DNA from: Lysobacterales bacterium 66-474
GTDB taxonomy: Bacteria > Pseudomonadota > Gammaproteobacteria > Xanthomonadales > Rhodanobacteraceae
Direction of reading: 5' to 3'
DNA: 64,000 bases
NCBI GenBank assembly: GCA_001899805.1
Contig: MKWP01000001.1
Span: forward strand, 67,001 to 131,000
Shown: in pieces, positions 1 through 64,000 of the stretch
Layout of the letters: each line of letters begins with the position of its first letter
Numbering within the stretch: the first letter of the stretch is position 1
Program-made: the position numbers and the translations under genes
The notes under the pieces: model-generated
Told to the model about the DNA's origin: nothing
The model's database searches: none
Seen by the model: only the letters and a program-made list of their open reading frames with translations

Positions 1-65
1 ACCATCAGGATGCGTGCCACCAGCAGCAACTCGTCTTTGCGGCTTTCGAACAAGGTGTAGCGCAT
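1..65 (-). CDS. N-terminal fragment of an unidentified protein (possibly DoxX-like)
   Basis: Only the first 21 codons are inside the window; the gene runs off the left edge. The ATG is preceded at 8 nt by a perfect AGGAGG (74-79), so the start is well supported. The visible residues begin MRYTLFESRKDELLLVARI. A charged stretch leading into a hydrophobic segment with the pattern LLLVARIL resembles the start of DoxX-family membrane proteins, but this is a guess from one short stretch. No function is assigned. Confidence 0.5.
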   Translation of the reverse strand, partial: MRYTLFESRKDELLLVARILM

Positions 66-377
66 GGCTATTTCCTCCTGGTCGATTTGACCCGGGCTTC
101 GGGTGGTACGGCGTTCGGAAACATCGACGCAACCGTCGTGCGCCACGGATACCCGCGGGCGAACCGCATGATACGCGTTTCGCTGCCGGGCGTTTTTCCG
201 CTGCGCAGGCGCATCGGGATTGCCGCCGTTCCCCCGGCCAGGCGCGCGTGCGCCGTTGCACCTTCGGCTTTCACGCCATCGTGACAAACGGGAAGAGTAT
301 GCTCGCGCGATCGTTTCACGCATTCCGGGTAACGCCTTCCCCCGGAGGCGCATGCTCGAATCGACTGGAGTCACGCC
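66..377. other. Intergenic region, divergent 5' ends
   Basis: This 312-bp stretch separates the leftward fragment from the rightward redox operon, so it should carry two divergent promoters. I see the ribosome binding sites at both ends (AGGAGG for the left gene, GGAG 8 nt before the GTG at 378) but no convincing -35/-10 pair and no gene. The short reading frames across it lack ribosome binding sites and look like high-GC noise. Confidence 0.5.
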
Positions 378-860
378 GTGAACATCTTGCCTGCTGGCAG
401 CATCGCGCCGGACTTCACGCTGCACTCCACGCCCGACCAAACCGTTTCGCTATCCGAGTTCCGCGGCCGCAACGTGATCCTGGCGTTTTATCCGGCCGAC
501 TGGAGTCCGGTCTGCGGCGACCAGTTGGCGCTGTACAACGAATTGCTGGAGGAGTTCGCAAAGCACGACGCCCAGCTGCTCGCGATCTCGGTGGATGGCG
601 CGTGGAGCCATGCGGCATTGTCGCGCGATCGCAAGTACCACTTCCCGTTGCTGTCGGACTTCGAACCCAAGGGTGCGGTGGCGCGCCAATACGGGGTCTA
701 CGACGAAAAGGGCGGCGTCGCCGGACGCGCGTTGTTCGTGATCGATGGCGACGGCGTGATCCGCTGGAGCTACCTGTCGCCGATGGGCGTCAACCCCGGC
801 GCGGACGGCATCCTCAAGGCGCTTGAGAACCTTGGTGCTTCCCAACGGAAAGCCGGGTGA
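378..860 (+). CDS. Peroxiredoxin, AhpC/TSA family, single-cysteine type
   Basis: A 160-residue thioredoxin-fold peroxidase that would reduce hydrogen peroxide or organic peroxides in the cytoplasm (no signal peptide). The peroxidatic site is PADWSPVC, with Cys46; the usual PxxxTxxC threonine is replaced by Ser43. There is no second cysteine anywhere in the protein, so it must be recycled by another thiol protein. The DsbA-like protein encoded 4 bp downstream is an obvious candidate partner (inference). The start is a GTG with GGAG 8 nt upstream. First gene of a three-gene redox operon. Confidence 0.85.
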   Translation: MNILPAGSIAPDFTLHSTPDQTVSLSEFRGRNVILAFYPADWSPVCGDQLALYNELLEEFAKHDAQLLAISVDGAWSHAALSRDRKYHFPLLSDFEPKGAVARQYGVYDEKGGVAGRALFVIDGDGVIRWSYLSPMGVNPGADGILKALENLGASQRKAG

Positions 861-864
861 CACC

Positions 865-1410
865 ATGCACGCTCGAACGCCGGAACTTGCGATTCCCGTT
901 TCCGCGGACGACCACGCCCAAGGCTCCCGCAGCGCCACGGTCACGCTGGTCGAATACGGCGATTACCAGTGTCCCGCCTGCGGCATGGCCTATCCCGGGA
1001 TCAAGCGCCTGCAGCGCGGGTTCGGCAAGAGCCTGCGCTTCGTGTTCCGCAATTTCCCGCTGACCGAAGCGCATCCGCTGGCGCGTCCCGCCGCCGAGTT
1101 GGCCGAAGCCGCCTCGTTGCTGCACCAGTTCTGGCCCATGCACGACTGGCTGTACGAAAACCAGGACGCATGGACCGCCTACGGTACCGAGGGGCTGGAA
1201 GCGGGGCTGCGCCAGGTGGGGCTCGACGAATCGGAAGTGGCGCAGATCCTGCGCCGGCCCGGCATCGATGCGCGCATCCGGGCCGACTTCATGGGCGGCG
1301 TGCGCAGCGGCGTCAACGGCACGCCTTGTTTCTTCCTCGACGGATATCGGGTCGATGGCGGCGTCGCGGACCTGGAATACGCCATCGCGGAACGGACCAA
1401 CGAAAGCTGA
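865..1410 (+). CDS. DsbA-family thioredoxin-like oxidoreductase
   Basis: A 181-residue protein with the DsbA-type active site CPAC (Cys36, Cys39) following a typical EYGDYQ stretch, and the cis-proline loop NGTPCFF near residue 154. There is no signal peptide, so it probably works in the cytoplasm, unlike classical DsbA. The reading frame extends upstream to 823, inside the peroxiredoxin gene, but the ATG at 865, 4 bp after that gene stops, fits an operon start better. Its likely job is thiol-disulphide exchange, perhaps with the single-Cys peroxiredoxin next door (inference). Confidence 0.85.
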   Translation: MHARTPELAIPVSADDHAQGSRSATVTLVEYGDYQCPACGMAYPGIKRLQRGFGKSLRFVFRNFPLTEAHPLARPAAELAEAASLLHQFWPMHDWLYENQDAWTAYGTEGLEAGLRQVGLDESEVAQILRRPGIDARIRADFMGGVRSGVNGTPCFFLDGYRVDGGVADLEYAIAERTNES

Positions 1411-1438
1411 TCACGACTTTTCTGCCGGAGATCCCGAA

Positions 1439-2002
1439 ATGGCGACATACAAGGTGGGTTATTTCGTCGGCAGCCTGGCCCGGCAATCGCTCAATCGCAA
1501 ATTGTCCAGGGCGCTGGTGCAACTGGCGCCGCCGGAACTGTCGATGACGGAAATCCCGTTCAAGGACCTGCCGCTGTACAGCTACGACTACGACGCCGAC
1601 TACCCGCCTGTCGCGCGCACACTCAAGCAGCAGATTGCCGACGCCGATGCGATCCTTTTCATCACGCCGGAATACAACCGTTCGATCCCCGGCGGATTGA
1701 AGAACGCCATCGACTGGGCCAGCCGTCCGTGGGGCCGGAATTCGTTCGCGCGCAAGCCGTCCGCGATCATCGGCACCTCGCCCGGCGCGATCGGCACCGC
1801 CATCGCCCAACAAAGCCTGCGCGGCGTGTTGTGTTTCTGCAATTCGCCGCTGATGAACGTCGTGGAGGCGTACATCCAGTTTACGCCGGACCTCATCGAC
1901 GACAACGGCCAGGTCAACAATGACTCGACGGCCGAGTTCCTGCGCAACTACATGAAAGAGTTCAGCGCGTTCATCACGCGCGTGAAGACCGCCCTCTCCT
2001 GA
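1439..2002 (+). CDS. NAD(P)H-dependent FMN reductase
   Basis: A 187-residue flavodoxin-fold reductase of the NADPH-dependent FMN reductase family (ChrR/YieF-like). The phosphate-binding loop is GSLARQSLNR (residues 11-20), and the flavin-binding TPEYNRSIPGGLKNAIDW stretch starts at residue 76. These enzymes transfer electrons from NAD(P)H to FMN, quinones or metal oxyanions. The ATG overlaps nothing and has GGAG about 9 nt upstream. Third member of the redox operon, 28 bp after the DsbA-like gene. Confidence 0.88.
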   Translation: MATYKVGYFVGSLARQSLNRKLSRALVQLAPPELSMTEIPFKDLPLYSYDYDADYPPVARTLKQQIADADAILFITPEYNRSIPGGLKNAIDWASRPWGRNSFARKPSAIIGTSPGAIGTAIAQQSLRGVLCFCNSPLMNVVEAYIQFTPDLIDDNGQVNNDSTAEFLRNYMKEFSAFITRVKTALS

Positions 2003-2065
2003 CAACCAACCACAAGCTGCCGCTGCCGAGGCGGCAACCCTTGCGCGCGTGCAGGAGGATTGTCG

Positions 2066-2593
2066 ATGGACGAACCAGTCGAAACCGATCTTGTCAATCC
2101 GGGCCGCCGGCGCGTACTGGCCGGGATGCTGACCGCCTACACGGCGTCGCTGATTCCGTGGGCGCTGGCGGCGCCGGTCGCGAACCCGAGCGAAGGGGTA
2201 TTCCTCGCACTGTCGGCGATCCTGGTCGGGGAAAAGGCGCTGGATGCAGCCTTGGGCAACCGGTTGCACCCGGCGCTGGTGACCGCCTCGCCGCGCTTCG
2301 ATGCGGACGCGCAGGCGTTGCTGACGCTGATCGACAGCCAGCATATCGATCCCGCGAAACTGCAGGCAACGCTCGATGCATCGCGATCGCCGCTGGCGGC
2401 TCTGCCGCGCACGATCATGCGCGCCTGGTGCCTGGGCTTCGTTGACGATGGCGACACAGTGCAGTGCCTCGCCTACGAGGACGCACTGGACGCGGTGTTC
2501 GTCAGCGACGTGCTGAAGCCGCCCACCTACGCCTACGGACCGTATGGAAGCTGGTCGAAACCGCCGGCCACCAAGGGAAACGGTGACGCATGA
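2066..2593 (+). CDS. Small subunit of FAD-dependent membrane polyol/sugar dehydrogenase (Tat-exported)
   Basis: A 175-residue protein matching the small (gamma) subunit that accompanies GMC-type sorbitol, fructose and gluconate dehydrogenases. Residues 12-38 form a twin-arginine signal (NPGRRRVLAGML followed by a hydrophobic core ending AAP); in this family the small subunit carries the flavoprotein through the Tat pathway. The reading frame opens 6 bp earlier at a TTG, but AGGAGG sits 7 nt before the ATG at 2066, which decides the start. The stop overlaps the start of the large subunit by 4 bp (ATGA), so translation is coupled. Confidence 0.82.
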   Translation: MDEPVETDLVNPGRRRVLAGMLTAYTASLIPWALAAPVANPSEGVFLALSAILVGEKALDAALGNRLHPALVTASPRFDADAQALLTLIDSQHIDPAKLQATLDASRSPLAALPRTIMRAWCLGFVDDGDTVQCLAYEDALDAVFVSDVLKPPTYAYGPYGSWSKPPATKGNGDA

Positions 2594-4233
2594 GCACGCC
2601 AACGTCGGCTGACGTCGTCGTCATCGGCTCCGGGATCTGCGGGGCGCTGGCCGCATGCCGGCTCGCGCAACAAGGCCTTTCGGTGCTGATCCTGGAAGCG
2701 GGACCACGCATCGACCGTGGCCGCATCGTCGCGGCATTCCGCAATTCGACGCGGCGCGGCGACTGGATGTCGCCCTATCCGTTTTCACCGTGGGCGCCGC
2801 AGCCCGAGTACAAGCCCAGGGACAACGGTTACCTGGTGCAGGCCGGACCCTACCCGTATCCGGCCGAGTACATCCGCGTCGTCGGCGGCACGACCTGGCA
2901 TTGGGCCGCACAGGCGTGGCGACTGGTGCCGAACGACGTGCGCATCAAGAGCCTGTACGACGTCGGCGTGGACTGGCCGATCACCTACGACGAACTCGAC
3001 GCGTGGTACCAGGAAGCCGAGGAGATACTGGGTGTGGCCGGCGCCGACAATACGGGCTCGCCGCGCAAGCATCCCTTCCCGATGCAACCCGTGGCGGAAC
3101 CCTGGTCGATGCGCCGTTTCCGCGAACGCTTGGCACCTGCCTACGCGGTCGTCGCCAACACCGTCGCGCGCAACAGCCGCAGCTACGACGGACGGCCGGC
3201 CTGCGTCGGCAACAACAGCTGCCAGCCGATCTGTCCGGTCAATGCGCAGTACCTCGGCATCAATGCCGTGGACTCCGCCGAAGCCGCAGGCGCCAAAGTG
3301 GTTCCGAACGCCGTGGTGTATCGCATCGAGGCCGATGCCAAGGGCCGGATCGCGGCGGTGCATTACTACGATCCGGACAAGCAGAGTCACCGCGTCACCG
3401 GCAAGGAATTCATCCTCGCCGCGAACGGCATCGAAAGTCCCAAGCTGCTGCTGCTTTCGGCCACCGACAAATATCCGAACGGTCTCGCCAACCGCTCCGG
3501 CATGGTCGGACGCAACCTGATGGACCATCCGAGCAGTTCGCTCACCTTTTATGCCGACGAGGAACTGTGGCTGGGACGCGGGCCGCAGAGCCCGAGTTCC
3601 ATCAACACCATGCGCGACGGCGCGTTCCGCGCGCAGCACGCTGCCTACCGGCTGGACTTCACCAACATCTCGCAGGTGAACGCGGTCACCGAGGACCTGA
3701 TCAGGGAAGGCGTGTACGGGCCGGCGTTCAAGCAGCAGCTGCGCTGGCGCGCCGCGCGGCAGTGCAACGTCAAGAATGTGCTGGAGGTGCTGCCGCATCC
3801 CGAGAATCGCATCACTTTGAGTTCCGAAAAGGACGCGCTGGGCATTCCCAAACCCGAGGCGCATTACTCGATCGACGAATACACGCGTCGCGGCGCGGAT
3901 GTCTCGCACAACGACTTCGCGAAGATTGCGCAATTGATGGGCGGAACGGGGTTGCGTTACAGCCTCGACGGCCAGTTCGCCAACAACCAGCACATCACCG
4001 GCACGCTCGGCATGGGCAACGATCCCACGAAGTTCGTGACGGACGGATTCGGGCGCAGCCACGACCACGAGAACCTGTTCTGCTGCGGCACCGGCGTGAT
4101 GCCGACGGCCGCGACGATGAACTCGACGCTGACCGCAGTCGCGCTGGCGCTGCGCACGGTCGAGCACATGCATCCGCGGCAAGCAACCACGAAGGAATCC
4201 GTGGCGCGCGCGGCGGCGGAGACGTCGGCATGA
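2590..4233 (+). CDS. GMC-family FAD dehydrogenase, large catalytic subunit
   Basis: A 547-residue GMC oxidoreductase. The FAD-binding Rossmann motif GSGICG is at residues 13-18, GTTWHWAAQAW follows near residue 100, and the C-terminal GMC signature contains the active-site region GTGVMPTAATMNSTLT. With the small subunit and the downstream triheme cytochrome it forms the membrane-bound three-subunit type of dehydrogenase that oxidises a sugar, polyol or aldonate in the periplasm and passes electrons to the quinone pool. The substrate cannot be read from the sequence. It overlaps its neighbours by 4 bp on both sides. Confidence 0.88.
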   Translation: MSTPTSADVVVIGSGICGALAACRLAQQGLSVLILEAGPRIDRGRIVAAFRNSTRRGDWMSPYPFSPWAPQPEYKPRDNGYLVQAGPYPYPAEYIRVVGGTTWHWAAQAWRLVPNDVRIKSLYDVGVDWPITYDELDAWYQEAEEILGVAGADNTGSPRKHPFPMQPVAEPWSMRRFRERLAPAYAVVANTVARNSRSYDGRPACVGNNSCQPICPVNAQYLGINAVDSAEAAGAKVVPNAVVYRIEADAKGRIAAVHYYDPDKQSHRVTGKEFILAANGIESPKLLLLSATDKYPNGLANRSGMVGRNLMDHPSSSLTFYADEELWLGRGPQSPSSINTMRDGAFRAQHAAYRLDFTNISQVNAVTEDLIREGVYGPAFKQQLRWRAARQCNVKNVLEVLPHPENRITLSSEKDALGIPKPEAHYSIDEYTRRGADVSHNDFAKIAQLMGGTGLRYSLDGQFANNQHITGTLGMGNDPTKFVTDGFGRSHDHENLFCCGTGVMPTAATMNSTLTAVALALRTVEHMHPRQATTKESVARAAAETSA

Positions 4234-5657
4234 GCCGGGGACCGCGCGCCGCAGGCATCTTGCTGGCCGCGCTCGTGGCGCTTGCCGCGACGCAAGCCGT
4301 CGCGGCAACCGGGCCCGCCCCGGCTTCGAGCTCCGCCGAGGTGCAGCGTGGCCATTACCTTGCCGTCGCCGGCGATTGCGAGGCCTGCCATACCGCGCCC
4401 GGCGGCAAGCCGCTCGCCGGTGGACTGCCGATCGCAACGCCGGTCGGACCGATCTTCTCGACCAACATCACGCCGTCGAAACAGGACGGCATCGGCGATT
4501 ACAGCTTGCAGCAGTTCAGCGACGCTGTGCGCAAGGGCGTCCGCGGCGACGGCAAGCACCTGTACCCGGCAATGCCTTACACCGCGTACGCGCAGCTCAC
4601 GGATGCGGACGTACGCGCGATGTACGCGTATTTCATGCACGGCGTGCAACCGGTCGACAGCCGCCCGACACAAACCCATTTGCCGTTTCCGTTCAACATC
4701 CGGCTGTCGATGGCCGCATGGAACCTGTTGTTCCTCGACGACAAGCCCTTCAAGCCCGATCCCGGCCAAAGCGTCGAATGGAATCGCGGTGCGTACCTCG
4801 CGCGTGGACTGACCCACTGCAGCACCTGCCACACCCCGCGCAACTTCATGATGGCCGAGAAGCCGTCGCACGCGCTCGCTGGTGCGTCACTCGGTACCTG
4901 GTTCGCGCCGAACATCACACCGGATCCTGAAAGCGGCATCGGCAACTGGACGCAGCAGGACATCGTCGACTACCTCAAAACCGGCAGCGCGCCCGGCAAG
5001 GGCCAGGCCGCCGGTCCGATGGCCGAGGCCGTCGACCACAGCCTGCGCCATTTGAGCGACGCCGATTTGTCGGCCATTGCGGTTTACCTGAAGTCGATCC
5101 CGGCGCGGCACGATTCGAACGACACGCGCGCCGCGGATGCATGGGGCAAACCCTACGCCGACTTCGCCGGCCTTCGCGGCAAGGCGTTGCCGAAGGATCC
5201 GGACCAGATGACCGGCCCGCAACTCTATGACGCGTACTGCGCAACCTGCCACCAGGATCGCGGGCAAGGCAGCTTCGACGGTGGCCTGCCGCCGCTGTTC
5301 CACAACACGGCCACCGGCCACCGCAACACCGACAACCTCGTGATGGTGATGCTCGATGGCATCGCGTGGCGCACGGATGGTTCCGGCGTGCACATGCCGG
5401 GCTTCGCGCAGGAACTTTCCGACCAGCAAATCGCCACGCTCGGCAATTACCTGACGCAGCACTTCGGCAACCCGGCGGCGATGGTCACGGTCGATCAGGT
5501 GCGGACGCTGCGCGCAGGCGGCGCATCCGCGAACCTCGTGCTGCTCGTGCGTGTCCTCATGGCCATCGTGCTGGTGATCGTGATCGCGATCATCGTGGCA
5601 ATCGTCCGGATGATCGCACGGCGTCGGCATCGCACCACGTCGCAACCGGCTCCGTGA
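4230..5657 (+). CDS. Triheme c-type cytochrome subunit of the membrane dehydrogenase
   Basis: A 475-residue periplasmic cytochrome with a signal peptide (residues 1-26), three CxxCH haem sites (CEACH 50-54, CSTCH 197-201, CATCH 337-341) and a C-terminal membrane anchor near residues 437-465 followed by an Arg-rich tail. This is the usual architecture of the cytochrome subunit of alcohol, sorbitol and gluconate dehydrogenases, which relays electrons from the flavoprotein to ubiquinone. The ATG overlaps the stop of the flavoprotein gene. A longer open frame runs upstream through the flavoprotein gene but is only its shadow. Confidence 0.9.
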   Translation: MSRGPRAAGILLAALVALAATQAVAATGPAPASSSAEVQRGHYLAVAGDCEACHTAPGGKPLAGGLPIATPVGPIFSTNITPSKQDGIGDYSLQQFSDAVRKGVRGDGKHLYPAMPYTAYAQLTDADVRAMYAYFMHGVQPVDSRPTQTHLPFPFNIRLSMAAWNLLFLDDKPFKPDPGQSVEWNRGAYLARGLTHCSTCHTPRNFMMAEKPSHALAGASLGTWFAPNITPDPESGIGNWTQQDIVDYLKTGSAPGKGQAAGPMAEAVDHSLRHLSDADLSAIAVYLKSIPARHDSNDTRAADAWGKPYADFAGLRGKALPKDPDQMTGPQLYDAYCATCHQDRGQGSFDGGLPPLFHNTATGHRNTDNLVMVMLDGIAWRTDGSGVHMPGFAQELSDQQIATLGNYLTQHFGNPAAMVTVDQVRTLRAGGASANLVLLVRVLMAIVLVIVIAIIVAIVRMIARRRHRTTSQPAP

Positions 5658-5673
5658 CCGAGGCAACGCTCGC

Positions 5674-7005
5674 GTGAGCGGACAACACAACCGTGACCGG
5701 GTACGGACGACCCTGTTGCTGGCGGGCTTCGTGACGTTGTCGACTGTCCGCCCGGCTCTCGCCCAGAGCACGCAAGGCGGCGCATCGTCCTCGCGCGCGA
5801 CCCTGACCGGCGACTGGGGCGGATTGCGCACGCGACTCAAGGATCGCGGGATCACTTTCAATGCGCACTACGCCTCCGAGGGCGCCGCGATCATTTCCGG
5901 TGGACCGTATCGCACCGGACGCTACACGCATCAGTTCGACCTGGAGACGTTGTTCGATCTCGACAAGCTGGCCGGCATTCCGGATGCGCACGTCCAATTC
6001 ACCCTGACCGACCGCTTCGGCCGCAGCCTCACGAACGACGTGCTGCACAACCAGTTCTCGGTGCAGGAGCTGTACGGCGCCGGCCAGAATTTCCGGCTGG
6101 CCGAACTGAATTACCAGCAGGATTTCGCCGACCACCGCATCCAGATCGAACTCGGCTGGTCGCCGCTCGGCGATCACCTCGCGAGGCTGCCGGATTTCTG
6201 CAAGTTCCAGAACGGCGTGATCTGCGGGCACGCCAATGCGATGACCACCAACAGCGGCGCGCACAACTTCCCGACCGCGCAATGGGGTGCGCGCATCACG
6301 GCGTATCCGGTGCCGCACTTCTACGTGACATCCGGCGTGTTCCAGGTGAACCCGGACGCCGGCGACAAGGACAAGGGCTTCGACCTCGGCTTCGACAGCA
6401 CCGGCGTATTCGTGCCGGTGGAGTTCGGTTGGGAAACCGGGCGAGGCGAGGACGGCCTGCCCGGCGACTACAAGGTCGGCGCCTACTACAACTCGTCGGA
6501 CACCCCCGACGTGTACGAGGACGTCAACGGCATGCCCGCGGCCTTCACGGGAGCGTCTTTCCTTGAACACAACGGCCGCTACGGTGCCTACGCCATCGCC
6601 AGCCAGACCATCTACAAACCCGATCCCGATTCGCCACACGGGTTGCGGCTCGGCGTGATGGCCGGCGGAGGCGATCGCGCAACTTCGCGTTACAGCTGGT
6701 TCTGGCTGGCAGGTGGCGTCTGGCAAGGCACCTTCGCGGGCCGCGACAAGGACTACATCGCGTTCATGGCCGGCTACGCGCGCACCAATCCACGCTTGAC
6801 CCGCTACCAGCGCGAGCGCGACAGCATCGCGCCGGGCAGCGTCGGCATCCAGACCTACGAAAGCGTCGTCGAAGTCGACTACGGCGCGGTGGTCGCGCCG
6901 TGGCTCACCTTCCGGCCCAACCTGCAATACATCCTCCGTCCGGGCGGAACCGGCGCGATGCGCAACGCACTGGTGCTCGGACTGTACACGCAGGTGACGT
7001 TCTGA
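5674..7005 (+). CDS. OprB-family carbohydrate porin
   Basis: A 443-residue outer-membrane beta-barrel with a signal peptide ending ALA-QS near residue 30. The mature start (LTGDWGGLRTRLKDRGI) is the hallmark of OprB porins, and the last residue is Phe, as usual for barrel insertion. OprB porins admit glucose and related sugars to the periplasm. Lying 16 bp behind the membrane dehydrogenase, it probably supplies that enzyme with substrate (inference). The start is a GTG; no better one is nearby. Confidence 0.87.
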   Translation: MSGQHNRDRVRTTLLLAGFVTLSTVRPALAQSTQGGASSSRATLTGDWGGLRTRLKDRGITFNAHYASEGAAIISGGPYRTGRYTHQFDLETLFDLDKLAGIPDAHVQFTLTDRFGRSLTNDVLHNQFSVQELYGAGQNFRLAELNYQQDFADHRIQIELGWSPLGDHLARLPDFCKFQNGVICGHANAMTTNSGAHNFPTAQWGARITAYPVPHFYVTSGVFQVNPDAGDKDKGFDLGFDSTGVFVPVEFGWETGRGEDGLPGDYKVGAYYNSSDTPDVYEDVNGMPAAFTGASFLEHNGRYGAYAIASQTIYKPDPDSPHGLRLGVMAGGGDRATSRYSWFWLAGGVWQGTFAGRDKDYIAFMAGYARTNPRLTRYQRERDSIAPGSVGIQTYESVVEVDYGAVVAPWLTFRPNLQYILRPGGTGAMRNALVLGLYTQVTF

Positions 7006-7008
7006 TCG

Positions 7009-7032
7009 TTGCTGCATCCGTGGCTGCAGCAA
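7009..7032. terminator. Hairpin between convergent oprB-like and lysR-like genes
   Basis: TTGCTGCA (7009-7016) and TGCAGCAA (7025-7032) form a perfect 8-bp stem with an 8-nt loop, starting 3 bp after the porin stop codon and ending 9 bp before the LysR stop codon. There is no clear T-run, so it is a terminator-like hairpin that could serve both convergent genes. Confidence 0.5.
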
Positions 7033-7041
7033 TCGTCCCGC

Positions 7042-7989
7042 TCAGACGGCGTGCGGCGCGCGTCGTTGCAGGTCCTCCAGCGCTTGCGGCACGCGCAGGG
7101 CGACGTACTCGATGAAGCTGCGCAGCGCCGGGGTGTGGCCGCGGCGGGTCGGGTACAGGGCGTGCACGTTGCCGGGCGGCAATTCCCATTTCGGCAGCAC
7201 GCGCTTCAGGCTTCCGGATTGCAGGCCGGCGCGGCAGATGAACTCGGGGAGCTGCACGATGCCGACACCGCCGATCGCCGCCCGCCGCAGCAGGAGCAGG
7301 TCGTCACTGACCAGGCGTGGATGGTGCTCCACCTGTGTCTCGGTACCGCCCTCGGCATGCCTCAACAACCAGAAATGCCGGCCTGCCGGCGGCGGCGGCG
7401 TGGCCACGCTGGAAAGATTTTTCAGATCGGAAGGCCTGCGCAAACCGTCCACGCGTTTCAGCAAGGCCGGCGCACCCACCAGGACTTGCGGGTCCAGCCC
7501 GAAGCTGCGCGCGACCATGCTGGAATCTTCCAGTGAAGTGCGGACCCTGAACACGACATCATGGCCATCGGCCACGACCCCGGCTTCCTGGCGCGCGGGA
7601 TCCAGATCGATTTGTACCTCGGGATTGCGCTCCATGAAGTCGAGCAGGATCGGCTCGAGCAGCATCTGCACGAACGATGAGGGCGCCGCGACCCGGATCC
7701 TCCCGCGCGGCGCGGCCTTGGCATCGTCGATGACGTCCTGCGCGCGCTCGGCCGCTTCCAGCACGCCGCGGCAGTGATCGAAATAGCTGTGGCCGACGTC
7801 GGTCACGTGCAGCCGCCGGGTGGTGCGCTGGATCAGGCGAACGCCCAGTTGGCGCTCCAGCCGCGCCAGTCGCGTGCTCAGCCGCGATTTGGCCACCCCC
7901 AATTCCTGGGCGGCGCGGGTGAGGCTTCCATGCCTGACCACCTGGACGAAATAGAAGATGTCGGTGAGGTTCTGCTGCGGCGATTCCAT
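7042..7989 (-). CDS. LysR-family transcriptional regulator
   Basis: A 315-residue LysR regulator. The N-terminal winged helix-turn-helix covers about residues 8-67 (SLTRAAQELGVAKSRLSTRL), followed by a periplasmic-binding-protein-like effector domain. The frame extends to 8232, but the ATG at 7989, preceded by GGAGGGGAGAG, is the natural start. It is divergent from the decaheme cytochrome operon with 203 bp between starts, and that gap holds a strong inverted repeat (8044-8074). It therefore probably controls itself, the conduit operon, or both (inference). The effector is unknown. Confidence 0.88.
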   Translation of the reverse strand: MESPQQNLTDIFYFVQVVRHGSLTRAAQELGVAKSRLSTRLARLERQLGVRLIQRTTRRLHVTDVGHSYFDHCRGVLEAAERAQDVIDDAKAAPRGRIRVAAPSSFVQMLLEPILLDFMERNPEVQIDLDPARQEAGVVADGHDVVFRVRTSLEDSSMVARSFGLDPQVLVGAPALLKRVDGLRRPSDLKNLSSVATPPPPAGRHFWLLRHAEGGTETQVEHHPRLVSDDLLLLRRAAIGGVGIVQLPEFICRAGLQSGSLKRVLPKWELPPGNVHALYPTRRGHTPALRSFIEYVALRVPQALEDLQRRAPHAV

Positions 7990-8043
7990 CGCTCTCTCCC
8001 CTCCGCCGGATTCCGGCCTGGTCCTGTCCGCAACGCCCGAGCA

Positions 8044-8074
8044 TACATTGTTCCGAAAACTGGAACATTGTATT
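8044..8074. promoter_or_regulatory. Inverted repeat, likely LysR operator
   Basis: ATACATTGTTCC (8044-8055) and GGAACATTGTAT (8063-8074) are inverted repeats with 11 of 12 positions matching around a 7-nt spacer. The core TTCC-N7-GGAA suits a dimeric LysR-type site. It lies 54 bp before the LysR start and 118 bp before the decaheme cytochrome start. I cannot place -35/-10 boxes with confidence. Confidence 0.6.
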
Positions 8075-8192
8075 TGGCGGCCCGGGCTTCTCACCGCATG
8101 CGGGACAGAGAAGAATCCGACGAACGGCGTGGCATCGTCCGGGTTCGTGGGTCGGGACCCATGCGAAGACTGGCCGGTCAAGGGAGGACGGC

Positions 8193-9422
8193 GTGCCGAA
8201 ACGCATTGCCTTGTGGTGGTCCGTCGCCGCACTGGCCGGCGCGTGCCTGTCTGGCGCGGGGCTGTTCATCGCGCAACGCGCGCAAGCCCAGGTCGCGCAC
8301 CCTCCGGTTTCCTCCGGCGCGCTCACCGAGCAGGACGTCAACCGCACGCTGCCCGCCATCCATCAGGGCGCATCGGCCGACGCCGGCAGCGATCCGCACG
8401 CGCGTGCCGTCCCCGCCAGCAGGTTGACCGCCGACGATTTCAAGCGCCTGCTGCCGCGCACGGACATGCAGACCGATGCAGCGGCCGCGGCCAACCCGCA
8501 CGCCCACGCCTTCCTGCAGGGCGGCCCGGCCACGCCGTTCGACGCGGCAGCGCTTCCGAAAAATCCGCTGGCCGCGGACGCGATCGCGATCGGAGCCAAG
8601 ACCTGCGTCGCCTGCCACTCGCTCGAAAACGTGCACGCCTCGCATTCGTTGCATGTCGCCTCGTTCCGCGCGGCGAAGGGGGCCACGGGCGTCGGGCCCG
8701 ATGGCGCCTGCGAAGCCTGCCACGGTCCGGGTTCCGCCCACGCCAAGGACCCTTCAAAGCCGGGGTTGATCATCGCGTTCACCCGCGACGCCAAGACCCC
8801 GATCGATACCCAGGCCGGCGTGTGCCTGGGTTGCCACGCCGGCGGCGCGCGCCAGGACTGGGCCGGTTCGGTGCACCAGCAAAGCGGACTGGGCTGCACC
8901 GATTGCCACAACCCGATGGCAAGGCTGTCGGCCGAGGGCGTGCTGGCCAACAATTCGGTCAACCAGGTCTGCGCCACCTGCCATCAGGACATCCGCAACA
9001 AGTTCAACCGCCGCTCGCACATGCCGTTGCCCGAAGGACAGATGTCCTGCGCCGATTGCCACAATCCGCACGGCACGTTGACGGCCACCTTGATCAAGAC
9101 CGACACCGTCAACGAAACCTGCTACGCGTGCCACGCCGAAAAGCGCGGCCCGTTCCTGTTCGAGCACGCGCCGGTGCGGGAAGGCTGCCTCAACTGCCAC
9201 GACCCGCACGGCTCCAACAACCAGACCCTGCTGACGCTGCCGGTGCCGATGCTGTGCCAGCAGTGCCACACCATGACCCGGCACCCCAACGACCTGCAGA
9301 CGATTGCCGGCCTGGCCAACGGCCAGGCTCCCGACGAACGCCTGATCGGACGCGCCTGCCTGAGTTGCCACACCAACATCCACGGATCCAACAACCCATC
9401 CGGCTCGAGGTTCCACAAGTAG
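8193..9422 (+). CDS. Decaheme c-type cytochrome, MtrA/PioA/DmsE family
   Basis: A 409-residue periplasmic multihaem cytochrome with a signal peptide (residues 1 to about 32) and exactly ten CxxCH haem sites, the first CVACH at residues 138-142 and the last CLSCH near residue 392. Ten haems next to an MtrB-type barrel gene define the MtrA/PioA/DmsE group, which threads through the barrel and carries electrons across the outer membrane. The GTG start follows GGGAGG by 5 nt. Odd feature: about 105 residues rich in Ala, Asp and His separate the signal from the first haem, making the protein longer than MtrA or DmsE (about 330 residues). Direction of electron flow, outward or inward from Fe(II), is not decided by sequence. 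Confidence 0.9.
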   Translation: MPKRIALWWSVAALAGACLSGAGLFIAQRAQAQVAHPPVSSGALTEQDVNRTLPAIHQGASADAGSDPHARAVPASRLTADDFKRLLPRTDMQTDAAAAANPHAHAFLQGGPATPFDAAALPKNPLAADAIAIGAKTCVACHSLENVHASHSLHVASFRAAKGATGVGPDGACEACHGPGSAHAKDPSKPGLIIAFTRDAKTPIDTQAGVCLGCHAGGARQDWAGSVHQQSGLGCTDCHNPMARLSAEGVLANNSVNQVCATCHQDIRNKFNRRSHMPLPEGQMSCADCHNPHGTLTATLIKTDTVNETCYACHAEKRGPFLFEHAPVREGCLNCHDPHGSNNQTLLTLPVPMLCQQCHTMTRHPNDLQTIAGLANGQAPDERLIGRACLSCHTNIHGSNNPSGSRFHK

Positions 9423-9456
9423 CGCCGCCGTGCGCGCGGCAGAGCGGGAGAAGCTC

Positions 9457-12045
9457 ATGCGCAAACGCATCGTTGCATCGCTGACCATCGCCATCGCCGC
9501 GTTCCTCGCGGGTGCGCCGGCGTGGGCCGACTCCAGCGACAGCGCGCGGGTAGGCGACATCCAGTACGGCAACGGTTTGGACCCGACCGGATGGGGGCCG
9601 CTGCTGACGCCCGATCCGCGCGGATTCTCGTGGCTGCACGCAGGCATGCTGCGTACACCCAGCGGCATGCTGTATCCCTACGCGCCCCAACTCGAAGACG
9701 GCACGCCGCTGAGCAAGGACAGCAATTGGGTGTGGTCGGGATACCTGCAGGTCGGCTTCATCCACGTCGGCGGCGATCGTGACGCCGAGTTCTTCCGCCA
9801 GTACACGGGTTGGCGCAGCGGCCTCGCGCTGGGGCTGCTGTGGCTCGATTTCAACAATCCCGAAACGGGCGGCTACGCCGAATTCCGCGGCAGCCACCTG
9901 AGCCCGCACGACCAGTACTACCGGTTGCGCGCAGGCCAGTACGGCAAGTACAAGATCGAGGCGTTCTGGCGGGACATCCCGCACGACGTATCGACCGATG
10001 CCTATCCGTTGTGGAACGGCATCGGCAGCGAGAACCTGACCGTGCCCGCGCCGTTGATTCCTGGCGCCAGCACGCCCGCGCAAGTGGCCGCCGTCGACAA
10101 GACGCGGCCGCGCCAGACGATCGGGCTCACCCGCCGGCGCGCGGGCCTGAGCTACGAGGGCACCTTGTACCGCGACTGGATCGGCTACGCGTCCGTGGTC
10201 AACGAGAAACGCGACGGCACCCGCCTGTGGGGCGGCACGATGTTCTTCAATTATCCCTTCAAGGACAACGGTGGTGTCCTGGAAACCATCCGGCCGATCG
10301 ACTTCACCACCACCGACGTCAGCGTGGGCGTGCGCGATGTCGGCCAGGTCTGGCAATTCCAGCTGGCCTATTCCGGCTCGTTCTTTCGCAACCACAAGCG
10401 TGAACTGAATTTCCAGAGTCCGTTTTCGCTGTACAACGTGGTCGGGGTACCGCAGGTCGCGAACATCTACCAGGGCCAGTTCTCGCTGGAACCCGACAAC
10501 GATTACCACAACCTTCGCGCGGAGCTTTCGCGCAACCTGAAATGGAACGGACACCTGTCGATCGCGGCGGCCTGGGGCACCATGCGCCAGAACGACCAAC
10601 TGCTGCCGCCGGTCACCTGCACGGGTACGGGCGGCATCTTCATCGCGCCGCCGGCCGATTTCACCTTCAACTGCGCGGACTGGAACACCACTGCCGCGCT
10701 CTCGCAGCAAACCGCGCATGCACGGATCGACACCGGCCTCTTCGACATCAAGGCGGTGTTCCACCCCACCCGCAAGTTCGGCTGGCATGCGGGCCTGCGC
10801 TGGTACCGCGAGGACAACAAGACCAACTACCTCGCGTACAACCCGCTGACCGGACAGTACGGCTACATTTCCGAGAACGGCTCGCAGGGCAGCGTGGTGC
10901 CGGGCGAAACCGGCATCTTCGATCCGCGCAACCCGCTGTACTGGTCCTACGTGGCCCAGGTTCGCGCCATTCCATTCGGTTACACCGACACCATCTTCGA
11001 TGCCGGCATCGACTGGCGAGTCGGCGAGTCCAACACCCTCAACATCACCTACAGCTTCGATCGCAACCAGCCGAAGTACCGCGAGCGCAAACTGCTGAAC
11101 GAGCAGCGCATCCGCGCGCAGTGGATCGACCGCGCGCTGGGCAAGGCCACGTTGCGCATCAGCTACGAGTTCGCCTACCGCGACGGCGGCCCCTACAACT
11201 ACGATCCCTACGAGCCGTTCTATTCGATCGCGCTGCCGGGTTTCGTGACGCCACCGCTCGGCAACGCCGCATTCACCACCGACGCGATGCGCAAGTACGA
11301 CATGAGCAACCGCATCGAACACAAACTGCGCGCGATCGTGATCTATCCCATCGGCGACACCGCCACCTTGTCGGGGGTGGTGTACGGCACCCGTGACGAT
11401 TACGCGGGATCGGGCGAGGTCGGCCGCCAGGCCACGCGCAACTACGGGTTCTCCCTGTCGTGGAACTGGCAACCGTCGCCGATGACCAACATGAGCGCGA
11501 ACCTCGGACGCGACGACTCGCGCCTGCAATTCACCAACGTCGCGGACAACGAATCGCAGTTCGGCAAGCCGGGGCAGGACAACCCGGCCTTGGGCGGCCC
11601 GATGTATCCATTGGCCAACCAGTGGGCCGAGAAGGACAGCGAGCGCGACTGGAACGCGGGCCTGACCTTCAACCACCATTTCGACCGCCGCGCCAGCCTC
11701 GACTTCAGTTACACCTACACCTACGCGCTCGGCAAGCTCGCTTACATGTACGCGTCGCCCACCGCGATCTCGGGCACCCAGCAAGCTTACGTCGCCACGA
11801 TCGGCGCGGGATTCCCCGACAACCACTACCACATCAACACCTTCCAGCTCGGACTCAACATCGCCTTCAACCGCACGCTGGGGATGCGGGTTTTCGATAC
11901 CTTCCAGACCGGCAGCTTCTTCGACTGGCACTACCTGGGGCTGCAGAACAACCTCGTGATCGATCACAAGGTCTATTCCGATCTCGGACCGCAACCCCGT
12001 TACAGCGCCAACCTCATCGGCGTGATGCTCAACGTCAAACTCTGA
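9457..12045 (+). CDS. MtrB/PioB-family decaheme-associated outer-membrane beta-barrel
   Basis: An 862-residue protein with a signal peptide (MRKRIVASLTIAIAAFLAG, cleaved near AWA-DSS) and a long series of alternating aromatic/polar beta strands to the C-terminus. It matches the MtrB/PioB family that sheathes a decaheme cytochrome in the outer membrane. The frame opens at a GTG (9430), but the ATG at 9457 has a GGGAG site 6 nt away. It is longer than Shewanella MtrB (about 700 residues) and I see no N-terminal CxxC of the kind reported in MtrB; its only obvious cysteines lie near residues 390-410. It starts 34 bp after the decaheme gene and so is in the same operon. Confidence 0.87.
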   Translation: MRKRIVASLTIAIAAFLAGAPAWADSSDSARVGDIQYGNGLDPTGWGPLLTPDPRGFSWLHAGMLRTPSGMLYPYAPQLEDGTPLSKDSNWVWSGYLQVGFIHVGGDRDAEFFRQYTGWRSGLALGLLWLDFNNPETGGYAEFRGSHLSPHDQYYRLRAGQYGKYKIEAFWRDIPHDVSTDAYPLWNGIGSENLTVPAPLIPGASTPAQVAAVDKTRPRQTIGLTRRRAGLSYEGTLYRDWIGYASVVNEKRDGTRLWGGTMFFNYPFKDNGGVLETIRPIDFTTTDVSVGVRDVGQVWQFQLAYSGSFFRNHKRELNFQSPFSLYNVVGVPQVANIYQGQFSLEPDNDYHNLRAELSRNLKWNGHLSIAAAWGTMRQNDQLLPPVTCTGTGGIFIAPPADFTFNCADWNTTAALSQQTAHARIDTGLFDIKAVFHPTRKFGWHAGLRWYREDNKTNYLAYNPLTGQYGYISENGSQGSVVPGETGIFDPRNPLYWSYVAQVRAIPFGYTDTIFDAGIDWRVGESNTLNITYSFDRNQPKYRERKLLNEQRIRAQWIDRALGKATLRISYEFAYRDGGPYNYDPYEPFYSIALPGFVTPPLGNAAFTTDAMRKYDMSNRIEHKLRAIVIYPIGDTATLSGVVYGTRDDYAGSGEVGRQATRNYGFSLSWNWQPSPMTNMSANLGRDDSRLQFTNVADNESQFGKPGQDNPALGGPMYPLANQWAEKDSERDWNAGLTFNHHFDRRASLDFSYTYTYALGKLAYMYASPTAISGTQQAYVATIGAGFPDNHYHINTFQLGLNIAFNRTLGMRVFDTFQTGSFFDWHYLGLQNNLVIDHKVYSDLGPQPRYSANLIGVMLNVKL

Positions 12046-12055
12046 GGACCCGACC

Positions 12056-12751
12056 GTGACCCGCCCGCTTCGCCGACACCACGCCCCGTTCCTTGCCGCA
12101 CTGGCCTGCGCGGCGCTGGGCGTGGCGGTGGCGGCCAATGCACCATTCGAGGATTTGCGCAGCCAACCGCCGATCCACGGCGACGCCGCAGCAGGTGCCG
12201 CCAAGGCCGCGACCTGCGCCGCCTGCCATGGCGCCGACGGCATTGCGATCGCCCCGACCTTTCCCAACCTGGCCGGCCAGTCGGCGACCTATCTGTACGT
12301 GCAGTTGCGCGAATTCAGGAACGACACGCGCGTCAGCGCCGTGATGCAGCCGCTGGTCGCGGACCTGGGCGACCAGGACATGCGCGACCTTGCCGCGCAC
12401 TTCGCGTCCCTGCCGGGCAAACCCGCAGCCGCCGTCCAGCAAACATCCTCGCGCGGCTACGCGCTTTATCACGATGGCGATCCGGGAGCGGGCGTGCCGG
12501 CATGCCAGGGCTGCCACGGCGTCGATGGCCGCGGACCGCGGCCGGATATCACCAGTACCGCACCGCATCCCGCATGGTCGACCTTCCCCGCGCTGGCCGG
12601 ACAGGACACGCTTTACGTGCTCGCGCAGCTGCAGGCGTATCACGCGGGCACGCGCGCCGACAGCAGCAACGACAAGGTGATGCAGGGCGTCGCGCAGAAC
12701 CTCAGCGATGCCGACATGCAGGCGTTGGCGGACTACATCTCGTCGCAGTAG
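12056..12751 (+). CDS. Diheme cytochrome c4-like protein
   Basis: A 231-residue exported cytochrome with two similar halves, each with a CxxCH haem site (CAACH 54-58; CQGCH 150-154) and a c4-type NLAGQ or ALAGQ segment with later Met residues as axial ligands. Cytochromes c4 shuttle electrons between periplasmic partners and terminal oxidases or reductases. It starts with a GTG 10 bp after the barrel gene, so it is probably the soluble shuttle between the decaheme conduit and the inner-membrane respiratory chain (inference). Confidence 0.88.
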   Translation: MTRPLRRHHAPFLAALACAALGVAVAANAPFEDLRSQPPIHGDAAAGAAKAATCAACHGADGIAIAPTFPNLAGQSATYLYVQLREFRNDTRVSAVMQPLVADLGDQDMRDLAAHFASLPGKPAAAVQQTSSRGYALYHDGDPGAGVPACQGCHGVDGRGPRPDITSTAPHPAWSTFPALAGQDTLYVLAQLQAYHAGTRADSSNDKVMQGVAQNLSDADMQALADYISSQ

Positions 12752-12769
12752 CAACCCGTCGCCAACGGA

Positions 12770-12786
12770 TGCGACCGCATGTCGCA
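12770..12786. terminator. Possible terminator hairpin after the conduit operon
   Basis: TGCGAC (12770-12775) and GTCGCA (12781-12786) pair around a 5-nt loop, 18 bp after the cytochrome c4 stop; the arms extend by two more pairs with one mismatch. There is no T-run, so the call is weak. The remaining 200 bp before the efflux genes show no gene. Confidence 0.35.
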
Positions 12787-12993
12787 TGCAACCGGTACGA
12801 AGCGGACACAGGACACCCACAGCGCGCCCTGCACGCGGCATTCACACCGCGTTTGCTGGAATCCGCACGTTTCGTCGAAGCCGGATGTGGCGGGTTGCAG
12901 TGTCGCAAGCGGACAGGCTGGACGAATCATCTGTGGCGTGCCACATTCGACGTGGCGTTGCGTGGTCGCGCGTTTCACGGAGGAGGACTCGCC

Positions 12994-14184
12994 ATGAAAG
13001 CGTCATCCCGGCTGCGGACCCTGGTTGCATGTTGGGCCCTGTTCGCGCTCGCAGGCTGCGGCAAAGGTGGCCAGGAGGCGCAGCAACCGCCGCCCGAGGT
13101 CGGCGTGGTCACGGCGCAGCCTCGAACGGTGCCTTTGACCAAGGACCTGGTCGGGCGGCTCTCCGCCTACCGCAGCGCCGACGTGCGTGCGCGCGTCGCC
13201 GGCGTGCTGCTGAAACGGGTGTACACGGAAGGCAGCGAAGTCAAGGCCGGCCAGGTGCTGTTCCAGATCGACCCGGCACCGCTCAAGGCGGCGCTGGCCA
13301 ACGCGGGGGCGGGACTCGCACAGGCGCAGGCAACCTTCACCAATGCGCGCGTCACGGCGGAGAGGACCCGTGCGTTGGCGCCCAAAGGCTACGTCTCCAA
13401 ATCGGACCTGGACGCCGCGCTGGCCAGCGAGCGCACGGCCAAGGCCGCGGTGCAGGCCGCGCAGGCCAACGTGGAAACCGCGCGCATCAACCTGGGTTAC
13501 GCCGACGTCACCTCGCCGATCGCGGGACGCGCAGGACAACAACAGGTGACGGAGGGCGCGCTGGTCGGCAACGGCGCGGCGACGCTGCTCACCACGGTGG
13601 ACCAGATCGATCCCCTGTACGTGAACTTCACGATCAGCGTCGGTGAACTCGACAGGTTGCGGCAGGCGCAGCACAGCGGTGCGCTCGAATTGAGCCAGCC
13701 CGACAAGGCGACCGTCAAGGTGTCGCTGCCGGATGGAACGGCGTACCCCGAATCCGGCACGGTGGATTTTTCCTCGGTCAACGTGGACCCTGCCACCGGC
13801 GCCGTGAATGCGCGCGCGCTGCTGCCCAACCCGCACGGCGCGCTGCTGCCGGGCAGCTACGTCACGCTCAAGGTCACGCTGGGCGAACGCCGTGACGCGT
13901 TCCTGGTTCCGCAGCCGGCGGTCTTGCGCGACACCGGCGGCACCTACGTACTCATCGTGGACAAGGACGGCAAGGTCGCGCGACGCGACGTCGCCACCAG
14001 CGGCATGGACGGCCTCGACTGGATCGTCACCTCGGGTCTCGCCGCGGGCGACCAGGTGATCGCATCCGGCGTGCAGACCGTGCGTGTAGGTTCGCCGGCC
14101 AAGGCGGAACCCTGGCAGCCGCCTGCCGCATCCGCAGGCAGCGCCGGTGCGCCGGGTTCGACCGCGCCGGCCAGCGACGACTGA
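12994..14184 (+). CDS. RND efflux periplasmic adaptor (AcrA/MexA type), lipoprotein
   Basis: A 396-residue membrane fusion protein. A lipoprotein signal ends in ALAGC (lipidated Cys22), followed by the biotinyl-lipoyl-like domain, a helical hairpin (residues about 95-165) and beta-barrel segments (SPIAGRAGQ, DPLYVNF). It links an RND pump to an outer-membrane channel. The ATG at 12994 has AGGAGG 6 nt upstream and is preferred over a much longer open frame reaching back to 12502. The pump gene follows after 11 bp. No outer-membrane factor is encoded here, so the pair must borrow one. Confidence 0.9.
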   Translation: MKASSRLRTLVACWALFALAGCGKGGQEAQQPPPEVGVVTAQPRTVPLTKDLVGRLSAYRSADVRARVAGVLLKRVYTEGSEVKAGQVLFQIDPAPLKAALANAGAGLAQAQATFTNARVTAERTRALAPKGYVSKSDLDAALASERTAKAAVQAAQANVETARINLGYADVTSPIAGRAGQQQVTEGALVGNGAATLLTTVDQIDPLYVNFTISVGELDRLRQAQHSGALELSQPDKATVKVSLPDGTAYPESGTVDFSSVNVDPATGAVNARALLPNPHGALLPGSYVTLKVTLGERRDAFLVPQPAVLRDTGGTYVLIVDKDGKVARRDVATSGMDGLDWIVTSGLAAGDQVIASGVQTVRVGSPAKAEPWQPPAASAGSAGAPGSTAPASDD

Positions 14185-14195
14185 CGGCCCCCGCG

Positions 14196-17100
14196 ATGTC
14201 GAACTTTTTCATCGACCATCCCGTCTTCGCGTGGGTGATCGCGATCCTGATCACGCTGGGCGGCGTGCTGTCGATCTTCGGCCTGGGCGTCGAGTCGTAT
14301 CCCAGCATCGCGCCGCCGCAAGTCGTCATCATCGCGAGTTATCCGGGCGCGAGCGCGAGCACGGCGGAAGGTTCGGTCACGCAGGTGATCGAACAGCAAC
14401 TCACCGGCATCGACAACCTGGTGTATTTCAGTTCCAGCACCAGCTCGACCGGGCGGGTGCAGATCACGCTGACGTTCCAGACCGGCACCGACCCCGACAT
14501 CGCCCAGGTGCAGGTGCAAAACAAGGTTGCGCTCGCGACGCCGCGCCTGCCCAGCGAGGTGACCCAACAGGGCGTGGTGGTGGCCAAGGCCAATGCCGGC
14601 TTCCTGATGGCGGTAGCGCTGCGTTCGGACAACCCGGACATCGACCGCAACCGACTCAACGACATCGTGGCCTCGCAGGTGCTGGACCAGATTTCGCGCG
14701 TGCCGGGTGTGGGCAGCACGCGGCAATTCGGCGCCGAGTACGCGATGCGGATTTGGCTGAACCCGGACAAGTTGCATGGCTACGGGCTGTCCGCGACCGA
14801 CGTCCTGAACGCGGTGCGCGCCCAGAACATCCAGTTCGCGGCCGGCTCGCTGGGCGCCGACCCGGCGAGCAACGGCTGGGGATTCACCGCCAACGTGGCC
14901 GGCGAGGGGCGCTTCACGTCGGCCGCGCAATTCCGCAACATCATCCTGCGCGCCAACAAGGACGGCACCGCGGTGACGTTGGGCGATGTCGCGACCGTCG
15001 GGTTCGGCCCCCAGTCGTACGGCTTCGACACCACCTTCAACGGCAAGCCGACCGCGGCGTTCGCGGTGCAACTGCTGCCCGGCGCCAACGCGCTCTCGGT
15101 CGCCGAGGCGGTGCGCGCCGAGATGGATCGGTTGCAGACGAGCTTTCCGCAAGGGGTGTCGTGGTTTGCGCCGTACGACAGCACCACCTTCGTGATGATC
15201 TCCATCAAGGAAGTGATGAAGACCCTGTTCGAGGCCATCGCGCTGGTGTTCCTGGTGATGCTTCTGTTCCTGCAGAACATCCGCGCCACGATCATCACGA
15301 CCATCGTGATCCCGATCGCGCTGCTGGGCGCATTCCTGGGCATGAGCGTGCTGGGCTTCACCATCAACCAGCTCACGATGTTCGGGATGGTGCTGGCGAT
15401 CGGCATCGTGGTGGACGATGCGATCGTGGTGATCGAGAACGTCGAGCGCCTGATGACGGAGGAGAACCTCTCGCCGCGCGAAGCCACCCGCAAGGGGATG
15501 GGGCAAATCTCGGGTGCGATCGTCGCGATCACCGTGGTGCTGGCGGCGGTGTTCATCCCTTCCTCGCTGCAGCCGGGCGCGTCGGGCATCATCTACCGGC
15601 AATTCGCGTTGACCATCGTGGTGTCGTTGTTGTTCTCGGCGTTCCTGGCGCTGACCTTCACGCCCGCGCTGTGCGCCAGCCTGCTGCGACCCGAACACGA
15701 AAAGAAGAAGAACATCGTGTTCCGCAAGTTCAACGACTTCTTCGGCTGGACCCACCGTACCTATTCCGGCCACATCGCCAGCGCGGTACACCACGCGCCG
15801 CGCTGGATGGCGGTGTTCGCGGTCGTGACCGTGCTGGCCGGGTTCCTCTACACCCGCCTGCCCGGCAGCTTCCTGCCCGACGAGGACCAGGGCTACGCGA
15901 TGGCGATCGTGCAGTTGCCGCCGGGCGCCAGCAAGACCCGCACCCAGGCGGTGATGCGACAGATGTACGCGGTGCTTTCGAAGGACCAGGCGGTCGACGG
16001 CATGCTGCAGGTCACCGGCTTCAGCTTCCAGGGCAGCGGCGAGAACGCGGGGATGGCCTTCATCAAGCTCAAGGACTGGAGCGAGCGCAGCGAGAGCGCG
16101 ATGCAGTTCATCCGGAACGCCAACACGCAGTTGCGCCAACAGATCCGCGATGCGCAGATTTTCATCGTGAACGTGCCGACGGTGTCTGGCCTGGGCCAGT
16201 TCGGCGGCTTCGACATGTTCCTGGAGGACCGCGGCGGTTCCGGCCGCCCCGCCCTCGACCAGGCCGTCGGCACCCTGCTTGCCAAGGCTGGGCAGGACAA
16301 GGTGCTGAGCGGCGTGCATCCCAACGAGTTGCCGCCGGCGCCGCAACTGCAGTTGAGCGTGGACCGTTTGCAGGCGGCCTCGATGGGCCTGTCGATCGGC
16401 GACATCTCCAATGCGATCAGCCTGATGCTGGCGCCGGTCTACGTGAACGACTTTACCTACGGCGGCCGCGTCAAGCGCGTGATGATGCAGGCCGCGGCGC
16501 CCTATCGCATGAGCGAGGCCGCGTTCGGACACTTCTTCACGCCCAGCAGCGGCGGAACCAATCCCGACGGCACGCCCGCGATGATCCCGATTTCCAACGT
16601 GGTGCACGGCACCTGGGAAATGGTGGCGCCGTCGTTGACCCGTTTCAACGGTTACCCCGCGACCGAGATCGTGGGTTCGCCCGCGCAAGGTTACGCCTCC
16701 GGGGACGCGATGAAGGCGATGCAACAAATCGTCACCCGGGATCTGCCGCACGGGTTCGGCTATGACTGGACCGGGCAGTCCTACCAGGAGCTGCTGTCGG
16801 GCAATGCCGCGACGATGCTGATGGCGTTGTCGATCCTGGTGGTGTTCCTCGCGCTCGCGGCCTTGTACGAAAGCTGGTCGATCCCGGTGGCGGTGCTGCT
16901 GATCGTGCCGCTGACGATGCTGGGCACCGTGGTGTTCACCATGGCGCGCGGTTTGACCAACGACATCTATTTCATGATCGGATTGACCACCGTGATCGGG
17001 CTTGCCGCCAAGAACGCGATCCTGATCGTCGAATACGCGATCGACGAACAAAAGCTGGGCAAGACCCTGCGCGAGGGCGTGATCGAAGCCGCCAAGCTGC

Positions 17101-17342
17101 GCTTCCGCCCGATCCTGATGACGTCGCTGGCCTTCATCCTGGGCGTGTTCCCGTTGTTCGTATCGAGCGGCGCGGGCGCCAATGCGCGGCACGCGATCGG
17201 TACCGGCGTGATCGGCGGCATGCTCTTCGCGACCTTCTTCGGCCTGCTGCTGATCCCGGTGTTCTACGTGACCGTGCGGCGCCTCGCCGGCGACAAGCTG
17301 GATGTTGCAGGCGCGGGACAGGAGAAACCGCCCGCCACGTAG
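14196..17342 (+). CDS. RND multidrug efflux transporter (AcrB/MexB, HAE1 type)
   Basis: A 1048-residue inner-membrane proton-driven pump with the typical layout: TM1 near residues 10-30, a large periplasmic loop, TM2-6, a second loop, TM7-12. The proton-relay aspartates are visible in TM4 (GIVVDDAIVVIENVERL). The length equals that of AcrB/MexB. It is cotranscribed with its adaptor; no TetR-type regulator lies beside them. The specific substrates cannot be told from sequence. Confidence 0.92.
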   Translation: MSNFFIDHPVFAWVIAILITLGGVLSIFGLGVESYPSIAPPQVVIIASYPGASASTAEGSVTQVIEQQLTGIDNLVYFSSSTSSTGRVQITLTFQTGTDPDIAQVQVQNKVALATPRLPSEVTQQGVVVAKANAGFLMAVALRSDNPDIDRNRLNDIVASQVLDQISRVPGVGSTRQFGAEYAMRIWLNPDKLHGYGLSATDVLNAVRAQNIQFAAGSLGADPASNGWGFTANVAGEGRFTSAAQFRNIILRANKDGTAVTLGDVATVGFGPQSYGFDTTFNGKPTAAFAVQLLPGANALSVAEAVRAEMDRLQTSFPQGVSWFAPYDSTTFVMISIKEVMKTLFEAIALVFLVMLLFLQNIRATIITTIVIPIALLGAFLGMSVLGFTINQLTMFGMVLAIGIVVDDAIVVIENVERLMTEENLSPREATRKGMGQISGAIVAITVVLAAVFIPSSLQPGASGIIYRQFALTIVVSLLFSAFLALTFTPALCASLLRPEHEKKKNIVFRKFNDFFGWTHRTYSGHIASAVHHAPRWMAVFAVVTVLAGFLYTRLPGSFLPDEDQGYAMAIVQLPPGASKTRTQAVMRQMYAVLSKDQAVDGMLQVTGFSFQGSGENAGMAFIKLKDWSERSESAMQFIRNANTQLRQQIRDAQIFIVNVPTVSGLGQFGGFDMFLEDRGGSGRPALDQAVGTLLAKAGQDKVLSGVHPNELPPAPQLQLSVDRLQAASMGLSIGDISNAISLMLAPVYVNDFTYGGRVKRVMMQAAAPYRMSEAAFGHFFTPSSGGTNPDGTPAMIPISNVVHGTWEMVAPSLTRFNGYPATEIVGSPAQGYASGDAMKAMQQIVTRDLPHGFGYDWTGQSYQELLSGNAATMLMALSILVVFLALAALYESWSIPVAVLLIVPLTMLGTVVFTMARGLTNDIYFMIGLTTVIGLAAKNAILIVEYAIDEQKLGKTLREGVIEAAKLRFRPILMTSLAFILGVFPLFVSSGAGANARHAIGTGVIGGMLFATFFGLLLIPVFYVTVRRLAGDKLDVAGAGQEKPPAT

Positions 17343-17381
17343 TGCATCCATCCCTTAGGGGGGCAAACGTCCCGGGGACCG

Positions 17382-18284
17382 CTACCGCGCCGTCGCGGCG
17401 ACCGGATGCGTGGCACGTACGGTGAGGACGTCGCCGGGCGCGGCTTCGACGATGCGCGTGGCGTTGCCCCCGACCAGGACGCGGAAGGCGAGGCCGCGCC
17501 GGAGCGTCCCGATGACCGTGAGGTCGGCGTCGTCGGCGATGGCGCGCCGACGCAGCATGATCTCTGGCGGACCATGTTCGATGTGGGTCCGCAGCTCCCG
17601 CCGGATTCCCTCGGACAGGCGCGCACCGTCGGCGAACGACTGCATGGCGTCGTACTCCATCAGCGCGAATGCCTGCCCGCGGTCGGCATCCAGCAGCAAC
17701 GATCGGTGCGGGATGTCGAGTGCGTGCATCAACGCGAAGCCCGCATCGGCGAACCAGGCGGCCGCGGTCTCGAGCCCCTGCCGCGATTCGGGCGTGAAAT
17801 CGGTGCCGACCAGCACCTTCCGGTAGGCACCGTGCGGACGCGACTTGACGACCAGCACCGGCCACGGCGACCGGCGCAACAACTGGACCGTGGTGGACTG
17901 GCCGACGAGATCGGCAAACACCGGACCGCGGGTACCCGCGACGACAAGCCCGCAACCTTCGCGCTCCGCGATCTCCAGGATCCTGTCGGCCGGCTCGCCT
18001 TCGGCGATGTGGACCACCAGGTCATCGGGCGCGTCGTGCAGGTCGCGCCGGATCTGGCGTTCGAGCCGTCCTGTTTCCTCGCGGCCCGCGGACGGCTCGT
18101 CATCGCCGAAAACCCCCTCACTCCCCTGAAACCCCGGGCGCAGCACGTGGACGACGTGCAGCTTCGCCTGCCATTGCCGCGCCAGCACGGACGCACGATC
18201 GAGCGCACGATCGGAATGGGCCTCGAGGTCGGTGGCCAGCAGGATGCTTCGCGGTGGTTGCGCGACAGCGTCAGGGTTGCCCAT
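17382..18284 (-). CDS. Tandem universal stress protein (two UspA domains)
   Basis: A 300-residue protein made of two UspA domains, residues about 10-150 and 155-300. The first ends with the ATP-binding pattern GTRGPVFADLVGQST; the second has a degenerate version (GTLRRGLAFRVLVGGNAT). Usp proteins are cytoplasmic stress factors. Three starts are possible; GGGAG lies 6 nt before the ATG at 18284, whereas the ATG at 18290 touches it, so 18284 is chosen. It is convergent with the RND gene and divergent from the Mrp operon. Confidence 0.87.
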   Translation of the reverse strand: MGNPDAVAQPPRSILLATDLEAHSDRALDRASVLARQWQAKLHVVHVLRPGFQGSEGVFGDDEPSAGREETGRLERQIRRDLHDAPDDLVVHIAEGEPADRILEIAEREGCGLVVAGTRGPVFADLVGQSTTVQLLRRSPWPVLVVKSRPHGAYRKVLVGTDFTPESRQGLETAAAWFADAGFALMHALDIPHRSLLLDADRGQAFALMEYDAMQSFADGARLSEGIRRELRTHIEHGPPEIMLRRRAIADDADLTVIGTLRRGLAFRVLVGGNATRIVEAAPGDVLTVRATHPVAATAR

Positions 18285-18406
18285 GTGCATCTCCCGGCGC
18301 CGCGATCGATCCGACGGCGACGAGGGCAAGTCTCACAGCGCTTGACGACGCGTGCAAGCGCGGCATGCGCCGATCGCCGCAGCTGCCGTGTAGACTCGAA
18401 ACTCGA

Positions 18407-21370
18407 ATGGGCATCGCGGCGTCGGCCGCGGGTCCGGAAGCACTGGCCTGGATCGTCCGCATGATGCCGTACGGCTGGATTTCAACCGCCATCCTGTTGC
18501 TGCCCTTCACGGTCGCGCTGGCGACGCCGCTGATCGGCCGCGGCAATCGCAGGCGGACGACGTGGTTGATGACCGGCACCGCCGGTGTCTGCCTGGTCCT
18601 TGCGACGCTGTTGTTCCCCGCCATCGCCGACGGCGAAGTGCTGCGCCAGACGTTCGCATGGGCGCCAGGACTCGGGCTGGAATTCACGTTGCGCGTGGAC
18701 GGACTCACCTGGTTGTTCCTGATCCTGGTCTCCGGCATCGGCCTGCTGGTCGGCATCTACGCCACCTACTACATGCCGCCCGAATACCCGCTGGTGCGGT
18801 TCTTCTCGCTGCTGCTGGGCTTCATGGGCGCGATGCTGGGCATCGTGCTGTCCGGCAACGTGATCCAGCTGGTGTTCTTCTGGGAACTGACCAGCCTGTT
18901 CTCGTTCCTGCTGATCGGCTACTGGCACCACGGCAAGTCGGCGCGCGATGCCGCGCGCACGGCGCTGATCGTCACCGTCACCGGCGGCTTGTGCCTGCTG
19001 GCCGGCGTGCTGGTGCTCGCGCACATCACGGGCAGCTACGACGTCGATGCGATCCTCGCCGCGGGCGGGCGCATCCGCGCGAGTCCGCTGTACCTCCCGG
19101 CGCTGGTGTTGATCCTGCTCGGCGCGTTCACCAAGAGCGCGCAGGTGCCCTTCCATTTCTGGTTGCCGCAGGCCATGTCGGCGCCCACGCCGGTGTCGGC
19201 GTACCTGCACTCGGCGACGATGGTGAAGGCCGGCGTGTTCCTGCTGCTGCGGTTCTGGCCGGTGCTGGCCGGCACCGAACCATGGTTCTGGATCGTGGGC
19301 GGCGTCGGCCTGGCGACCATGCTGGTGGGGGCCTGGGCCGCCACCTTCCAGCACGACATGAAAGCAATATTGGCGTACTCCACCATCAGCCATCTTGGCC
19401 TGATCACGATGCTGGCGGGCCTCGGCAGCACGCTGGGCGTGGTGGCGGCGATCTTCCACACCGTCAACCACGCCACCTTCAAGGCGTCGATGTTCATGGC
19501 CGTGGGCGCGGTGGACCACGAAACCGGCACGCGCGACTTGCGGCGGCTGGGCGGCTTGCGCCACGTGATGCCGATCACCGCGACGCTGGCGGTGATCGCC
19601 GGCGCGGCGATGGCCGGCGTGCCGCTGCTCAACGGATTCCTGTCCAAGGAAATGTTTTTCGCGGTGGCGCTGGGCGCCAACCACGGCCTGGTGCTGGACA
19701 CGCTGACGGTGTTGGTCGCGGTGGCCGCGGCGGCGCTCGGCGTGACCTATTCGCTGCGGCTGGTCGGCGGCGCGTTCTTCGGGCCGCTGCGGCATGACTA
19801 TCCGCGTGAGCCGCACGAGCCGCCGCGCTGGATGCGTTTCCCGATCGGGATATTGGCGTTGGCGTGCCTCGCGGTCGGGATCTTCCCGGCGTGGGTGGTC
19901 GGTCCGCTGCTGCGCGCGGCCGCGCTCTCGGTGCTGGGACCGCAACTGCCGCCCTACAACCTTGCGCTCTGGCACGGCCTGACGATGCCGATGCTGATGA
20001 GCGTGATCGCATTCGTCGCGGGTTGCGTGTTGTATGTCCTCGGACGACGCCGCATCGCCGCGCGCGACGACGCGCCGTTGATCGGCTGGACCTCTGCCCT
20101 GCACGGGTTCGAGCGCGTGCTTGCGTTCCTGACCACCACCCTCCCCGACCTGCAACAGCGGGTCTTCCCGAGCCGGAAGCTGCAGGTGCAACTGCTGCTG
20201 GTGGTGTTGCTGGCGGGTGTCTTCGGTTTCCTGGCCGTGCAGCCGCCACCCGCGCCCGTCGCCATGCACGGCATGCACGTCGATCCCGCGTTCGCGCTGC
20301 TGTGGCTGCTCGGCATCGCCTGCGCGATCGGCGCGGCCACCCAGGCCAAGTTCCAGCGCATGGCGGCGCTGATCCTCACGGCCGGGACCGGTCTGGTGGT
20401 GTGCATCACCTTCGTGTGGTTGTCGGCGCCGGACCTCGCGGTCACGCAACTGGTGGTCGAATCGATCACGACCGTGTTGCTGCTGCTGGGCCTGCGCTGG
20501 CTGCCCAAGCGCATCCGGGAACTTGCGCCGCTGAGCCCCGTCGCGCGCTACCACCGCGTCCGCGACGCGGTCGTCGCGATCGGCATCGGGGTGGGCCTCG
20601 CCAGCCTGGCTTACGCCGTGATGAACCACCTGGTCGCCGACTCGGCGTCGCGCTTCTATCTTGAGCAGGCCTTGCCGGGCGGCGGCGGCCGCAACGTGGT
20701 CAACGTGATCCTGGTGGACTTCCGCGCGATGGATACGCTCGGCGAGATCACCGTGTTGTCGGTCGTGGCGCTGACCGTGTTCGCGCTGCTGTGGCGGTTC
20801 CGGCCGGCCGCCGAGAGCATCGGGGCGCCGCGTGCGCGAGGCAGTACGCCCGGGCAAGCTGAGCCCCACACCGACCGCGACCCACGCGCGTGGGCCGACC
20901 AGTTGGCGATTCCGGGATTCCTCATCCTGCTGATCGCGCCTGTGATCGCGCTGTTCGCGTTGCACCTGTTCCTGCGCGGGCACGACTTGCCCGGCGGAGG
21001 ATTCGTCGCCGGCATCAGCGTGACGATGACCTTGATCGTGTTGTACATGGCTGCCGGCGCGCGCTGGGTGGAAGCACGGCTCAAGGTCGCACCGGCGCGC
21101 TGGATCGGCGCGGGATTGTTGCTGGCGATCGCCTCCGGCCTGGCCGCGGTGGTGCTCGGCGATCCGTTCCTGACTGCGTACCACGGGCACTGGACCCTGC
21201 CGGTGCTCGGCGACGTTCCGTACAACAGCGCGTTGCTGTTCGACTTCGGCGTGTTCGCCGTCGTGTCCGGCGCCAGCGCGCTGATGCTGGTGGTACTGGC
21301 GCACCAGTCGCTGCGCCGCGTGGTTCCCGCACCCGATGCGGTGCGCGACGCCGGGGAGGCCGAATCCTGA
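18407..21370 (+). CDS. mrpA: Mrp Na+/H+ antiporter subunit A fused to subunit B
   Basis: A 987-residue polytopic protein. The first two thirds match the proton-conducting NuoL/MrpA subunit (HSATMVKAGVFLLLRF and HAXFKA-type motifs around residues 265-370), and the C-terminal part from about residue 830 is an MrpB domain (LFLRGHDLPGGGFVAG). This A-B fusion is common in proteobacterial Mrp/Pha systems. With C-G it exchanges Na+ (or K+) for H+ across the inner membrane. The start is uncertain: 18407 and 18461 are both ATGs without a clear ribosome binding site. The stop overlaps the mrpC start by one base. Confidence 0.88.
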   Translation: MGIAASAAGPEALAWIVRMMPYGWISTAILLLPFTVALATPLIGRGNRRRTTWLMTGTAGVCLVLATLLFPAIADGEVLRQTFAWAPGLGLEFTLRVDGLTWLFLILVSGIGLLVGIYATYYMPPEYPLVRFFSLLLGFMGAMLGIVLSGNVIQLVFFWELTSLFSFLLIGYWHHGKSARDAARTALIVTVTGGLCLLAGVLVLAHITGSYDVDAILAAGGRIRASPLYLPALVLILLGAFTKSAQVPFHFWLPQAMSAPTPVSAYLHSATMVKAGVFLLLRFWPVLAGTEPWFWIVGGVGLATMLVGAWAATFQHDMKAILAYSTISHLGLITMLAGLGSTLGVVAAIFHTVNHATFKASMFMAVGAVDHETGTRDLRRLGGLRHVMPITATLAVIAGAAMAGVPLLNGFLSKEMFFAVALGANHGLVLDTLTVLVAVAAAALGVTYSLRLVGGAFFGPLRHDYPREPHEPPRWMRFPIGILALACLAVGIFPAWVVGPLLRAAALSVLGPQLPPYNLALWHGLTMPMLMSVIAFVAGCVLYVLGRRRIAARDDAPLIGWTSALHGFERVLAFLTTTLPDLQQRVFPSRKLQVQLLLVVLLAGVFGFLAVQPPPAPVAMHGMHVDPAFALLWLLGIACAIGAATQAKFQRMAALILTAGTGLVVCITFVWLSAPDLAVTQLVVESITTVLLLLGLRWLPKRIRELAPLSPVARYHRVRDAVVAIGIGVGLASLAYAVMNHLVADSASRFYLEQALPGGGGRNVVNVILVDFRAMDTLGEITVLSVVALTVFALLWRFRPAAESIGAPRARGSTPGQAEPHTDRDPRAWADQLAIPGFLILLIAPVIALFALHLFLRGHDLPGGGFVAGISVTMTLIVLYMAAGARWVEARLKVAPARWIGAGLLLAIASGLAAVVLGDPFLTAYHGHWTLPVLGDVPYNSALLFDFGVFAVVSGASALMLVVLAHQSLRRVVPAPDAVRDAGEAES

Positions 21371-21708
21371 TGGAAGCCGTACTCGCGATCGCGATCGGCG
21401 CCCTCGCGGGCTCGGGCGTGTGGCTGCTGCTGCGGCCGCGCACGTTCCAGGTGATCATCGGCCTCACGCTGATTTCCTACGCCGTCAACCTGTTCATTTT
21501 CGCGGTCGGTGGTGTCCGCGTCGGTGCCGATCCGGTGCTCGGTGCCGCCACCGATCCTTCGCGTTACGCCGATCCGCTGCCGCAGGCGCTGGTGCTGACG
21601 GCGATCGTGATCGGTTTTGCCACCACGGCATTGTTCCTGGTGGTGTTGCTGACCTCGCGCGGTTTCGCCGGCAACGATCACGTCGATGGCGAGGACGGTA
21701 CGCCATGA
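21370..21708 (+). CDS. mrpC: Mrp antiporter subunit C (NuoK-like)
   Basis: A 112-residue protein with three membrane helices, homologous to NuoK: the segment TFQVIIGLTLISYAVNLFIF and the DPLPQALVLTAIVIGFA motif are diagnostic for MrpC. It shares one base with the mrpA stop codon, and its own stop overlaps the mrpD start by 4 bp, so the whole operon is translationally coupled. Confidence 0.93.
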   Translation: MEAVLAIAIGALAGSGVWLLLRPRTFQVIIGLTLISYAVNLFIFAVGGVRVGADPVLGAATDPSRYADPLPQALVLTAIVIGFATTALFLVVLLTSRGFAGNDHVDGEDGTP

Positions 21709-23279
21709 ACGGCGCGCTCGCGATCGCACCGATCCTGATCCCGCTCGCGGCCGCAGCCGTCCAGGTACTGCTGGGCATCCGCTTCCGGCGCTTCCGCACG
21801 GGCTTGAGTTTCCTGTCCTGCCTCGCACTGGTGGCCGTCGCCGCCTTGCTGATGATGTCGGCATCGCGCGGCGAAGGCGCGACGCTGGTGTACAGCCTCG
21901 GCAATTGGCCGGCCCGGTTCGCGATCGTGCTGGTGGTCGACCGATTGTCGGCGTTGATGCTGCTGCTCACCGCGGTGCTGGCACTCGCGGTGCTGCCGTA
22001 CGCACTGGGCCGCTGGCAACGCATGGGTCCGCATTTCCAGCCGCTCGTGCAGGTACTGCTGGTGGGCTACAACGGCGCATTCCTGACCGGCGACCTGTTC
22101 AACCTGTTCGTGTTCTTCGAAGTGCTGCTGGCCGCGTCCTACGGATTGGCGTTGCACGGTTCCGGTGCGCGCCGGGTCGGCGCAAGCCTGCACTACATCG
22201 CGATCAACCTGACGGCCTCGATGCTGTTCCTGGTCGGTGTCGGCCTGATCTTCGGCGTCACCGGCACCGTCAACATGGCGGTGCTGGCGCATCTGATTCC
22301 CGACCTCACCGGCACGCCGCGCGCGCTGATGCAGGCGGGTGCGGCGTTGCTGGGACTGGCCTTCCTGATCAAGGCGGCGGTCTGGCCGGTGGGCTTCTGG
22401 CTGCCGCGCACCTACTCGGCCGCGATACCGCCGGTCGCGGCGCTGTTCGCGGCGATGACCAAGCTCGGCATCTACGTGATCCTGCGCCTCAGCCTGCTGT
22501 TGTTCGGCGCCGATGCCGGGCCCGAGTCGGCGCACTTCGGCAGCGACTGGCTGCTGTGGCTCGGGATCATCACGCTGGTGGTCGGCAGCATCGGCATGCT
22601 GGGGGCGCGGGAATTGGGCAAGCTCGCGGCGTACAGCGTGTTGGTGTCCTCGGGCACGCTGCTGGGTGCGGTGGCACTGCACAATCCGGCGGTGACCGCG
22701 GGCGCGCTGGCGTACCTCGTGATTTCCGTGCTCGGGATCGCCGCATTCTTCCTGCTGACCGGGCTCGTCGTGCCGCGCGAAGCGCCCGAAGGCGCCGCGC
22801 AACTGGAACCCTACGATCCCGCCATCGACGCGTTGTTCGCCGCTGAGGACGAACGGCGGGTGGCGAGTCCGGCGCCCGTGGTGATTCTCGCGGTCTGCTT
22901 CTTCGCGTGCGGGTTGCTGTTGGCGGGACTGCCACCGCTCTCGGGCTTTCTCGCGAAGTTCGCCCTGCTGGCGCCGATGCTGGACCATGGTGCGGGCGCC
23001 ACCGCCCTGTTCGCACTCATAATCACCGCAGGGCTGTGCACCGTGATTGCGATGGCGCGCGCCGGCATCCAGATTTTCTGGGCCGACGCGGACTGGCAAT
23101 TCCCGCACGTCGAGGCCCGCGAAACGGTGTCCGTGGTCGGCCTGCTGGGCATCTGCCTCGTGCTCACCTTCGCCGTCGCCGCGCCGTGGAACTATCTGGC
23201 GGCGACCGCACGCCAGATCCATGCACCCGCGCATTACATCCACGCGGTGATGGGACCAGCCGCGGAGACCCCGCCATGA
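21705..23279 (+). CDS. mrpD: Mrp antiporter subunit D (NuoM/N-like)
   Basis: A 524-residue protein with about 14 membrane helices and the NuoM/N-type proton channel core; the conserved lysine-containing segment LIKAAVWPVGFWLPRTYSAAI is near residue 222. It forms one of the two ion channels of the Mrp complex together with MrpA. The ATG overlaps the mrpC stop (ATGA). Confidence 0.92.
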   Translation: MNGALAIAPILIPLAAAAVQVLLGIRFRRFRTGLSFLSCLALVAVAALLMMSASRGEGATLVYSLGNWPARFAIVLVVDRLSALMLLLTAVLALAVLPYALGRWQRMGPHFQPLVQVLLVGYNGAFLTGDLFNLFVFFEVLLAASYGLALHGSGARRVGASLHYIAINLTASMLFLVGVGLIFGVTGTVNMAVLAHLIPDLTGTPRALMQAGAALLGLAFLIKAAVWPVGFWLPRTYSAAIPPVAALFAAMTKLGIYVILRLSLLLFGADAGPESAHFGSDWLLWLGIITLVVGSIGMLGARELGKLAAYSVLVSSGTLLGAVALHNPAVTAGALAYLVISVLGIAAFFLLTGLVVPREAPEGAAQLEPYDPAIDALFAAEDERRVASPAPVVILAVCFFACGLLLAGLPPLSGFLAKFALLAPMLDHGAGATALFALIITAGLCTVIAMARAGIQIFWADADWQFPHVEARETVSVVGLLGICLVLTFAVAAPWNYLAATARQIHAPAHYIHAVMGPAAETPP

Positions 23280-23761
23280 CGCGCTGGCTGCCTCACCCGT
23301 GGTTCGCGCTGTGGCTGCTGGTGGCATGGCTGTTGCTGCAGCAAAGCCTCGCCGCGCCGACGATCGTGCTCGGCATCGTGCTGGCGCTCGTGCTGTCCTG
23401 GGCCCTCGGCAAACTGGGCTTGCCGCGGGTGCGCGTGCGCAGCCTCGGAACCTTGCTGGTGTTGCTCGCGCGGGTGTTCGCCGACATCGTCCGCTCCAAC
23501 ATCGCGGTGGCGAAGATCATCGTCTCGCCTTGGCCGCGCTACACCTCAGGATTCGTCACGATCCCGCTGGAGATCACAAGTCCGTACGCATTGGCGCTGC
23601 TGGCCTGCATCATCACCGCGACGCCGGGCACGATCTGGGTCAGCCACGATTCGCGGCGCCAAATGTTGTTGATCCACGTGCTCGATGTCATCGACGAAGC
23701 CACCTGGATCGCCCACATCAAGCAGCGCTACGAACAACCGCTGCTGCGGATTTTCCGGTGA
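23276..23761 (+). CDS. mrpE: Mrp antiporter subunit E
   Basis: A 161-residue protein with two to three N-terminal membrane helices and a cytoplasmic C-terminal half. The segments ITSPYALALLACIITATPGT and LLIHVLDV are typical of MrpE. It overlaps mrpD and mrpF by 4 bp each. MrpE has no enzymatic motif; it is needed for full assembly or activity of the complex in studied systems. Confidence 0.92.
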   Translation: MTRWLPHPWFALWLLVAWLLLQQSLAAPTIVLGIVLALVLSWALGKLGLPRVRVRSLGTLLVLLARVFADIVRSNIAVAKIIVSPWPRYTSGFVTIPLEITSPYALALLACIITATPGTIWVSHDSRRQMLLIHVLDVIDEATWIAHIKQRYEQPLLRIFR

Positions 23762-24069
23762 CTTCCCTTTCGGTGACCGCCCTTTCGATGACCTCCGATC
23801 TCGCAACCGCCGCCATCCTCGCTTCCCAGTTCCTGCTGTTGCTGGGCATGGGCATGGCCATCGTCCGCATGGTGCGCGGTCCGCGCGCGCAGGACCGGGT
23901 GCTGGCGCTGGACGCGCTGTCCATCGACGGGATGTTGCTGTTGCTCACGATCGGCATCCGCACCGGCAGCATCCTGTACGTCGAAGCCGGGTTGATCATC
24001 GCGGTGCTCGGCTTCGCGGCCACCGCCGCGTTCGCGAAGTTCCTGCTGCGCGGTGAGGTGATCGAATGA
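23758..24069 (+). CDS. mrpF: Mrp antiporter subunit F
   Basis: A 103-residue small membrane protein with three helices; the MVRGPRAQDRVLALDAL segment marks MrpF. The start taken here is the GTG overlapping the mrpE stop (GTGA), matching the coupling seen along the operon. An ATG 30 bp downstream (23788) would give 93 residues, closer to the family norm, and cannot be excluded. Confidence 0.87.
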   Translation: MTSLSVTALSMTSDLATAAILASQFLLLLGMGMAIVRMVRGPRAQDRVLALDALSIDGMLLLLTIGIRTGSILYVEAGLIIAVLGFAATAAFAKFLLRGEVIE

Positions 24070-24440
24070 ACGTGCTCGCGACGGTGCCGGGCTGGGTCGC
24101 GCTGACGATCGGGGCGCTGGTGCTCGCCGGCGCGCTGCTGGTGTGCATCGGTTCGGTCGGCCTGTTGCGCCTGGATTCGTTCTACCGCCGCGTGCACGCG
24201 CCCACGCTCGGCACCACGCTCGGGATGTACCTGGTGCTCGTGGGAACCATCGTGTTCTTCTGGGCGGGCGAGGGCCGGCCGGCGTTGCACGTCATCCTGA
24301 TCGGCGTGTGCGTGACCGTGACCACGCCGATCTCGCTGATGTTGCTGGCGCGTGCCGCACTGGAGCGCGACCGGCGCGAAGGCGCGGCGGGCATCCCTGC
24401 CGCCAATCCGCCCGAAACCGGAGCGGATGGGGGCGAGTAG
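24066..24440 (+). CDS. mrpG: Mrp antiporter subunit G
   Basis: A 124-residue membrane protein with three helices. SVGLLRLDSFYRRVHAPTLG is the conserved MrpG motif. It overlaps mrpF by 4 bp and ends the seven-subunit operon; a strong hairpin follows 14 bp after the stop. Confidence 0.92.
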   Translation: MNVLATVPGWVALTIGALVLAGALLVCIGSVGLLRLDSFYRRVHAPTLGTTLGMYLVLVGTIVFFWAGEGRPALHVILIGVCVTVTTPISLMLLARAALERDRREGAAGIPAANPPETGADGGE

Positions 24441-24454
24441 AAACCCATGGGGAT

Positions 24455-24479
24455 GTCGCAGGAACTGCGTTCCTGCGAC
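24455..24479. terminator. Hairpin after the mrp operon
   Basis: GTCGCAGGAA (24455-24464) and TTCCTGCGAC (24470-24479) make a perfect 10-bp stem with a 5-nt loop. It stands between the convergent mrpG and HdeD-like genes and could end transcription from both sides, although neither side has a strong T-run. Confidence 0.65.
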
Positions 24480-24525
24480 CTTCCCGCTCCAGGACCGCGC
24501 CCCGCCCCGTCGCCCAACCATTGAC

Positions 24526-25110
24526 TCAAGCTTGCGCGGCGGGAAGTGCCCGCGCGGCGAAAGCCGTCATGATTTGTGCCCAGCCGGCGAAGATGAGCTC
24601 GATGCCGATGAACAGGCCGATGACCCACAAACCGCTCACGGGCCACTGTATCCAGATCAGGATGCCGAGGATCAAGGTCACCACGCCGCTCAGGCACACC
24701 CACCCCCAGCCGGCAACGCGCACGCTCAAGGCGGTAATGATGCGGAAGATGCCGGCCACGCAGAAATACATCGCGAGCAGCAGCGTCAACCCCACCGCAC
24801 CCTCCAGCGGTTTCCACAGCAGCAGCGCGCCCACCACGATGGCCAGCACTGCGTTGAGTGCGTGCAGGAACAGGTGACCGCCGCCGCGGTGCCGGATCGT
24901 CTGCACCGCCTCGACGATACCGGCAATCACCAGGATCCAGCCGAAGAAAATCATCGAAACGACGGTGGCCAGCATCGAATCCACCACGGCGATGATGCCG
25001 AGGATCAGGAGACAGATGCCCAGGACCAGCAGCCATCCCCAATTCCGGCGCAGTTCCGCGGCCAATCCCGGGAAAATGCCGGCAGCTCCACTGTTGCCCT
25101 GACTGTTCAT
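24526..25110 (-). CDS. HdeD-family membrane protein
   Basis: A 194-residue inner-membrane protein with six predicted helices, made of repeated two-helix units (LGIIAVVDSML, SMIFFGWILVIAGI, LLLWKPLEGAVGL), as in HdeD of the E. coli acid-resistance island. A GGGAG ribosome binding site precedes the ATG by about 8 nt. Its molecular role is poorly known. It sits between the Mrp operon and a second Na+/H+ antiporter, which suggests a role in pH or envelope stress (inference). Confidence 0.82.
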   Translation of the reverse strand: MNSQGNSGAAGIFPGLAAELRRNWGWLLVLGICLLILGIIAVVDSMLATVVSMIFFGWILVIAGIVEAVQTIRHRGGGHLFLHALNAVLAIVVGALLLWKPLEGAVGLTLLLAMYFCVAGIFRIITALSVRVAGWGWVCLSGVVTLILGILIWIQWPVSGLWVIGLFIGIELIFAGWAQIMTAFAARALPAAQA

Positions 25111-25390
25111 GATCGGTCTCCCTCGTTGTGGATCGTTGGCCGTGCGGACCCGAATGCATCGAAGCCGCGCGATGGGTGCTTCAATTCATGGCTTCCGGAC
25201 ATCTTGCGCGCGGGACACCCCGTTTCTCTCATCGCGAACCCCTCTTTCCGGCGTGCCAATGTGCACTTGCGCCCGTGTAGAAACGGTGAACCCGCTTCGA
25301 CACGACGGCATCGACCGTATCGCGTTGAAGCCATCGCCGATGTCGCGCCCGGGATGCCTGGCGGGACCTGCATGCGCAAGGTCTCGCCAT

Positions 25391-27031
25391 TCAACGGTAA
25401 ATCGCCTCGACCAGATCGATCTCGTGCACAAGCTTGCGTGAGGTCTCGTCGGAAATCTTGCGATGGCGTGCGAGATCGAGGACTTCCGCCCGCTCGCCCC
25501 GCAATCCGGCCAGGCGCAGCTTGCGCTCCACCGCATCCGCCTTGCGCAAGCGCCGCGCATCGGCATCGCCGTTGTCGCCTCCGCGCACCCGGCTCTGGTA
25601 GATCGCGATCACCCGGCTCGCGGCGTCGGTGCAGAGGTCCGTCGCGGCCGCTGGCGTGTGCTCCTGGATTTCATGCTGGGCTTTCTTGATCGACTCGATC
25701 GCGGCATTCGCCGCCGCGATCCGCGCACGGTCCTCTTGCTGCTGCTCGGCGGGCTCACTCGGCAACTCGAGACCCTTGAGCACCCTGGGCAAACCGATGC
25801 TGGCGACGACCAGTGACAGCAGGATCACGGCAGCCGCAAGGAAGATCGCCAGGTTGCGTGCGGGGAACGGCGAGCCATCAGGCATCAGCAATGGCAAGGT
25901 CAGCACGCCGGCCAGCGTGATCGCGCCGCGCACGCCGGCCAGTGACGTCGCGAGGATCAGCCGCCAGCCCGGCTTGTCCGCAACTCCGTTGCGACGCCCA
26001 TGCCTCAACACGCGCACCTGCAGCGAAAGCCACACCCATACGAAACGTAGCGCGGCAAGTCCTGCCGTGATGGCTACCGCATACGCGGCCAGCCACCACG
26101 GATTGACATGGCCGCTCTCGCGCACCGTCGCGATCGCACCCTGCAGGATGCGCGGCAACTGTTCGCCGAGCAGCACGAACATGATGCCGTTGAGCGTGAA
26201 CTGGATCGTGTTCCAGACGGCGCTGCGTTCGAGGCGGGTCGTCGCCATGCTGCGGCCCGTCAATTCGACGTAGCTCATCGTGATGCCGGCGGCGACGGCC
26301 GCGAGGATGCCGGACGCATTCACTTGCTCGGCCACCAGATAGGCGCCGAACGGGATCAGCAGGTTGACCAGGATCGACGAGCCGCCCTCCTCCCCGAAAC
26401 GGCGCGTCAGCCACTGCTGCACCCAGGCGACCGCCAGCGTGAACGCCACCCCGCAAGCCAGCCCGGCCACCGCCACCCACAGGAAGGAAAGCGTCGCGGA
26501 GCGCAACGAAAACGTCCCGGTCAACGCGGCTGCGACCGCAAACTGGAAGCAGACCAATCCGGAGGCGTCGTTGAGCAGCGATTCGCCTTCCAGGATGTGC
26601 ATCAGCCGCCGCGGCACCGGCGCACGCGCCGCGATCGAGGACACCGCCACGGGGTCGGTGGGCGATACGATCGCCGCGAGCGCGAACGCGACCGCAAGCG
26701 GCATCGCCGGAATCAACCAGTGGATCAGGTAACCGGCGCCGACGACCGTGAAGACCACCAGCCCCAACGCCAACTGCAGGATCGTCCCCCTGTCGCGGAA
26801 CAGGCCGTCCTTCGGGATCCGCCAGCCGTCCAGGAACAACAACGGTGGCAGGAACAACAGGAAGAAGACCTCCGGATCCAGTTCGACCCCGTGATGCAAC
26901 ACGCCGGCGATCACGCCGCCGAGGACGATCTGCACGATCGGCAGCGGCAACGAGATCGGCAGCGCGCGAACCAGGTAGCCGCTGACGATCACCGCCAGCA
27001 GCATCGCCAATACCAGTTCGATCGAACCCAT
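25391..27031 (-). CDS. Na+/H+ antiporter, CPA1/NhaP family
   Basis: A 546-residue protein with about 12 membrane helices and a hydrophilic C-terminal tail from about residue 415 with predicted helices. Family motifs are visible: LLFLPPLLFLDGW, the SPTDPVAV segment and LEGESLLNDASGLVCF, whose acidic residues bind the ion. It exchanges Na+ or K+ for H+ at the inner membrane. No clear Shine-Dalgarno precedes the ATG. It is monocistronic between the HdeD-like and DOPA-dioxygenase-like genes. Confidence 0.9.
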   Translation of the reverse strand: MGSIELVLAMLLAVIVSGYLVRALPISLPLPIVQIVLGGVIAGVLHHGVELDPEVFFLLFLPPLLFLDGWRIPKDGLFRDRGTILQLALGLVVFTVVGAGYLIHWLIPAMPLAVAFALAAIVSPTDPVAVSSIAARAPVPRRLMHILEGESLLNDASGLVCFQFAVAAALTGTFSLRSATLSFLWVAVAGLACGVAFTLAVAWVQQWLTRRFGEEGGSSILVNLLIPFGAYLVAEQVNASGILAAVAAGITMSYVELTGRSMATTRLERSAVWNTIQFTLNGIMFVLLGEQLPRILQGAIATVRESGHVNPWWLAAYAVAITAGLAALRFVWVWLSLQVRVLRHGRRNGVADKPGWRLILATSLAGVRGAITLAGVLTLPLLMPDGSPFPARNLAIFLAAAVILLSLVVASIGLPRVLKGLELPSEPAEQQQEDRARIAAANAAIESIKKAQHEIQEHTPAAATDLCTDAASRVIAIYQSRVRGGDNGDADARRLRKADAVERKLRLAGLRGERAEVLDLARHRKISDETSRKLVHEIDLVEAIYR

Positions 27032-27129
27032 CCGGGTAGCTTACGCTACGGCGTACCGCGCACGCGACCGGCTGCGCGCAAGATGCGCGTGCATGAGGGT
27101 TGACCGTTCCAGGACGGCCATGCCGATCA

Positions 27130-27909
27130 TCAACCCAGACGGACCGACAACATCGAGATCGAGCCGCCATCCGTGCCGTCGGTGGGAAAACCCACGGCAT
27201 CATCTTCGTGGCTGGCGCCCAGCACGTACAGCAGGGGCAGGTAGTGTTCCGGCGTGGGGATCGACAATTCCGCGTCGGGGCCCAATGACGCGTAATCCAC
27301 CAGCGGCTGGACATCGCGCTGCACGATGAGGTTGCGCACGGCGGTTTCGAACCGCACGGCCCAGTCGAACGGCTGCGCCGGATGCCGGCCCCACGCATAC
27401 GCATGCAGGTTGTGCACGACGTTGCCGCTGCCGAGGATCAGCACGCCCTCGTCGCGCAACGGCGCCAATCGCTTGCCCAGGTCGTGGTGGAAGGCAGGCG
27501 CCTGGGTTTCGTCGATGCTCAACTGCACCACCGGCACGTCGGCATCGGGGAAGACGTGGCGCAGCACCGACCAGCTGCCGTGATCCAGGCCCCACGAAAC
27601 ATCGGCGCGGACGGGCACGGGCGCAAGCAGCTCGCGCAGCCGGCGCACGAACACAGGATTGCCGCGCGCCGGATATTGCACCTCGAACAACTCGCGCGGG
27701 AAGCCGCCGAAATCGTGGATCGTGCGCGGTCGCGCCATCGCGGTCACTGCAGTCCCTGGAAGGTACCAGTGCGCGGAAACGGAAAGCACCAGGCCAGGCT
27801 TCGGCAACTGCCGCCCGAGCGCCGACCACGCGCGCGACCAAGCCGTATCCTGGATGGCGTTCATCGGGTTGCCGTGGCCGATGAACAGGGTCGGCATGCG
27901 TGTCGTCAT
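27130..27909 (-). CDS. ygiD: LigB-type extradiol dioxygenase, 4,5-DOPA dioxygenase-like
   Basis: A 259-residue enzyme of the class III extradiol (LigB) family, similar to YgiD. Metal-binding residues are visible in PTLFIGHGNPMN (His12), SVSAHWYLPG and the catalytic-region motifs GLDHGSW and GSGNVVHNLH. It would cleave a catechol such as 4,5-DOPA using Fe or Zn. The ATG is preceded by GGAGG 5 nt away and overlaps the stop of the TRIC-like gene by 4 bp, so the two are cotranscribed. Confidence 0.85.
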   Translation of the reverse strand: MTTRMPTLFIGHGNPMNAIQDTAWSRAWSALGRQLPKPGLVLSVSAHWYLPGTAVTAMARPRTIHDFGGFPRELFEVQYPARGNPVFVRRLRELLAPVPVRADVSWGLDHGSWSVLRHVFPDADVPVVQLSIDETQAPAFHHDLGKRLAPLRDEGVLILGSGNVVHNLHAYAWGRHPAQPFDWAVRFETAVRNLIVQRDVQPLVDYASLGPDAELSIPTPEHYLPLLYVLGASHEDDAVGFPTDGTDGGSISMLSVRLG

Positions 27910-28538
27910 GCGTCGCCTCCGGATGCCCGTGCATGCGGAAGATGCCAGCCGTGGCGGATCGCCATGTAACGCAGCGCGAAACACGCCAGGCCGCCGACGA
28001 TCGCGGTGGGCACCGCATGGATGCCGATAACGTGCCCCCCCACCACGATCGCCGCGCCGACCAGCGCGGCCAGCGCATACAGGTCGGAGCGCAGCACGCT
28101 GGGGATCTGCATCACCAGCACGTCGCGCAACATGCCGCCGCCGATGCCGGTGAGCATGCCCAGCAACGCCGCCATCACGGGGTTGAGTCCGTACAACAAG
28201 GCCTTTTCGGCGCCCGCCACCGCGAAGAAGGCCAGGCCGATCGCGTCGAACCAAAGCACCGTGTGGTTGAGCCGCGCGATCATCGTGTCCCAATAGAACA
28301 CGATCAACCCGGCGAATATCGACACGCCGAGGTAACTCAGGTGGGCAATCGCCGCCGGCGGCGTTGCGCCGATCAGGATGTCGCGCGTGATGCCGCCGGC
28401 GTTGCCTGCCGAGAACGCGAGCACCAGTACCCCGAAAATGTCCAACCGGTACTTGACCGCCGCCGCCGCGCCGCTGATCGCGAATACGAAGGTGCCGCCA
28501 AGATCCAGTGCCACCAGCATGATGTGTGTGACCGACAT
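27906..28538 (-). CDS. TRIC-type cation channel family protein (UPF0126/YadS-like)
   Basis: A 210-residue membrane protein with seven helices built from two repeats, each with the glycine-rich signature (AGGITRDIL and GGGMLRDVL). This is the pattern of prokaryotic TRIC/UPF0126 channels, which are homotrimeric K+-permeable pores in structural studies. It is the first gene of a two-gene unit with the DOPA-dioxygenase-like gene; no functional link between them is obvious. Confidence 0.85.
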   Translation of the reverse strand: MSVTHIMLVALDLGGTFVFAISGAAAAVKYRLDIFGVLVLAFSAGNAGGITRDILIGATPPAAIAHLSYLGVSIFAGLIVFYWDTMIARLNHTVLWFDAIGLAFFAVAGAEKALLYGLNPVMAALLGMLTGIGGGMLRDVLVMQIPSVLRSDLYALAALVGAAIVVGGHVIGIHAVPTAIVGGLACFALRYMAIRHGWHLPHARASGGDA

Positions 28539-28604
28539 GTGCGTCCCGTTCGAATGGCGCCGACTATACCCCCGACCGGCGCACCGGCTCGTCTGGCGCC
28601 TGCA

Positions 28605-29867
28605 TCAAGCCGCCAGCCATGCACGCGCGGCGACCACCATTGCTTCGACGCCTGTTTCCAATGTCGGGTGGATCACCGGCAGGAAGCGCGGATTGTGGTT
28701 GGTCGGCAGTTCGTTGATGCGATTCGCGGCTTTTGCCTTCGCGTAGACATCCGGATCGGTGCCGCCCACGAACCAGAACACCGACGGCACGCCCCACTCC
28801 GAACCGAACGAGCCGAAATCCTCGCTCGCCGACGCGGGGCCGGTTTCGTGGACACGCCCGGGCGAAAAGTATTGGCGGAAGGCTTCCGAGACGCGCTTGC
28901 TCGCGGCGGCATCGTTGACGGCAAGCGGGTAGCGGTCCAGCGGCGTGATCTCCGGTTTCCTCGGTGCACCCGACGCTTCGGCTTCGGCATTGACGATGCG
29001 CTCGATCGCGGCCAGCACGCGCTTGCGCACGCCCTCGTCGAAGGTGCGCACGTTGAGCTTGATGATGGCTTCGTCCGGGATCACGTTTTCCTTGGTGCCG
29101 GCCTGCAACGCACCGACCGTGACCACGGCGGCTTCCGTCGCCGCCACTTCGCGCGACACGATCGTCTGCAGCCGCAGCACGACCGCCGCGGCCATCACCA
29201 CCGGATCGATGCTGGCCTGCGGCATCGAACCGTGCGCACCACGCCCGAACAGGCGGATCTGCAGGCTGTCGGCCGCGGACGTGATCGCGCCGGTGCGTCC
29301 GCCCAGCATGCCGGCCGGTCCGACCATCACATGCTGGCCGAGGATGACGTCCGGTTTCGGAAAACGCTTGAACAAGCCGTCGTCGATCATCGCCTGCGCA
29401 CCCGCCGCGGTTTCTTCCGCGGGCTGGAACACCACCATCAAGGTGCCGTGCCAGGCATCGCGCGCGTGCGCCATCAAGGCGCTGGCGCCCGCGAGCCAGG
29501 CGACGTGCATGTCGTGGCCGCAGGCGTGCATTACCGGCACGGTCCTGCCTTCGGGATCGTTCGCCGTGACCTTGCTGGCATACGGCACCCCGGTGGCTTC
29601 CTCGACCGGCAACGCGTCCATGTCGGCGCGCAGCATCACGGTCGGACCATCGCCGTTGCGCAGCAGCCCGACGACACCGGTGTTGCCGACGTGTTCCGTC
29701 ACTTCAAAGCCGGCCGCGCGCAACCTGTCCGCGGCGAGGCCCGCGGTGCGGGTTTCCTGCATCGACAACTCGGGGTGCGCGTGCACATCCTTGTACAGGG
29801 CCTCGAGGCCGGGAATCAACGGATCGAGATTCCCCAGGACAGGATCCCGCAGTGCCGTAGCGCTCAT
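28605..29867 (-). CDS. M20 family metallo-amidohydrolase (hippurate hydrolase-like)
   Basis: A 420-residue cytoplasmic peptidase of the M20D group (hippurate hydrolase, IAA-amino acid hydrolase). Metal ligands sit in HACGHDMH and the catalytic Glu pair in PAEETAAG; MLRADMDALPV is the substrate-side motif. It would release an acyl group or amino acid from N-acyl amino acids. The frame opens at 29909, but GAGGAC lies 8 nt before the internal ATG at 29867, which is the better start. Confidence 0.87.
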   Translation of the reverse strand: MSATALRDPVLGNLDPLIPGLEALYKDVHAHPELSMQETRTAGLAADRLRAAGFEVTEHVGNTGVVGLLRNGDGPTVMLRADMDALPVEEATGVPYASKVTANDPEGRTVPVMHACGHDMHVAWLAGASALMAHARDAWHGTLMVVFQPAEETAAGAQAMIDDGLFKRFPKPDVILGQHVMVGPAGMLGGRTGAITSAADSLQIRLFGRGAHGSMPQASIDPVVMAAAVVLRLQTIVSREVAATEAAVVTVGALQAGTKENVIPDEAIIKLNVRTFDEGVRKRVLAAIERIVNAEAEASGAPRKPEITPLDRYPLAVNDAAASKRVSEAFRQYFSPGRVHETGPASASEDFGSFGSEWGVPSVFWFVGGTDPDVYAKAKAANRINELPTNHNPRFLPVIHPTLETGVEAMVVAARAWLAA

Positions 29868-30188
29868 GTTTTTTGTCCTCGCAGCTGTTGGATCGACAGG
29901 CACCTGCATTCCGATGCCGTAAACTCCGGCCGTTCGCGCGCGGCCAACAGGCCCGAAACTCTACTCCCATCGGTTGGCGGGGGAGCAACGTTCGCCACCG
30001 TCGCGGCATCCGCGCCCGGTCCCTGCGTGGAATGGCTGCGGGACCACGGCCGCCTGGGGCGCGGCCACGCGGCGTGGCGATGCTGGACCGTGCCGAGCTC
30101 GACCTGCCTGCCTGGGCACGGTGTGCGGACGCGGAACCGCAGGCAGGCGGGGCGATCGCATGTATACGGACGATGGATGCAGCCGAAA

Positions 30189-31376
30189 TCAAGCCTGCGC
30201 CGGCAGCCTGCCGCGCACGTTTTCGGCGTCGAACGGACCGGGTGATGCGATGAGGTCGCGCGCGGCATCGACCTGGCCCCAGGTGTTCCAGAGCAACACG
30301 CCGCGCACGCGGCCGGCGTCGAGGTAATACACCACGCCTTCGCGGAACGGCGTGACCCACTGCTCCACGGTTTCGAGGCGCGAATCGAGCGTGCCGACGG
30401 CTTCGTAGCCGAGGTCGAACAGGTCGGAATAGAAGAACGGCAGTTCGTCATAGGGTGCATCGAGTCCCGCCATGCACTTGCCGGCGCGCGCGCCCATCGT
30501 GATGGCGGCGTTCTCGTGTTCGACGCGGATGCGCTTGCCAAGCGCGGGTGCCGGAAACGAGGCCACGTCGCCGGCGGCATGGATGTCGGGGTCGGACGTC
30601 TGCAGGTGCTCGTTCACGATGATGCCGTTGTCCACCTTCAGGCCCGCCGCCTCGGCAAGCTGCACGTTGGGCGTGATGCCCAACCCCGCGACCACCGCAT
30701 CGGCGGCGAGGGTGCTGCCATCCGACAATTTCAGTTGCGCGCCTTGCGCGGTGCTGCTGCCGCTTTCGACGGTGATGCCTGCGCGCACGTCCACGCCCTT
30801 CTCGCGGTAGTACGCGGTGACCGCATCGGCCAGCGATTCCGGATACACGCGCGCACCGATCGCATCGTCGGGGAACAGCATCGTGACCTTGCAATCGTTC
30901 ATCGCCATCGCCGCCGCGATCTCGCTGCCGATGAAGCCGCCGCCGACCACCGCGATCCGCGCGCCCGGTTTCACGGATCGGCGCAGGCGTTGGTAGTCAT
31001 CGAAGGTGCGGTAGTAGATGAAGTCGCCGCCACCCGAGGGCAGCTTGCGTGGCGTACCGCCGGTGGCGATCAGGAGCTTGCGGTATTTCCACGTATCGCC
31101 CTTGTCGTCGTGCACGGCGTGCGCGGCGCGGTCGATCTTCGTGGCGCGCCGCGAAAGCTGCACGTCGGCGCGCGCCTTGTCGATCGGGCGCCAGATGTCC
31201 GCTTCCTCGCCGTCCTTCCACAACTTCTTGCTGAGCGGCGGGCGATCGTAGGGTGGGTGGGATTCGTCGCCGAGCATGCCGATACCCGCCTTGGCGTCGG
31301 CTTCGCGCAGCGCCTGCGCCGCGGCTTCGCCGGCCATGCCGGCACCGATGATCAGGTAATCGAATGCGTGTTGCAT
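30189..31376 (-). CDS. FAD-dependent NAD(P)H oxidoreductase (ferredoxin/rubredoxin reductase-like)
   Basis: A 395-residue pyridine nucleotide-disulphide oxidoreductase fold without redox cysteines. FAD-binding GAGMAG (residues 12-17), NAD-binding GGGFIG near residue 146 and the second FAD motif HAAGDVA near residue 275 are all present. This family transfers electrons from NAD(P)H to ferredoxin or rubredoxin of oxygenases; no such partner is encoded nearby. It is monocistronic, with 320 bp of non-coding DNA upstream to the M20 gene on one side and 147 bp to queF on the other. Confidence 0.85.
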   Translation of the reverse strand: MQHAFDYLIIGAGMAGEAAAQALREADAKAGIGMLGDESHPPYDRPPLSKKLWKDGEEADIWRPIDKARADVQLSRRATKIDRAAHAVHDDKGDTWKYRKLLIATGGTPRKLPSGGGDFIYYRTFDDYQRLRRSVKPGARIAVVGGGFIGSEIAAAMAMNDCKVTMLFPDDAIGARVYPESLADAVTAYYREKGVDVRAGITVESGSSTAQGAQLKLSDGSTLAADAVVAGLGITPNVQLAEAAGLKVDNGIIVNEHLQTSDPDIHAAGDVASFPAPALGKRIRVEHENAAITMGARAGKCMAGLDAPYDELPFFYSDLFDLGYEAVGTLDSRLETVEQWVTPFREGVVYYLDAGRVRGVLLWNTWGQVDAARDLIASPGPFDAENVRGRLPAQA

Positions 31377-31523
31377 GGCGCGTCCTCGTCATGGTGTGCA
31401 GTCCTTCGAGGATACGCGGTCCGGCGTGAAGATGCCCGCACGGAGTGTGTCAAGCGCTTGAACGCGACAACGCTTCACGCAGCACGTCACTCGCACTGCG
31501 GCCGAAATTTCCGACCTGGATGA

Positions 31524-32366
31524 TTATTGCCGCGTGCCGCGCAGGTTGGCCGGGGTCGCCGCGAAGCCGGGCGTTGCCCGCCACGGATTGATGTCGATGC
31601 CGCCGCGGCGCAGGAAGCGCGCATACACCATCAACTCCAGCGGTGCGCATTGCCGCCGGATGTCGATGAACATGCGTTCGACGCAGGCTTCGTGGAAATC
31701 GGCATGGTCGCGGAAGGAAACCAGGTAGCGCAGCAGCCCCGCGCGATCGATGGACTTGCCCCGGTACCTCACCTGCACGCTGGCCCAATCGGGCTGGCCG
31801 GTGACCGGGCAGCGCGAGCGGAACACGTCGCTGACCAGCGCTTCCTCGACGACACGCGCGTGCGGCGGGACGGCGAGGTGCTGCGGCCGCGGCGGCGCAT
31901 AATCGGTGATGTCGAGTCGCTGCGCGTCCAGCGACTCGCCGGCGAAGTCCGTGACCTGCAGGCGTGCGAACTCCGGGCGCTCGCGCAACGCGACTTCGAC
32001 GTCACCCCCGGTGCAGTCAGCGACATCCCGCGCGATGCGCGCCCGCACGGCGTGCGCATCGTCGAAGCACGTCATCGCATAGCCGTTGAGGTACAGTTTC
32101 AGCGACTTGGATTCGACCAGGTTGGGCGAATCGCACGGCACCCGCAACTCGGCTACCGCGACGCACGGCTTGCCACGCGAGTCCAGCCACGACAGTTCCC
32201 ACGCGTTCCAGATGTCGGCGCCCGCGAACGGCAATCCGGCAGCACCGATGCCGAGCGGCTGGCGCGCTTCGGCGCGCGCGACCGGAAACAGCCGCGTCGG
32301 ATCGACGGCGTTCGGGTATTCGGCACGGCGCCCTAGCGGGTTGGCAATTCCAGCCACATCAATCAC
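31524..32366 (-). CDS. queF: NADPH-dependent 7-cyano-7-deazaguanine reductase, type II QueF
   Basis: A 280-residue enzyme that reduces preQ0 to preQ1 in queuosine tRNA modification. The length and two-domain layout fit the long (E. coli-type) form. The NADPH motif LVESKSLKLYLNGY and the catalytic-cysteine region SRCPVTGQPDWASVQ are present, as is the C-terminal HEACVERM. The gene overlaps the end of the serine hydrolase gene by 8 bp, so it may be translated from the same message. Confidence 0.93.
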   Translation of the reverse strand: MIDVAGIANPLGRRAEYPNAVDPTRLFPVARAEARQPLGIGAAGLPFAGADIWNAWELSWLDSRGKPCVAVAELRVPCDSPNLVESKSLKLYLNGYAMTCFDDAHAVRARIARDVADCTGGDVEVALRERPEFARLQVTDFAGESLDAQRLDITDYAPPRPQHLAVPPHARVVEEALVSDVFRSRCPVTGQPDWASVQVRYRGKSIDRAGLLRYLVSFRDHADFHEACVERMFIDIRRQCAPLELMVYARFLRRGGIDINPWRATPGFAATPANLRGTRQ

Positions 32367-33771
32367 TCGAAGCCACGATGTACTGCTCGATCTTGCCGTT
32401 CGGCAACGTATAGGTGCTGACCCCGAGTTTCTTGTGCGGAAACGTCAGCGTGTAGCTGCGCATCTGCATCCCGCCGCGTTTCTTCGCGGCACGGATGGTG
32501 AACGAGGTCGGCGTGCCGAGCGGTGCGAGGCTGGTCTGGTAATCGTGCAGCGCGGTCGCATCGAAATAGCTGTTGGCGTCGGCGGTGAACAGGTCGCGGT
32601 CGATCCGGCCTTTTTGCAGGTTCGCGAAAATCGTCCTGGCCTGGTCGAGTGCCCGGGTCGCGGCCGGATCGTGGACCTCGAACAGCGCCCTGGCGATGCC
32701 CTCGCCGATGGTGTGGAAGGTGCCGACCGCGTCCTGGTTGGTCTGCACCACCACCGCGGCATGCTCGTCGGGAAAAATGTAATTGCCCGCGGTGAAGCCC
32801 ATGACCTCGCCGTCGTGCCAGATCATCCGGTGCCCGTCCAGCTTCCCGACAAACACGCCGAGGCCGTAGCCCGAGCCGAGGCCGTTGCTCAACACGATCT
32901 CGGTCTGCATTGCACGCCACGAGGCCGGTTGCAGCAGCGTCTGGTCGATCATCGCGATGTCCCACTTCGCGAGGTCGCTCGCGGTCATCGCCAATTCGCC
33001 CGCGCCGAACATCCAGTTCACGCCCTCTTTCGGCGAAGGCCGCAGTGGCCCCAAGGCGTTGCGTGAGTACCCACGCGCATCGCTGGCCGGCAACGCGTGC
33101 AGGTTGGTGTCATACGCATCGGTGATACCCAGCGTCGGGAACACGTGTTGCTGCAGGAACTCGAACGGCGTCTGCCCGGTGAGCTTCTGCACGATCGCGC
33201 CGGCGATGGTGTAGCCGGTGTTGCTGTACTGCCATTGCGAACCCGGCGCGAAATCCAGCGGCTTCTTCGCCCAGACATCCATGATGTGCGCCGGCGTGGT
33301 CGACTGCTTCATCATCGGCATCAGGTAATCCTGCGGCCAGAAATCCTGGTAGCCGGAAGTGTGCGAGAGGATCTGCCGGATCGTGACGTGGTCGGCGTCG
33401 GTGAGGTCCGGAAAGAACTTCGCGACCTTGTCGTCGAGGTTCAATTTTCCCTGTTGCTGCAACATCAGGATCGCCGCCGCGGTGAACTCCTTGCTGATCG
33501 AGCCGATGCTGTAGCGCATCGAAGCGGTCGCGGGCGTTTTCGGATCGAGCCGCGCATCGCCGTACGCCTTCGCGTAAACGAGTTTGCCGTCACGCACCAC
33601 GGCAACGGATGCGCTGGGCACGCCGCTTTGCTTCAAGGCATCGTTGGCGATCCTGTCGATCTTCGCGGCAAGGTCCGCGGGCAACGCATCCTTCGCAAAT
33701 GCAGGCACACAGGCGAAGGCCAGCAGCGCGGCCAGGCACAACAGGCGAACGGTGTTCGGCAGCAATCGCAT
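32359..33771 (-). CDS. Exported serine hydrolase, beta-lactamase class C-like
   Basis: A 470-residue protein with a signal peptide (cleavage after AFA, residue 26). The beta-lactamase/D-Ala carboxypeptidase motifs are visible: SISK (nucleophile Ser91, Lys94) and YSN (182-184). The C-terminal 120 residues form an extra domain of the kind found in many such esterase/peptidase homologues. The substrate is unknown; hydrolysis of small peptides or esters in the periplasm is more likely than antibiotic resistance. Confidence 0.85.
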   Translation of the reverse strand: MRLLPNTVRLLCLAALLAFACVPAFAKDALPADLAAKIDRIANDALKQSGVPSASVAVVRDGKLVYAKAYGDARLDPKTPATASMRYSIGSISKEFTAAAILMLQQQGKLNLDDKVAKFFPDLTDADHVTIRQILSHTSGYQDFWPQDYLMPMMKQSTTPAHIMDVWAKKPLDFAPGSQWQYSNTGYTIAGAIVQKLTGQTPFEFLQQHVFPTLGITDAYDTNLHALPASDARGYSRNALGPLRPSPKEGVNWMFGAGELAMTASDLAKWDIAMIDQTLLQPASWRAMQTEIVLSNGLGSGYGLGVFVGKLDGHRMIWHDGEVMGFTAGNYIFPDEHAAVVVQTNQDAVGTFHTIGEGIARALFEVHDPAATRALDQARTIFANLQKGRIDRDLFTADANSYFDATALHDYQTSLAPLGTPTSFTIRAAKKRGGMQMRSYTLTFPHKKLGVSTYTLPNGKIEQYIVASSD

Positions 33772-33845
33772 GGGAGCCCCTCGGCAGGAAAAGCGTGAAC
33801 GCGAACGATAGCACCGTCACCGCGGTCGCGCGGCCGGGTATCCGG

Positions 33846-35450
33846 CTACCAGAAATAAACCTGCAGCGAAGACGGCTTGGGCTTGGGCGGTATCGCGCCC
33901 AGGAACGTACGATGATCGGGGAAGTTCATGGCGCTGCGATCCAGCAGCGTGTCGACCTCGGCCATGTCGTACTTCGCCTCCTCGGCTGTCGGCGGACGCG
34001 GGTCGCCGGGAAACAGGCCGACCCCAGCCAACAGGCTGTACCACGACATGATCGGATAGCCGCGCCCGAACTTGCCTTGCGCAATGCCGGCGGAGATCGG
34101 GCGGCTGGCCAGCCAGGTGCGCAGCAGTTGCTGCAACGGTTCGGACAGGTGGGTGTTGGCGGCATTCGCGCGCCAGTAATCGGTGTCGTTGCGTGTGTTG
34201 GTCTTGAAGTGGGTGACGATGTAGTCGCGCGTGCCTTCGACGCCAGCATTGAGCGTGTCGTTGAAGCGCCTGCGCGTGCCCTCGCCCAGGTCGCGCTGCT
34301 CCAGCGCGGCCACCAGCATCTCCGCAGTGCGCTGTACGTACAGCAGCGTGGTCGCCTCCAGCGGTTCGATGAAACTCTGGGCAAGGCCATTCGCCACGCA
34401 GTTGCGCCGCCACGGCTCGGCCACGCGCCCCGGACGGAATTCCAGGTGCCGCGCCGGAACGTCGGCGTCCAGCAAGCCGAGGTGCCCGCGCAACTCCTTT
34501 TCCGCATTTTCGGGCGGGCAGAAGTCGGTGCTGTACACATAGCCGTAGCCGTAACGCGTCGTCAGCGGAATCTTCCACACCCAGCCATGCCCGAGCGCGC
34601 TGGAAATCGTCTTGGGCATGATCGGCCCGTCGTGCGGTTTGCTGATCGCGATGGCGGCGTTGTTGAACAGGTTGTCCTTGAACGGCACGAAGGGCGTACC
34701 GAGCGCCTTGCCCATCAGCAGCGAGGCGAAGCCGGTGCAATCGACATAGAAGTCGCCCGCCAGCGTGCCGCCATCCTTGAGCGCAAGCGAGGCGACGTCG
34801 CCGGATTCCGCAAGCCGTACTTCGGTCACGTGGCCGACGACGTGTTGCACGCCGCGATCCATCGCCTTTTTCTGCAGGAAGCGGCCCAGCAACACGGAAT
34901 CGAAATGGAAGCCGTACCACACGTCGAACGGGAAACTTTGCTGCGGTCGTGGCGCCTTGCACTCACGCGCCAGCCGCGCGGATATGAAGAAACGATCGGG
35001 GTGCGCGTGCACGTCGGCGCGGTCGAGGCGCGCGTGCACGTTGTCGATGAACGGCGCCATCGTCATGTTGTCCAGCATCGACGCGAACGAATGGAAGTAG
35101 CTTTCGTATCCGGGTCGCGTGGACCAGCCGTCGAAGCTGATGCCGGCCTTGTAGGTGGCGTGGCATTCCGGCATCCATTCCGATTCCTCGATGCCCAACC
35201 CTTCGAAGAAGCCACGCAACCAGGGCGTGGAACCCTCGCCGACACCGATCACGCCCACCTGCGACGATTCCAGCACCGTGACCTTGAGGCGCGCACCGTA
35301 AGCCGAGTTGGCCAGCAGCAGCGCGGTCATCCAGCCGGCGGTGCCACCGCCGACCACCACGACATGTCGCACCGGCGGCTCGGCATCGATGCGGACTCCG
35401 TCGCGGCGTGCGGCGACGTTGTGGTTGAAGACCGTGGCGGTATCGGACAT
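33846..35450 (-). CDS. Flavin-dependent tryptophan halogenase family protein
   Basis: A 534-residue flavoprotein of the PrnA/RebH family. It has the FAD motif GGGTAGW (residues 34-40), a Lys at 101 in the region of the catalytic lysine, and the family-specific WVWKIP at 290-295 (WxWxIP) that keeps the enzyme from acting as a monooxygenase. This suggests real halogenase chemistry, but there is no biosynthetic cluster or dedicated flavin reductase beside it. In this bacterial group such genes often lie near TonB receptors; none is here. The ATG at 35450 lacks a clear Shine-Dalgarno. Confidence 0.85.
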   Translation of the reverse strand: MSDTATVFNHNVAARRDGVRIDAEPPVRHVVVVGGGTAGWMTALLLANSAYGARLKVTVLESSQVGVIGVGEGSTPWLRGFFEGLGIEESEWMPECHATYKAGISFDGWSTRPGYESYFHSFASMLDNMTMAPFIDNVHARLDRADVHAHPDRFFISARLARECKAPRPQQSFPFDVWYGFHFDSVLLGRFLQKKAMDRGVQHVVGHVTEVRLAESGDVASLALKDGGTLAGDFYVDCTGFASLLMGKALGTPFVPFKDNLFNNAAIAISKPHDGPIMPKTISSALGHGWVWKIPLTTRYGYGYVYSTDFCPPENAEKELRGHLGLLDADVPARHLEFRPGRVAEPWRRNCVANGLAQSFIEPLEATTLLYVQRTAEMLVAALEQRDLGEGTRRRFNDTLNAGVEGTRDYIVTHFKTNTRNDTDYWRANAANTHLSEPLQQLLRTWLASRPISAGIAQGKFGRGYPIMSWYSLLAGVGLFPGDPRPPTAEEAKYDMAEVDTLLDRSAMNFPDHRTFLGAIPPKPKPSSLQVYFW

Positions 35451-35520
35451 GGCTGACGGATCGAACGCGCGCGCTGGAGACGCGCACGATAGCACCACCC
35501 ATCCCGGACACGCGCGATCC

Positions 35521-36297
35521 TCAGTGCGCGGCTTCGCTGGCGGCGGAGGGCACTGCGCGGAAGGCGCGTTCGAATGCTTGCAAGTCGACCTTGGCCACGC
35601 TGGAAACGGCGATGAACCGCAATCCCGCGTCGCTCCACTCCAGTACGTGGTAGCCGTCGCGGGTCCGCGACACGCTTGCGCCCGCCCCACTGCCCGGCCA
35701 CTGGAACAGGTTGATCGTGTGCAGGTGGCGCTTGTACACCAGTGCGGCGACCTGCCTGCCGTCGAGCACGTCGAGCCGCCCGCCGATCAGTTCAAAGCCT
35801 TGCGCGGTCAGGTCCTTCACCTGCGGCGAGAAATCCAGGCGGCCGTCGAACCATGGCTTCACGGTGTGTTCGCTGGTGCTGCGCACGTCGATCAAATGCC
35901 CGGGCAGCAGCGAGCGCACGTGATCGGATACCGCGTCGACAACCAGCGCGTGGCCAGCGGCCCGACGCAACTGCAGCGTTTGCCAGCCGGCGAACAACGC
36001 CGCGATCACGCACAGCGCGGCGAGCGCGGCCAGGGCCAGGTTCCAGGCGCGACGCGGTGTGCGCTGCACAACGGCAGGGCGCGGCAAGCGCGCGGCGATG
36101 CGCGTCCGCAACGCCGCGGGTGCATGACGATACAAATCCGCCCCCCGCAGATCGTCGCGTGTCCGCGTGTACGCGCGGACGCGCTGCATGCAGGCTTCGC
36201 ACCCGGCCAGGTGCCGGGTGACCGCGACGCCGTCGGCCGCGCCCAGTTCGTCGTCGAGATACGCGTGCAACAGCAGGCGCACATCCTGGCAATTCAT
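35521..36297 (-). CDS. Transmembrane anti-sigma factor with zinc-finger domain
   Basis: A 258-residue protein. The N-terminal 40 residues carry the HxxxCxxC zinc motif of anti-sigma domains (His29, Cys33, Cys36), followed by one membrane helix (about residues 86-108) and a periplasmic sensor domain. It would hold the cognate ECF sigma factor at the membrane until a signal arrives. The ATG overlaps the sigma factor stop by 4 bp, the usual sigma/anti-sigma coupling. Confidence 0.9.
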   Translation of the reverse strand: MNCQDVRLLLHAYLDDELGAADGVAVTRHLAGCEACMQRVRAYTRTRDDLRGADLYRHAPAALRTRIAARLPRPAVVQRTPRRAWNLALAALAALCVIAALFAGWQTLQLRRAAGHALVVDAVSDHVRSLLPGHLIDVRSTSEHTVKPWFDGRLDFSPQVKDLTAQGFELIGGRLDVLDGRQVAALVYKRHLHTINLFQWPGSGAGASVSRTRDGYHVLEWSDAGLRFIAVSSVAKVDLQAFERAFRAVPSAASEAAH

Positions 36298-36845
36298 GCC
36301 GCCACCTCCCTGCGGGTCAACTCACGTTGCAGGCGTTCGCGTGCGCGCGCCAGCCGCGACATCACCGTGCCGATCTTGAGGTTGGTGATCGACGCGATCT
36401 CCTTGTAGGAGCACCCTTCCAGCTCGCGCAACACCAGCACCTCGCGGAATTCGGGCGGCAACCGTTCCAGCGCGGCATGCAGGCGCTGCGCATCGGCCGC
36501 GCGCAGCAGCACGGCCTGCGGATCGTCGTGGTCCTCGCCGCCGTGGATCGCCTCGTCGAATTCGTCGACGCTGCCCGCGGCGGGTAACTGCGAGCGCTGC
36601 GTGTAGAACGTGTTGCGCACGATCGCGAGCAGCCAGACCTTCGCATCGCCGCCGCGGAACCCGCCGAAGAAGCGGAACGCGCGCAGCACCGCTTCCTGCA
36701 CCACGTCCTCGGCGTCCGCGTCGTTGCGCGCCAGCCAGCGCGCAAGGTTGTACGCGGCATCCAGGTGCCGCACCACCTCGCGTTCGAAGATGGCGCCAGT
36801 GTCCATGCCGTCAGTCCGCACCAGCGCGCTTGTTCCATCGCCCAT
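36294..36845 (-). CDS. ECF-type RNA polymerase sigma factor
   Basis: A 183-residue sigma-70 family member with regions 2 (LDAAYNLARWLARNDADAE to VWLLAIVRNTF) and 4 (LPPEFREVLVLRELEG, helix-turn-helix to MSRLARARERL) only. It is paired with the anti-sigma gene. The start could also be the ATG at 36806, which gives 170 residues and begins closer to where the family normally does; neither start has a Shine-Dalgarno. It is divergent from the metallophosphoesterase gene over a perfect palindrome, so autoregulation and control of the divergent pair are likely (inference). Confidence 0.9.
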   Translation of the reverse strand: MGDGTSALVRTDGMDTGAIFEREVVRHLDAAYNLARWLARNDADAEDVVQEAVLRAFRFFGGFRGGDAKVWLLAIVRNTFYTQRSQLPAAGSVDEFDEAIHGGEDHDDPQAVLLRAADAQRLHAALERLPPEFREVLVLRELEGCSYKEIASITNLKIGTVMSRLARARERLQRELTRREVAA

Positions 36846-36872
36846 CAAGACGAGACTGATGTCCAGGCGAAT

Positions 36873-36901
36873 TTATTCCCGGCGCCCGCAGGCGGGAATA
36901 A
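36873..36901. promoter_or_regulatory. Perfect palindrome between ECF sigma and metallophosphoesterase genes
   Basis: TTATTCCCG (36873-36881) and CGGGAATAA (36893-36901) are perfect 9-bp inverted repeats around 11 nt. Read outward, each arm gives GGGAATAA, and each is followed by a CGTC (after 22 nt on the plus strand at 36924-36927, after 20 nt on the minus strand). This looks like back-to-back ECF-type promoters, GGGAATA with CGTC, although the spacing is longer than the usual 16 or so. It could also be a repressor site. Confidence 0.5.
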
Positions 36902-36984
36902 GCGCGCAGGCGCAGCGGTATGACGTCCTGAAGCACGCGCAACGCGCATGTCTTCGAATCCATTTCCAACGAGGATGCATTTCC

Positions 36985-37920
36985 ATGAAAGACGATCGCG
37001 ACGACATGCAACCGGACCGGCGGCGCTTCCTCGAGTGCATGGCCTGGGCCGGCGCCGGCACGCTGTGGCTGATGCATGGCGGCGTCGCGCACGCCGGCGC
37101 GCTGCTCAAGGACGCCACGGCGCAAAACGCCACCTTCGGCTTCGTGCAGATCAGCGACAGCCATATCGGCTTCCACAAGGCGCCCAACCCCGATCCGGTC
37201 GCCAGCTTGCGCCAGTCGATCGCACTGGTCAACGCGCAGCCGAAGCGACCCGATTTCGTGGTGCATACCGGCGACCTGTCGCACCTGTCCAAGCCCGAGC
37301 AGTTCGACACCGTGGCCGAACTGCTGAAAGAGGCAAGGACCGGCCAGGTGTTCTACATCCCCGGCGAGCACGACGTGATCGGTGACGACGGCAAGGCGTT
37401 CTTCGCACGCTTCGGCGGCGGCGTGGATGGCAACGGCTGGTACAGCTTCGACCACCACGGCGTGCATTTCGTGGCGCTGGTGAACGTGCGGCACCTGCAA
37501 GGTGCGGGACTGGGTTTTCTAGGCCCGGACCAGCTTGCCTGGCTGAAGCAGGATCTTGCGGGGCTTTCCGCCAGCACGCCGATCGTGGTGTTCGCGCACA
37601 TGCCGATGTGGTCGCTCTATCCCGCGTGGGGCTGGGGCACCCAGGACAGCGCGCAGGCCTTGTCGCTGCTCAAGCGCTTCGGTTCGGTGACGGTGCTGAA
37701 CGGACACATCCACCAGATCCAGCAGAAGATCGAAGGCAACGTCACCTTCCACACCGCGCGTTCGACCGCGTACCCGCAGCCCGCACCAGGCGTGGGTCCG
37801 GCGCCAGGCCCGCTGCAGGACCTGCCCGCCGGCAAGCTGCACGAATACATCGGCGTCCGCGACGTGCGACACGTCCGCGGCAGCGGCACGCTGGCGATCA
37901 CCGAGCACACGCTCGTCTGA
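36985..37920 (+). CDS. Tat-exported metallophosphoesterase
   Basis: A 311-residue calcineurin-like phosphoesterase with a twin-arginine signal (DRRRFLECMAWAGAG). Metal-binding motifs run in order: ISDSHIG, HTGDLSH, GEHD (a variant of GNHD), FAHMP and NGHIHQ. It acts in the periplasm on an unknown phosphoester. The ATG at 36985 with GAGG upstream is chosen over a frame reaching to 36610 inside the sigma gene. It forms a pair with the cupredoxin 28 bp downstream and is divergent from the ECF sigma gene. Confidence 0.87.
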   Translation: MKDDRDDMQPDRRRFLECMAWAGAGTLWLMHGGVAHAGALLKDATAQNATFGFVQISDSHIGFHKAPNPDPVASLRQSIALVNAQPKRPDFVVHTGDLSHLSKPEQFDTVAELLKEARTGQVFYIPGEHDVIGDDGKAFFARFGGGVDGNGWYSFDHHGVHFVALVNVRHLQGAGLGFLGPDQLAWLKQDLAGLSASTPIVVFAHMPMWSLYPAWGWGTQDSAQALSLLKRFGSVTVLNGHIHQIQQKIEGNVTFHTARSTAYPQPAPGVGPAPGPLQDLPAGKLHEYIGVRDVRHVRGSGTLAITEHTLV

Positions 37921-37948
37921 GCCCTTTCATTCCCCGACAGGAGTTTCC

Positions 37949-38287
37949 ATGCAAAGGCTTTTCGTCATCGCCGCATTGTTGTCGGCGGCTTGCGCCGCGC
38001 AGGGCGCATCACCGACCACCTCCACCCAACCGGCGAACACGTATCAGGTCGCCGTCACGATGTTCAAATTCCAACCCGCGAAGTTGCAGATACCCGCCGG
38101 CGCCACCGTGACCTGGACCAACCACGACGAGGAACCGCACACCGTCACCAGCGCCGGCGACGGGTTCAAATCCTCGCCGGCGCTGGACACGGGCGACCAC
38201 TACAGCGCGGTGTTCACCAGGCCGGGCACTTACGCGTACTACTGCTCGGTCCACCCGCAGATGACCGGCACGATCGTGGTGCGCTGA
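37949..38287 (+). CDS. Periplasmic cupredoxin (plastocyanin-like)
   Basis: A 112-residue blue-copper-type protein with a signal peptide (about residues 1-20). The type 1 copper ligands are His64 (EEPHTVTS), Cys99, His102 and Met105 (YYCSVHPQM). Such small cupredoxins carry single electrons in the periplasm or buffer copper. It is preceded by AGGAG and follows the metallophosphoesterase gene, a pairing that suggests shared ECF control. Confidence 0.9.
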   Translation: MQRLFVIAALLSAACAAQGASPTTSTQPANTYQVAVTMFKFQPAKLQIPAGATVTWTNHDEEPHTVTSAGDGFKSSPALDTGDHYSAVFTRPGTYAYYCSVHPQMTGTIVVR

Positions 38288-38290
38288 AAC

Positions 38291-38318
38291 GCGAAGGGCA
38301 GCCGAGGCTGCCCTTCGC
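38291..38318. terminator. Perfect hairpin between convergent cupredoxin and RND genes
   Basis: GCGAAGGGCAGCC (38291-38303) and GGCTGCCCTTCGC (38306-38318) form a perfect 13-bp stem with a 2-nt loop, just 3 bp after the cupredoxin stop. The stem is symmetrical, so it can act on both converging transcripts; neither side has a long T-run. Confidence 0.72.
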
Positions 38319-38344
38319 GGTGACGCATCACCTGCCGCCGCAAC

Positions 38345-41300
38345 TCAGGGAGTTTGCGGCTCGGGCGGCGGCAGCGCTTCGACGTCGCCGGCGTCTTCGC
38401 TGCGTTCGGCGTGGTGATCCTGGCCCAGCAGCAGGTACATCGCCGGCACCACGAACAACGTGAACAGGGTGCCGATCGAGATGCCGGTGAAGATCACCAG
38501 GCCGATACTGTGGCGGCCGGCCGCGCCCGCGCCCGCGGCGATCACCAGCGGGATCACGCCCAGCACCATCGCGAAGGTGGTCATCAGGATCGGGCGCAAG
38601 CGCACCGAGGCGGCTTCCTCGATCGCATCACGCTTGCTGAAACCGTGCAGGCGCTGCGCGTCGTTGGCGAACTGCACCATCAGGATGCCGTGCTTGCTGA
38701 TCAAGCCGATCAGGGTCACCAGGCCCACTTCGGTGTAGATGTTGAGCGTCGAGAGCCCGAGGTTGATGAACAGCAACGCGCCGAAGATCGCCATCGGCAC
38801 CGATACCAGGATCACGATCGGGTCGCGGAAGCTCTCGAACTGCGCCGACAACGCCAGGAACACGATGATGATCGAGAACATCAGCGTGAACAGGAAGCCG
38901 CCGGATTCCTGCATGAACTGGCGCGACTGGCCCGCGTAGTCGGCGGAGTAGCCTGATGGCGCGACCTCCTTCAGCGTGTCCTGCATGAAGGTGAGCGCCT
39001 GCCCCAGCGAGACGCTCGGGCCAATCACGCCGCCGATCGTCGCCGAGTTCAACTGCTGGAAGTGGTTGATCGACTCCGGCACCGTCTGGTAGGTCAGGTG
39101 CGCCACGGTCGAGGCCGGGATCATCCCGCCCGTGGGGGTCTTGATGTAGTAGTTGTCGAGCTGGGTGGGATTCAACCGGTCGGCCTGCGCGACCTGCGAG
39201 ATCACGCGGTAGGCACGCCCCGAGATCGAGAAGTAATTGACGTAGTTGCCGCCCAGCGCCGCCGACAGCGCCGCGCCGACGCTCTGCTGGGTCATGCCCA
39301 GCGCCGCAACCTTGCTGCGATCGAGCGTCAGCGTCGCCTGCGGCTGGTCGATCTTCAGGTCGGAATCGACGTAGAAGAACATGCCGGACGCCTTGGCCTT
39401 GGCCAGGACCTGCTGCGCGACGTCATTGAGGTTCTGCAAAGGTTCGGTGGTCTTGATCACGAATTGCACCGGGAACCCGAATGCACCCGGCAGCGACGGG
39501 AACTGGAACACCGCGACGTTCGCCCCGGCGATCTGGCCGACCTTCTGCTGCACCTCCTGCTGGATCTGGTCCGCGCTGCGGCTGCGCTCGCCCCACGGCT
39601 TCAGCATGATGCCGGCGAATGCACTGTTGACGCCCTGCGCGCCGTCGACCTGGAAGATGTGGGTGTATTCGGGCAGCGACGTGGCGATGTCGAACACCTG
39701 CTTCGAGTACATCGCCATCTGGGTGATCGTGGCATTCGGGGGACCCTGGGTGTTGGTCAGCACGATGCCCTGGTCTTCCTGCGGCGCCAGTTCCGACTTG
39801 GCGGTCTTGAACAGGTACACGTTGCCGAGCAGGATCAGCGCACCGAACACGATCGCCACGATCCAGGTATCCAGCGAGGAATGCAGGATCCGGCGGTAAC
39901 GGTCGCGTATCGCATCGGCCACCTTGTCGATGCGCTTGACGAACGGTTTTTCGTGGTCGGCTTCGCGCAGGAAGCGCGAGCACATCATCGGCGACAGCGT
40001 CAGCGCCACGATCGCCGAGATCGCCACCGCGCCGGCCAGCGTGAACGCGAATTCGGAGAACAGGGCGCCAGTCAGGCCACCCTGGAAGCCGACCGGCACG
40101 TATACCGCAACCAGCACGATCGCCATCGCCACGATCGGCCCGGCCAGTTCGCGCGCGGCCAGCAGCGCGGCCTGCAGCGGCGTCTGGTGCTCCTTCATGT
40201 GGCGATCGACGTTCTCGACCACGATGATCGCGTCATCCACCACCAGGCCGATCGCCAGTACCAGCGCCAGCAGGGTGAGCAGGTTGATCGAATAGCCCAG
40301 CAACAGCATCACCAGGAACGCGCCGATCAACGACAACGGCATCGCGATCACCGGGATCAGCACCGAACGCAGGGTGCCGAGGAACAGGAAGATCACCGCC
40401 GTCACGATGATCAGCGTTTCGGCGAGGGTCTTCACCACCTCGTTGATCGAGGTCCGGATGTAGTCGGTGCCGTCGAACACGATCCGCGCGGTGATGCCGG
40501 TCGGCATCTGCGCCTGGATCGACGGGAATACCTTGCGCACGCGGTCGATCACGTCCAGCACGTTGGCGTCCGGCGCCGCATTGATGCCCATGAACACCGA
40601 GCGATTGCCGTCGAAGGCGACGTTGAAGTCGTAGTTTTCCGCGCCGAGCGTGACGTCGGCCACGTTGCTCAGGCGCACGATGTCGCTGCCGTTGGCCTTC
40701 ACCACCAGGTTCTTGAACTCGTCGACCGTGTGCAGGTCGGTGGCCGCGGTCAGGTTGACGCTGACCATCTGGCCCTTGGTGGTGCCGATGGCCGAGAGAT
40801 AGTTGTTGGCGGCCAACGCGGCATTCACGTCGCTCGCGGTGACGCCGTGCGCGGCCATCTTCACGGGATCCAGCCAGGCGCGCAGCGCAAAGGTACGGCC
40901 GCCCAGGATCTGGGCATTCTGCACACCCTCCACCGCGTTCAACTGCGGCTGCACCACGCGGGTGAGGTAGTCGGTGATCTTGTTGGTGGGCAGCTTGTCG
41001 GAATAGAAGCCGAGGTACATCGACGCGACCTGCTGGCCGGTCTGCAACGTGATCACCGGCTGCTGCGCCTGTTGCGGCAACTGGTTCTTCACCGAATTCA
41101 CCAGCGCTGAGATCTCGGTGAGCGCCTTGTTGCCGTCGTAGTTCAGGCGCAGGGTCGCCGTGATGGAGGACACGCCGGGCGTGCTCGACGAGGACATGTA
41201 GTCGATGCCCTGCGCCTGCGCGATCGCCTGTTCCAGCGGCTGCGTGATGAAGCCCGCCATGGTCTGGGCGTCGGCACCGTAATACACGGTCTGCACCGTG

Positions 41301-41434
41301 ATCGTCGCGTTTTCCGTCTTGGGGTACTGGCGGATCGGCAGCGAGGTCACGGCGCGCAGGCCCAGCACCAGGATCAGCAGGCTGACCGTGGCGGCGAGTA
41401 CCGGGCGCTTGATGAAAAGATCGGTGAATTTCAT
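38345..41434 (-). CDS. RND multidrug efflux transporter (MexF/HAE1 type)
   Basis: A 1029-residue RND pump with the same twelve-helix, two-loop plan as AcrB. TM4 carries the proton-relay aspartates (GLVVDDAIIVVENVDRH). The ADQIQQEVQQKVGQI and NLND segments are in the second periplasmic loop. It is the third gene of the operon outer-membrane factor, adaptor, pump, and therefore forms a complete tripartite efflux system. It lies 91 bp behind the adaptor gene. Confidence 0.92.
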   Translation of the reverse strand: MKFTDLFIKRPVLAATVSLLILVLGLRAVTSLPIRQYPKTENATITVQTVYYGADAQTMAGFITQPLEQAIAQAQGIDYMSSSSTPGVSSITATLRLNYDGNKALTEISALVNSVKNQLPQQAQQPVITLQTGQQVASMYLGFYSDKLPTNKITDYLTRVVQPQLNAVEGVQNAQILGGRTFALRAWLDPVKMAAHGVTASDVNAALAANNYLSAIGTTKGQMVSVNLTAATDLHTVDEFKNLVVKANGSDIVRLSNVADVTLGAENYDFNVAFDGNRSVFMGINAAPDANVLDVIDRVRKVFPSIQAQMPTGITARIVFDGTDYIRTSINEVVKTLAETLIIVTAVIFLFLGTLRSVLIPVIAMPLSLIGAFLVMLLLGYSINLLTLLALVLAIGLVVDDAIIVVENVDRHMKEHQTPLQAALLAARELAGPIVAMAIVLVAVYVPVGFQGGLTGALFSEFAFTLAGAVAISAIVALTLSPMMCSRFLREADHEKPFVKRIDKVADAIRDRYRRILHSSLDTWIVAIVFGALILLGNVYLFKTAKSELAPQEDQGIVLTNTQGPPNATITQMAMYSKQVFDIATSLPEYTHIFQVDGAQGVNSAFAGIMLKPWGERSRSADQIQQEVQQKVGQIAGANVAVFQFPSLPGAFGFPVQFVIKTTEPLQNLNDVAQQVLAKAKASGMFFYVDSDLKIDQPQATLTLDRSKVAALGMTQQSVGAALSAALGGNYVNYFSISGRAYRVISQVAQADRLNPTQLDNYYIKTPTGGMIPASTVAHLTYQTVPESINHFQQLNSATIGGVIGPSVSLGQALTFMQDTLKEVAPSGYSADYAGQSRQFMQESGGFLFTLMFSIIIVFLALSAQFESFRDPIVILVSVPMAIFGALLFINLGLSTLNIYTEVGLVTLIGLISKHGILMVQFANDAQRLHGFSKRDAIEEAASVRLRPILMTTFAMVLGVIPLVIAAGAGAAGRHSIGLVIFTGISIGTLFTLFVVPAMYLLLGQDHHAERSEDAGDVEALPPPEPQTP

Positions 41435-41525
41435 GCGGGAGCCTGCTGCAAATAATTCTGTGGCAAGGGAATCAAGCCTTCACCACTCCGGACGCCGCGA
41501 TTCGGAACAGCGGATGCAGTTCCGA

Positions 41526-42767
41526 TCACTCTTCCACCGGTTGCGGATTCGGACTGAACGCCGGCTGCACCTTGTTGTTGATGTCCACCGGAGTGCCGTT
41601 CTTGAGCTTCAGCTGGCCGCTGCTGACGATCACGTCGCCCTGCTTGATGCCGGACAGCACCGCGACCTGGTCGCCGCGGGTCGGCCCGAGCGTCACCACC
41701 ACCTGCTGCACGTAATGCGAAGGGCCCTTGTTGTCCTTGGAAGCGTCGCCCTTGGACGCTTTCGCATCCGCTGAGGACTTTGCTTCCACGGGTTTGCCGT
41801 CGGCATCGCTCGCGGGCGGCGAACCTTCGTGCACCACGAACACGGTGTCGCCGTAAGGTGCGTACGAGACCGCGGTCTGCGGCAGCGTCAGGTAACGCTG
41901 GGTGGTGCCCGAATCCACCGCCACCTTGGTGAACATGCCCGGCACCAGCAGTTTGTCGGGATTGGCGACGGTCGCCTCGACGCCGACGTTGCGGGTGGAC
42001 AGGTCGATCTTCGGGTCGGTCGCGGAGACATTGCCCGCGAAGGCCTTGTCCTTGAAGGCATCGGCCGTGACCGCGACCTTGCCGCCTACCTGCAACTCAT
42101 CCAGCGACGACTGCGGCACCGTGAAGTCCACGTACACCGGATCGAGCTGCTGCAGGGTCACCACGGTGTTGCCGACGTTGATGTACTGGCCTGAATTCGC
42201 GGTGATGATGCCGATGCGGCCCGCGAACGGCGCGCGCAACGTCTTCTTGTCGACCAGCGCCTGTTGCGCGGCGGCATTCGCCTGCGCGCTCTTCAGGTTC
42301 GCCATGTCGGTGTCGTACTGCGCCTTGCTGACCGCCTGCACCGCCAGCTGCTGCTTCGAGCGATCGGCCGTCAGTTTCGCGAGCTGCGCGGTGGCCTGGA
42401 GTGCTTCCAGCTTGGCGCGGTCATCGGCATCCACCAACGTGACCAGCACCTGGCCTTTCTTCACGTCGGCGCCGGACTTCACGTCCACGCTTTCGACCAG
42501 GCCCGCGACGTCGAAGGCGAGATCCGCGCCGTGCACCGCGCGCACGTTGCCGACCGATTCGACGTGCGGCTGCCAAGCCTGATACCCGGCGGTCATGGTG
42601 CTGACCGTCTGCGGCGGGTTGCCCATGGACTTCATGAACTTGCCGATCATGATGCCCTTGAAGGTGTTGAAACCGATCAGCAGCCCGAACAGGATCGCCA
42701 CCACGACGATCACGATGATCAGGCGCTTGCGCTGCTTCGGGCGCGCGGAAATTGCGTATGCGTTCAT
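41526..42767 (-). CDS. RND efflux periplasmic adaptor (MexE/AcrA type)
   Basis: A 413-residue membrane fusion protein anchored by an uncleaved N-terminal helix (residues 15-32) rather than by a lipid. Lipoyl-like halves flank a helical hairpin (residues 115-175), followed by the beta-barrel (LDPVYVDFTVPQSSL). An unusual Lys/Ala/Asp/Ser-rich low-complexity insert near residues 322-355 interrupts the membrane-proximal domain. It starts 4 bp after the outer-membrane factor gene stops. Confidence 0.9.
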   Translation of the reverse strand: MNAYAISARPKQRKRLIIVIVVVAILFGLLIGFNTFKGIMIGKFMKSMGNPPQTVSTMTAGYQAWQPHVESVGNVRAVHGADLAFDVAGLVESVDVKSGADVKKGQVLVTLVDADDRAKLEALQATAQLAKLTADRSKQQLAVQAVSKAQYDTDMANLKSAQANAAAQQALVDKKTLRAPFAGRIGIITANSGQYINVGNTVVTLQQLDPVYVDFTVPQSSLDELQVGGKVAVTADAFKDKAFAGNVSATDPKIDLSTRNVGVEATVANPDKLLVPGMFTKVAVDSGTTQRYLTLPQTAVSYAPYGDTVFVVHEGSPPASDADGKPVEAKSSADAKASKGDASKDNKGPSHYVQQVVVTLGPTRGDQVAVLSGIKQGDVIVSSGQLKLKNGTPVDINNKVQPAFSPNPQPVEE

Positions 42768-42771
42768 GGGG

Positions 42772-44295
42772 TCAATGCTTCGATGCGTGGTTGGCTTCGG
42801 AGATTTGCATGCCTTCTTGCCACCCGCCGCCCAGTGCGGCGTACAGCGCGGCGGTATCGGTGAGGCGCGAAGCGCGCGCGGCGATTGCGGCGATGCGGGC
42901 CTGCTGGTACTGGCGTTCGGCGGACAGCAAGGTCAGGTAATCGACCGCACCGACCCGGTATTGCGTGCGCGTCAGTGACAACAGCTTTTCGGCGTCCTGC
43001 TCGGATGCGCTTTGCGCCTTCAGCGATTGCGCGTCGTAATCGAGCGCCTGCAGCGAGTCGGCCACGTTCTGGAACGCGACCAGCACGGTCTGCTGCCAAC
43101 CCGCCAGCGCCGCGTCCATGCCCGCTTCGGCCGCGCGCTTCTGGTGCAGCAACTGGCCGCCGTGGAACAGCGGCTGCAGCAAACCGAGCCCGATCGACCA
43201 GCCGCCACTGCCCGCGGCGAACAGGCCGGACTCGGTGAGCGACTGGCTGGTCAGGCTGCCGTTCAAGGTGAGCCTGGGCAGCATGTCGGCGGTCGCGACG
43301 CCGACCGCGGCGGTCGCCGCGTGCAACTGCGCCGACGCCGCGCGGATGTCGGGCCGTTGCGCGACTACCGTCGAAGGCAGGCTGACCGGGATGTCGACGG
43401 GCAGGGTCACGTCGGCCAGCGTCACCGGCTGCAGTTGCAATTGCGCCGGGGTGACGCCGAGGTAGGTTGCGAGCTGGTTCTGGGTCGCCGAGAGTTGCTT
43501 CTCCAGCGGCGGCAGGGTGGCTTCGGTCGCGGCCAGTTGCGAGCGCACCGCCAGCGTATCCGACAGCGACTTGGCGCCGATCGCCTGCTGCTTCTGCGCG
43601 ATTTCGAGTTCCTGCCTCAGCGAATCGACGATCTCGTGCGTGGCCTTCACCTGCTCGCGCAGGGATGCTTCCTGCAGCGAGGCGGTGATGACGTTCGCGG
43701 CCAGCGCCAGGTAGGTCGCGTCCAACTGCGCGCGACTGACGTCCGCCTGGGCTTGTTGCGCCTCGATGCCACGGCGCACGCCGCCGAAGATGTCGAACAC
43801 GTAGCCGACGCTGACGCCCGCGTTGTACACGTTGTACGGGCCGAGCGCCTTGCCGATGCCGGATTGCGCCGCGGATTCCTTGGCACGGGTGGCACCGACG
43901 TTGGCGTCCAGCGACGGGAACAGGCTGCCGCGCGCGGCCTTGGCGGTTTCCTCGGCCTGTCGCAACGCGGCCTGCGCGGCCGTGATCGACGGGCTGTGCC
44001 GGAGCGCCTGCTGCACGCGGCGATCCAGTTCGGGGTTGCCGAACGTGGTCCACCAGCGCTGCGGCACGTGCTCGCCTTCGAGGAAGCGTTGCGCGTCGCC
44101 ACCCGCCGTGTCGGCGGATGCGGTGGACGCGGGCAACGGCGCCGTGGTGTAGCGATCGACCTGCGGTGCCGCCGGTTCACGGAAATTCGGACCGACGGCG
44201 CAACCGGCCAATGCGAGTGCGGCCGTCAAAACCGGGGCCATCGCCACCGCGGCCCGCCGGGTGGCGGACTTCATTGTGTTCATGGGGTACGTCAT
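42772..44295 (-). CDS. Outer-membrane efflux channel, NodT/OprM family lipoprotein
   Basis: A 507-residue TolC-like channel with a lipoprotein signal ending LALAGC and the mature start AVGPNFREPAAP typical of NodT/OprM proteins. Two repeated OEP domains with long coiled coils follow. It provides the outer-membrane exit for the adjoining adaptor and pump. Three in-frame ATGs (44295, 44283, 44274) lie within 22 bp, none with a clear Shine-Dalgarno; the first is given. It is the first gene of the operon, behind the promoter at 44368-44396. Confidence 0.88.
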   Translation of the reverse strand: MTYPMNTMKSATRRAAVAMAPVLTAALALAGCAVGPNFREPAAPQVDRYTTAPLPASTASADTAGGDAQRFLEGEHVPQRWWTTFGNPELDRRVQQALRHSPSITAAQAALRQAEETAKAARGSLFPSLDANVGATRAKESAAQSGIGKALGPYNVYNAGVSVGYVFDIFGGVRRGIEAQQAQADVSRAQLDATYLALAANVITASLQEASLREQVKATHEIVDSLRQELEIAQKQQAIGAKSLSDTLAVRSQLAATEATLPPLEKQLSATQNQLATYLGVTPAQLQLQPVTLADVTLPVDIPVSLPSTVVAQRPDIRAASAQLHAATAAVGVATADMLPRLTLNGSLTSQSLTESGLFAAGSGGWSIGLGLLQPLFHGGQLLHQKRAAEAGMDAALAGWQQTVLVAFQNVADSLQALDYDAQSLKAQSASEQDAEKLLSLTRTQYRVGAVDYLTLLSAERQYQQARIAAIAARASRLTDTAALYAALGGGWQEGMQISEANHASKH

Positions 44296-44343
44296 TCAGG
44301 CGGGGAAACGGTCTGAAGCGTTCTGGAGGGTGCCGAAGCGGCC

Positions 44344-44359
44344 GTTCATATAACTGAAC
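44344..44359. promoter_or_regulatory. Operator-like palindrome at the RND operon promoter
   Basis: GTTCA-N6-TGAAC (on the operon strand GTTCAGTTATATGAAC) lies 9 bp downstream of the -10 box, at about +2 to +17. A repressor bound here would block initiation or clearance. TetR-family repressors of efflux operons use sites of this kind, but no TetR gene is adjacent, so the regulator is unknown. Confidence 0.5.
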
Positions 44360-44367
44360 TGCGCGGT

Positions 44368-44396
44368 ATTGTATTTATGCCTATCCCGCGATGCAA
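44368..44396 (-). promoter_or_regulatory. Sigma-70 promoter of the RND efflux operon
   Basis: On the minus strand TTGCAT (44396-44391) and TACAAT (44373-44368) are separated by exactly 17 bp, 4/6 and 5/6 matches to the consensus. Transcription would start near 44361, leaving a leader of about 65 nt before the first efflux gene. The AT-rich stretch stands out in otherwise GC-rich DNA. Confidence 0.65.
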
Positions 44397-44633
44397 CATT
44401 TTTCGACGATGCAGTGACAGCGGTATGGCATGGGTTCACGGATGCCGCATGTCGAGGCGCCGCAATCGCTCGACACGGACACCGGGTGGATGGGTGTATT
44501 TCAAACGGGATCGATCGCGATGGATAGGGTCGGAAGTCGTGTATTTCGACATGACAGTCGTCAGGTGGGAGCCATCCTTTCCAGCAACGACGTTCGAAGC
44601 CGCGCGATTTCGACAGCCCGCGTGTGCGGTTTG
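44397..44633. other. Intergenic region, no gene seen
   Basis: With the promoter and operator to its left, this completes a 338-bp gene-free stretch between the efflux operon start and the SRPBCC gene stop. Two similar AT-richer patches (GTGTATTTC near 44492 and near 44538) occur about 45 bp apart. I see no reading frame with a ribosome binding site and no clear hairpin. Confidence 0.4.
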
Positions 44634-45134
44634 CTACCGCCGGGTCGCGCGCCCGGAGCTCGGCTGCACGGCCACCGCATCGCGGTACGCGGCCAGCGAG
44701 GCGCGCCACCAGTCCGCCGCGCGCGCGAGGGTGGCGCGTTCGGGGAAGCCATGCCGGGCCGCGTGTTCCTGCGGAATCGTGTCCCAGGCACGGTGCTCAA
44801 TCGACACCCGGGTTTCGTCACCGACGGCTTCGAAGCGCACCTCCACTTCGGTCGACTGGTCCGGTGCGAAGCTCGCGTGCCGCCACGCAAGGACAAGCCG
44901 GCGACCCGGCTCCCACGCCGAAATACGCCCGATCTCGAACTCCGAGCCGTCGTCGAGCGTCGTGTAAAGCCGGCCGCCGACCCCCGCTTCGAACGCGAGC
45001 CTGCCGTCGCCTCGCGGCGTGATCCGGAACAGGCCGTCCGGCCGCCACCACGCGGCGATATCGGCGGTGAACGCTTCGAACGCACGCACGGGATCCGCGG
45101 GTACCCGGATCGCGAGGAAGACTTTCGACGTCAT
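44634..45134 (-). CDS. SRPBCC/AHSA1-family protein
   Basis: A 166-residue protein of the START-like AHSA1 group: an N-terminal VFLAIRVPADPVRAFEAFT strand-helix and the WWRPDGL, GRISAWEPGRRLVLAW and EVEVRFEAVGDETRV strands. These form a hydrophobic pocket; the ligand is unknown. It overlaps the ArsR-type regulator gene by 4 bp. Pairs of ArsR and AHSA1 genes are common in bacteria, and the AHSA1 protein is usually under ArsR control. Confidence 0.83.
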   Translation of the reverse strand: MTSKVFLAIRVPADPVRAFEAFTADIAAWWRPDGLFRITPRGDGRLAFEAGVGGRLYTTLDDGSEFEIGRISAWEPGRRLVLAWRHASFAPDQSTEVEVRFEAVGDETRVSIEHRAWDTIPQEHAARHGFPERATLARAADWWRASLAAYRDAVAVQPSSGRATRR

Positions 45135-45463
45135 CGCCGGGTTTTCCCCACGTGCGCCTTGAATGCGACCAGTTGCCCCGCCCACGCGCGCTCGGTTTGC
45201 TCCAGCCACGCCTTCAATTCGGCCATCGGTTGCGCGCGCAGGCTGTACACGCGCACCCGCGCATCGAACGCGTCGCGCTGCTCGTCGACCAGGCCGCTCG
45301 CGCGCAACGCGCGCAGGTGCCGGCTCACTGCCGGGAACGACGTGCGCGTTGCCTCGGCCAGTTCGCCTGCGCGATACGGACGTTCGCGCAGCAGGTCGAC
45401 GATCCGGCGCCGGCACGGCACGGCGAGTGCGGCCAGCGTGCGGTCGAGTTTCGCGCTGCTCAT
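45131..45463 (-). CDS. ArsR-family transcriptional regulator
   Basis: A 110-residue winged-helix repressor; the recognition helix is in EATRTSFPAVSRHLRALRA. No metal-binding cysteines are present, so it is not an arsenic or cadmium sensor. Such ArsR proteins next to AHSA1 genes respond to unknown small molecules. It overlaps both neighbours by 4 bp and is the middle gene of three; the inverted repeat at 45941-45975 upstream of the operon is the candidate operator. Confidence 0.87.
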   Translation of the reverse strand: MSSAKLDRTLAALAVPCRRRIVDLLRERPYRAGELAEATRTSFPAVSRHLRALRASGLVDEQRDAFDARVRVYSLRAQPMAELKAWLEQTERAWAGQLVAFKAHVGKTRR

Positions 45464-45930
45464 TCGGGTTGCTTGAACCGCAAGCCGCTCGCCTGCTCCA
45501 TTTCCTGCCTGGACACTTCCCTGACCGACTGCGCGAAGGTCCAGTGGTGGCCTTCCGGATCCACCGCCACGTAGGTGCGGTCGCCGTAGAACTGGTCTTC
45601 CGGTTCCTTCAAGATCTTCGCGCCGGCCTTGCGTGCGCGTTCGCAGTGGCCGTCGATGTCCTTTTCCACGCGCACGTGGATGCGCTGGGTGTTCTTGCCG
45701 CCGGCGGACGCCGGGCTGCTCAACCAGTCCCAGCCCGGCCACGGGCCGCCGATCATCACCACGCCGTCGCCCCAGGTCATCTCGGCATGGGCGATGTTGC
45801 CCTCGCCATCGGTCAGCACCTCGCTGGGTTCGAAGCCGAATGCCTTCTGCAACCATTCGAGCGCGGCGCGACTGTCGTCGTAGGTGACCGACGGGATGAA
45901 GGACGGGCGGCGGAATTCGGGATTCGACAC
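45460..45930 (-). CDS. VOC/glyoxalase-like protein (PhnB type)
   Basis: A 156-residue vicinal-oxygen-chelate fold protein with the pattern of PhnB/YcgJ-type members (PSVTYDDSRAALEWLQKAFGF, DPEGHHWTF). It may act as an isomerase or binding protein; the metal ligands cannot all be assigned. The start is a GTG with AGGAG 8 nt upstream. First gene of the VOC-ArsR-SRPBCC operon, all three overlapping by 4 bp. Confidence 0.83.
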   Translation of the reverse strand: MSNPEFRRPSFIPSVTYDDSRAALEWLQKAFGFEPSEVLTDGEGNIAHAEMTWGDGVVMIGGPWPGWDWLSSPASAGGKNTQRIHVRVEKDIDGHCERARKAGAKILKEPEDQFYGDRTYVAVDPEGHHWTFAQSVREVSRQEMEQASGLRFKQPE

Positions 45931-45940
45931 GGGCGACTCC

Positions 45941-45975
45941 TGTAGTTACGCATTGCGTCAATAGTTAACACTACA
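45941..45975. promoter_or_regulatory. Inverted repeat upstream of the VOC-ArsR-SRPBCC operon
   Basis: TGTAGT (45941-45946) and ACTACA (45970-45975) are perfect 6-bp inverted arms 23 nt apart, with a GTTAAC palindrome beside the right arm. It lies 10-45 bp upstream of the operon start codon, where an ArsR autoregulator would bind. Possible -35 TTGCAA and -10 TTAACT on the minus strand overlap it, but the match is weak. Confidence 0.45.
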
Positions 45976-46024
45976 TGCGAATATTTTGCAAGCGCCAACC
46001 TGCGGGCCTGGACGGCAAGCGAGG

Positions 46025-47302
46025 TCAAGCCGATGCCTCGGGGGAGATGCCGTGCTGGCGGTGCGCCTCGGCAAGGTATTCGCGGCTCTGCATCTCGATC
46101 AGGCGGCTTTCGGTACGCGCGAAATCGCCACGCAGGCGCTTGCCGTCGTACAACTCCACCACCGGCGCCTGGGCGGTGACGGCGAGTTTTACCCGGCGGT
46201 CGTACAGCTCGTCGACCAGGTGCACGAACCGTTGCGCGGCGTCCTCGTTGAACGGCGTGAATTGCGGCAAGCCCGAAATCAGGATCGCGGGGTGCGTCTG
46301 CGCCAGCTCGATGTAATCGACCGAGCCCGACGGCACCTCGCACAGCGCGGCGAAATCGAACCACGCCGCCTGCGCGCAGGCGCGGCGCACGCGGAAGGCG
46401 CGCTCGTTGACGCGCAATTCGCCGCCATCCTGCACCGGGCCTTGCGCGAGCTCGCCGAACAATCGCGCCAGCGCGGCTTCCGCGCGTGCGTCGTCCGGGG
46501 TCAGGTAAACCGGCGCGCGGGTCAGTGCCCGCAGTCGCCAGTCGTGCGGCGAGACCAGTTGCAGCACCTCGCAGCGCGCCTCGATCGAGGCGATGGCGGG
46601 CATGAAACGCCCACGCTGCAGGCCACCCTTGTAAAGGTCCTGCGGTGGCGTGTTGGAAGTCGTGACCAGCACGGCACCCCTTTCGAACAAGGCACGCAAC
46701 AGGCCGGCCAGGATCATCGCGTCGCCGATGTCGGTGACCATGAATTCGTCCAGGCACAGCACCCGTGCATGCGTGGCCATGTCCGCGGCGATGCGCGGCA
46801 GCGGGTCGCGCACCTCGCCGAGTGCGCGCAAACGCGCGTGCACGTCGAGCATGAAGCGGTGGAAATGCTCGCGCCGCGCGACGCCCTGCGGCAACGACGC
46901 CGCGAACTGGTCCATCAACATGGTCTTGCCGCGCCCGACCGCGCCCCACAGGTACAGGCCGCGAATCGACGCCGGGTGCCCGCCCACCTTCGCACGCAGG
47001 CGCGCGAACGCGCCGGGCCGCGGCGCCAGCAAGGCCGCATGGATACGGTCGAAAGCGCCCAACGCCGCGCGTTGCGCGGGATCGTCCTGCCAGCGGCCGG
47101 CGGCCACGCCGCGCTGGTAATGGCTGCCGGGCGTCGCGATATCGGCGAGCGGCGATGTCTCGCGCGGACGATTGTTGTTTCGATGTTCCAATCGAAGCTG
47201 CTGTTGTGGAAAGTCGGGCCAGGGAGTTTTCAGCCACGGATGGTGGCTCTGAAGGCCGTTCTGGTCTGCACGATCCAGGGACGGTTTACGACGAACAGTC
47301 AT
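46025..47302 (-). CDS. zapE: Cell-division ATPase ZapE (AFG1-like)
   Basis: An AAA-type ATPase with Walker A GAVGRGKTM and Walker B VLCLDEFMV, and the sensor region TSNTPPQDLY. ZapE binds the Z-ring in E. coli and is related to mitochondrial AFG1. The conserved part begins at about residue 62 (HYQRGVAAGRWQDDPAQ). The first 37 codons of the open frame from 47302 lie inside intergenic repeat copy A, so the real start may be later; the TTG at 47191 is a candidate without a good ribosome binding site. Either the repeat extended the gene or the start is misplaced. Confidence 0.85.
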   Translation of the reverse strand: MTVRRKPSLDRADQNGLQSHHPWLKTPWPDFPQQQLRLEHRNNNRPRETSPLADIATPGSHYQRGVAAGRWQDDPAQRAALGAFDRIHAALLAPRPGAFARLRAKVGGHPASIRGLYLWGAVGRGKTMLMDQFAASLPQGVARREHFHRFMLDVHARLRALGEVRDPLPRIAADMATHARVLCLDEFMVTDIGDAMILAGLLRALFERGAVLVTTSNTPPQDLYKGGLQRGRFMPAIASIEARCEVLQLVSPHDWRLRALTRAPVYLTPDDARAEAALARLFGELAQGPVQDGGELRVNERAFRVRRACAQAAWFDFAALCEVPSGSVDYIELAQTHPAILISGLPQFTPFNEDAAQRFVHLVDELYDRRVKLAVTAQAPVVELYDGKRLRGDFARTESRLIEMQSREYLAEAHRQHGISPEASA

Positions 47303-47336
47303 CCAGCGGGGCGGCGATCGGGGATGATCGCATCAA
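47202..47336 (+). repeat. Interspersed repeat family, copy A
   Basis: About 135 bp beginning TGTTGTGGAAAGTC, with AAGGCCGTTCTGGTCT in the middle, and ending in the hairpin GCGATC-GGGGAT-GATCGC (47314-47331) followed by ATCAA. It resembles copies at 48028, 50014, 52940, 57346 and 58788. The stop codon of the hydrolase (47333-47335) is in its right end, and the 5' part of the ZapE frame runs through it. Confidence 0.75.
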
Positions 47337-48013
47337 CGTGCCGGCGGAAGCCACCCGCGCACCGCGTTCTTGATCGCGCCGCGCAGGTCCATCAGCTTGC
47401 GGTGGAAGAAGTGACCGGTTTCCGGCATGCGGACCACGCTCGGCATCGGATCGAGGGTTTCGACCCAGTCGAACACGCCCTGCGGGTCGACCACTTCATC
47501 CTCCTCGCCCTGCACCACCAGCCAGGGACAGCCCGGCATCGCCATTTCCCCGAATTCGTAGCGACCGACCGGCGGCGCGACGGTGACCAGCGCATCCGCG
47601 CCCAGCGAACGCGCGCAGCGCAGCGCGATGTAGCTGCCGAACGAGAACCCCGCCAGCCACAAGGCGTCGTCCGGATGCACCTTGCGCACCCACTGTGCGA
47701 CCGCGACCAGGTCGCCGCTTTCGCCGTCGCCGTTGTCGAAGGTGCCGGTGGATGCCCCGACGCCGCGGAAATTGAAGCGCACGGTGGCGAGGCCCGACTC
47801 GCGCAACGCGCGTTCCAGCATCGTCACCACCTTGTTGCGCATGGTGCCGCCCTGCTGCGGATTCGGATGGCAGACCACCGCCGTGCCGCTGCGGGCCTGT
47901 GCCGGTTCCGGCGCGGCGGTCGCCACTTCCAGCGTACCGGCGGGGCCGGGCAGCGCGAAGCTCACGGGCTCGTCCGGAAAACCGGCGGGGGCCGGCGGCA
48001 GGGGATCACTCAT
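47333..48013 (-). CDS. Alpha/beta hydrolase
   Basis: A 226-residue hydrolase of the dienelactone hydrolase/COG2945 type. The motif CHPNPQQGGTMRNKVV is characteristic, the nucleophile elbow is GFSFGS, the acid is in GEEDEVVDP and the histidine in ETGHFFH. The substrate is unknown. The stop codon lies in the end of repeat copy A, and the start is divergent from acpH over repeat copy F. Confidence 0.85.
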   Translation of the reverse strand: MSDPLPPAPAGFPDEPVSFALPGPAGTLEVATAAPEPAQARSGTAVVCHPNPQQGGTMRNKVVTMLERALRESGLATVRFNFRGVGASTGTFDNGDGESGDLVAVAQWVRKVHPDDALWLAGFSFGSYIALRCARSLGADALVTVAPPVGRYEFGEMAMPGCPWLVVQGEEDEVVDPQGVFDWVETLDPMPSVVRMPETGHFFHRKLMDLRGAIKNAVRGWLPPAR

Positions 48014-48027
48014 GGGGGCATCATAAT

Positions 48028-48130
48028 TGCGATCGTCCCTGATCGCCGCATCGCCGAACCTTCAGGCAACCTTGGAGTTTCCTCGAGCCAGAAACACCAG
48101 AACGGCCATACATGGCCTGACTTTTCACGA
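48028..48130 (-). repeat. Interspersed repeat family, copy F (inverted, internally deleted)
   Basis: Read on the minus strand it begins GTGAAAAGTCAGGCCATG, continues GGCCGTTCTGGTGTTT and ends in a GCGATCAGGGACGATCGC hairpin (48029-48046). It lacks the GAGCTC...ATGGATGGC section of the other copies, so it is about 30 bp shorter. It fills the gap between the divergent hydrolase and acpH start codons. Confidence 0.7.
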
Positions 48131-48136
48131 AAGCCC

Positions 48137-48733
48137 ATGAATCACCTCGCCCACGCCCTGCTGGCCGATGCCGGCGGACCGGAATTCGCGCTGGGCAGCG
48201 CGCTGGGCGATTTCGTCCGCGGCCGCCCCGATCCGGCCTGGCCGGCTGCGCGGCAAGCGGGCCTGCGCTTCCACCGCGCGATCGACGGTTTCACCGACGC
48301 GCACCCGGCGGTGGCGGCCGCGCGCCGCTGCTTCGAACCGCCGATGCGCCGCTACGCGGGCATTGTCCTGGACGTGTGGTTCGATCACCTGCTGGTGCGC
48401 GGATGGGACCGTTACGTCGCGGACGAATCGCTCGCGCACTTTTCGGAGCGCTGGCTGACCCTGCTGGATGCCCACGCGCTGGAGCTGCCGGAATCGCTGC
48501 GCGGATTCCTCGCGTGGATGCACGGGCACGGCCTGCCTGAGGCGTACGGCAACGACGCCACCCTCGACATCGTGTTCCACGCGCTGGCGTGGCGGCTTGC
48601 GCGCCCCTCGCCCACCGGCGAGGCGCTGCCCGCGCTGCACGCCCACGCCGACGCACTGCAGCTTCAATTCGATGCGTTCTTCCCGGAGCTCCTGGCCAAC
48701 GCGCGCGAGCTGCGCCACAAGCTGCTCGCATGA
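48137..48733 (+). CDS. acpH: Acyl carrier protein phosphodiesterase
   Basis: A 198-residue HD-like hydrolase of the AcpH family, which removes the 4'-phosphopantetheine arm from acyl carrier protein. The N-terminal MNHLAHALLA, the GDFVRG motif near residue 28 and RFHRAIDGFTDAHP are typical. The ATG lies directly after repeat copy F with no obvious Shine-Dalgarno. A longer open frame upstream overlaps zapE and the hydrolase gene and is their shadow. It converges on the transporter gene, with only 3 bp between stops. Confidence 0.87.
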   Translation: MNHLAHALLADAGGPEFALGSALGDFVRGRPDPAWPAARQAGLRFHRAIDGFTDAHPAVAAARRCFEPPMRRYAGIVLDVWFDHLLVRGWDRYVADESLAHFSERWLTLLDAHALELPESLRGFLAWMHGHGLPEAYGNDATLDIVFHALAWRLARPSPTGEALPALHAHADALQLQFDAFFPELLANARELRHKLLA

Positions 48734-48736
48734 TCC

Positions 48737-49984
48737 TCAACCGCGCGCGGCGTGCGGGGATTCCATCGTCCCGGCACCACTTGCCGCGACCGCGCGCCAG
48801 CCCAGCCACCCGGCCAGTCCCGCGATCGCCGCGGACGCCAATCCGATCCCGCCGAGTGTCGCGCCCAATGCGCGCATGCCATCCAGCGCACTTGCGACGG
48901 TGACGTCGCCGAAACGCCACACCGCGGTCTCCACGAAGTTCTTGCCCTTGTAGCGAACCTCGCGCGCGGCACGCGCGTACAGCGCGTCCGACGCGGGCTT
49001 GGTCACGCCGTAGGCGAAACTGCGGGTCACGACCAACGTCAGCGGAACCAGCGCGAAGGCGAATCCGGCGATCCCGAAATGCGCCGCACCGAACAGCGCG
49101 ACGGCCAACAGCATCACCACGTTCACCGCCGCCGGCAACACCAGCCCCGAAACGATGCCGAAGCGCGCCAGCATCCAGCGCGTCAGTCCGACCTGCAGCA
49201 CCATCTGGAAGACGTTCACGGCAAGGTCGATGTGTCCATAGAAGGCGGTGCGCGCGGCGACATCGGCAAAATGTGCCTTGGCGTAATCGGCGACCAGGGC
49301 GTAGGCCAGCGTACCGACACCGTCCGAACACAACATCAGCAAGGCCATCAAGCGCAGGAACGGGTCGGCGAATGCGGCACGCAAGCCCGCGAAGGGCGAC
49401 CCGCCGATCGGCGCGGCTCCGCTGCGATGCGTATCGCATGCCGACGACAGATGCAGCATCAGCCCCAACGCAATCGCCAACAGCGCCGCCGACACCAGCA
49501 GCAACGGCGCCACGCCGATCCGCTGCACCAGCAGTGTCGTGAGGATCGGCCCCGCCAACGCACCCAGCGCGCCGCCGAGGGCGATCAGTGCAAACACACG
49601 CTGCGCACGTTCGGCGTCGAACAGGTCCACCATCAGGCTCCAGAACAGCGACACCACGAACAGGTTGAACACGCTGACCCAGATGAAGAAGGCGATACCC
49701 AGCTCGCGCGCGCCGATCCGCGGCTGCTGCGCGAACAGCGGGACGAACGCGACCAGGCACGCGATGAAGAAGCCGTAGCTCCAGGCCAGCAGCTGGCGTC
49801 GCGGCAGGCGCGCCGCCAGCCAGCCGAATGCAGGCATGACCGTCAGCGTGGCGAGGAACGTGCCCGCGTAGAACCATGGCAACGCGATCGAACCGGTCGC
49901 GCCGGCAAGCTGGTCGCGTACCGGGCGGATCACGTAATACGCGGCCAGCACGCAGAAGAACGCCAGCGCAGCCAGCGCCACCAC
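48737..49984 (-). CDS. Major-facilitator-like transporter (nucleotide-transporter/Tlc-related)
   Basis: A 415-residue protein with twelve predicted helices. The N-terminal YYVIRPVRDQLAGATGS and WFYAGTFLATL segments match a group of bacterial MFS proteins related to the ATP/ADP carriers of Rickettsia and Chlamydia; the transported substrate is unknown. The best start is a GTG (49984) with GGAAG about 8 nt upstream; no in-frame ATG lies between the gene and repeat copy E. Confidence 0.75.
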   Translation of the reverse strand: MVALAALAFFCVLAAYYVIRPVRDQLAGATGSIALPWFYAGTFLATLTVMPAFGWLAARLPRRQLLAWSYGFFIACLVAFVPLFAQQPRIGARELGIAFFIWVSVFNLFVVSLFWSLMVDLFDAERAQRVFALIALGGALGALAGPILTTLLVQRIGVAPLLLVSAALLAIALGLMLHLSSACDTHRSGAAPIGGSPFAGLRAAFADPFLRLMALLMLCSDGVGTLAYALVADYAKAHFADVAARTAFYGHIDLAVNVFQMVLQVGLTRWMLARFGIVSGLVLPAAVNVVMLLAVALFGAAHFGIAGFAFALVPLTLVVTRSFAYGVTKPASDALYARAAREVRYKGKNFVETAVWRFGDVTVASALDGMRALGATLGGIGLASAAIAGLAGWLGWRAVAASGAGTMESPHAARG

Positions 49985-50013
49985 CAGGCGCTCTTCCGCA
50001 GCACGTTCGCCTC

Positions 50014-50146
50014 CGTGGATGGTCAGGGACGGAGCTCCTGGCCATGGATGGCGCCTGTGGGGCCCGTTCTGGTGTTCATGGCAGTCGAATGTTCCGATCC
50101 GCGAACGAGGTTCACGACACCGCGATCATGGATGATCGCTCAACAA
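50014..50146 (+). repeat. Interspersed repeat family, copy E
   Basis: About 133 bp with ACGGAGCTCCTGGCCATGG and CCCGTTCTGGTGTTCATGG and the terminal hairpin GCGATCA-TGGA-TGATCGC (50122-50139). It lies between the M48 peptidase and transporter genes, both on the minus strand. The last codons and the stop of the M48 gene (50126-50128) are supplied by the repeat. Confidence 0.75.
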
Positions 50147-52132
50147 CGGCGGCAGCGGGCAGCCGAGCACGGCGCAAGTCGTGCGCAACAATTCCGATTC
50201 GGACAGCGTGACCTTGCCGTCGACCGCGATCGCGCGGGTCAGCGCCTGCACGGTCAACTGTTTGCCATCGGGCGTCAGGCGGGACAAGGTTGCGAGCGCG
50301 CGATCCAGCGCCGCCTGCCAGTCGTCCGGCAACGCATACAGGATCGAGGCATTCGGCAACGCCTCGTGCATCGCGGCCTGGAATGCGCGTTGCGCGGTTT
50401 CGTCGTCGTCATTGCCGAAATGTGCGATGAGCGCGGCGAGGTCGCGCAGTTCGTCCTGCGCATCAACGAGCTTCAGCGTGCCGGCCTTGAAACCCGCGGC
50501 CGGATCCAGCGCCGCGACGACTTGCGCCTGCACCAGCTTCGCGAGGCAGTATTCGTCGAGATCCACGCGGCCGTCGGCGTGGACCAGGGCGTCGAGCGTG
50601 TTCACGAAACGGTCGATCTCGGGGCGTGGCCGGCGTTTCAATGCGGGGAACGCAAGCTGCGCGAGCGGCAGGCGCAACATCGGATGCAGGTCGGCCATCT
50701 GTGCCATCAGGCTCCGTGTCGCATCCGCCAGCGCGGCATCGAAGGCCTGCGCGACCGATTGCACTTGCTGCGCCTTCAGATCGGGGTGTTCGGAAATCGC
50801 CAGCGCGAACACCGTCGCCAACGCGCCGCGCGCATCGCGCGCAGCCGCCGCGAGGGCAGCCGGAATCCCCGCACGCAAATCGACCGCGGCACGGTAGTCA
50901 TCAGTACCGGGCGAGGCGACTTGCGCAGCAACGCCCGCGGCGGTGATCGCGAGTTCGGCGCCGCGCATGGGGATGGCACCGCCGATCGCGCCTGCTCCAG
51001 GCCCCGCCGTCGTTGCCGGCGCCGCCGCGCGGATGTCCACGTCGCCGTCGGCGCGCGCAAAATCGTGCACGGCTTTTTCCCAGGGGTGCAGCTCGGCGTG
51101 CAGTTCGATCGAATCCGGATCGCCGCCGGTCGCCAGCCACTGCTTGACGTACCCATCCAGTTCCTCGGGCTTGAACCCGGGCTCGAGCGCCTTGATGCGC
51201 TCGACGATGGGCGGATGGGTGGCGAACCACGAACCCTGCTCGGCATCGCCGAACAGCATGTGGCGTACCTCGTCGCGGCGCGCAGCCTGCAGCGCCGAAC
51301 CTTCCTCGAAGGCCGCGATCTTCTTCAGCGCGCCGGCGATCCCGGAAGTCTGGCGCGTGAACTGCACCGCCGAGGCATCGGCCAGCGACTCGCGCGAGCG
51401 CGACACCGCGGCCTGGATCAGGCGTCCGAAAAACACACCGATCGCGCCGATCGCGAGCAGCGCCACGCCTGCCAGCGCAACCTGGCCGCTGCCGCCGCCC
51501 CGCCCACGGCGTCCGTCGCCATCGCCAAGCCCGGAGTAGCCGCCCCACATCAGGAAGCGGCCGACCACCCAGATCGCCATGATCCCGAACAGCAGGCCCA
51601 TCAGGCGGATGTTCAGGCGCATGTCGCCGTTCAGCACGTGGCTGAACTCGTGCGCGATCACGCCCTGCAATTCGTCGCGGTTCAACCTGTCGAGGCAACC
51701 CTGGGTGACGCACACCGCGGCATCGGTGGGCGTGTAGCCGGCCGCGAACGCGTTGATGCCGGCCTCGTTCTGCATCACGTAGATTTCCGGCACCGGCACG
51801 CCGGATGCGATCGCGACCTCCTCGATCACGTTGCGCAGGCGCTGCCATTGCGGATTGGAGGTATCCGCAGGCACTTCCACGGCATTCATTTCACGCGCGA
51901 CCGCGGCACCGCCACCGGCGAGACTGGCCACCCGGTAGGCCGAACACAGCCCGATCAGCGCCACCACCGCGACCGAGATGCCGAGCAACGGCAGCGGCCG
52001 CAACCCGACGCCGAGCACGAACGCGCAAACCAGATCCACCGCGACCACGATCGCGAACACGGCCAACGCGAACAGCCATACCAGCGTGCGACTGGAGCGC
52101 CGGACCTTGGCTTGTTGGGCGAAGAAATCCAT
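50126..52132 (-). CDS. M48 family metallopeptidase with long C-terminal domain
   Basis: A 668-residue inner-membrane zinc protease of the HtpX type. Two N-terminal helices (about residues 15-60) precede the zinc motif HEFSH at 161-165, and another helix pair follows near residues 175-235. The last 370 residues are an additional, mostly helical domain of unknown role. Such proteases degrade or process membrane proteins. The frame opens at 52279, but the MDFFAQQAK start at 52132 is typical for the family. It is paired with lemA. The final residues LSDHP and the stop come from repeat copy E. Confidence 0.85.
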   Translation of the reverse strand: MDFFAQQAKVRRSSRTLVWLFALAVFAIVVAVDLVCAFVLGVGLRPLPLLGISVAVVALIGLCSAYRVASLAGGGAAVAREMNAVEVPADTSNPQWQRLRNVIEEVAIASGVPVPEIYVMQNEAGINAFAAGYTPTDAAVCVTQGCLDRLNRDELQGVIAHEFSHVLNGDMRLNIRLMGLLFGIMAIWVVGRFLMWGGYSGLGDGDGRRGRGGGSGQVALAGVALLAIGAIGVFFGRLIQAAVSRSRESLADASAVQFTRQTSGIAGALKKIAAFEEGSALQAARRDEVRHMLFGDAEQGSWFATHPPIVERIKALEPGFKPEELDGYVKQWLATGGDPDSIELHAELHPWEKAVHDFARADGDVDIRAAAPATTAGPGAGAIGGAIPMRGAELAITAAGVAAQVASPGTDDYRAAVDLRAGIPAALAAAARDARGALATVFALAISEHPDLKAQQVQSVAQAFDAALADATRSLMAQMADLHPMLRLPLAQLAFPALKRRPRPEIDRFVNTLDALVHADGRVDLDEYCLAKLVQAQVVAALDPAAGFKAGTLKLVDAQDELRDLAALIAHFGNDDDETAQRAFQAAMHEALPNASILYALPDDWQAALDRALATLSRLTPDGKQLTVQALTRAIAVDGKVTLSESELLRTTCAVLGCPLPPLLSDHP

Positions 52133-52171
52133 GGGGCTGGAGTCCGCTAGTGGGCAGGATGCACGCGGCAC

Positions 52172-52310
52172 AGCCGCTGAAGAACCGTCGCGAGCGAAGG
52201 CAGATTGCGTGACGCCGGAGCGCAGCAAGCGGAGCGTACACGACAGTACGTGAGCATTGCGAGCACCGCCGGCGCGCAAGCTGCCAAGCGCAGCAGGTTA
52301 TTCAGTGGCT
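52172..52310. repeat. Large imperfect palindromic element between lemA and the M48 gene
   Basis: The left end AGCCGCTGAAGAACC (52172-52186) and the right end GGTTATTCAGTGGCT (52296-52310) are inverted repeats matching at 13 of 15 positions, and the similarity continues inward (GGCAGATTGCG against GGCAGCTTGCG; CGCCGG near 52213 against CCGGCG near 52270) to a central CGTAC-N6-GTACG (52235-52250). The whole 139 bp could fold into one long hairpin. It begins 1 bp after the lemA stop, so it sits inside the lemA-M48 transcript. Confidence 0.6.
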
Positions 52311-52311
52311 G

Positions 52312-52902
52312 TCAGGCGAACGATACTTTCGGCGCTTCCCGTTTTGCCGGATCGTCGATCGCCAACTGTTCGGCCGGCGTGAACCCGAACGGCCCCGCGA
52401 CCAGCGTGGACGGGAACACCTGGCACCGGTTGTTGTAGCTCATCACCGAATCGTTGTAGGCCTGGCGTGCGAACGCGACGCGGTTCTCGGTGGAGGTCAA
52501 CTCCTCCGACAACTGCATCATGTTCTGGTTGGCTTTCAGGTCCGGGTACGCTTCGCTCACCGCGAACAGGCGGCCCAATGCCTGGGTCAACTGGTTTTCG
52601 CTGCCGGCGAGTTGCTTCATCGCGTCGGGATCGCCCGGCTGCGCCTTGGCGGCCGCCAAGCCGTTCACCGCGGCGGTGCGCGCAGCCGTGACGGCTTCCA
52701 GCGTTTCGCGTTCGTGCGCAAGGTAACCTTTGGCCGTTTCGACGAGATTCGGGATCAGGTCGTGGCGGCGGGTGAGCTGGACGTCGATCTGCGCGAATGC
52801 GTTCTTGTACGCGTTGCGCGAAGTCACCAGCCCGTTGTAGATCGCGATCAGGTAAATCACAATGATGGCGATGATGATCAGGAAGATGATCAGACCCGAC
52901 AT
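52312..52902 (-). CDS. lemA: LemA family protein
   Basis: A 196-residue protein with one N-terminal membrane helix (residues 3-22) and a long helical bundle containing the family motif NLVETAKGYLAHERETLEAV. LemA proteins are widespread but of unclear function, and are often encoded next to M48/HtpX-type proteases, as here. AAGGAGAGGG gives a strong ribosome binding site. It is divergent from the beta-lactamase-like gene over repeat copy B. Confidence 0.92.
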   Translation of the reverse strand: MSGLIIFLIIIAIIVIYLIAIYNGLVTSRNAYKNAFAQIDVQLTRRHDLIPNLVETAKGYLAHERETLEAVTAARTAAVNGLAAAKAQPGDPDAMKQLAGSENQLTQALGRLFAVSEAYPDLKANQNMMQLSEELTSTENRVAFARQAYNDSVMSYNNRCQVFPSTLVAGPFGFTPAEQLAIDDPAKREAPKVSFA

Positions 52903-52939
52903 TGCCCTCTCCTTCGTTGGGAGCCTTGTCCAAGGCGGC

Positions 52940-53076
52940 TGTTGTGGAAAGTCAGGCCACGGAGCTCTCGGCCATGGATGGCGGTTCTTGAGGCCGTTCT
53001 GGTCTTCACGAAGCTAGGTGCGCATCGCCGATCGACCAATACACTACTGCGGCGATCAGGGATGATCGCACAACAA
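52940..53076 (+). repeat. Interspersed repeat family, copy B
   Basis: About 137 bp: TGTTGTGGAAAGTCAGGCC, ACGGAGCTCTCGGCCATGG, AGGCCGTTCTGGTCTTCACG, ending in the perfect hairpin GCGATCAGGGATGATCGC (53052-53069). It fills the gap between the divergent lemA and beta-lactamase-like starts and must carry or border both promoters. Confidence 0.78.
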
Positions 53077-53088
53077 TTTGAGCATAGC

Positions 53089-54375
53089 ATGCGTTTATCC
53101 GCTTTCTTCGCAGCACTCGGCTGTTCCCTCGTTTTCGGTACCGCGTTCGCGGCGCCACGCGTCCAGACCCACGGCAATCCCGTGCCGCCGGAACCCACCG
53201 TGGTCCACACCGGCACGCACCAGACGACGCTGCCTGCGGCGCGCGTCGATGCGGCGATCAGGGACTACGATCACTGGCTCGACCAGCTTGCCGCGGACAA
53301 CCGCACCTCCGGGCTTGCCACCGCGGTGGTGGTCAACGACAAGGTGAGGTACGAGCGCACCCTCGGTTACGCCGATGCCGGCAACGACGCGAAGGTATCG
53401 CCCAACACCGTGTTCCGGCTGGCCTCGCTGTCCAAGGCGTTCGCCACCACGTTGACCGGCATGCTGGTGCGCCAGGGTGTGCTGACCTGGGACACGCGTC
53501 TCGCCAGCGTGCTGCCGTTCTTCAAGTTGCGCGACGCGAACGCCTCGCAGGAAGCAACGGTACGCGACATCCTGAGCCAGAGCATCGGGTTGCCGCCGAA
53601 CGCCTACGACAACCTGCTCTCGACCGGCGTGCCCTACCAGGAACTCGAACGCAAACTGGACACGGTGCCGATGACCTGCGACCCGGGCGATTGCTACGGT
53701 TACCAGAACATCGCGTTCTCGCTGATCGGTGACGTGATCCACGCCAAGACCGGGCAGTTCTTCATCCAGCTGGTCGACCGCTACCTGTTCCTGCCGCTCG
53801 GCATGACCACGGCCAGCTACGGGCGCGACGGACTGGAAGGCAGCCGCAGCTGGGCGCGCCCCCACTACAGGCACGGCAAGCAGTGGGTCGCCTACGAGCC
53901 CAACGAGAATTTCTACGTGCCGCCCGCGGCCGGCGTCAACGCCAGCATCCGCGACATGGAGCAGTGGCTGATCGCACAGATGGGCGGCCGCCCGATGGTG
54001 CTTCCGGATTCGCTGCTGGAGGTGTTGCACGCACCCGTCATCGACACGCCCACCGAACGGATGTTTTCCAACTGGCGACGGACACGGGTCGAACACGCGT
54101 CCTACGCGCTCGGCTGGCGCGTGTACGACTACGCCGGGCACACCCTGATCTTCCACGCCGGTGCGGTGAAAGGCTATCGCTCGATGATCGGGTTCTTCCC
54201 GGAATACCACGCCGGCGTCGTGGTGCTCTGGAATTGCGAAAGCAACACTCCCGCGGGATTGATGCCGATGTTCTTCGATGCCCTGCTTGGACTGCCACAC
54301 GAAGACTGGGCGCAACTCGACCGCGCCGAACGCCCTGCCAAGCGCCCGTCACGCCGCGCACGCCACAAGCGCTGA
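53089..54375 (+). CDS. Exported serine hydrolase, beta-lactamase family
   Basis: A 428-residue protein with a signal peptide (cleavage near AFA-APR, residue 22), the SxxK motif SLSK (Ser113, Lys116) and the YxN motif YQN (205-207). The IFHAGAVKGYRS segment corresponds to the third (HxG/KTG-like) motif. It belongs to the class C beta-lactamase/esterase superfamily and probably acts on peptidoglycan peptides or esters. The ATG follows repeat copy B without a Shine-Dalgarno. The C-terminus is rich in Arg, Pro and Lys. Confidence 0.85.
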   Translation: MRLSAFFAALGCSLVFGTAFAAPRVQTHGNPVPPEPTVVHTGTHQTTLPAARVDAAIRDYDHWLDQLAADNRTSGLATAVVVNDKVRYERTLGYADAGNDAKVSPNTVFRLASLSKAFATTLTGMLVRQGVLTWDTRLASVLPFFKLRDANASQEATVRDILSQSIGLPPNAYDNLLSTGVPYQELERKLDTVPMTCDPGDCYGYQNIAFSLIGDVIHAKTGQFFIQLVDRYLFLPLGMTTASYGRDGLEGSRSWARPHYRHGKQWVAYEPNENFYVPPAAGVNASIRDMEQWLIAQMGGRPMVLPDSLLEVLHAPVIDTPTERMFSNWRRTRVEHASYALGWRVYDYAGHTLIFHAGAVKGYRSMIGFFPEYHAGVVVLWNCESNTPAGLMPMFFDALLGLPHEDWAQLDRAERPAKRPSRRARHKR

Positions 54376-54591
54376 AACCGGAAGCCTGAAACCGCGCAGC
54401 GCGGCGAAGAATCGAGCGAGCAGCCATCCACGGTGCGATGGCACCGGCGCGACTTTTCTTGTTCCGCATCCGGCTCCACCGGAAAAGTCCGACCTTCGCC
54501 ATCCATGGCTACGGCGCTCGGCGGGTCGAGGCAGTGCCTCGGCCATTTCCGTCTCGCCCGGGCCGCGCCTGGAATCGCGCAAAGCGCGATT
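54376..54591. repeat. Hairpin-dense intergenic region between convergent genes
   Basis: This 216-bp gap holds several inverted repeats: CGGTGC-GATG-GCACCG (54431-54446), GACTTTTC (54451-54458) with GAAAAGTC (54482-54489), the near-continuous palindrome CGAGGCA-G-TGCCTCG (54527-54541) and AATCGCGC-AAA-GCGCGATT (54573-54591). The last abuts the stop of the TonB-like gene and may terminate it. The phrase CCATGGATGGC, shared with the interspersed repeats, occurs on the minus strand near 54500. No gene is present. Confidence 0.6.
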
Positions 54592-55650
54592 TCACCCCCC
54601 GAATTTGAAATCGATGCGGCGTTGCAGGACGCTGGAAACTGGTTCCCCATTGTCGAGCGCCGGCTCGAACTTCGAGCGCCTCACGGCCTGGATGGCGGCG
54701 CTGTCGAACATCCGCCGCGGCGACGAGTCGACGACGTGCGCATTTTCAACCGCACCGCTCGCGGAGACGGTGAATTCGACCACGGCGTAACCGGAGGTCT
54801 GGTTGCGCGCTGCCTGCAGCGGATATTCCGGCGCGGCGGGCGTGACGACCTTGGCCGCACGGGTTTCACCAGCCGGCTTGGGCGGGGGCGCGGCGACCAC
54901 CGCCGGTTTGGGTGGAGCTGCCTTCGCCGCTGCCGCCTGCTGCGCGGCAAGCTTGGCCGCGGCCTCCTTCTCCGCCGCCGCCTTCACGGCTGCCGCTTGC
55001 TGCGCGGCGGCGAGTTCGGCCGCCTTTTGAACTTTCAACTGCGCTTCCTGCTGCTGGCGCGCCTGCAGCTTCTTCTGTGCGTCCAGCTTGGAACGCAGCA
55101 ACGTCAGGGTGTAATTGGTGGGATCGGCCTTCGTCAGCAGGTCGATTCCACGGCCCGCCTCGTCGAAATTGTTCTGCGCGATGGCCTTTTCGACGTCCGG
55201 CACGCCGAACGGGAAGGCTTCGCGCAACGCATCCTTGGCGACCTGGTTGTTGGGCTCCTTGGCCAGCACGGCTTCGTAATATTCCATGGCGTTGTCACCG
55301 GCGGGCGTCACCAGCCGGTGTTGCGAGTACGCATCGCGCGCGGCGGCGAGGAGGTCGGGCACGCTCATGGACTGCAGCTTGGCCTTGGCGGCAACCGCGG
55401 CCTGCTGCGCCTGTGCCTGTGCTGCGCTGGCGGCGGCGACCGGCAATTGCGCCGGCGCCGAGGCGGGTGCCGAGGGGACGGCGGGCGCAACCGGCTTGGC
55501 ACTGGTCGGGGCGGAACTGGACGGCGTATTCGATCCCTGGCCGCAGCCAGCCAGCAACAGGACCATTGCGGATACGGCAACGACGCCGCGCAGCCCCGCG
55601 GCGAGCCCGAACGGTTCCCAATCCGGACGACTGGATGCGTGAGTAGTCAT
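54592..55650 (-). CDS. TonB-like energy transducer with lipobox
   Basis: A 352-residue protein. An N-terminal hydrophobic segment ends with LLLAGC, a possible lipoprotein site; then come a Pro/Ser/Ala linker, a helical part (residues 100-190), an Ala/Lys/Gln-rich coiled-coil stretch (190-240) and a C-terminal TonB domain (YPLQAARNQTSGYAVVEFTV to FDFKFGG-like end). TonB proteins transmit proton-motive force to outer-membrane receptors; a lipid anchor instead of a membrane helix would be atypical. The ATG at 55650 has AGGTGG upstream; the frame runs on to 55782 without support. Confidence 0.78.
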   Translation of the reverse strand: MTTHASSRPDWEPFGLAAGLRGVVAVSAMVLLLAGCGQGSNTPSSSAPTSAKPVAPAVPSAPASAPAQLPVAAASAAQAQAQQAAVAAKAKLQSMSVPDLLAAARDAYSQHRLVTPAGDNAMEYYEAVLAKEPNNQVAKDALREAFPFGVPDVEKAIAQNNFDEAGRGIDLLTKADPTNYTLTLLRSKLDAQKKLQARQQQEAQLKVQKAAELAAAQQAAAVKAAAEKEAAAKLAAQQAAAAKAAPPKPAVVAAPPPKPAGETRAAKVVTPAAPEYPLQAARNQTSGYAVVEFTVSASGAVENAHVVDSSPRRMFDSAAIQAVRRSKFEPALDNGEPVSSVLQRRIDFKFGG

Positions 55651-55841
55651 GCGCCACCTGCCTGCGAGGGAAGAGAATGCAGCCCAAGTGCGCATGCATG
55701 ATCCGTTCCAGACTCGCCGTGAATCACGAGGCATCGAAAGCGTGCTCCCCCGAAGATGCACGATGTGTGATCGGGTCGACATTCCCGCTACCCGTGGCGG
55801 CGAATGGCTCGACAGGGCTTGCCGCGACGCACTTACAAATG

Positions 55842-55864
55842 GAAAGCCCCGGCAGGGCCGGGGC
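55842..55864 (-). terminator. Intrinsic terminator of the metJ transcript
   Basis: On the minus strand GCCCCGGC-CCT-GCCGGGGC (8-bp perfect stem, 3-nt loop) is followed by TTTCC. It lies about 100 nt downstream of the metJ stop codon. Confidence 0.7.
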
Positions 55865-55892
55865 CAACACCTGTAACGTTTGCCCGCAATCC

Positions 55893-55914
55893 CCCTGCGC
55901 TGGGCGTCGCAGGG
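55893..55914. repeat. Hairpin in the metJ 3' region
   Basis: CCCTGCG (55893-55899) and CGCAGGG (55908-55914) pair perfectly around an 8-nt loop, between the metJ stop and its terminator. It may stabilise the transcript end or aid termination. Confidence 0.4.
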
Positions 55915-55966
55915 AGAGCAGGCTTGTCGTTATGAATGTTGCGTTGAAGCGTACAACGGAAGTTGC

Positions 55967-56449
55967 CTACTTCTTGGCCTTCTTCGTGCGCTTGGTCTTG
56001 CTGGCGCGCGAGGTCTTGGCCATCACGGCCTTCTTCGCGGTGCGCTTGCGTGCCGTTTTCTTGGCGGCGCGCTTGCGTGCCGGTTTCTTCGCAGCCTTCT
56101 TGGCTGCCTTGCGGACGGTCTTGCGCGCGGTCTTGCGCGCGGTTGCGGTTTTGGCTTTCGCCGGTTTGCGGGCCGCCTTCTTGGCGGGTTTCTTCGCAGC
56201 TTTCTTGGTTGCCATGGTTCGTCTCAGCTCCTCATCAGTTGGCAGTGGTTGCCCAGTAAACGCATGCAGAAACGCCTCGCACAGAAGATCACTGTTCGTG
56301 GCGTGCCGCAGGTTGGACACTTGACGACGTGTGCGCTCGTCGGAAAGCAGCCGGAGTACATGCATCGGAATCGAGACGGTGATCTTCCGGACTCTCTCGG
56401 ATTTGTGACCGTGCTCGATGTACGGTTTGATGTACTTGGCAGTCGGCAT
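55967..56449 (-). CDS. metJ: MetJ methionine repressor fused to a histone-H1-like basic tail
   Basis: A 160-residue protein. Residues 5-77 match MetJ closely: the ribbon-helix-helix strand [29 protein letters not shown] and [20 protein letters not shown], including the S-adenosylmethionine-contact region. MetJ represses methionine genes when SAM is high. Where E. coli MetJ continues with its last 25 or so residues, this protein has 82 residues (79-160) made almost only of Lys, Ala, Arg, Thr and Pro ([14 protein letters not shown] and similar), like bacterial histone-H1-like proteins. The frame is continuous across the joint. Met79 could also start a separate tail protein; GAGGAG lies 12 nt before it. 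Confidence 0.87.
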
Positions 56450-56606
56450 GTTTCCGTCGTGCTACATGTCGTCGGGCGGAAAGCTAGCCCCATGCAATCA
56501 CGGTGTCAATCAATTTTTTGCGTCGAATGAAGCCCTTGCAAACGTCCGACACCGCGCGGACCCGGCCACGACATCGGATGCCGGCCCGCGAATGGATGCA
56601 ACCCGC

Positions 56607-56622
56607 AGACGTATAGACGTCC
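56607..56622. promoter_or_regulatory. Tandem met boxes (MetJ operator)
   Basis: AGACGTAT (56607-56614) and AGACGTCC (56615-56622) are adjacent 8-bp matches to the met box AGACGTCT (6/8 and 7/8; on the minus strand GGACGTCT and ATACGTCT, each 7/8). MetJ binds such boxes cooperatively as arrays of two or more. They lie 158 bp upstream of metJ over a possible weak minus-strand promoter (TTGCGT, 19 bp, TATACG), so autoregulation with a long leader is likely. Confidence 0.65.
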
Positions 56623-56827
56623 AAACAATATTCCACGCAACGCCTTGCGAATTCGCTGGAAGCCGCGTCAGCACTGGCTTGCGCGCGCACCACCCGTGTG
56701 CGCGGACCGCCCGCGTCGCCGCGGCCGCTCAAGCTCTCGCAACCTGCCGAAACGTCCGCTCAAGCGCCATGCAGGACCGGATGTGCGGCGAACCGGCACC
56801 CGAAAATTTTTTTGCGCGAGACGGGAA

Positions 56828-56850
56828 AACGGGCCAAATCAGAGCCCGTT
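56828..56850 (-). terminator. Intrinsic terminator downstream of gcvH
   Basis: On the minus strand AACGGGC-N9-GCCCGTT forms a 7-bp perfect stem whose 3' arm runs into TTTTCCC. It lies 42-64 nt after the gcvH stop. Confidence 0.7.
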
Positions 56851-56861
56851 GCGTGGCTTCG

Positions 56862-56885
56862 GTCGACGTCCGCGACGACGTCGAC
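56862..56885. repeat. Hairpin just after gcvH
   Basis: GTCGACGTC (56862-56870) and GACGTCGAC (56877-56885) are perfect 9-bp inverted arms with a 6-nt loop, ending 7 bp before the gcvH stop. It precedes the terminator in the same transcript. The GACGTC cores resemble half met boxes but lack the flanking A and T. Confidence 0.5.
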
Positions 56886-56891
56886 GCATGC

Positions 56892-57287
56892 TCAGTGTTC
56901 GTCGTTCTCGATCAGTTCGGCGTAGTCATCGGGACCGAGCAGCGCATCCAACTCGTCGGGATTGCCAGCCTTCACCACGAACAACCAGCCGTCGCCATAG
57001 GCGTCTTCGTTGATCGTTTCCGGTTTGTCGGCGAGCGCTCCGTTGACCGCGACCACTTCGCCACTGACCGGCGCGTAGATGTCCGACGCCGCCTTCACCG
57101 ATTCGACCACCGCGCAACTCGCGCCGGCCTCGACCTTGTCGCCGACCTTGGGCAGTTCGACATAGACGAGGTCGCCGAGCAATTCCTGGGCGTGATCGGA
57201 AATGCCGACGCGCACCTGGCCCGCATCCTCGACGCGAGCCCACTCGTGGGACTTCTGGAATTTCAGGTCGCCGGGTATGTCGCTCAT
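56892..57287 (-). CDS. gcvH: Glycine cleavage system H protein
   Basis: A 131-residue lipoyl carrier protein. The lipoylated lysine is Lys65 in ESVKAASD, preceded by the GDLVYVELP strand and followed by SGEVVAVN. It shuttles the aminomethyl group between the P, T and L proteins of the glycine cleavage complex. Its start has AAGGAA upstream, and gcvT lies upstream across repeat copy C; gcvP is not in the window. Confidence 0.95.
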
Positions 57288-57321
57288 GGCACATTTCCTT
57301 GGTTGGTCGCGGAAGTCGACA

Positions 57322-57327
57322 ATTCTA
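57322..57327 (-). promoter_or_regulatory. Possible -10 box of a gcvH promoter
   Basis: TAGAAT on the minus strand (57327-57322), a 5/6 match, lies 35 bp upstream of the gcvH ATG. No good -35 is seen at 17 bp. If active, gcvH has its own promoter between repeat copy C and its start codon. Confidence 0.3.
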
Positions 57328-57345
57328 ACGCTCGTATCGAAGCCG

Positions 57346-57480
57346 TTGTTGTGGAAAGCCAGGCCACGGAGCTCTTGGCCATGGATGGCGGCTCTATGGC
57401 CGTTCTGATGTCGGCGACCAGCGCGCCTGGCTCGATGCGATCCGCCCCGCCGAAACCGCGATCATGGATGATCGTTCAAA
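57346..57480 (+). repeat. Interspersed repeat family, copy C
   Basis: About 135 bp: GTTGTTGTGGAAAGCC, ACGGAGCTCTTGGCCATGG, ATGGCCGTTCTGATGT, ending in GCGATCA-TGGA-TGATCGT (57458-57475) and TCAAA. It lies between gcvT and gcvH, both leftward, and the TGA stop of gcvT (57476-57478) is part of its right end. Confidence 0.77.
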
Positions 57481-58720
57481 TACAGCTCTTGCCATCCCTC
57501 ACGAACGGATATTTCACCACGCGCAGCGGCAGTTCGCGCCCGCGGATGTCGACGCGCAAGCCTTCGCGGGCGCCGGTCGGCACCCGCGCGAAGCCGATGG
57601 CCTTGCCCAATGTCGGCGAGAAGATGCCGGACAGGATCTCGCCGTCGCCGGATGGCGTGACCACGCGCTGGCCATGGCGCAACACACCCTTGTCTTCAAG
57701 TACCACGCCAACCAGTTCGCGCGGCACGCCGGCGGCACTCTGCTTTTCCAGCGCGGCACGACCGATGAAATCGCGTCCACCGAGCTCCCGGTCATGGACG
57801 GCGCTTTCCAGCGCCACCGTCCACCCAAGTCCTGCTTCCCACGGCGTGATGTCCTCGTCCATGTCCTGGCCGTACAGGTTCATGCCGGCTTCGAGGCGCA
57901 GCGTGTCGCGCGCACCCAGTCCCGCCGGCCGTACCCCGGCTGCGGCCAGCGCATCCCACAGCGCGACCGCGTGCTGTTCGGGGACGATGATCTCGAAGCC
58001 GTCCTCGCCCGTGTAGCCGGTGCGTGCGATGAACAGCGGCATGTCGTTTGGACCGCGCGCTTCCGTGGCGACGAATTTGCCGAGCTTGTCCACCCTCCCG
58101 CGATCGTCCGCATGCAACAGCCCCAGTACCTTTGCGCGTGCATTCGGCCCCTGCACCGCGATCATCGCCAGCTCGGGGCGTTCGGTCACTTCCACGCCGT
58201 AAGCCGCCGCCTGCTTCCCGATCCACGCAAGGTCCTTGTCACGCGTGGCCGCGTTGACCACCACGCGGAACCATTCCCTTTTCGAATCCGCGCTGTCGTG
58301 CGCGGATTCGACACGGCCAGTCCGGCGGATGTCCGGACTGGCCTTCGCCTCAGCCGTCGCCGACGCTCCGGCTTCGCGTGCGGGCCATCCCTGGCCCGCG
58401 TCCTCTTCCAGGTAATAGGTGATCAGGTCGTCGATCACCCCGCCGCGCTCGTTGAGCATGCACGAATAGATGGCCTTGCCCGGCTTCTTCGACTTGCCGA
58501 TGTCGTTGGCCAGCAGGTGCCCGAGGAATTCGCGGCAGCGCGCGCCGTGCAGGTCGACCACGGTCATGTGCGAGACGTCGAACATCCCGGCGTCGCGGCG
58601 CACCGCGTGGTGCTCCTCGATCTGCGAGCCGTAATGCAGCGGCATGTCCCAACCGCCGAAGTCGACCATCTTCGCGCCCGCGGCGCGATGGGTGGCATTG
58701 AGGACGGTCTGCTTGGTCAT
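57476..58720 (-). CDS. gcvT: Glycine cleavage system T protein (aminomethyltransferase) with in-frame insertion
   Basis: A 414-residue tetrahydrofolate-dependent aminomethyltransferase, about 45 residues longer than usual (about 365-370). [26 protein letters not shown] and [12 protein letters not shown] are conserved. Between TYYLEED (about residue 107) and EWFRVVVN (about 149), where other GcvT proteins have only a short loop, lie some 43 extra residues rich in Ala, Asp, Ser and Arg, encoded by a palindromic repeat (58274-58402). The frame is intact, so the enzyme may still work if the insert loops out. AGGA is 7 nt before the ATG. No glycine riboswitch is visible upstream. Confidence 0.92.
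58274..58402. repeat. REP-like palindromic element inserted in frame within gcvT
   Basis: About 129 bp (43 codons) with three perfect hairpins in a row: CGAATCCGCGC (58283-58293) with GCGCGGATTCG (58300-58310); GGCCAGTCCGG (58315-58325) with CCGGACTGGCC (58333-58343); GCGGGCCA-TCCC-TGGCCCGC (58380-58399). The third has the same 4-nt GGGA-type loop (minus strand) as the terminal hairpin of the interspersed repeats nearby. The element has no stop codon in the gcvT frame. Confidence 0.75.
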
Positions 58721-58787
58721 GGAGATGTCCTGCGATGGAAATTCCGCATTATCGCCGCTTCAGCATACAAATCTCCAGATCGCACGC

Positions 58788-58921
58788 TGCCGTGAAAAGC
58801 CAGGCCACGGAGCTCTTGGCCATGGATGGTCGCTCTCAAGGCCGTGCTGGCGTCAATGATCATGAATCACATCAGTCGAGGCTGGCTCAAACGACGCGGC
58901 GATCAGGGATGATCGCACAAG
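58788..58921 (+). repeat. Interspersed repeat family, copy D
   Basis: About 134 bp: GTGAAAAGCCAGGCC, ACGGAGCTCTTGGCCATGG, AAGGCCGTGCTGGCGTCA, ending in the perfect hairpin GCGATCAGGGATGATCGC (58899-58916) and ACAAGCAG. It fills the gap between the divergent gcvT and MlaE-like starts and ends 23 bp before the latter. Confidence 0.77.
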
Positions 58922-58943
58922 CAGACGCTGCTAAATTGCGCGG

Positions 58944-60101
58944 ATGAACCGGTCCCCAACCACGCCCGGCCTGGTGGAATGGCTGCCGCTGCCGGAAACG
59001 GGTCAGAACGTGCTGCGCTTCACGGGCGACTGGACCCTGCCGTACTTCGCCGAACTCGAATCGCAACTCGACGCGTTGAAGCCATCCCTCCCGGAAACGC
59101 CGGACGTGGACTTCAACGACGTGGGCCGCGTGGACACCGCGGGCGCGGGCCTGATCGCGGTGGCACTGGGTCCCAAGTGCCTGCACTGGCTGGCCGAACA
59201 CGACCACGACGTGCCGCGCGAACTGCGCGCCCTGCTCGGCACCGTCAGCGATGCGGTCGCGGAAATCTACGCGCACCGCCCGCCGCCGCCGCGCAACTTC
59301 GGCTTCGTGGACATGCTGGCCGACGTCGGCACCAACGTCGTCCATGTGCGCCGGCTGGCGTTCAAACTGCTCGGTTTCATCGGCGCAACGCTCGAAACCC
59401 TGGCACGCACCGTCTGGCGACCGAGGCGTTGGCGCATCACCGCGCTGGTCGCCAACATGGAGCAGACCGGCCTGCATGCGGTGCCGATCGTGGCGTTGCT
59501 GTCGTTCCTGATCGGCGCGGTGATCGCGTTCCTGGGGGCGACCGCGCTGCAGCGCTACGGCGCCACGGTATTCACCGTGGACCTGGTGAGTTACGCATTC
59601 CTGCGCGAACTCGGCGTGCTGCTGACCGCGATCATCCTGGCCGGCCGCACCGCCAGCGCGTTCACCGCGCAAATCGGTTCGATGAAGGTCGGCGAGGAGA
59701 TCGATGCGATGCGGACCATGGGCCTCGACCCCATGGAACTGCTGGTGCTCCCGCGGGTGCTCGCACTGGTGATCGTGACGCCGCTGTTGGCGTTCCTCGC
59801 GGTGATGGCAGGCGTGGTGGGGGGCGCGCTGGTGTGCTGGTTCGCACTCGACATCACGCCGACCATGTTCATTTCGGTGTTCCAGACCGACACCCCGCTG
59901 CGCTACCTGTGGCTGGGCTTGGGCAAGGCGCCGGTATTCGCGTTCCTGATCGCGGTGATCGGCTGCCTGGAAGGCTTCAAGGTGCAGGGCAGCGCGCAAT
60001 CGGTGGGCGAGCGAACCACCTCCAGCGTGGTGCAATCGATCTTCCTCGTGATCGTGGTGGACGCGCTGGCCGCGCTGTTCTTCATGGAGATGAACTGGTG
60101 A
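58944..60101 (+). CDS. MlaE-family ABC permease with N-terminal STAS-like domain
   Basis: A 385-residue inner-membrane protein. Residues 1 to about 110 form a STAS-like domain (LRFTGDWTLPYF, DFNDVGRVDTAGAGLIAVAL), and the rest is the MlaE/YrbE permease with five or so helices (IGAVIAFLGATALQRYGA, GRTASAFTAQIGSMKVGEEIDAMRTMG). In E. coli the STAS protein MlaB is separate; here it is part of the permease. With the next two genes it forms a lipid transporter between the inner and outer membranes. It is first in a four-gene operon behind repeat copy D. Confidence 0.9.
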   Translation: MNRSPTTPGLVEWLPLPETGQNVLRFTGDWTLPYFAELESQLDALKPSLPETPDVDFNDVGRVDTAGAGLIAVALGPKCLHWLAEHDHDVPRELRALLGTVSDAVAEIYAHRPPPPRNFGFVDMLADVGTNVVHVRRLAFKLLGFIGATLETLARTVWRPRRWRITALVANMEQTGLHAVPIVALLSFLIGAVIAFLGATALQRYGATVFTVDLVSYAFLRELGVLLTAIILAGRTASAFTAQIGSMKVGEEIDAMRTMGLDPMELLVLPRVLALVIVTPLLAFLAVMAGVVGGALVCWFALDITPTMFISVFQTDTPLRYLWLGLGKAPVFAFLIAVIGCLEGFKVQGSAQSVGERTTSSVVQSIFLVIVVDALAALFFMEMNW

Positions 60102-60886
60102 GCGCCACCGCGCCACGCGAAGCGCTGGTGGAAGTGCGCGGCCTGCGCAGCCAGTTCGGCGCGCAGGTGGTGCACGAGAACCTCGACCTCGATGTCTATC
60201 GCGGCGAAATCCTTGGCGTGGTCGGCGGCTCGGGCAGCGGCAAGTCGGTACTGCTGCGCACGATCCTCGGCTTGCGCCGCCCCGACGCGGGCAGCGTGCG
60301 CTTGTTCGGCGAAAACCTGCACGACCTGCCGGAGGGCCAGCGGGTCGCGGTCGAAAGCCGCTGCGGCGTGCTGTTCCAGAACGGCGCGCTGTTCTCGTCG
60401 CTGACCGTGAGCGAGAACGTGCGGGTGCCGCTGCTGGAGCACACCCAGCTGTCGCTGCACGACGCATTGCGCGTGGCCGCGCTGAAGATCGCGCTGGCCG
60501 ACCTGTCCCCCGAAGTGCGCCACAAGTATCCGTCGGAACTCTCGGGCGGCATGCGCAAGCGCGCCGCGTTGGCACGCGCGTTGGCGCTGGACCCCGACAT
60601 CGTGTTCCTGGACGAGCCGACCTCGGGCCTCGACCCGATCGCGGCGGCTTCCTTCGACCAGTTGATCCGCACCCTGCGCGACGCGCTGGGATTGACCGTG
60701 TTCATGATTACCCACGACCTCGATTCGCTGCACGCGATCTGCGACCGCGTCGCGGTGCTGGCACACAAGCGAGTGATCGTGGCCGATTCGCTGGACAAGG
60801 TGGAACGCTTCGACGACCCATGGATTCGCGATTATTTCCAGGGACCGCGCGGGCGCGCCGCCGAATCCATCCATGCCATGACATGA
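60098..60886 (+). CDS. ABC transporter ATPase, MlaF type
   Basis: A 262-residue ATPase with Walker A GGSGSGKS, Q-loop FQNGALF, signature LSGGMRKRAALARAL and Walker B DIVFLDEPTSGLDP followed by the H-loop THDL. LSGGM-K/R-R is the MlaF-type signature. It powers the MlaE-like permease. The GTG start overlaps the permease stop (GTGA), showing coupling. Confidence 0.92.
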   Translation: MSATAPREALVEVRGLRSQFGAQVVHENLDLDVYRGEILGVVGGSGSGKSVLLRTILGLRRPDAGSVRLFGENLHDLPEGQRVAVESRCGVLFQNGALFSSLTVSENVRVPLLEHTQLSLHDALRVAALKIALADLSPEVRHKYPSELSGGMRKRAALARALALDPDIVFLDEPTSGLDPIAAASFDQLIRTLRDALGLTVFMITHDLDSLHAICDRVAVLAHKRVIVADSLDKVERFDDPWIRDYFQGPRGRAAESIHAMT

Positions 60887-60895
60887 GGTGACCGC

Positions 60896-61822
60896 ATGGA
60901 AACCAAGGCTCATCACGTCCTGATCGGCGCCTTCACCCTGGTAGCGCTGGCGGCGGTGCTGCTGTTCGCGCTGTGGCTGGGCAAGACCAGCCTCAACCGG
61001 CAGTACCACTATTACGACATCGTGTTCACCGAATCGGTGACCGGCCTGTCCAAGGGCAGCCCGGTGCAATACAACGGCATCCAGATCGGCGAAGTCAGCC
61101 AGTTGAAACTCGATCCCAAGGATCCGCGCAAGGTGCTGGCGCGCATCCAGGTCGCCGCCGACACGCCCATCAAGACCGACACCCGCGCCAAGCTGGGATT
61201 GCTGGGCCTCACCGGCGTCGCCTTCGTGCAATTGACCGGCGGCGCGCCCCACAGCGCCATGCTGATGCCGACCCAGGAGAACCCGGTGCCGGTGATCCAG
61301 TCCGAGAGTTCGGCGCTGACCAAGCTGCTCGAGTCCGGCGGCGACGTGGTGACCTCGCTGAACGGCATCCTCGATCGTCTCGGCAAACTCGTGTCGGATC
61401 AGAACGTCGACCGCATCACCAACACGCTCAGGAACATCGACCAGACCACCAGCACCCTGGCCGCGGAACGCGACGATTTGCGCAACCTTATCCACGAGGC
61501 GGCCCAGGCTTCGCAACAACTCAACCAGACCCTCGCCGGCGCCAACCAGCTGGTCAACGGTCCCGGCCGCGAAACGCTGGAGCGCGCGGCCACGGCCATG
61601 GCGTCGTTGCAAAAAGCCACGCAGACCCTCGACAAGCTGCTCGAAGACAACCAGGGCTCGCTGCAATCAGGTCTGCGTGGCGTCGACCAGATCGGCCCGG
61701 CCTTGCGCGAACTGCGCTCGGCCCTGCGCGACATCCACCAGCTCACCAACAAGCTGCAAGCCAATCCTGCCGGCTATCTGTTCGGCCGCCAGCAACCTTC
61801 CGAATTCTCGCCGCAACACTAG
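60896..61822 (+). CDS. MCE/MlaD-family substrate-binding protein
   Basis: A 308-residue protein with one N-terminal membrane helix (residues 8-30), an MCE domain (about 38-118; VTGLSKGSPVQYNGIQIGEV) and a long helical C-terminal part (about 140-285) rich in heptads, which in related proteins forms a periplasmic tube or needle. It binds phospholipid for transport between membranes. The C-terminal helix is longer than that of E. coli MlaD (about 180 residues in total), closer to Mce proteins of the PqiB/toluene-tolerance class. Confidence 0.9.
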   Translation: METKAHHVLIGAFTLVALAAVLLFALWLGKTSLNRQYHYYDIVFTESVTGLSKGSPVQYNGIQIGEVSQLKLDPKDPRKVLARIQVAADTPIKTDTRAKLGLLGLTGVAFVQLTGGAPHSAMLMPTQENPVPVIQSESSALTKLLESGGDVVTSLNGILDRLGKLVSDQNVDRITNTLRNIDQTTSTLAAERDDLRNLIHEAAQASQQLNQTLAGANQLVNGPGRETLERAATAMASLQKATQTLDKLLEDNQGSLQSGLRGVDQIGPALRELRSALRDIHQLTNKLQANPAGYLFGRQQPSEFSPQH

Positions 61823-61984
61823 GATTCCCTGCAAACCGATTGCCGCGGCCGTTCCAGGCTTTCGCCCGCTTGGGCCAGAGGAACAGCAACCATGCAATGC
61901 TTTCAGGGGTTGTGGAAGCATGACAATGCGGACAGGAGCGAAACCTTGACAAACCCAACCACACCTTCCCGGAAGGACGCCAAC

Positions 61985-62647
61985 ATGACCGTCCACAAGC
62001 CGTTCCCCGCCGCGCGCGCGCTGCTCGTGTCGTGCGCGATCCCGATCCTGCTTGCCGCCTGTTCGGTGCTGCCCGAGCGCGAACCCGTGCAGATCTGGCA
62101 ACCGGAAGCATCCGCCGCCCCGACCGCGGCCGCGCCGACGGCGGATTTCAGCCTGCGGGTGGACACCCCGAACACGACCGGCGCACTGGACGGAACCGGC
62201 ATCGTGGTGATGCCCGAACCCGGCCAGGTCAGCAACTACAAGGGCGCGCGTTGGAGCGAATCGCCGGCGCTGCTGGTGCGCCACCGGCTGGTGGACGCCT
62301 TCATGGCCGCACGGCTGCCGGCGGTCACCACCGACGACGACCACTTCTTTTCCGACTACACCCTCTCCGGCGACCTGCGCGCGTTCCAATCCGAATACAG
62401 GTCGGGATCGCCGGTCGTGGTGGTGCGCTTCGACGCGCAACTGCGGCGCGGCGGCGCGCGCAACCTGCTCGCGACCCACAGCTTCGTCATCACGCAGCAA
62501 CCATCGGGAGTGGACGTGCCGCAAATCGTCGCCGCATTCGGCGCCGCCGACGACCAGCTCGCCGCGCAAGTGGTGGCGTGGGTCATCGAACAGGCCCGCA
62601 ATGCACCCGCACCGGATCCCGACGCCCAGCGGCGGCGCAAGCGCTGA
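61985..62647 (+). CDS. ABC-type transport auxiliary lipoprotein (PqiC-like)
   Basis: A 220-residue lipoprotein with the lipobox LLAAC (Cys26) and a domain of the PqiC/ABC_trans_aux family (IVVMPEPGQVSNYKGARWSESPALLVRHRLVDAF). In PqiABC and related systems this protein sits at the outer membrane and receives the Mce assembly. The frame opens at 61892, but the ATG at 61985 with GGAAGG upstream directly precedes the lipoprotein signal. A 162-bp gap separates it from the MCE gene. Confidence 0.85.
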   Translation: MTVHKPFPAARALLVSCAIPILLAACSVLPEREPVQIWQPEASAAPTAAAPTADFSLRVDTPNTTGALDGTGIVVMPEPGQVSNYKGARWSESPALLVRHRLVDAFMAARLPAVTTDDDHFFSDYTLSGDLRAFQSEYRSGSPVVVVRFDAQLRRGGARNLLATHSFVITQQPSGVDVPQIVAAFGAADDQLAAQVVAWVIEQARNAPAPDPDAQRRRKR

Positions 62648-62704
62648 TGGCGGCTTCCGTTCCTTGCGGCGGGGCCACGACTCGCGCAACGGACTGCGGA
62701 ACGG

Positions 62705-63313
62705 CTACGCGGCTTGCGGAACGTCGTTCGCCCGGCCTCGATCGCCCGCCACCGTGACCGCCAGGAAAGCGCTTGCCCACAGGATCAGACCCGCGCCCAG
62801 GCACCCGACCGGATCGGCCGGCCCGTGCGGCGCCAGCAGCGGATACAACATCGCCAAGGCAACCAAGGCCGCGCCCGCAAGGTAGTGCGCACGATAGTTG
62901 AAGACATGCGCGAGCGGGAGAAAGTGCAACCCGACGATCGCGATCACGCACGGAATCTCCCAGCTTGGCAGCCCGACCCTCACCAGGATGTTGATCGCGA
63001 CGAAAATGGCGATCCACTGTCCCGCGTTGACGATGTGGAAAATCCGCATCGCCCGCTTTTGCCGGGAAGTCGGCCCGATCGCCGCGAGCGCCGGCCGATG
63101 ACGCCGATAACGACGCCAGGCGAACACCCCCAGCGCGAGCGCGGCCAGTACGACGGCACCCATCACGAACGGGTTCCCGGCTGTCATCCGCCAGGCGTAG
63201 ACCCCGATCCAGACTCCACCAAAAGGGAACAGGACCATCGCGCCCATGGCCCTGCCGGCGCGTGCCGCGTCACGCGCGCCGGCACTACCCGGCGCCGGCA
63301 CCGCCGTCTTCAC
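62705..63313 (-). CDS. Uncharacterised membrane protein
   Basis: A protein of 202 residues (or 180 from the ATG at 63247) with about six hydrophobic segments and no recognised motif; I do not assign a family. RRYRRHRPALAAIGPTSRQKRAMRIFHIVN is the main cytoplasmic loop. The GTG at 63313 overlaps the stop of the permease gene (GTGA), favouring the longer form and suggesting cotranscription with it. It converges on the lipoprotein gene, 57 bp away. Confidence 0.6.
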   Translation of the reverse strand: MKTAVPAPGSAGARDAARAGRAMGAMVLFPFGGVWIGVYAWRMTAGNPFVMGAVVLAALALGVFAWRRYRRHRPALAAIGPTSRQKRAMRIFHIVNAGQWIAIFVAINILVRVGLPSWEIPCVIAIVGLHFLPLAHVFNYRAHYLAGAALVALAMLYPLLAPHGPADPVGCLGAGLILWASAFLAVTVAGDRGRANDVPQAA

Positions 63314-64000
63314 AGTTCGCGCAGCGCATTCACGACGGACAGTCGCGCCGCGCGCACCGCGGGGAACAGCCCGCCGACGAAGCCGATCGCCAGCGCCCAT
63401 TTCAAGCCCGTCCAGATGAGTCCCGGGTCGACCTTGAACTTGAACATCACCTGGCTGAAACCATTCAAGGTCGACGCGCTGTAGCCGTTGAACACCAGCC
63501 ACACGATCACCGCGCCGAGCACGCCGCCAGCCAGCGCCAGCAACATCGTTTCCAGCATCACCGACACCACCACCGGCATGCCGCGGAAACCGATCGCGCG
63601 CAGCGTCGCGATTTCACGCGCGCGCGCCGCCACCGCCGCGAACATGCAGTTGAGCGCGCCGAACAGTGCGCCGATCGCCATGATCACGCCGACGGTCAGG
63701 CCGACCACACGGATGATCTTGCTCAGCCCTTCGGATTGCTTGGCGAAATAGTCGTGCGTGGTGTTGGCCTCCACCTTCAGGCGCGGATCGGCGGCCAGTG
63801 CCGCCTTGAACTGCGCGAAAGCGGAGGGGCTGGCCAGTTTCACCAGCACCGATTCGGCGCTGTTGCCGCGCCGGTACGCCGATGCCACCGTCTGGCGATC
63901 CGCCCACAATTCCGAATTCCAAGCGCCATCGCTTTCGAAGATGCCGGCCACGGTCCAGGTCTGGTTGCCGAGCTTGATGTCCTTGCCGACATCCAGGCCC
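63310..64000 (-). CDS. ABC transporter permease of the FtsX/MacB type (C-terminal part)
   Basis: The last 229 residues are in the window; the start lies beyond the right edge. A periplasmic MacB_PCD-like portion (TWTVAGIFESDGAWNSELW) is followed by an FtsX domain with three helices and the conserved EIATLRAIGFR motif, ending PAVRAARLSVVNALREL. Such permeases pair with a separate ATPase and often with an HlyD-like adaptor, both expected beyond the window. Mechanotransmission rather than classical transport is known for MacB. Confidence 0.87.
   Translation of the reverse strand, partial: GLDVGKDIKLGNQTWTVAGIFESDGAWNSELWADRQTVASAYRRGNSAESVLVKLASPSAFAQFKAALAADPRLKVEANTTHDYFAKQSEGLSKIIRVVGLTVGVIMAIGALFGALNCMFAAVAARAREIATLRAIGFRGMPVVVSVMLETMLLALAGGVLGAVIVWLVFNGYSASTLNGFSQVMFKFKVDPGLIWTGLKWALAIGFVGGLFPAVRAARLSVVNALREL

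Follow-up and report, generated by a model that had tools for sequence, protein, structure and literature searches.

MetJ repressors of the Rhodanobacteraceae carry a histone H1-like tail that is predicted to be made as a separate protein as well

The protein that we describe here, MetJ-H1, is related to several systems that are already known. It resembles the methionine repressor MetJ of E. coli (PDB 1cma, 1mj2, and 1mjl) in sequence and in having tandem met boxes; unlike E. coli MetJ, it lacks the C-terminal part, ends in a basic tail, and contains an element that is predicted to serve an internal start. As in MetJ-H1, an N-terminal domain is followed by a long, disordered Lys/Ala/Pro tail in AlgP and PhaF of Pseudomonas, where the H1-like tails are proposed to bind DNA and to anchor granules to the nucleoid (PMC9239181). 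However, the N-terminal domain of AlgP/PhaF is helical and is not MetJ, and a nested start is not mentioned in the available text of that article. The tail of MetJ-H1 is similar in composition and length variation to Chlamydia Hc2 and to the H1-like proteins of the NCBIfam families NF038052 and NF038053, but it scores far below their curated cut-offs, and its ORF is nested within metJ. Finally, in Salmonella SpaO/SpaO-short and in the AerR isoforms, as far as the available accounts go, one gene gives a long and a short product by means of an internal in-frame start. In contrast to those systems, the predicted short product of metJ-H1 is a different kind of protein, which has a gene of its own in another family of the order.

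Methionine regulation in the order Xanthomonadales has been attributed to another protein. According to the available text of Leyn et al. 2014 (PMC4239095), MetJ was found in none of four Xanthomonadales genomes, and SamR was proposed as the methionine regulator; SamR is a distant homolog of SahR (ArsR family), not of MetJ. With our results, MetJ is also known from a family that does not belong to the groups named in that text. Among the matches listed when we searched the mostly openly accessible literature, no paper described a MetJ with an H1-like tail, and those pairing MetJ with histone H1 were unrelated by title. By a term search, neither Xanthomonas nor Xylella nor Stenotrophomonas occurs in PMC3228920.

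The metJ-H1 gene lies in a window of 64,000 nucleotides from Lysobacterales bacterium 66-474 (Table 1). The initial annotation proposed that this gene encodes MetJ fused in frame to an 82-residue Lys/Ala tail, and this was borne out: the ORF on the minus strand runs through the joint in a single frame without a stop, and its MetJ part exceeds the cut-offs of both the Pfam family PF01340 (E = 1.7e-40, 137 bits versus a cut-off of 25) and the NCBIfam equivalog NF003622 (142 bits versus a cut-off of 110). From the tail's first residue on, the protein consists of Lys, Ala, Arg, Thr, and Pro.

Table 1. Features at the metJ-H1 locus, in coordinates of the window.
Feature	Position	Strand	Evidence or remark
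metJ-H1 ORF, 160 amino acids	55967..56449	-	ATG at 56449, stop at 55967
MetJ part, residues 1-78	56216..56449	-	PF01340 and NF003622; the Pfam match covers residues 4-82
H1-like Lys/Ala tail, residues 79-160 (82 residues)	55967..56215	-	Also the predicted free protein from Met79
Internal ATG (Met79), predicted second start codon	56213..56215	-	Met in 106/107 genes
Conserved nucleotide element, metJ codons 63-78	56216..56263	-	Abuts the internal ATG
Shine-Dalgarno-like GAGGAG, codons 73-74	56228..56233	-	Anti-Shine-Dalgarno duplex energy
Likely sigma70 promoter of metJ-H1, TTGACA-17-TAGCTT	56481..56509	-	Read by eye
Tandem met boxes	56607..56622	.	14/16 to consensus, either strand
gcvH, syntenic marker	56892..57287	-	GcvH, 179 bits over 117
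gcvT, further upstream of metJ-H1 than gcvH	57476-58720		GcvT, 451 bits over 300

E. coli-type MetJ was the only kind of solved structure that the protein matched significantly (best PDB match by sequence, E = 2e-35). The AlphaFold model of MetJ-H1 is of modest confidence (mean pLDDT of 63, rising to ~78-84 across residues 31-80), with helices at residues 29-44, 52-65, and 72-83 and an unstructured tail; no ribbon-helix-helix strand is modelled in this monomer. The only significant PDB match for this model from Foldseek was MetJ 1mjl (E = 2e-6, 67% identity), with TM-scores of only 0.32/0.47 and an rmsd of 10.5. Residues K22 and T24 correspond to K23 and T25 of E. coli MetJ, which we take to be the DNA-contacting lysine and threonine of the strand, and both are invariant in the 30 sequences that we compared. 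As the fusion is conserved across the family (see below), it seems a fair reading that MetJ-H1 is a MetJ with a DNA-binding tail.

To see how widespread the fusion is, we tallied MetJ by family, by hand, in 397 genomes drawn evenly across the order. MetJ was present in 166 of these: in all 150 genomes of the Rhodanobacteraceae (family f1 in our numbering), in 11 of 25 genomes of family f9, and in all five genomes of family f11. It was found in none of the 152 genomes of family f2 and in none of the 65 genomes of families f3-f8 and f10. We also found MetJ in 227 of 233 Rhodanobacteraceae genomes, representing 26 of 26 genera. In an even draw of 370 genomes across the class, three genomes outside the Rhodanobacteraceae had MetJ, each with a full-length C-terminus and no tail.

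We then collected 159 metJ loci, which comprise 132 distinct genes (that is, genes with different first 300 bases). Eighty loci are from a named collection that includes Dyella, Rhodanobacter, Luteibacter, Tahibacter, Frateuria, Dokdonella, and Oleiagrimonas. By our rule, 108 of the 132 genes were marked as tailed; we removed L035, an untailed f9 gene that passes the rule, which left 107. The other 24 genes were 18 true untailed relatives, five genes cut by contig ends (L023, L089, L124, L130, and L131), and L073. L073, from genome G116, has an in-frame TGA within the MetJ part, while its element, H1 frame, and tail are intact; this could be a sequencing error or an early loss of metJ.

The initial annotation had called for a search for the tail among homologs across the order, and it had named a frameshift or a stop at the joint as what would speak against a fusion. 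Of the distinct Rhodanobacteraceae genes whose joint could be read, all 107 continue in frame into a basic tail, with no frameshift or stop; 104 of the tails can be read to their stop, and three are cut by contig ends. No Rhodanobacteraceae gene that could be read beyond the joint was untailed. An assembly artefact is therefore ruled out as the origin of the fusion. One of the tailed genes (L115) belongs to Dyella jiangningensis SBZ 3-12, whose genome is complete.

The tails vary in length from 34 to 309 residues, with a median of 98 (103 complete tails with the initial Met), and 106 tails together contain 36.7% Lys and 34.2% Ala, with just 0.06% Asp plus Glu. Their resemblance to described H1-like families is weak: the tail scored 23.9 bits against NF038052, whose cut-off is 135 bits, and NF038053 matched L046 with 30.9 of the 80 bits required, with position 1 of the model aligned to residue 79. 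When we searched for the tail by sequence score, we recovered only the query locus and one congener and missed a genome that does have the tail (G145), so negatives from that search are uninformative. We used a Lys/Ala pattern in the DNA instead, which still misses the tails of G106 and G091. The source genome also contains a further ORF (C16:63596-63865; L244, L248, and L252) in which MSNETTFPWSITEEPAAAP precedes Lys/Ala repeats, possibly giving the cell a second H1-like protein.

In contrast to the Rhodanobacteraceae genes, the MetJ proteins of families f9 (11 genes) and f11 (five genes) are short and untailed, and end near residues 79-95. An E. coli-like C-terminal region (after residue ~85) is absent from these proteins as well as from MetJ-H1, and it is not needed for scores above the Pfam and NCBIfam cut-offs. 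Because the untailed proteins are short too, the tail need not have replaced the C-terminus of MetJ, and the initial claim that it did was overstated. In the f11 genomes (L074-L078), where MetJ ends at ~80 residues, a frame that looks by eye like a glycosyltransferase lies closely downstream.

The MetJ part looks to be still functional as a methionine repressor, given the box pairs that lie upstream of metJ, upstream of metX, and in the intergenic region of a CysB-like gene and cysG. The tandem met boxes reported upstream of the gene are real, and they are the only exact AGACGTNNAGACGT in the source genome and the only pair in the window that matches at 13 or more of the 16 positions. When the 400 nt before metJ were scored in 106 genes, the best tandem met boxes matched at 12.3 of 16 positions on average, as compared to 9.5 for shuffled sequences, and in 97 of the 106 relatives the best pair was 165-193 nt before metJ. 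A promoter-like TTGACA also occurs within 110 nt of metJ in all 106 Rhodanobacteraceae genes. In the window, the boxes precede the likely -35 box by ~100 bp, and their position does not by itself show simple autorepression.

Allowing one mismatch, met-box pairs occur at eight places in the source genome. Three are plausible: upstream of metX (379 bits as homoserine O-succinyltransferase, cut-off 296), in the intergenic region between cysG and the CysB-like gene (which falls below its cut-offs), and upstream of gltB. The remaining places are within or next to unrelated genes. The pairs at CysB-like/cysG and upstream of gltB (L195 and L198) match at 13 of 16 positions. These sites hint that the MetJ regulon may reach sulfur assimilation. 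Met boxes with up to two mismatches were noise, with 123 matches as compared to 197 for a control pattern. According to the available text of a proteomics study of Rhodanobacter thiooxydans FW510-R12 (PMC12146267), nitrate raised the level of MetJ, which the authors call a putative repressor, and lowered four enzymes of methionine biosynthesis. That text does not contain the word histone and does not specify which MetJ product, long or short, was detected. R. thiooxydans LCS2 is among our tailed genes (L129).

The initial annotation preferred a single fused protein and mentioned, as an alternative prediction, two overlapping products: full-length MetJ-H1 and a short H1-like protein from Met79. 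The fusion is real and family-wide, but the order of these two readings no longer stands, as the second product has become the weightier one; it is strongly supported by the retention of Met79, by frozen codons before it, by a Shine-Dalgarno sequence, and by a stand-alone gene in family f2. First, Met79 is kept in 106 of the 107 genes. Elsewhere in these 106 tails, Met accounts for just 43 of 10,095 residues (0.4%), and 23 of these 43 are at the second residue after Met79.

Second, the codons before Met79 are conserved at the nucleotide level. Observed over expected synonymous diversity is 0.28 across codons 63-77 (15 sites), versus 0.85 across codons 5-62 (37 sites; Mann-Whitney p = 1.1e-6). 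Many of the frozen codons are otherwise rare in these genes. ACT65, GGG66, and CCA70 are each present in 106 of 107 genes, while ACT, GGG, and CCA have usages of 7%, 11%, and 12% in codons 5-64; AGA76 is found in all 100 genes with Arg at that position (usage of 4%). Also, CCA68 is found in 96 of the 97 genes with Pro at that codon, GAG73 in 106 of 107 genes, and GAG74 in all 107 (usage of GAG, 51%). The freeze is incomplete: variation is seen at codons 64, 72, 75, and 77, and synonymous diversity is also low at some codons further upstream (49, 52, 53, and 59). Codon 78 is Thr in 70 genes, Asp in 20, and Ile in 6, and is absent from 10. The 16 untailed MetJ genes of families f9 and f11 have no such freeze in this region.

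Using a pattern for the core of this element, we found it in 149 of the 150 Rhodanobacteraceae genomes and in none of the 247 other genomes of the order; a reversed control pattern gave one match in the 397 genomes (in G057). The element was not found in plasmids or in viral contigs.

Third, the element includes a strong Shine-Dalgarno sequence. Every one of the 106 genes scored has a predicted anti-Shine-Dalgarno energy between -8.1 and -8.6 kcal/mol upstream of Met79 (mean -8.4), as compared to means of -5.3 kcal/mol at metJ's own start and -1.8 kcal/mol at random codons. The distance from the Shine-Dalgarno sequence to the ATG is 12 nt (9 nt in ten genes), which is above the usual spacing. 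There is also little predicted structure around Met79: the mean folding energy of the -30 to +30 region is -6.6 kcal/mol, versus -10.3 kcal/mol at the metJ start and -15.0 kcal/mol mid-gene. The lysine codons after Met79 are 95% AAA at codon five, 70% at codon ten, and 10% beyond codon twenty; at other positions the share of AAA is low.

Could the element have another role? An RNA structure or riboswitch within it is ruled out: it folds no better than shuffled sequences (z = -0.19) and has no consensus fold, and Rfam gave only chance matches in this stretch of the window and nothing convincing in four loci. Readings as a sigma-54, sigma-28, or ECF promoter, as a hammerhead-like core, or as a +1 frameshifting site were dropped because, by eye, the spacing or the conserved positions do not fit. 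With no conserved fold, a start signal alone leaves the fixed bases ~40 nt upstream unexplained. The element might instead act as a DNA site or as a promoter within the gene, and not in translation; its conservation by sequence instead of by fold, and its extent of ~48 nt upstream of the ATG, would both fit that idea. However, we could not recognize -10 or -35 boxes in the element by eye, it abuts the ATG and contains a near-invariant Shine-Dalgarno sequence, and the H1-like genes of family f2, which are described below, have a promoter-like site much further upstream. Overall, we consider a DNA site or promoter unlikely.

The one Rhodanobacteraceae genome (of 150) without the element core, G091, is informative. 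In this genome, the Met at the joint is replaced by GTG, with a weak Shine-Dalgarno sequence (-2.2), and the gene differs at codons 66, 67, 68, 70, 71, 73, and 76, while ACT65, CTG69, and GAG74 are retained. That the element and Met79 were lost together supports the reading of the element as a start signal. G091 nevertheless keeps a 140-residue in-frame basic tail despite the loss of most of the element, which suggests, from this single case, that the fused tail is valuable by itself.

These observations also bear on whether just one of the two forms of the tail is made. If MetJ-H1 were the sole product, then the Met at the joint would be a relic of the fusion, and the codon freeze would serve some other purpose, such as a pause for MetJ to fold ahead of tail synthesis. 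The open frame in every gene, the rarity of many of the frozen codons, and the tail of G091 are what one would expect from this. But a pause would accept any rare synonym, yet the exact bases are fixed; the near-universal Met and the uniform Shine-Dalgarno energy also argue against it, as do the joint loss of Met79 and most of the element in G091 and the related element in a non-coding leader in f2. We think a single product is quite unlikely. Conversely, if only separate products were made, MetJ would be released (for instance through processing close to residue 78), leaving the tail to act solely as a free H1-like protein. This would fit with the free-standing H1-like ORF in f2 and with the untailed MetJ proteins of f9 and f11, which end near the position of the joint. 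Against this, none of the 107 genes has a stop or frameshift although codon 78 varies, and the tail of G091 remains in frame with most of the element gone, so we view the separate-products explanation as very unlikely.

Instead, it is probable that this one gene yields two DNA-binding proteins, MetJ-H1 and a free H1-like protein that starts at Met79. The frozen element, the retention of Met79, and the free-standing H1 gene of f2 together put most of the weight on the second product. Translation from the metJ start would give a methionine repressor with a long, disordered, and highly basic tail, and translation from the internal ATG would give the free H1-like protein, presumably with both made from one mRNA. 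In its final ~15 codons, the MetJ part would also serve to load ribosomes at the second start; this region has a strong Shine-Dalgarno sequence, little structure, and a fixed upstream sequence. MetJ-H1 would repress the met regulon with extra non-specific affinity for DNA, and the free H1 would coat DNA or polyphosphate more generally. The tail might also let MetJ spread along DNA, and a link between SAM and the nucleoid is possible. If so, the locus offers a testable case of a metabolic repressor and a nucleoid-type protein from one gene, across a whole bacterial family.

The second family of the order, f2, has no MetJ, and its genomes contain an H1-like gene that stands alone. The order comprises two families according to the available text of PMC7470346, and from that account and the number of genomes, f2 is most likely the Xanthomonadaceae (Lysobacteraceae). 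In G243, the H1-like gene lies between gcvT-gcvH and LemA-like and HtpX-like genes; the window has these flanking genes too, but metJ is missing from the G243 locus. (In the window, HtpX is below its NCBIfam cut-off, and LemA was identified by eye.) G310, another f2 genome, has the gene order gcvT-gcvH-H1. The H1 protein of one f2 locus (L253) did not match any NCBIfam model at E ≤ 0.01.

Parts of the element are found before these genes. A pattern with both of its conserved boxes was present in 9 of 33 f2 genomes (one per genus), always 7-10 nt before the ATG of the H1-like gene; it was absent from all 13 genomes tested from other families and from G091. Since the nine f2 loci were picked by this pattern, the conservation of the boxes among them is by construction. 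The boxes fall on the MetJ codons for TGQ and TDEE, and their distance from the ATG is almost unchanged in f2; at the protein level, TGQ and TDEE are shared with untailed MetJ. A pattern with just the lower box and the H1 start was found in 235 genomes: 131 of 150 from the Rhodanobacteraceae, 104 of 152 from f2, and none of the 95 from other families (tallied by hand; the control pattern gave no matches).

We also examined 19 of the f2 loci from the latter pattern, which were found without using the upstream box; these are from eight genera, with nine of the genomes from a single genus. All 19 have an H1-like ORF with gcvH upstream, and gcvT was seen too in 18. A promoter-like TTGACA site is present 316-439 nt before the H1 ATG in 18 of the 19 loci. 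The upstream box was exact and within 75 nt in nine loci, eight of which are from one genus; in another eight, six or seven of the eight bases were present at the usual distance; and in two, it was found only much further up. Leaving out the Shine-Dalgarno sequence, 10 of the 19 genomes have a leader that is more similar to the metJ 3' end than 99% of shuffles are (p < 0.01); the shuffles preserve base composition only. Nine of these 10 genomes are from one genus and the tenth is from another; the rest had weaker or chance-level resemblance.

The simplest history appears to be that the ancestor had a metJ that overlapped H1 and that metJ was lost in f2 while the element was kept. A loss of metJ in f2 would fit with the report by Leyn et al. 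of SamR, instead of MetJ, in four Xanthomonadales genomes, as given in the available text. We can also imagine, as a speculation that we rate as possible but doubtful, that the 3' end of metJ sets the amount of free H1 in a SAM-linked manner, that MetJ-H1 is a SAM-gated repressor that spreads along DNA, and that the element survives in f2 as a non-coding leader. If this is true, then SAM-dependent control of metJ would also set the amount of a nucleoid protein, and coding sequence would have turned into a 5' UTR in f2 after the loss of metJ. This would suggest a route from coding sequence to regulatory leader following gene loss.

The region upstream of the f2 genes has features of its own. 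In nine f2 loci (L260-L268), up to ~400 nt upstream of the H1 ATG is a long non-coding leader, which contains a TCCGCC...GGTGGA-like stem and, mid-leader, a hairpin that resembles an intrinsic terminator. There was no convincing match to Rfam in the leaders of L253 and L254. The consensus folding energy of the nine sequences is -55 kcal/mol, versus a mean of -3 kcal/mol for shuffled columns, and the leader is a candidate for an attenuator or a novel leader RNA.
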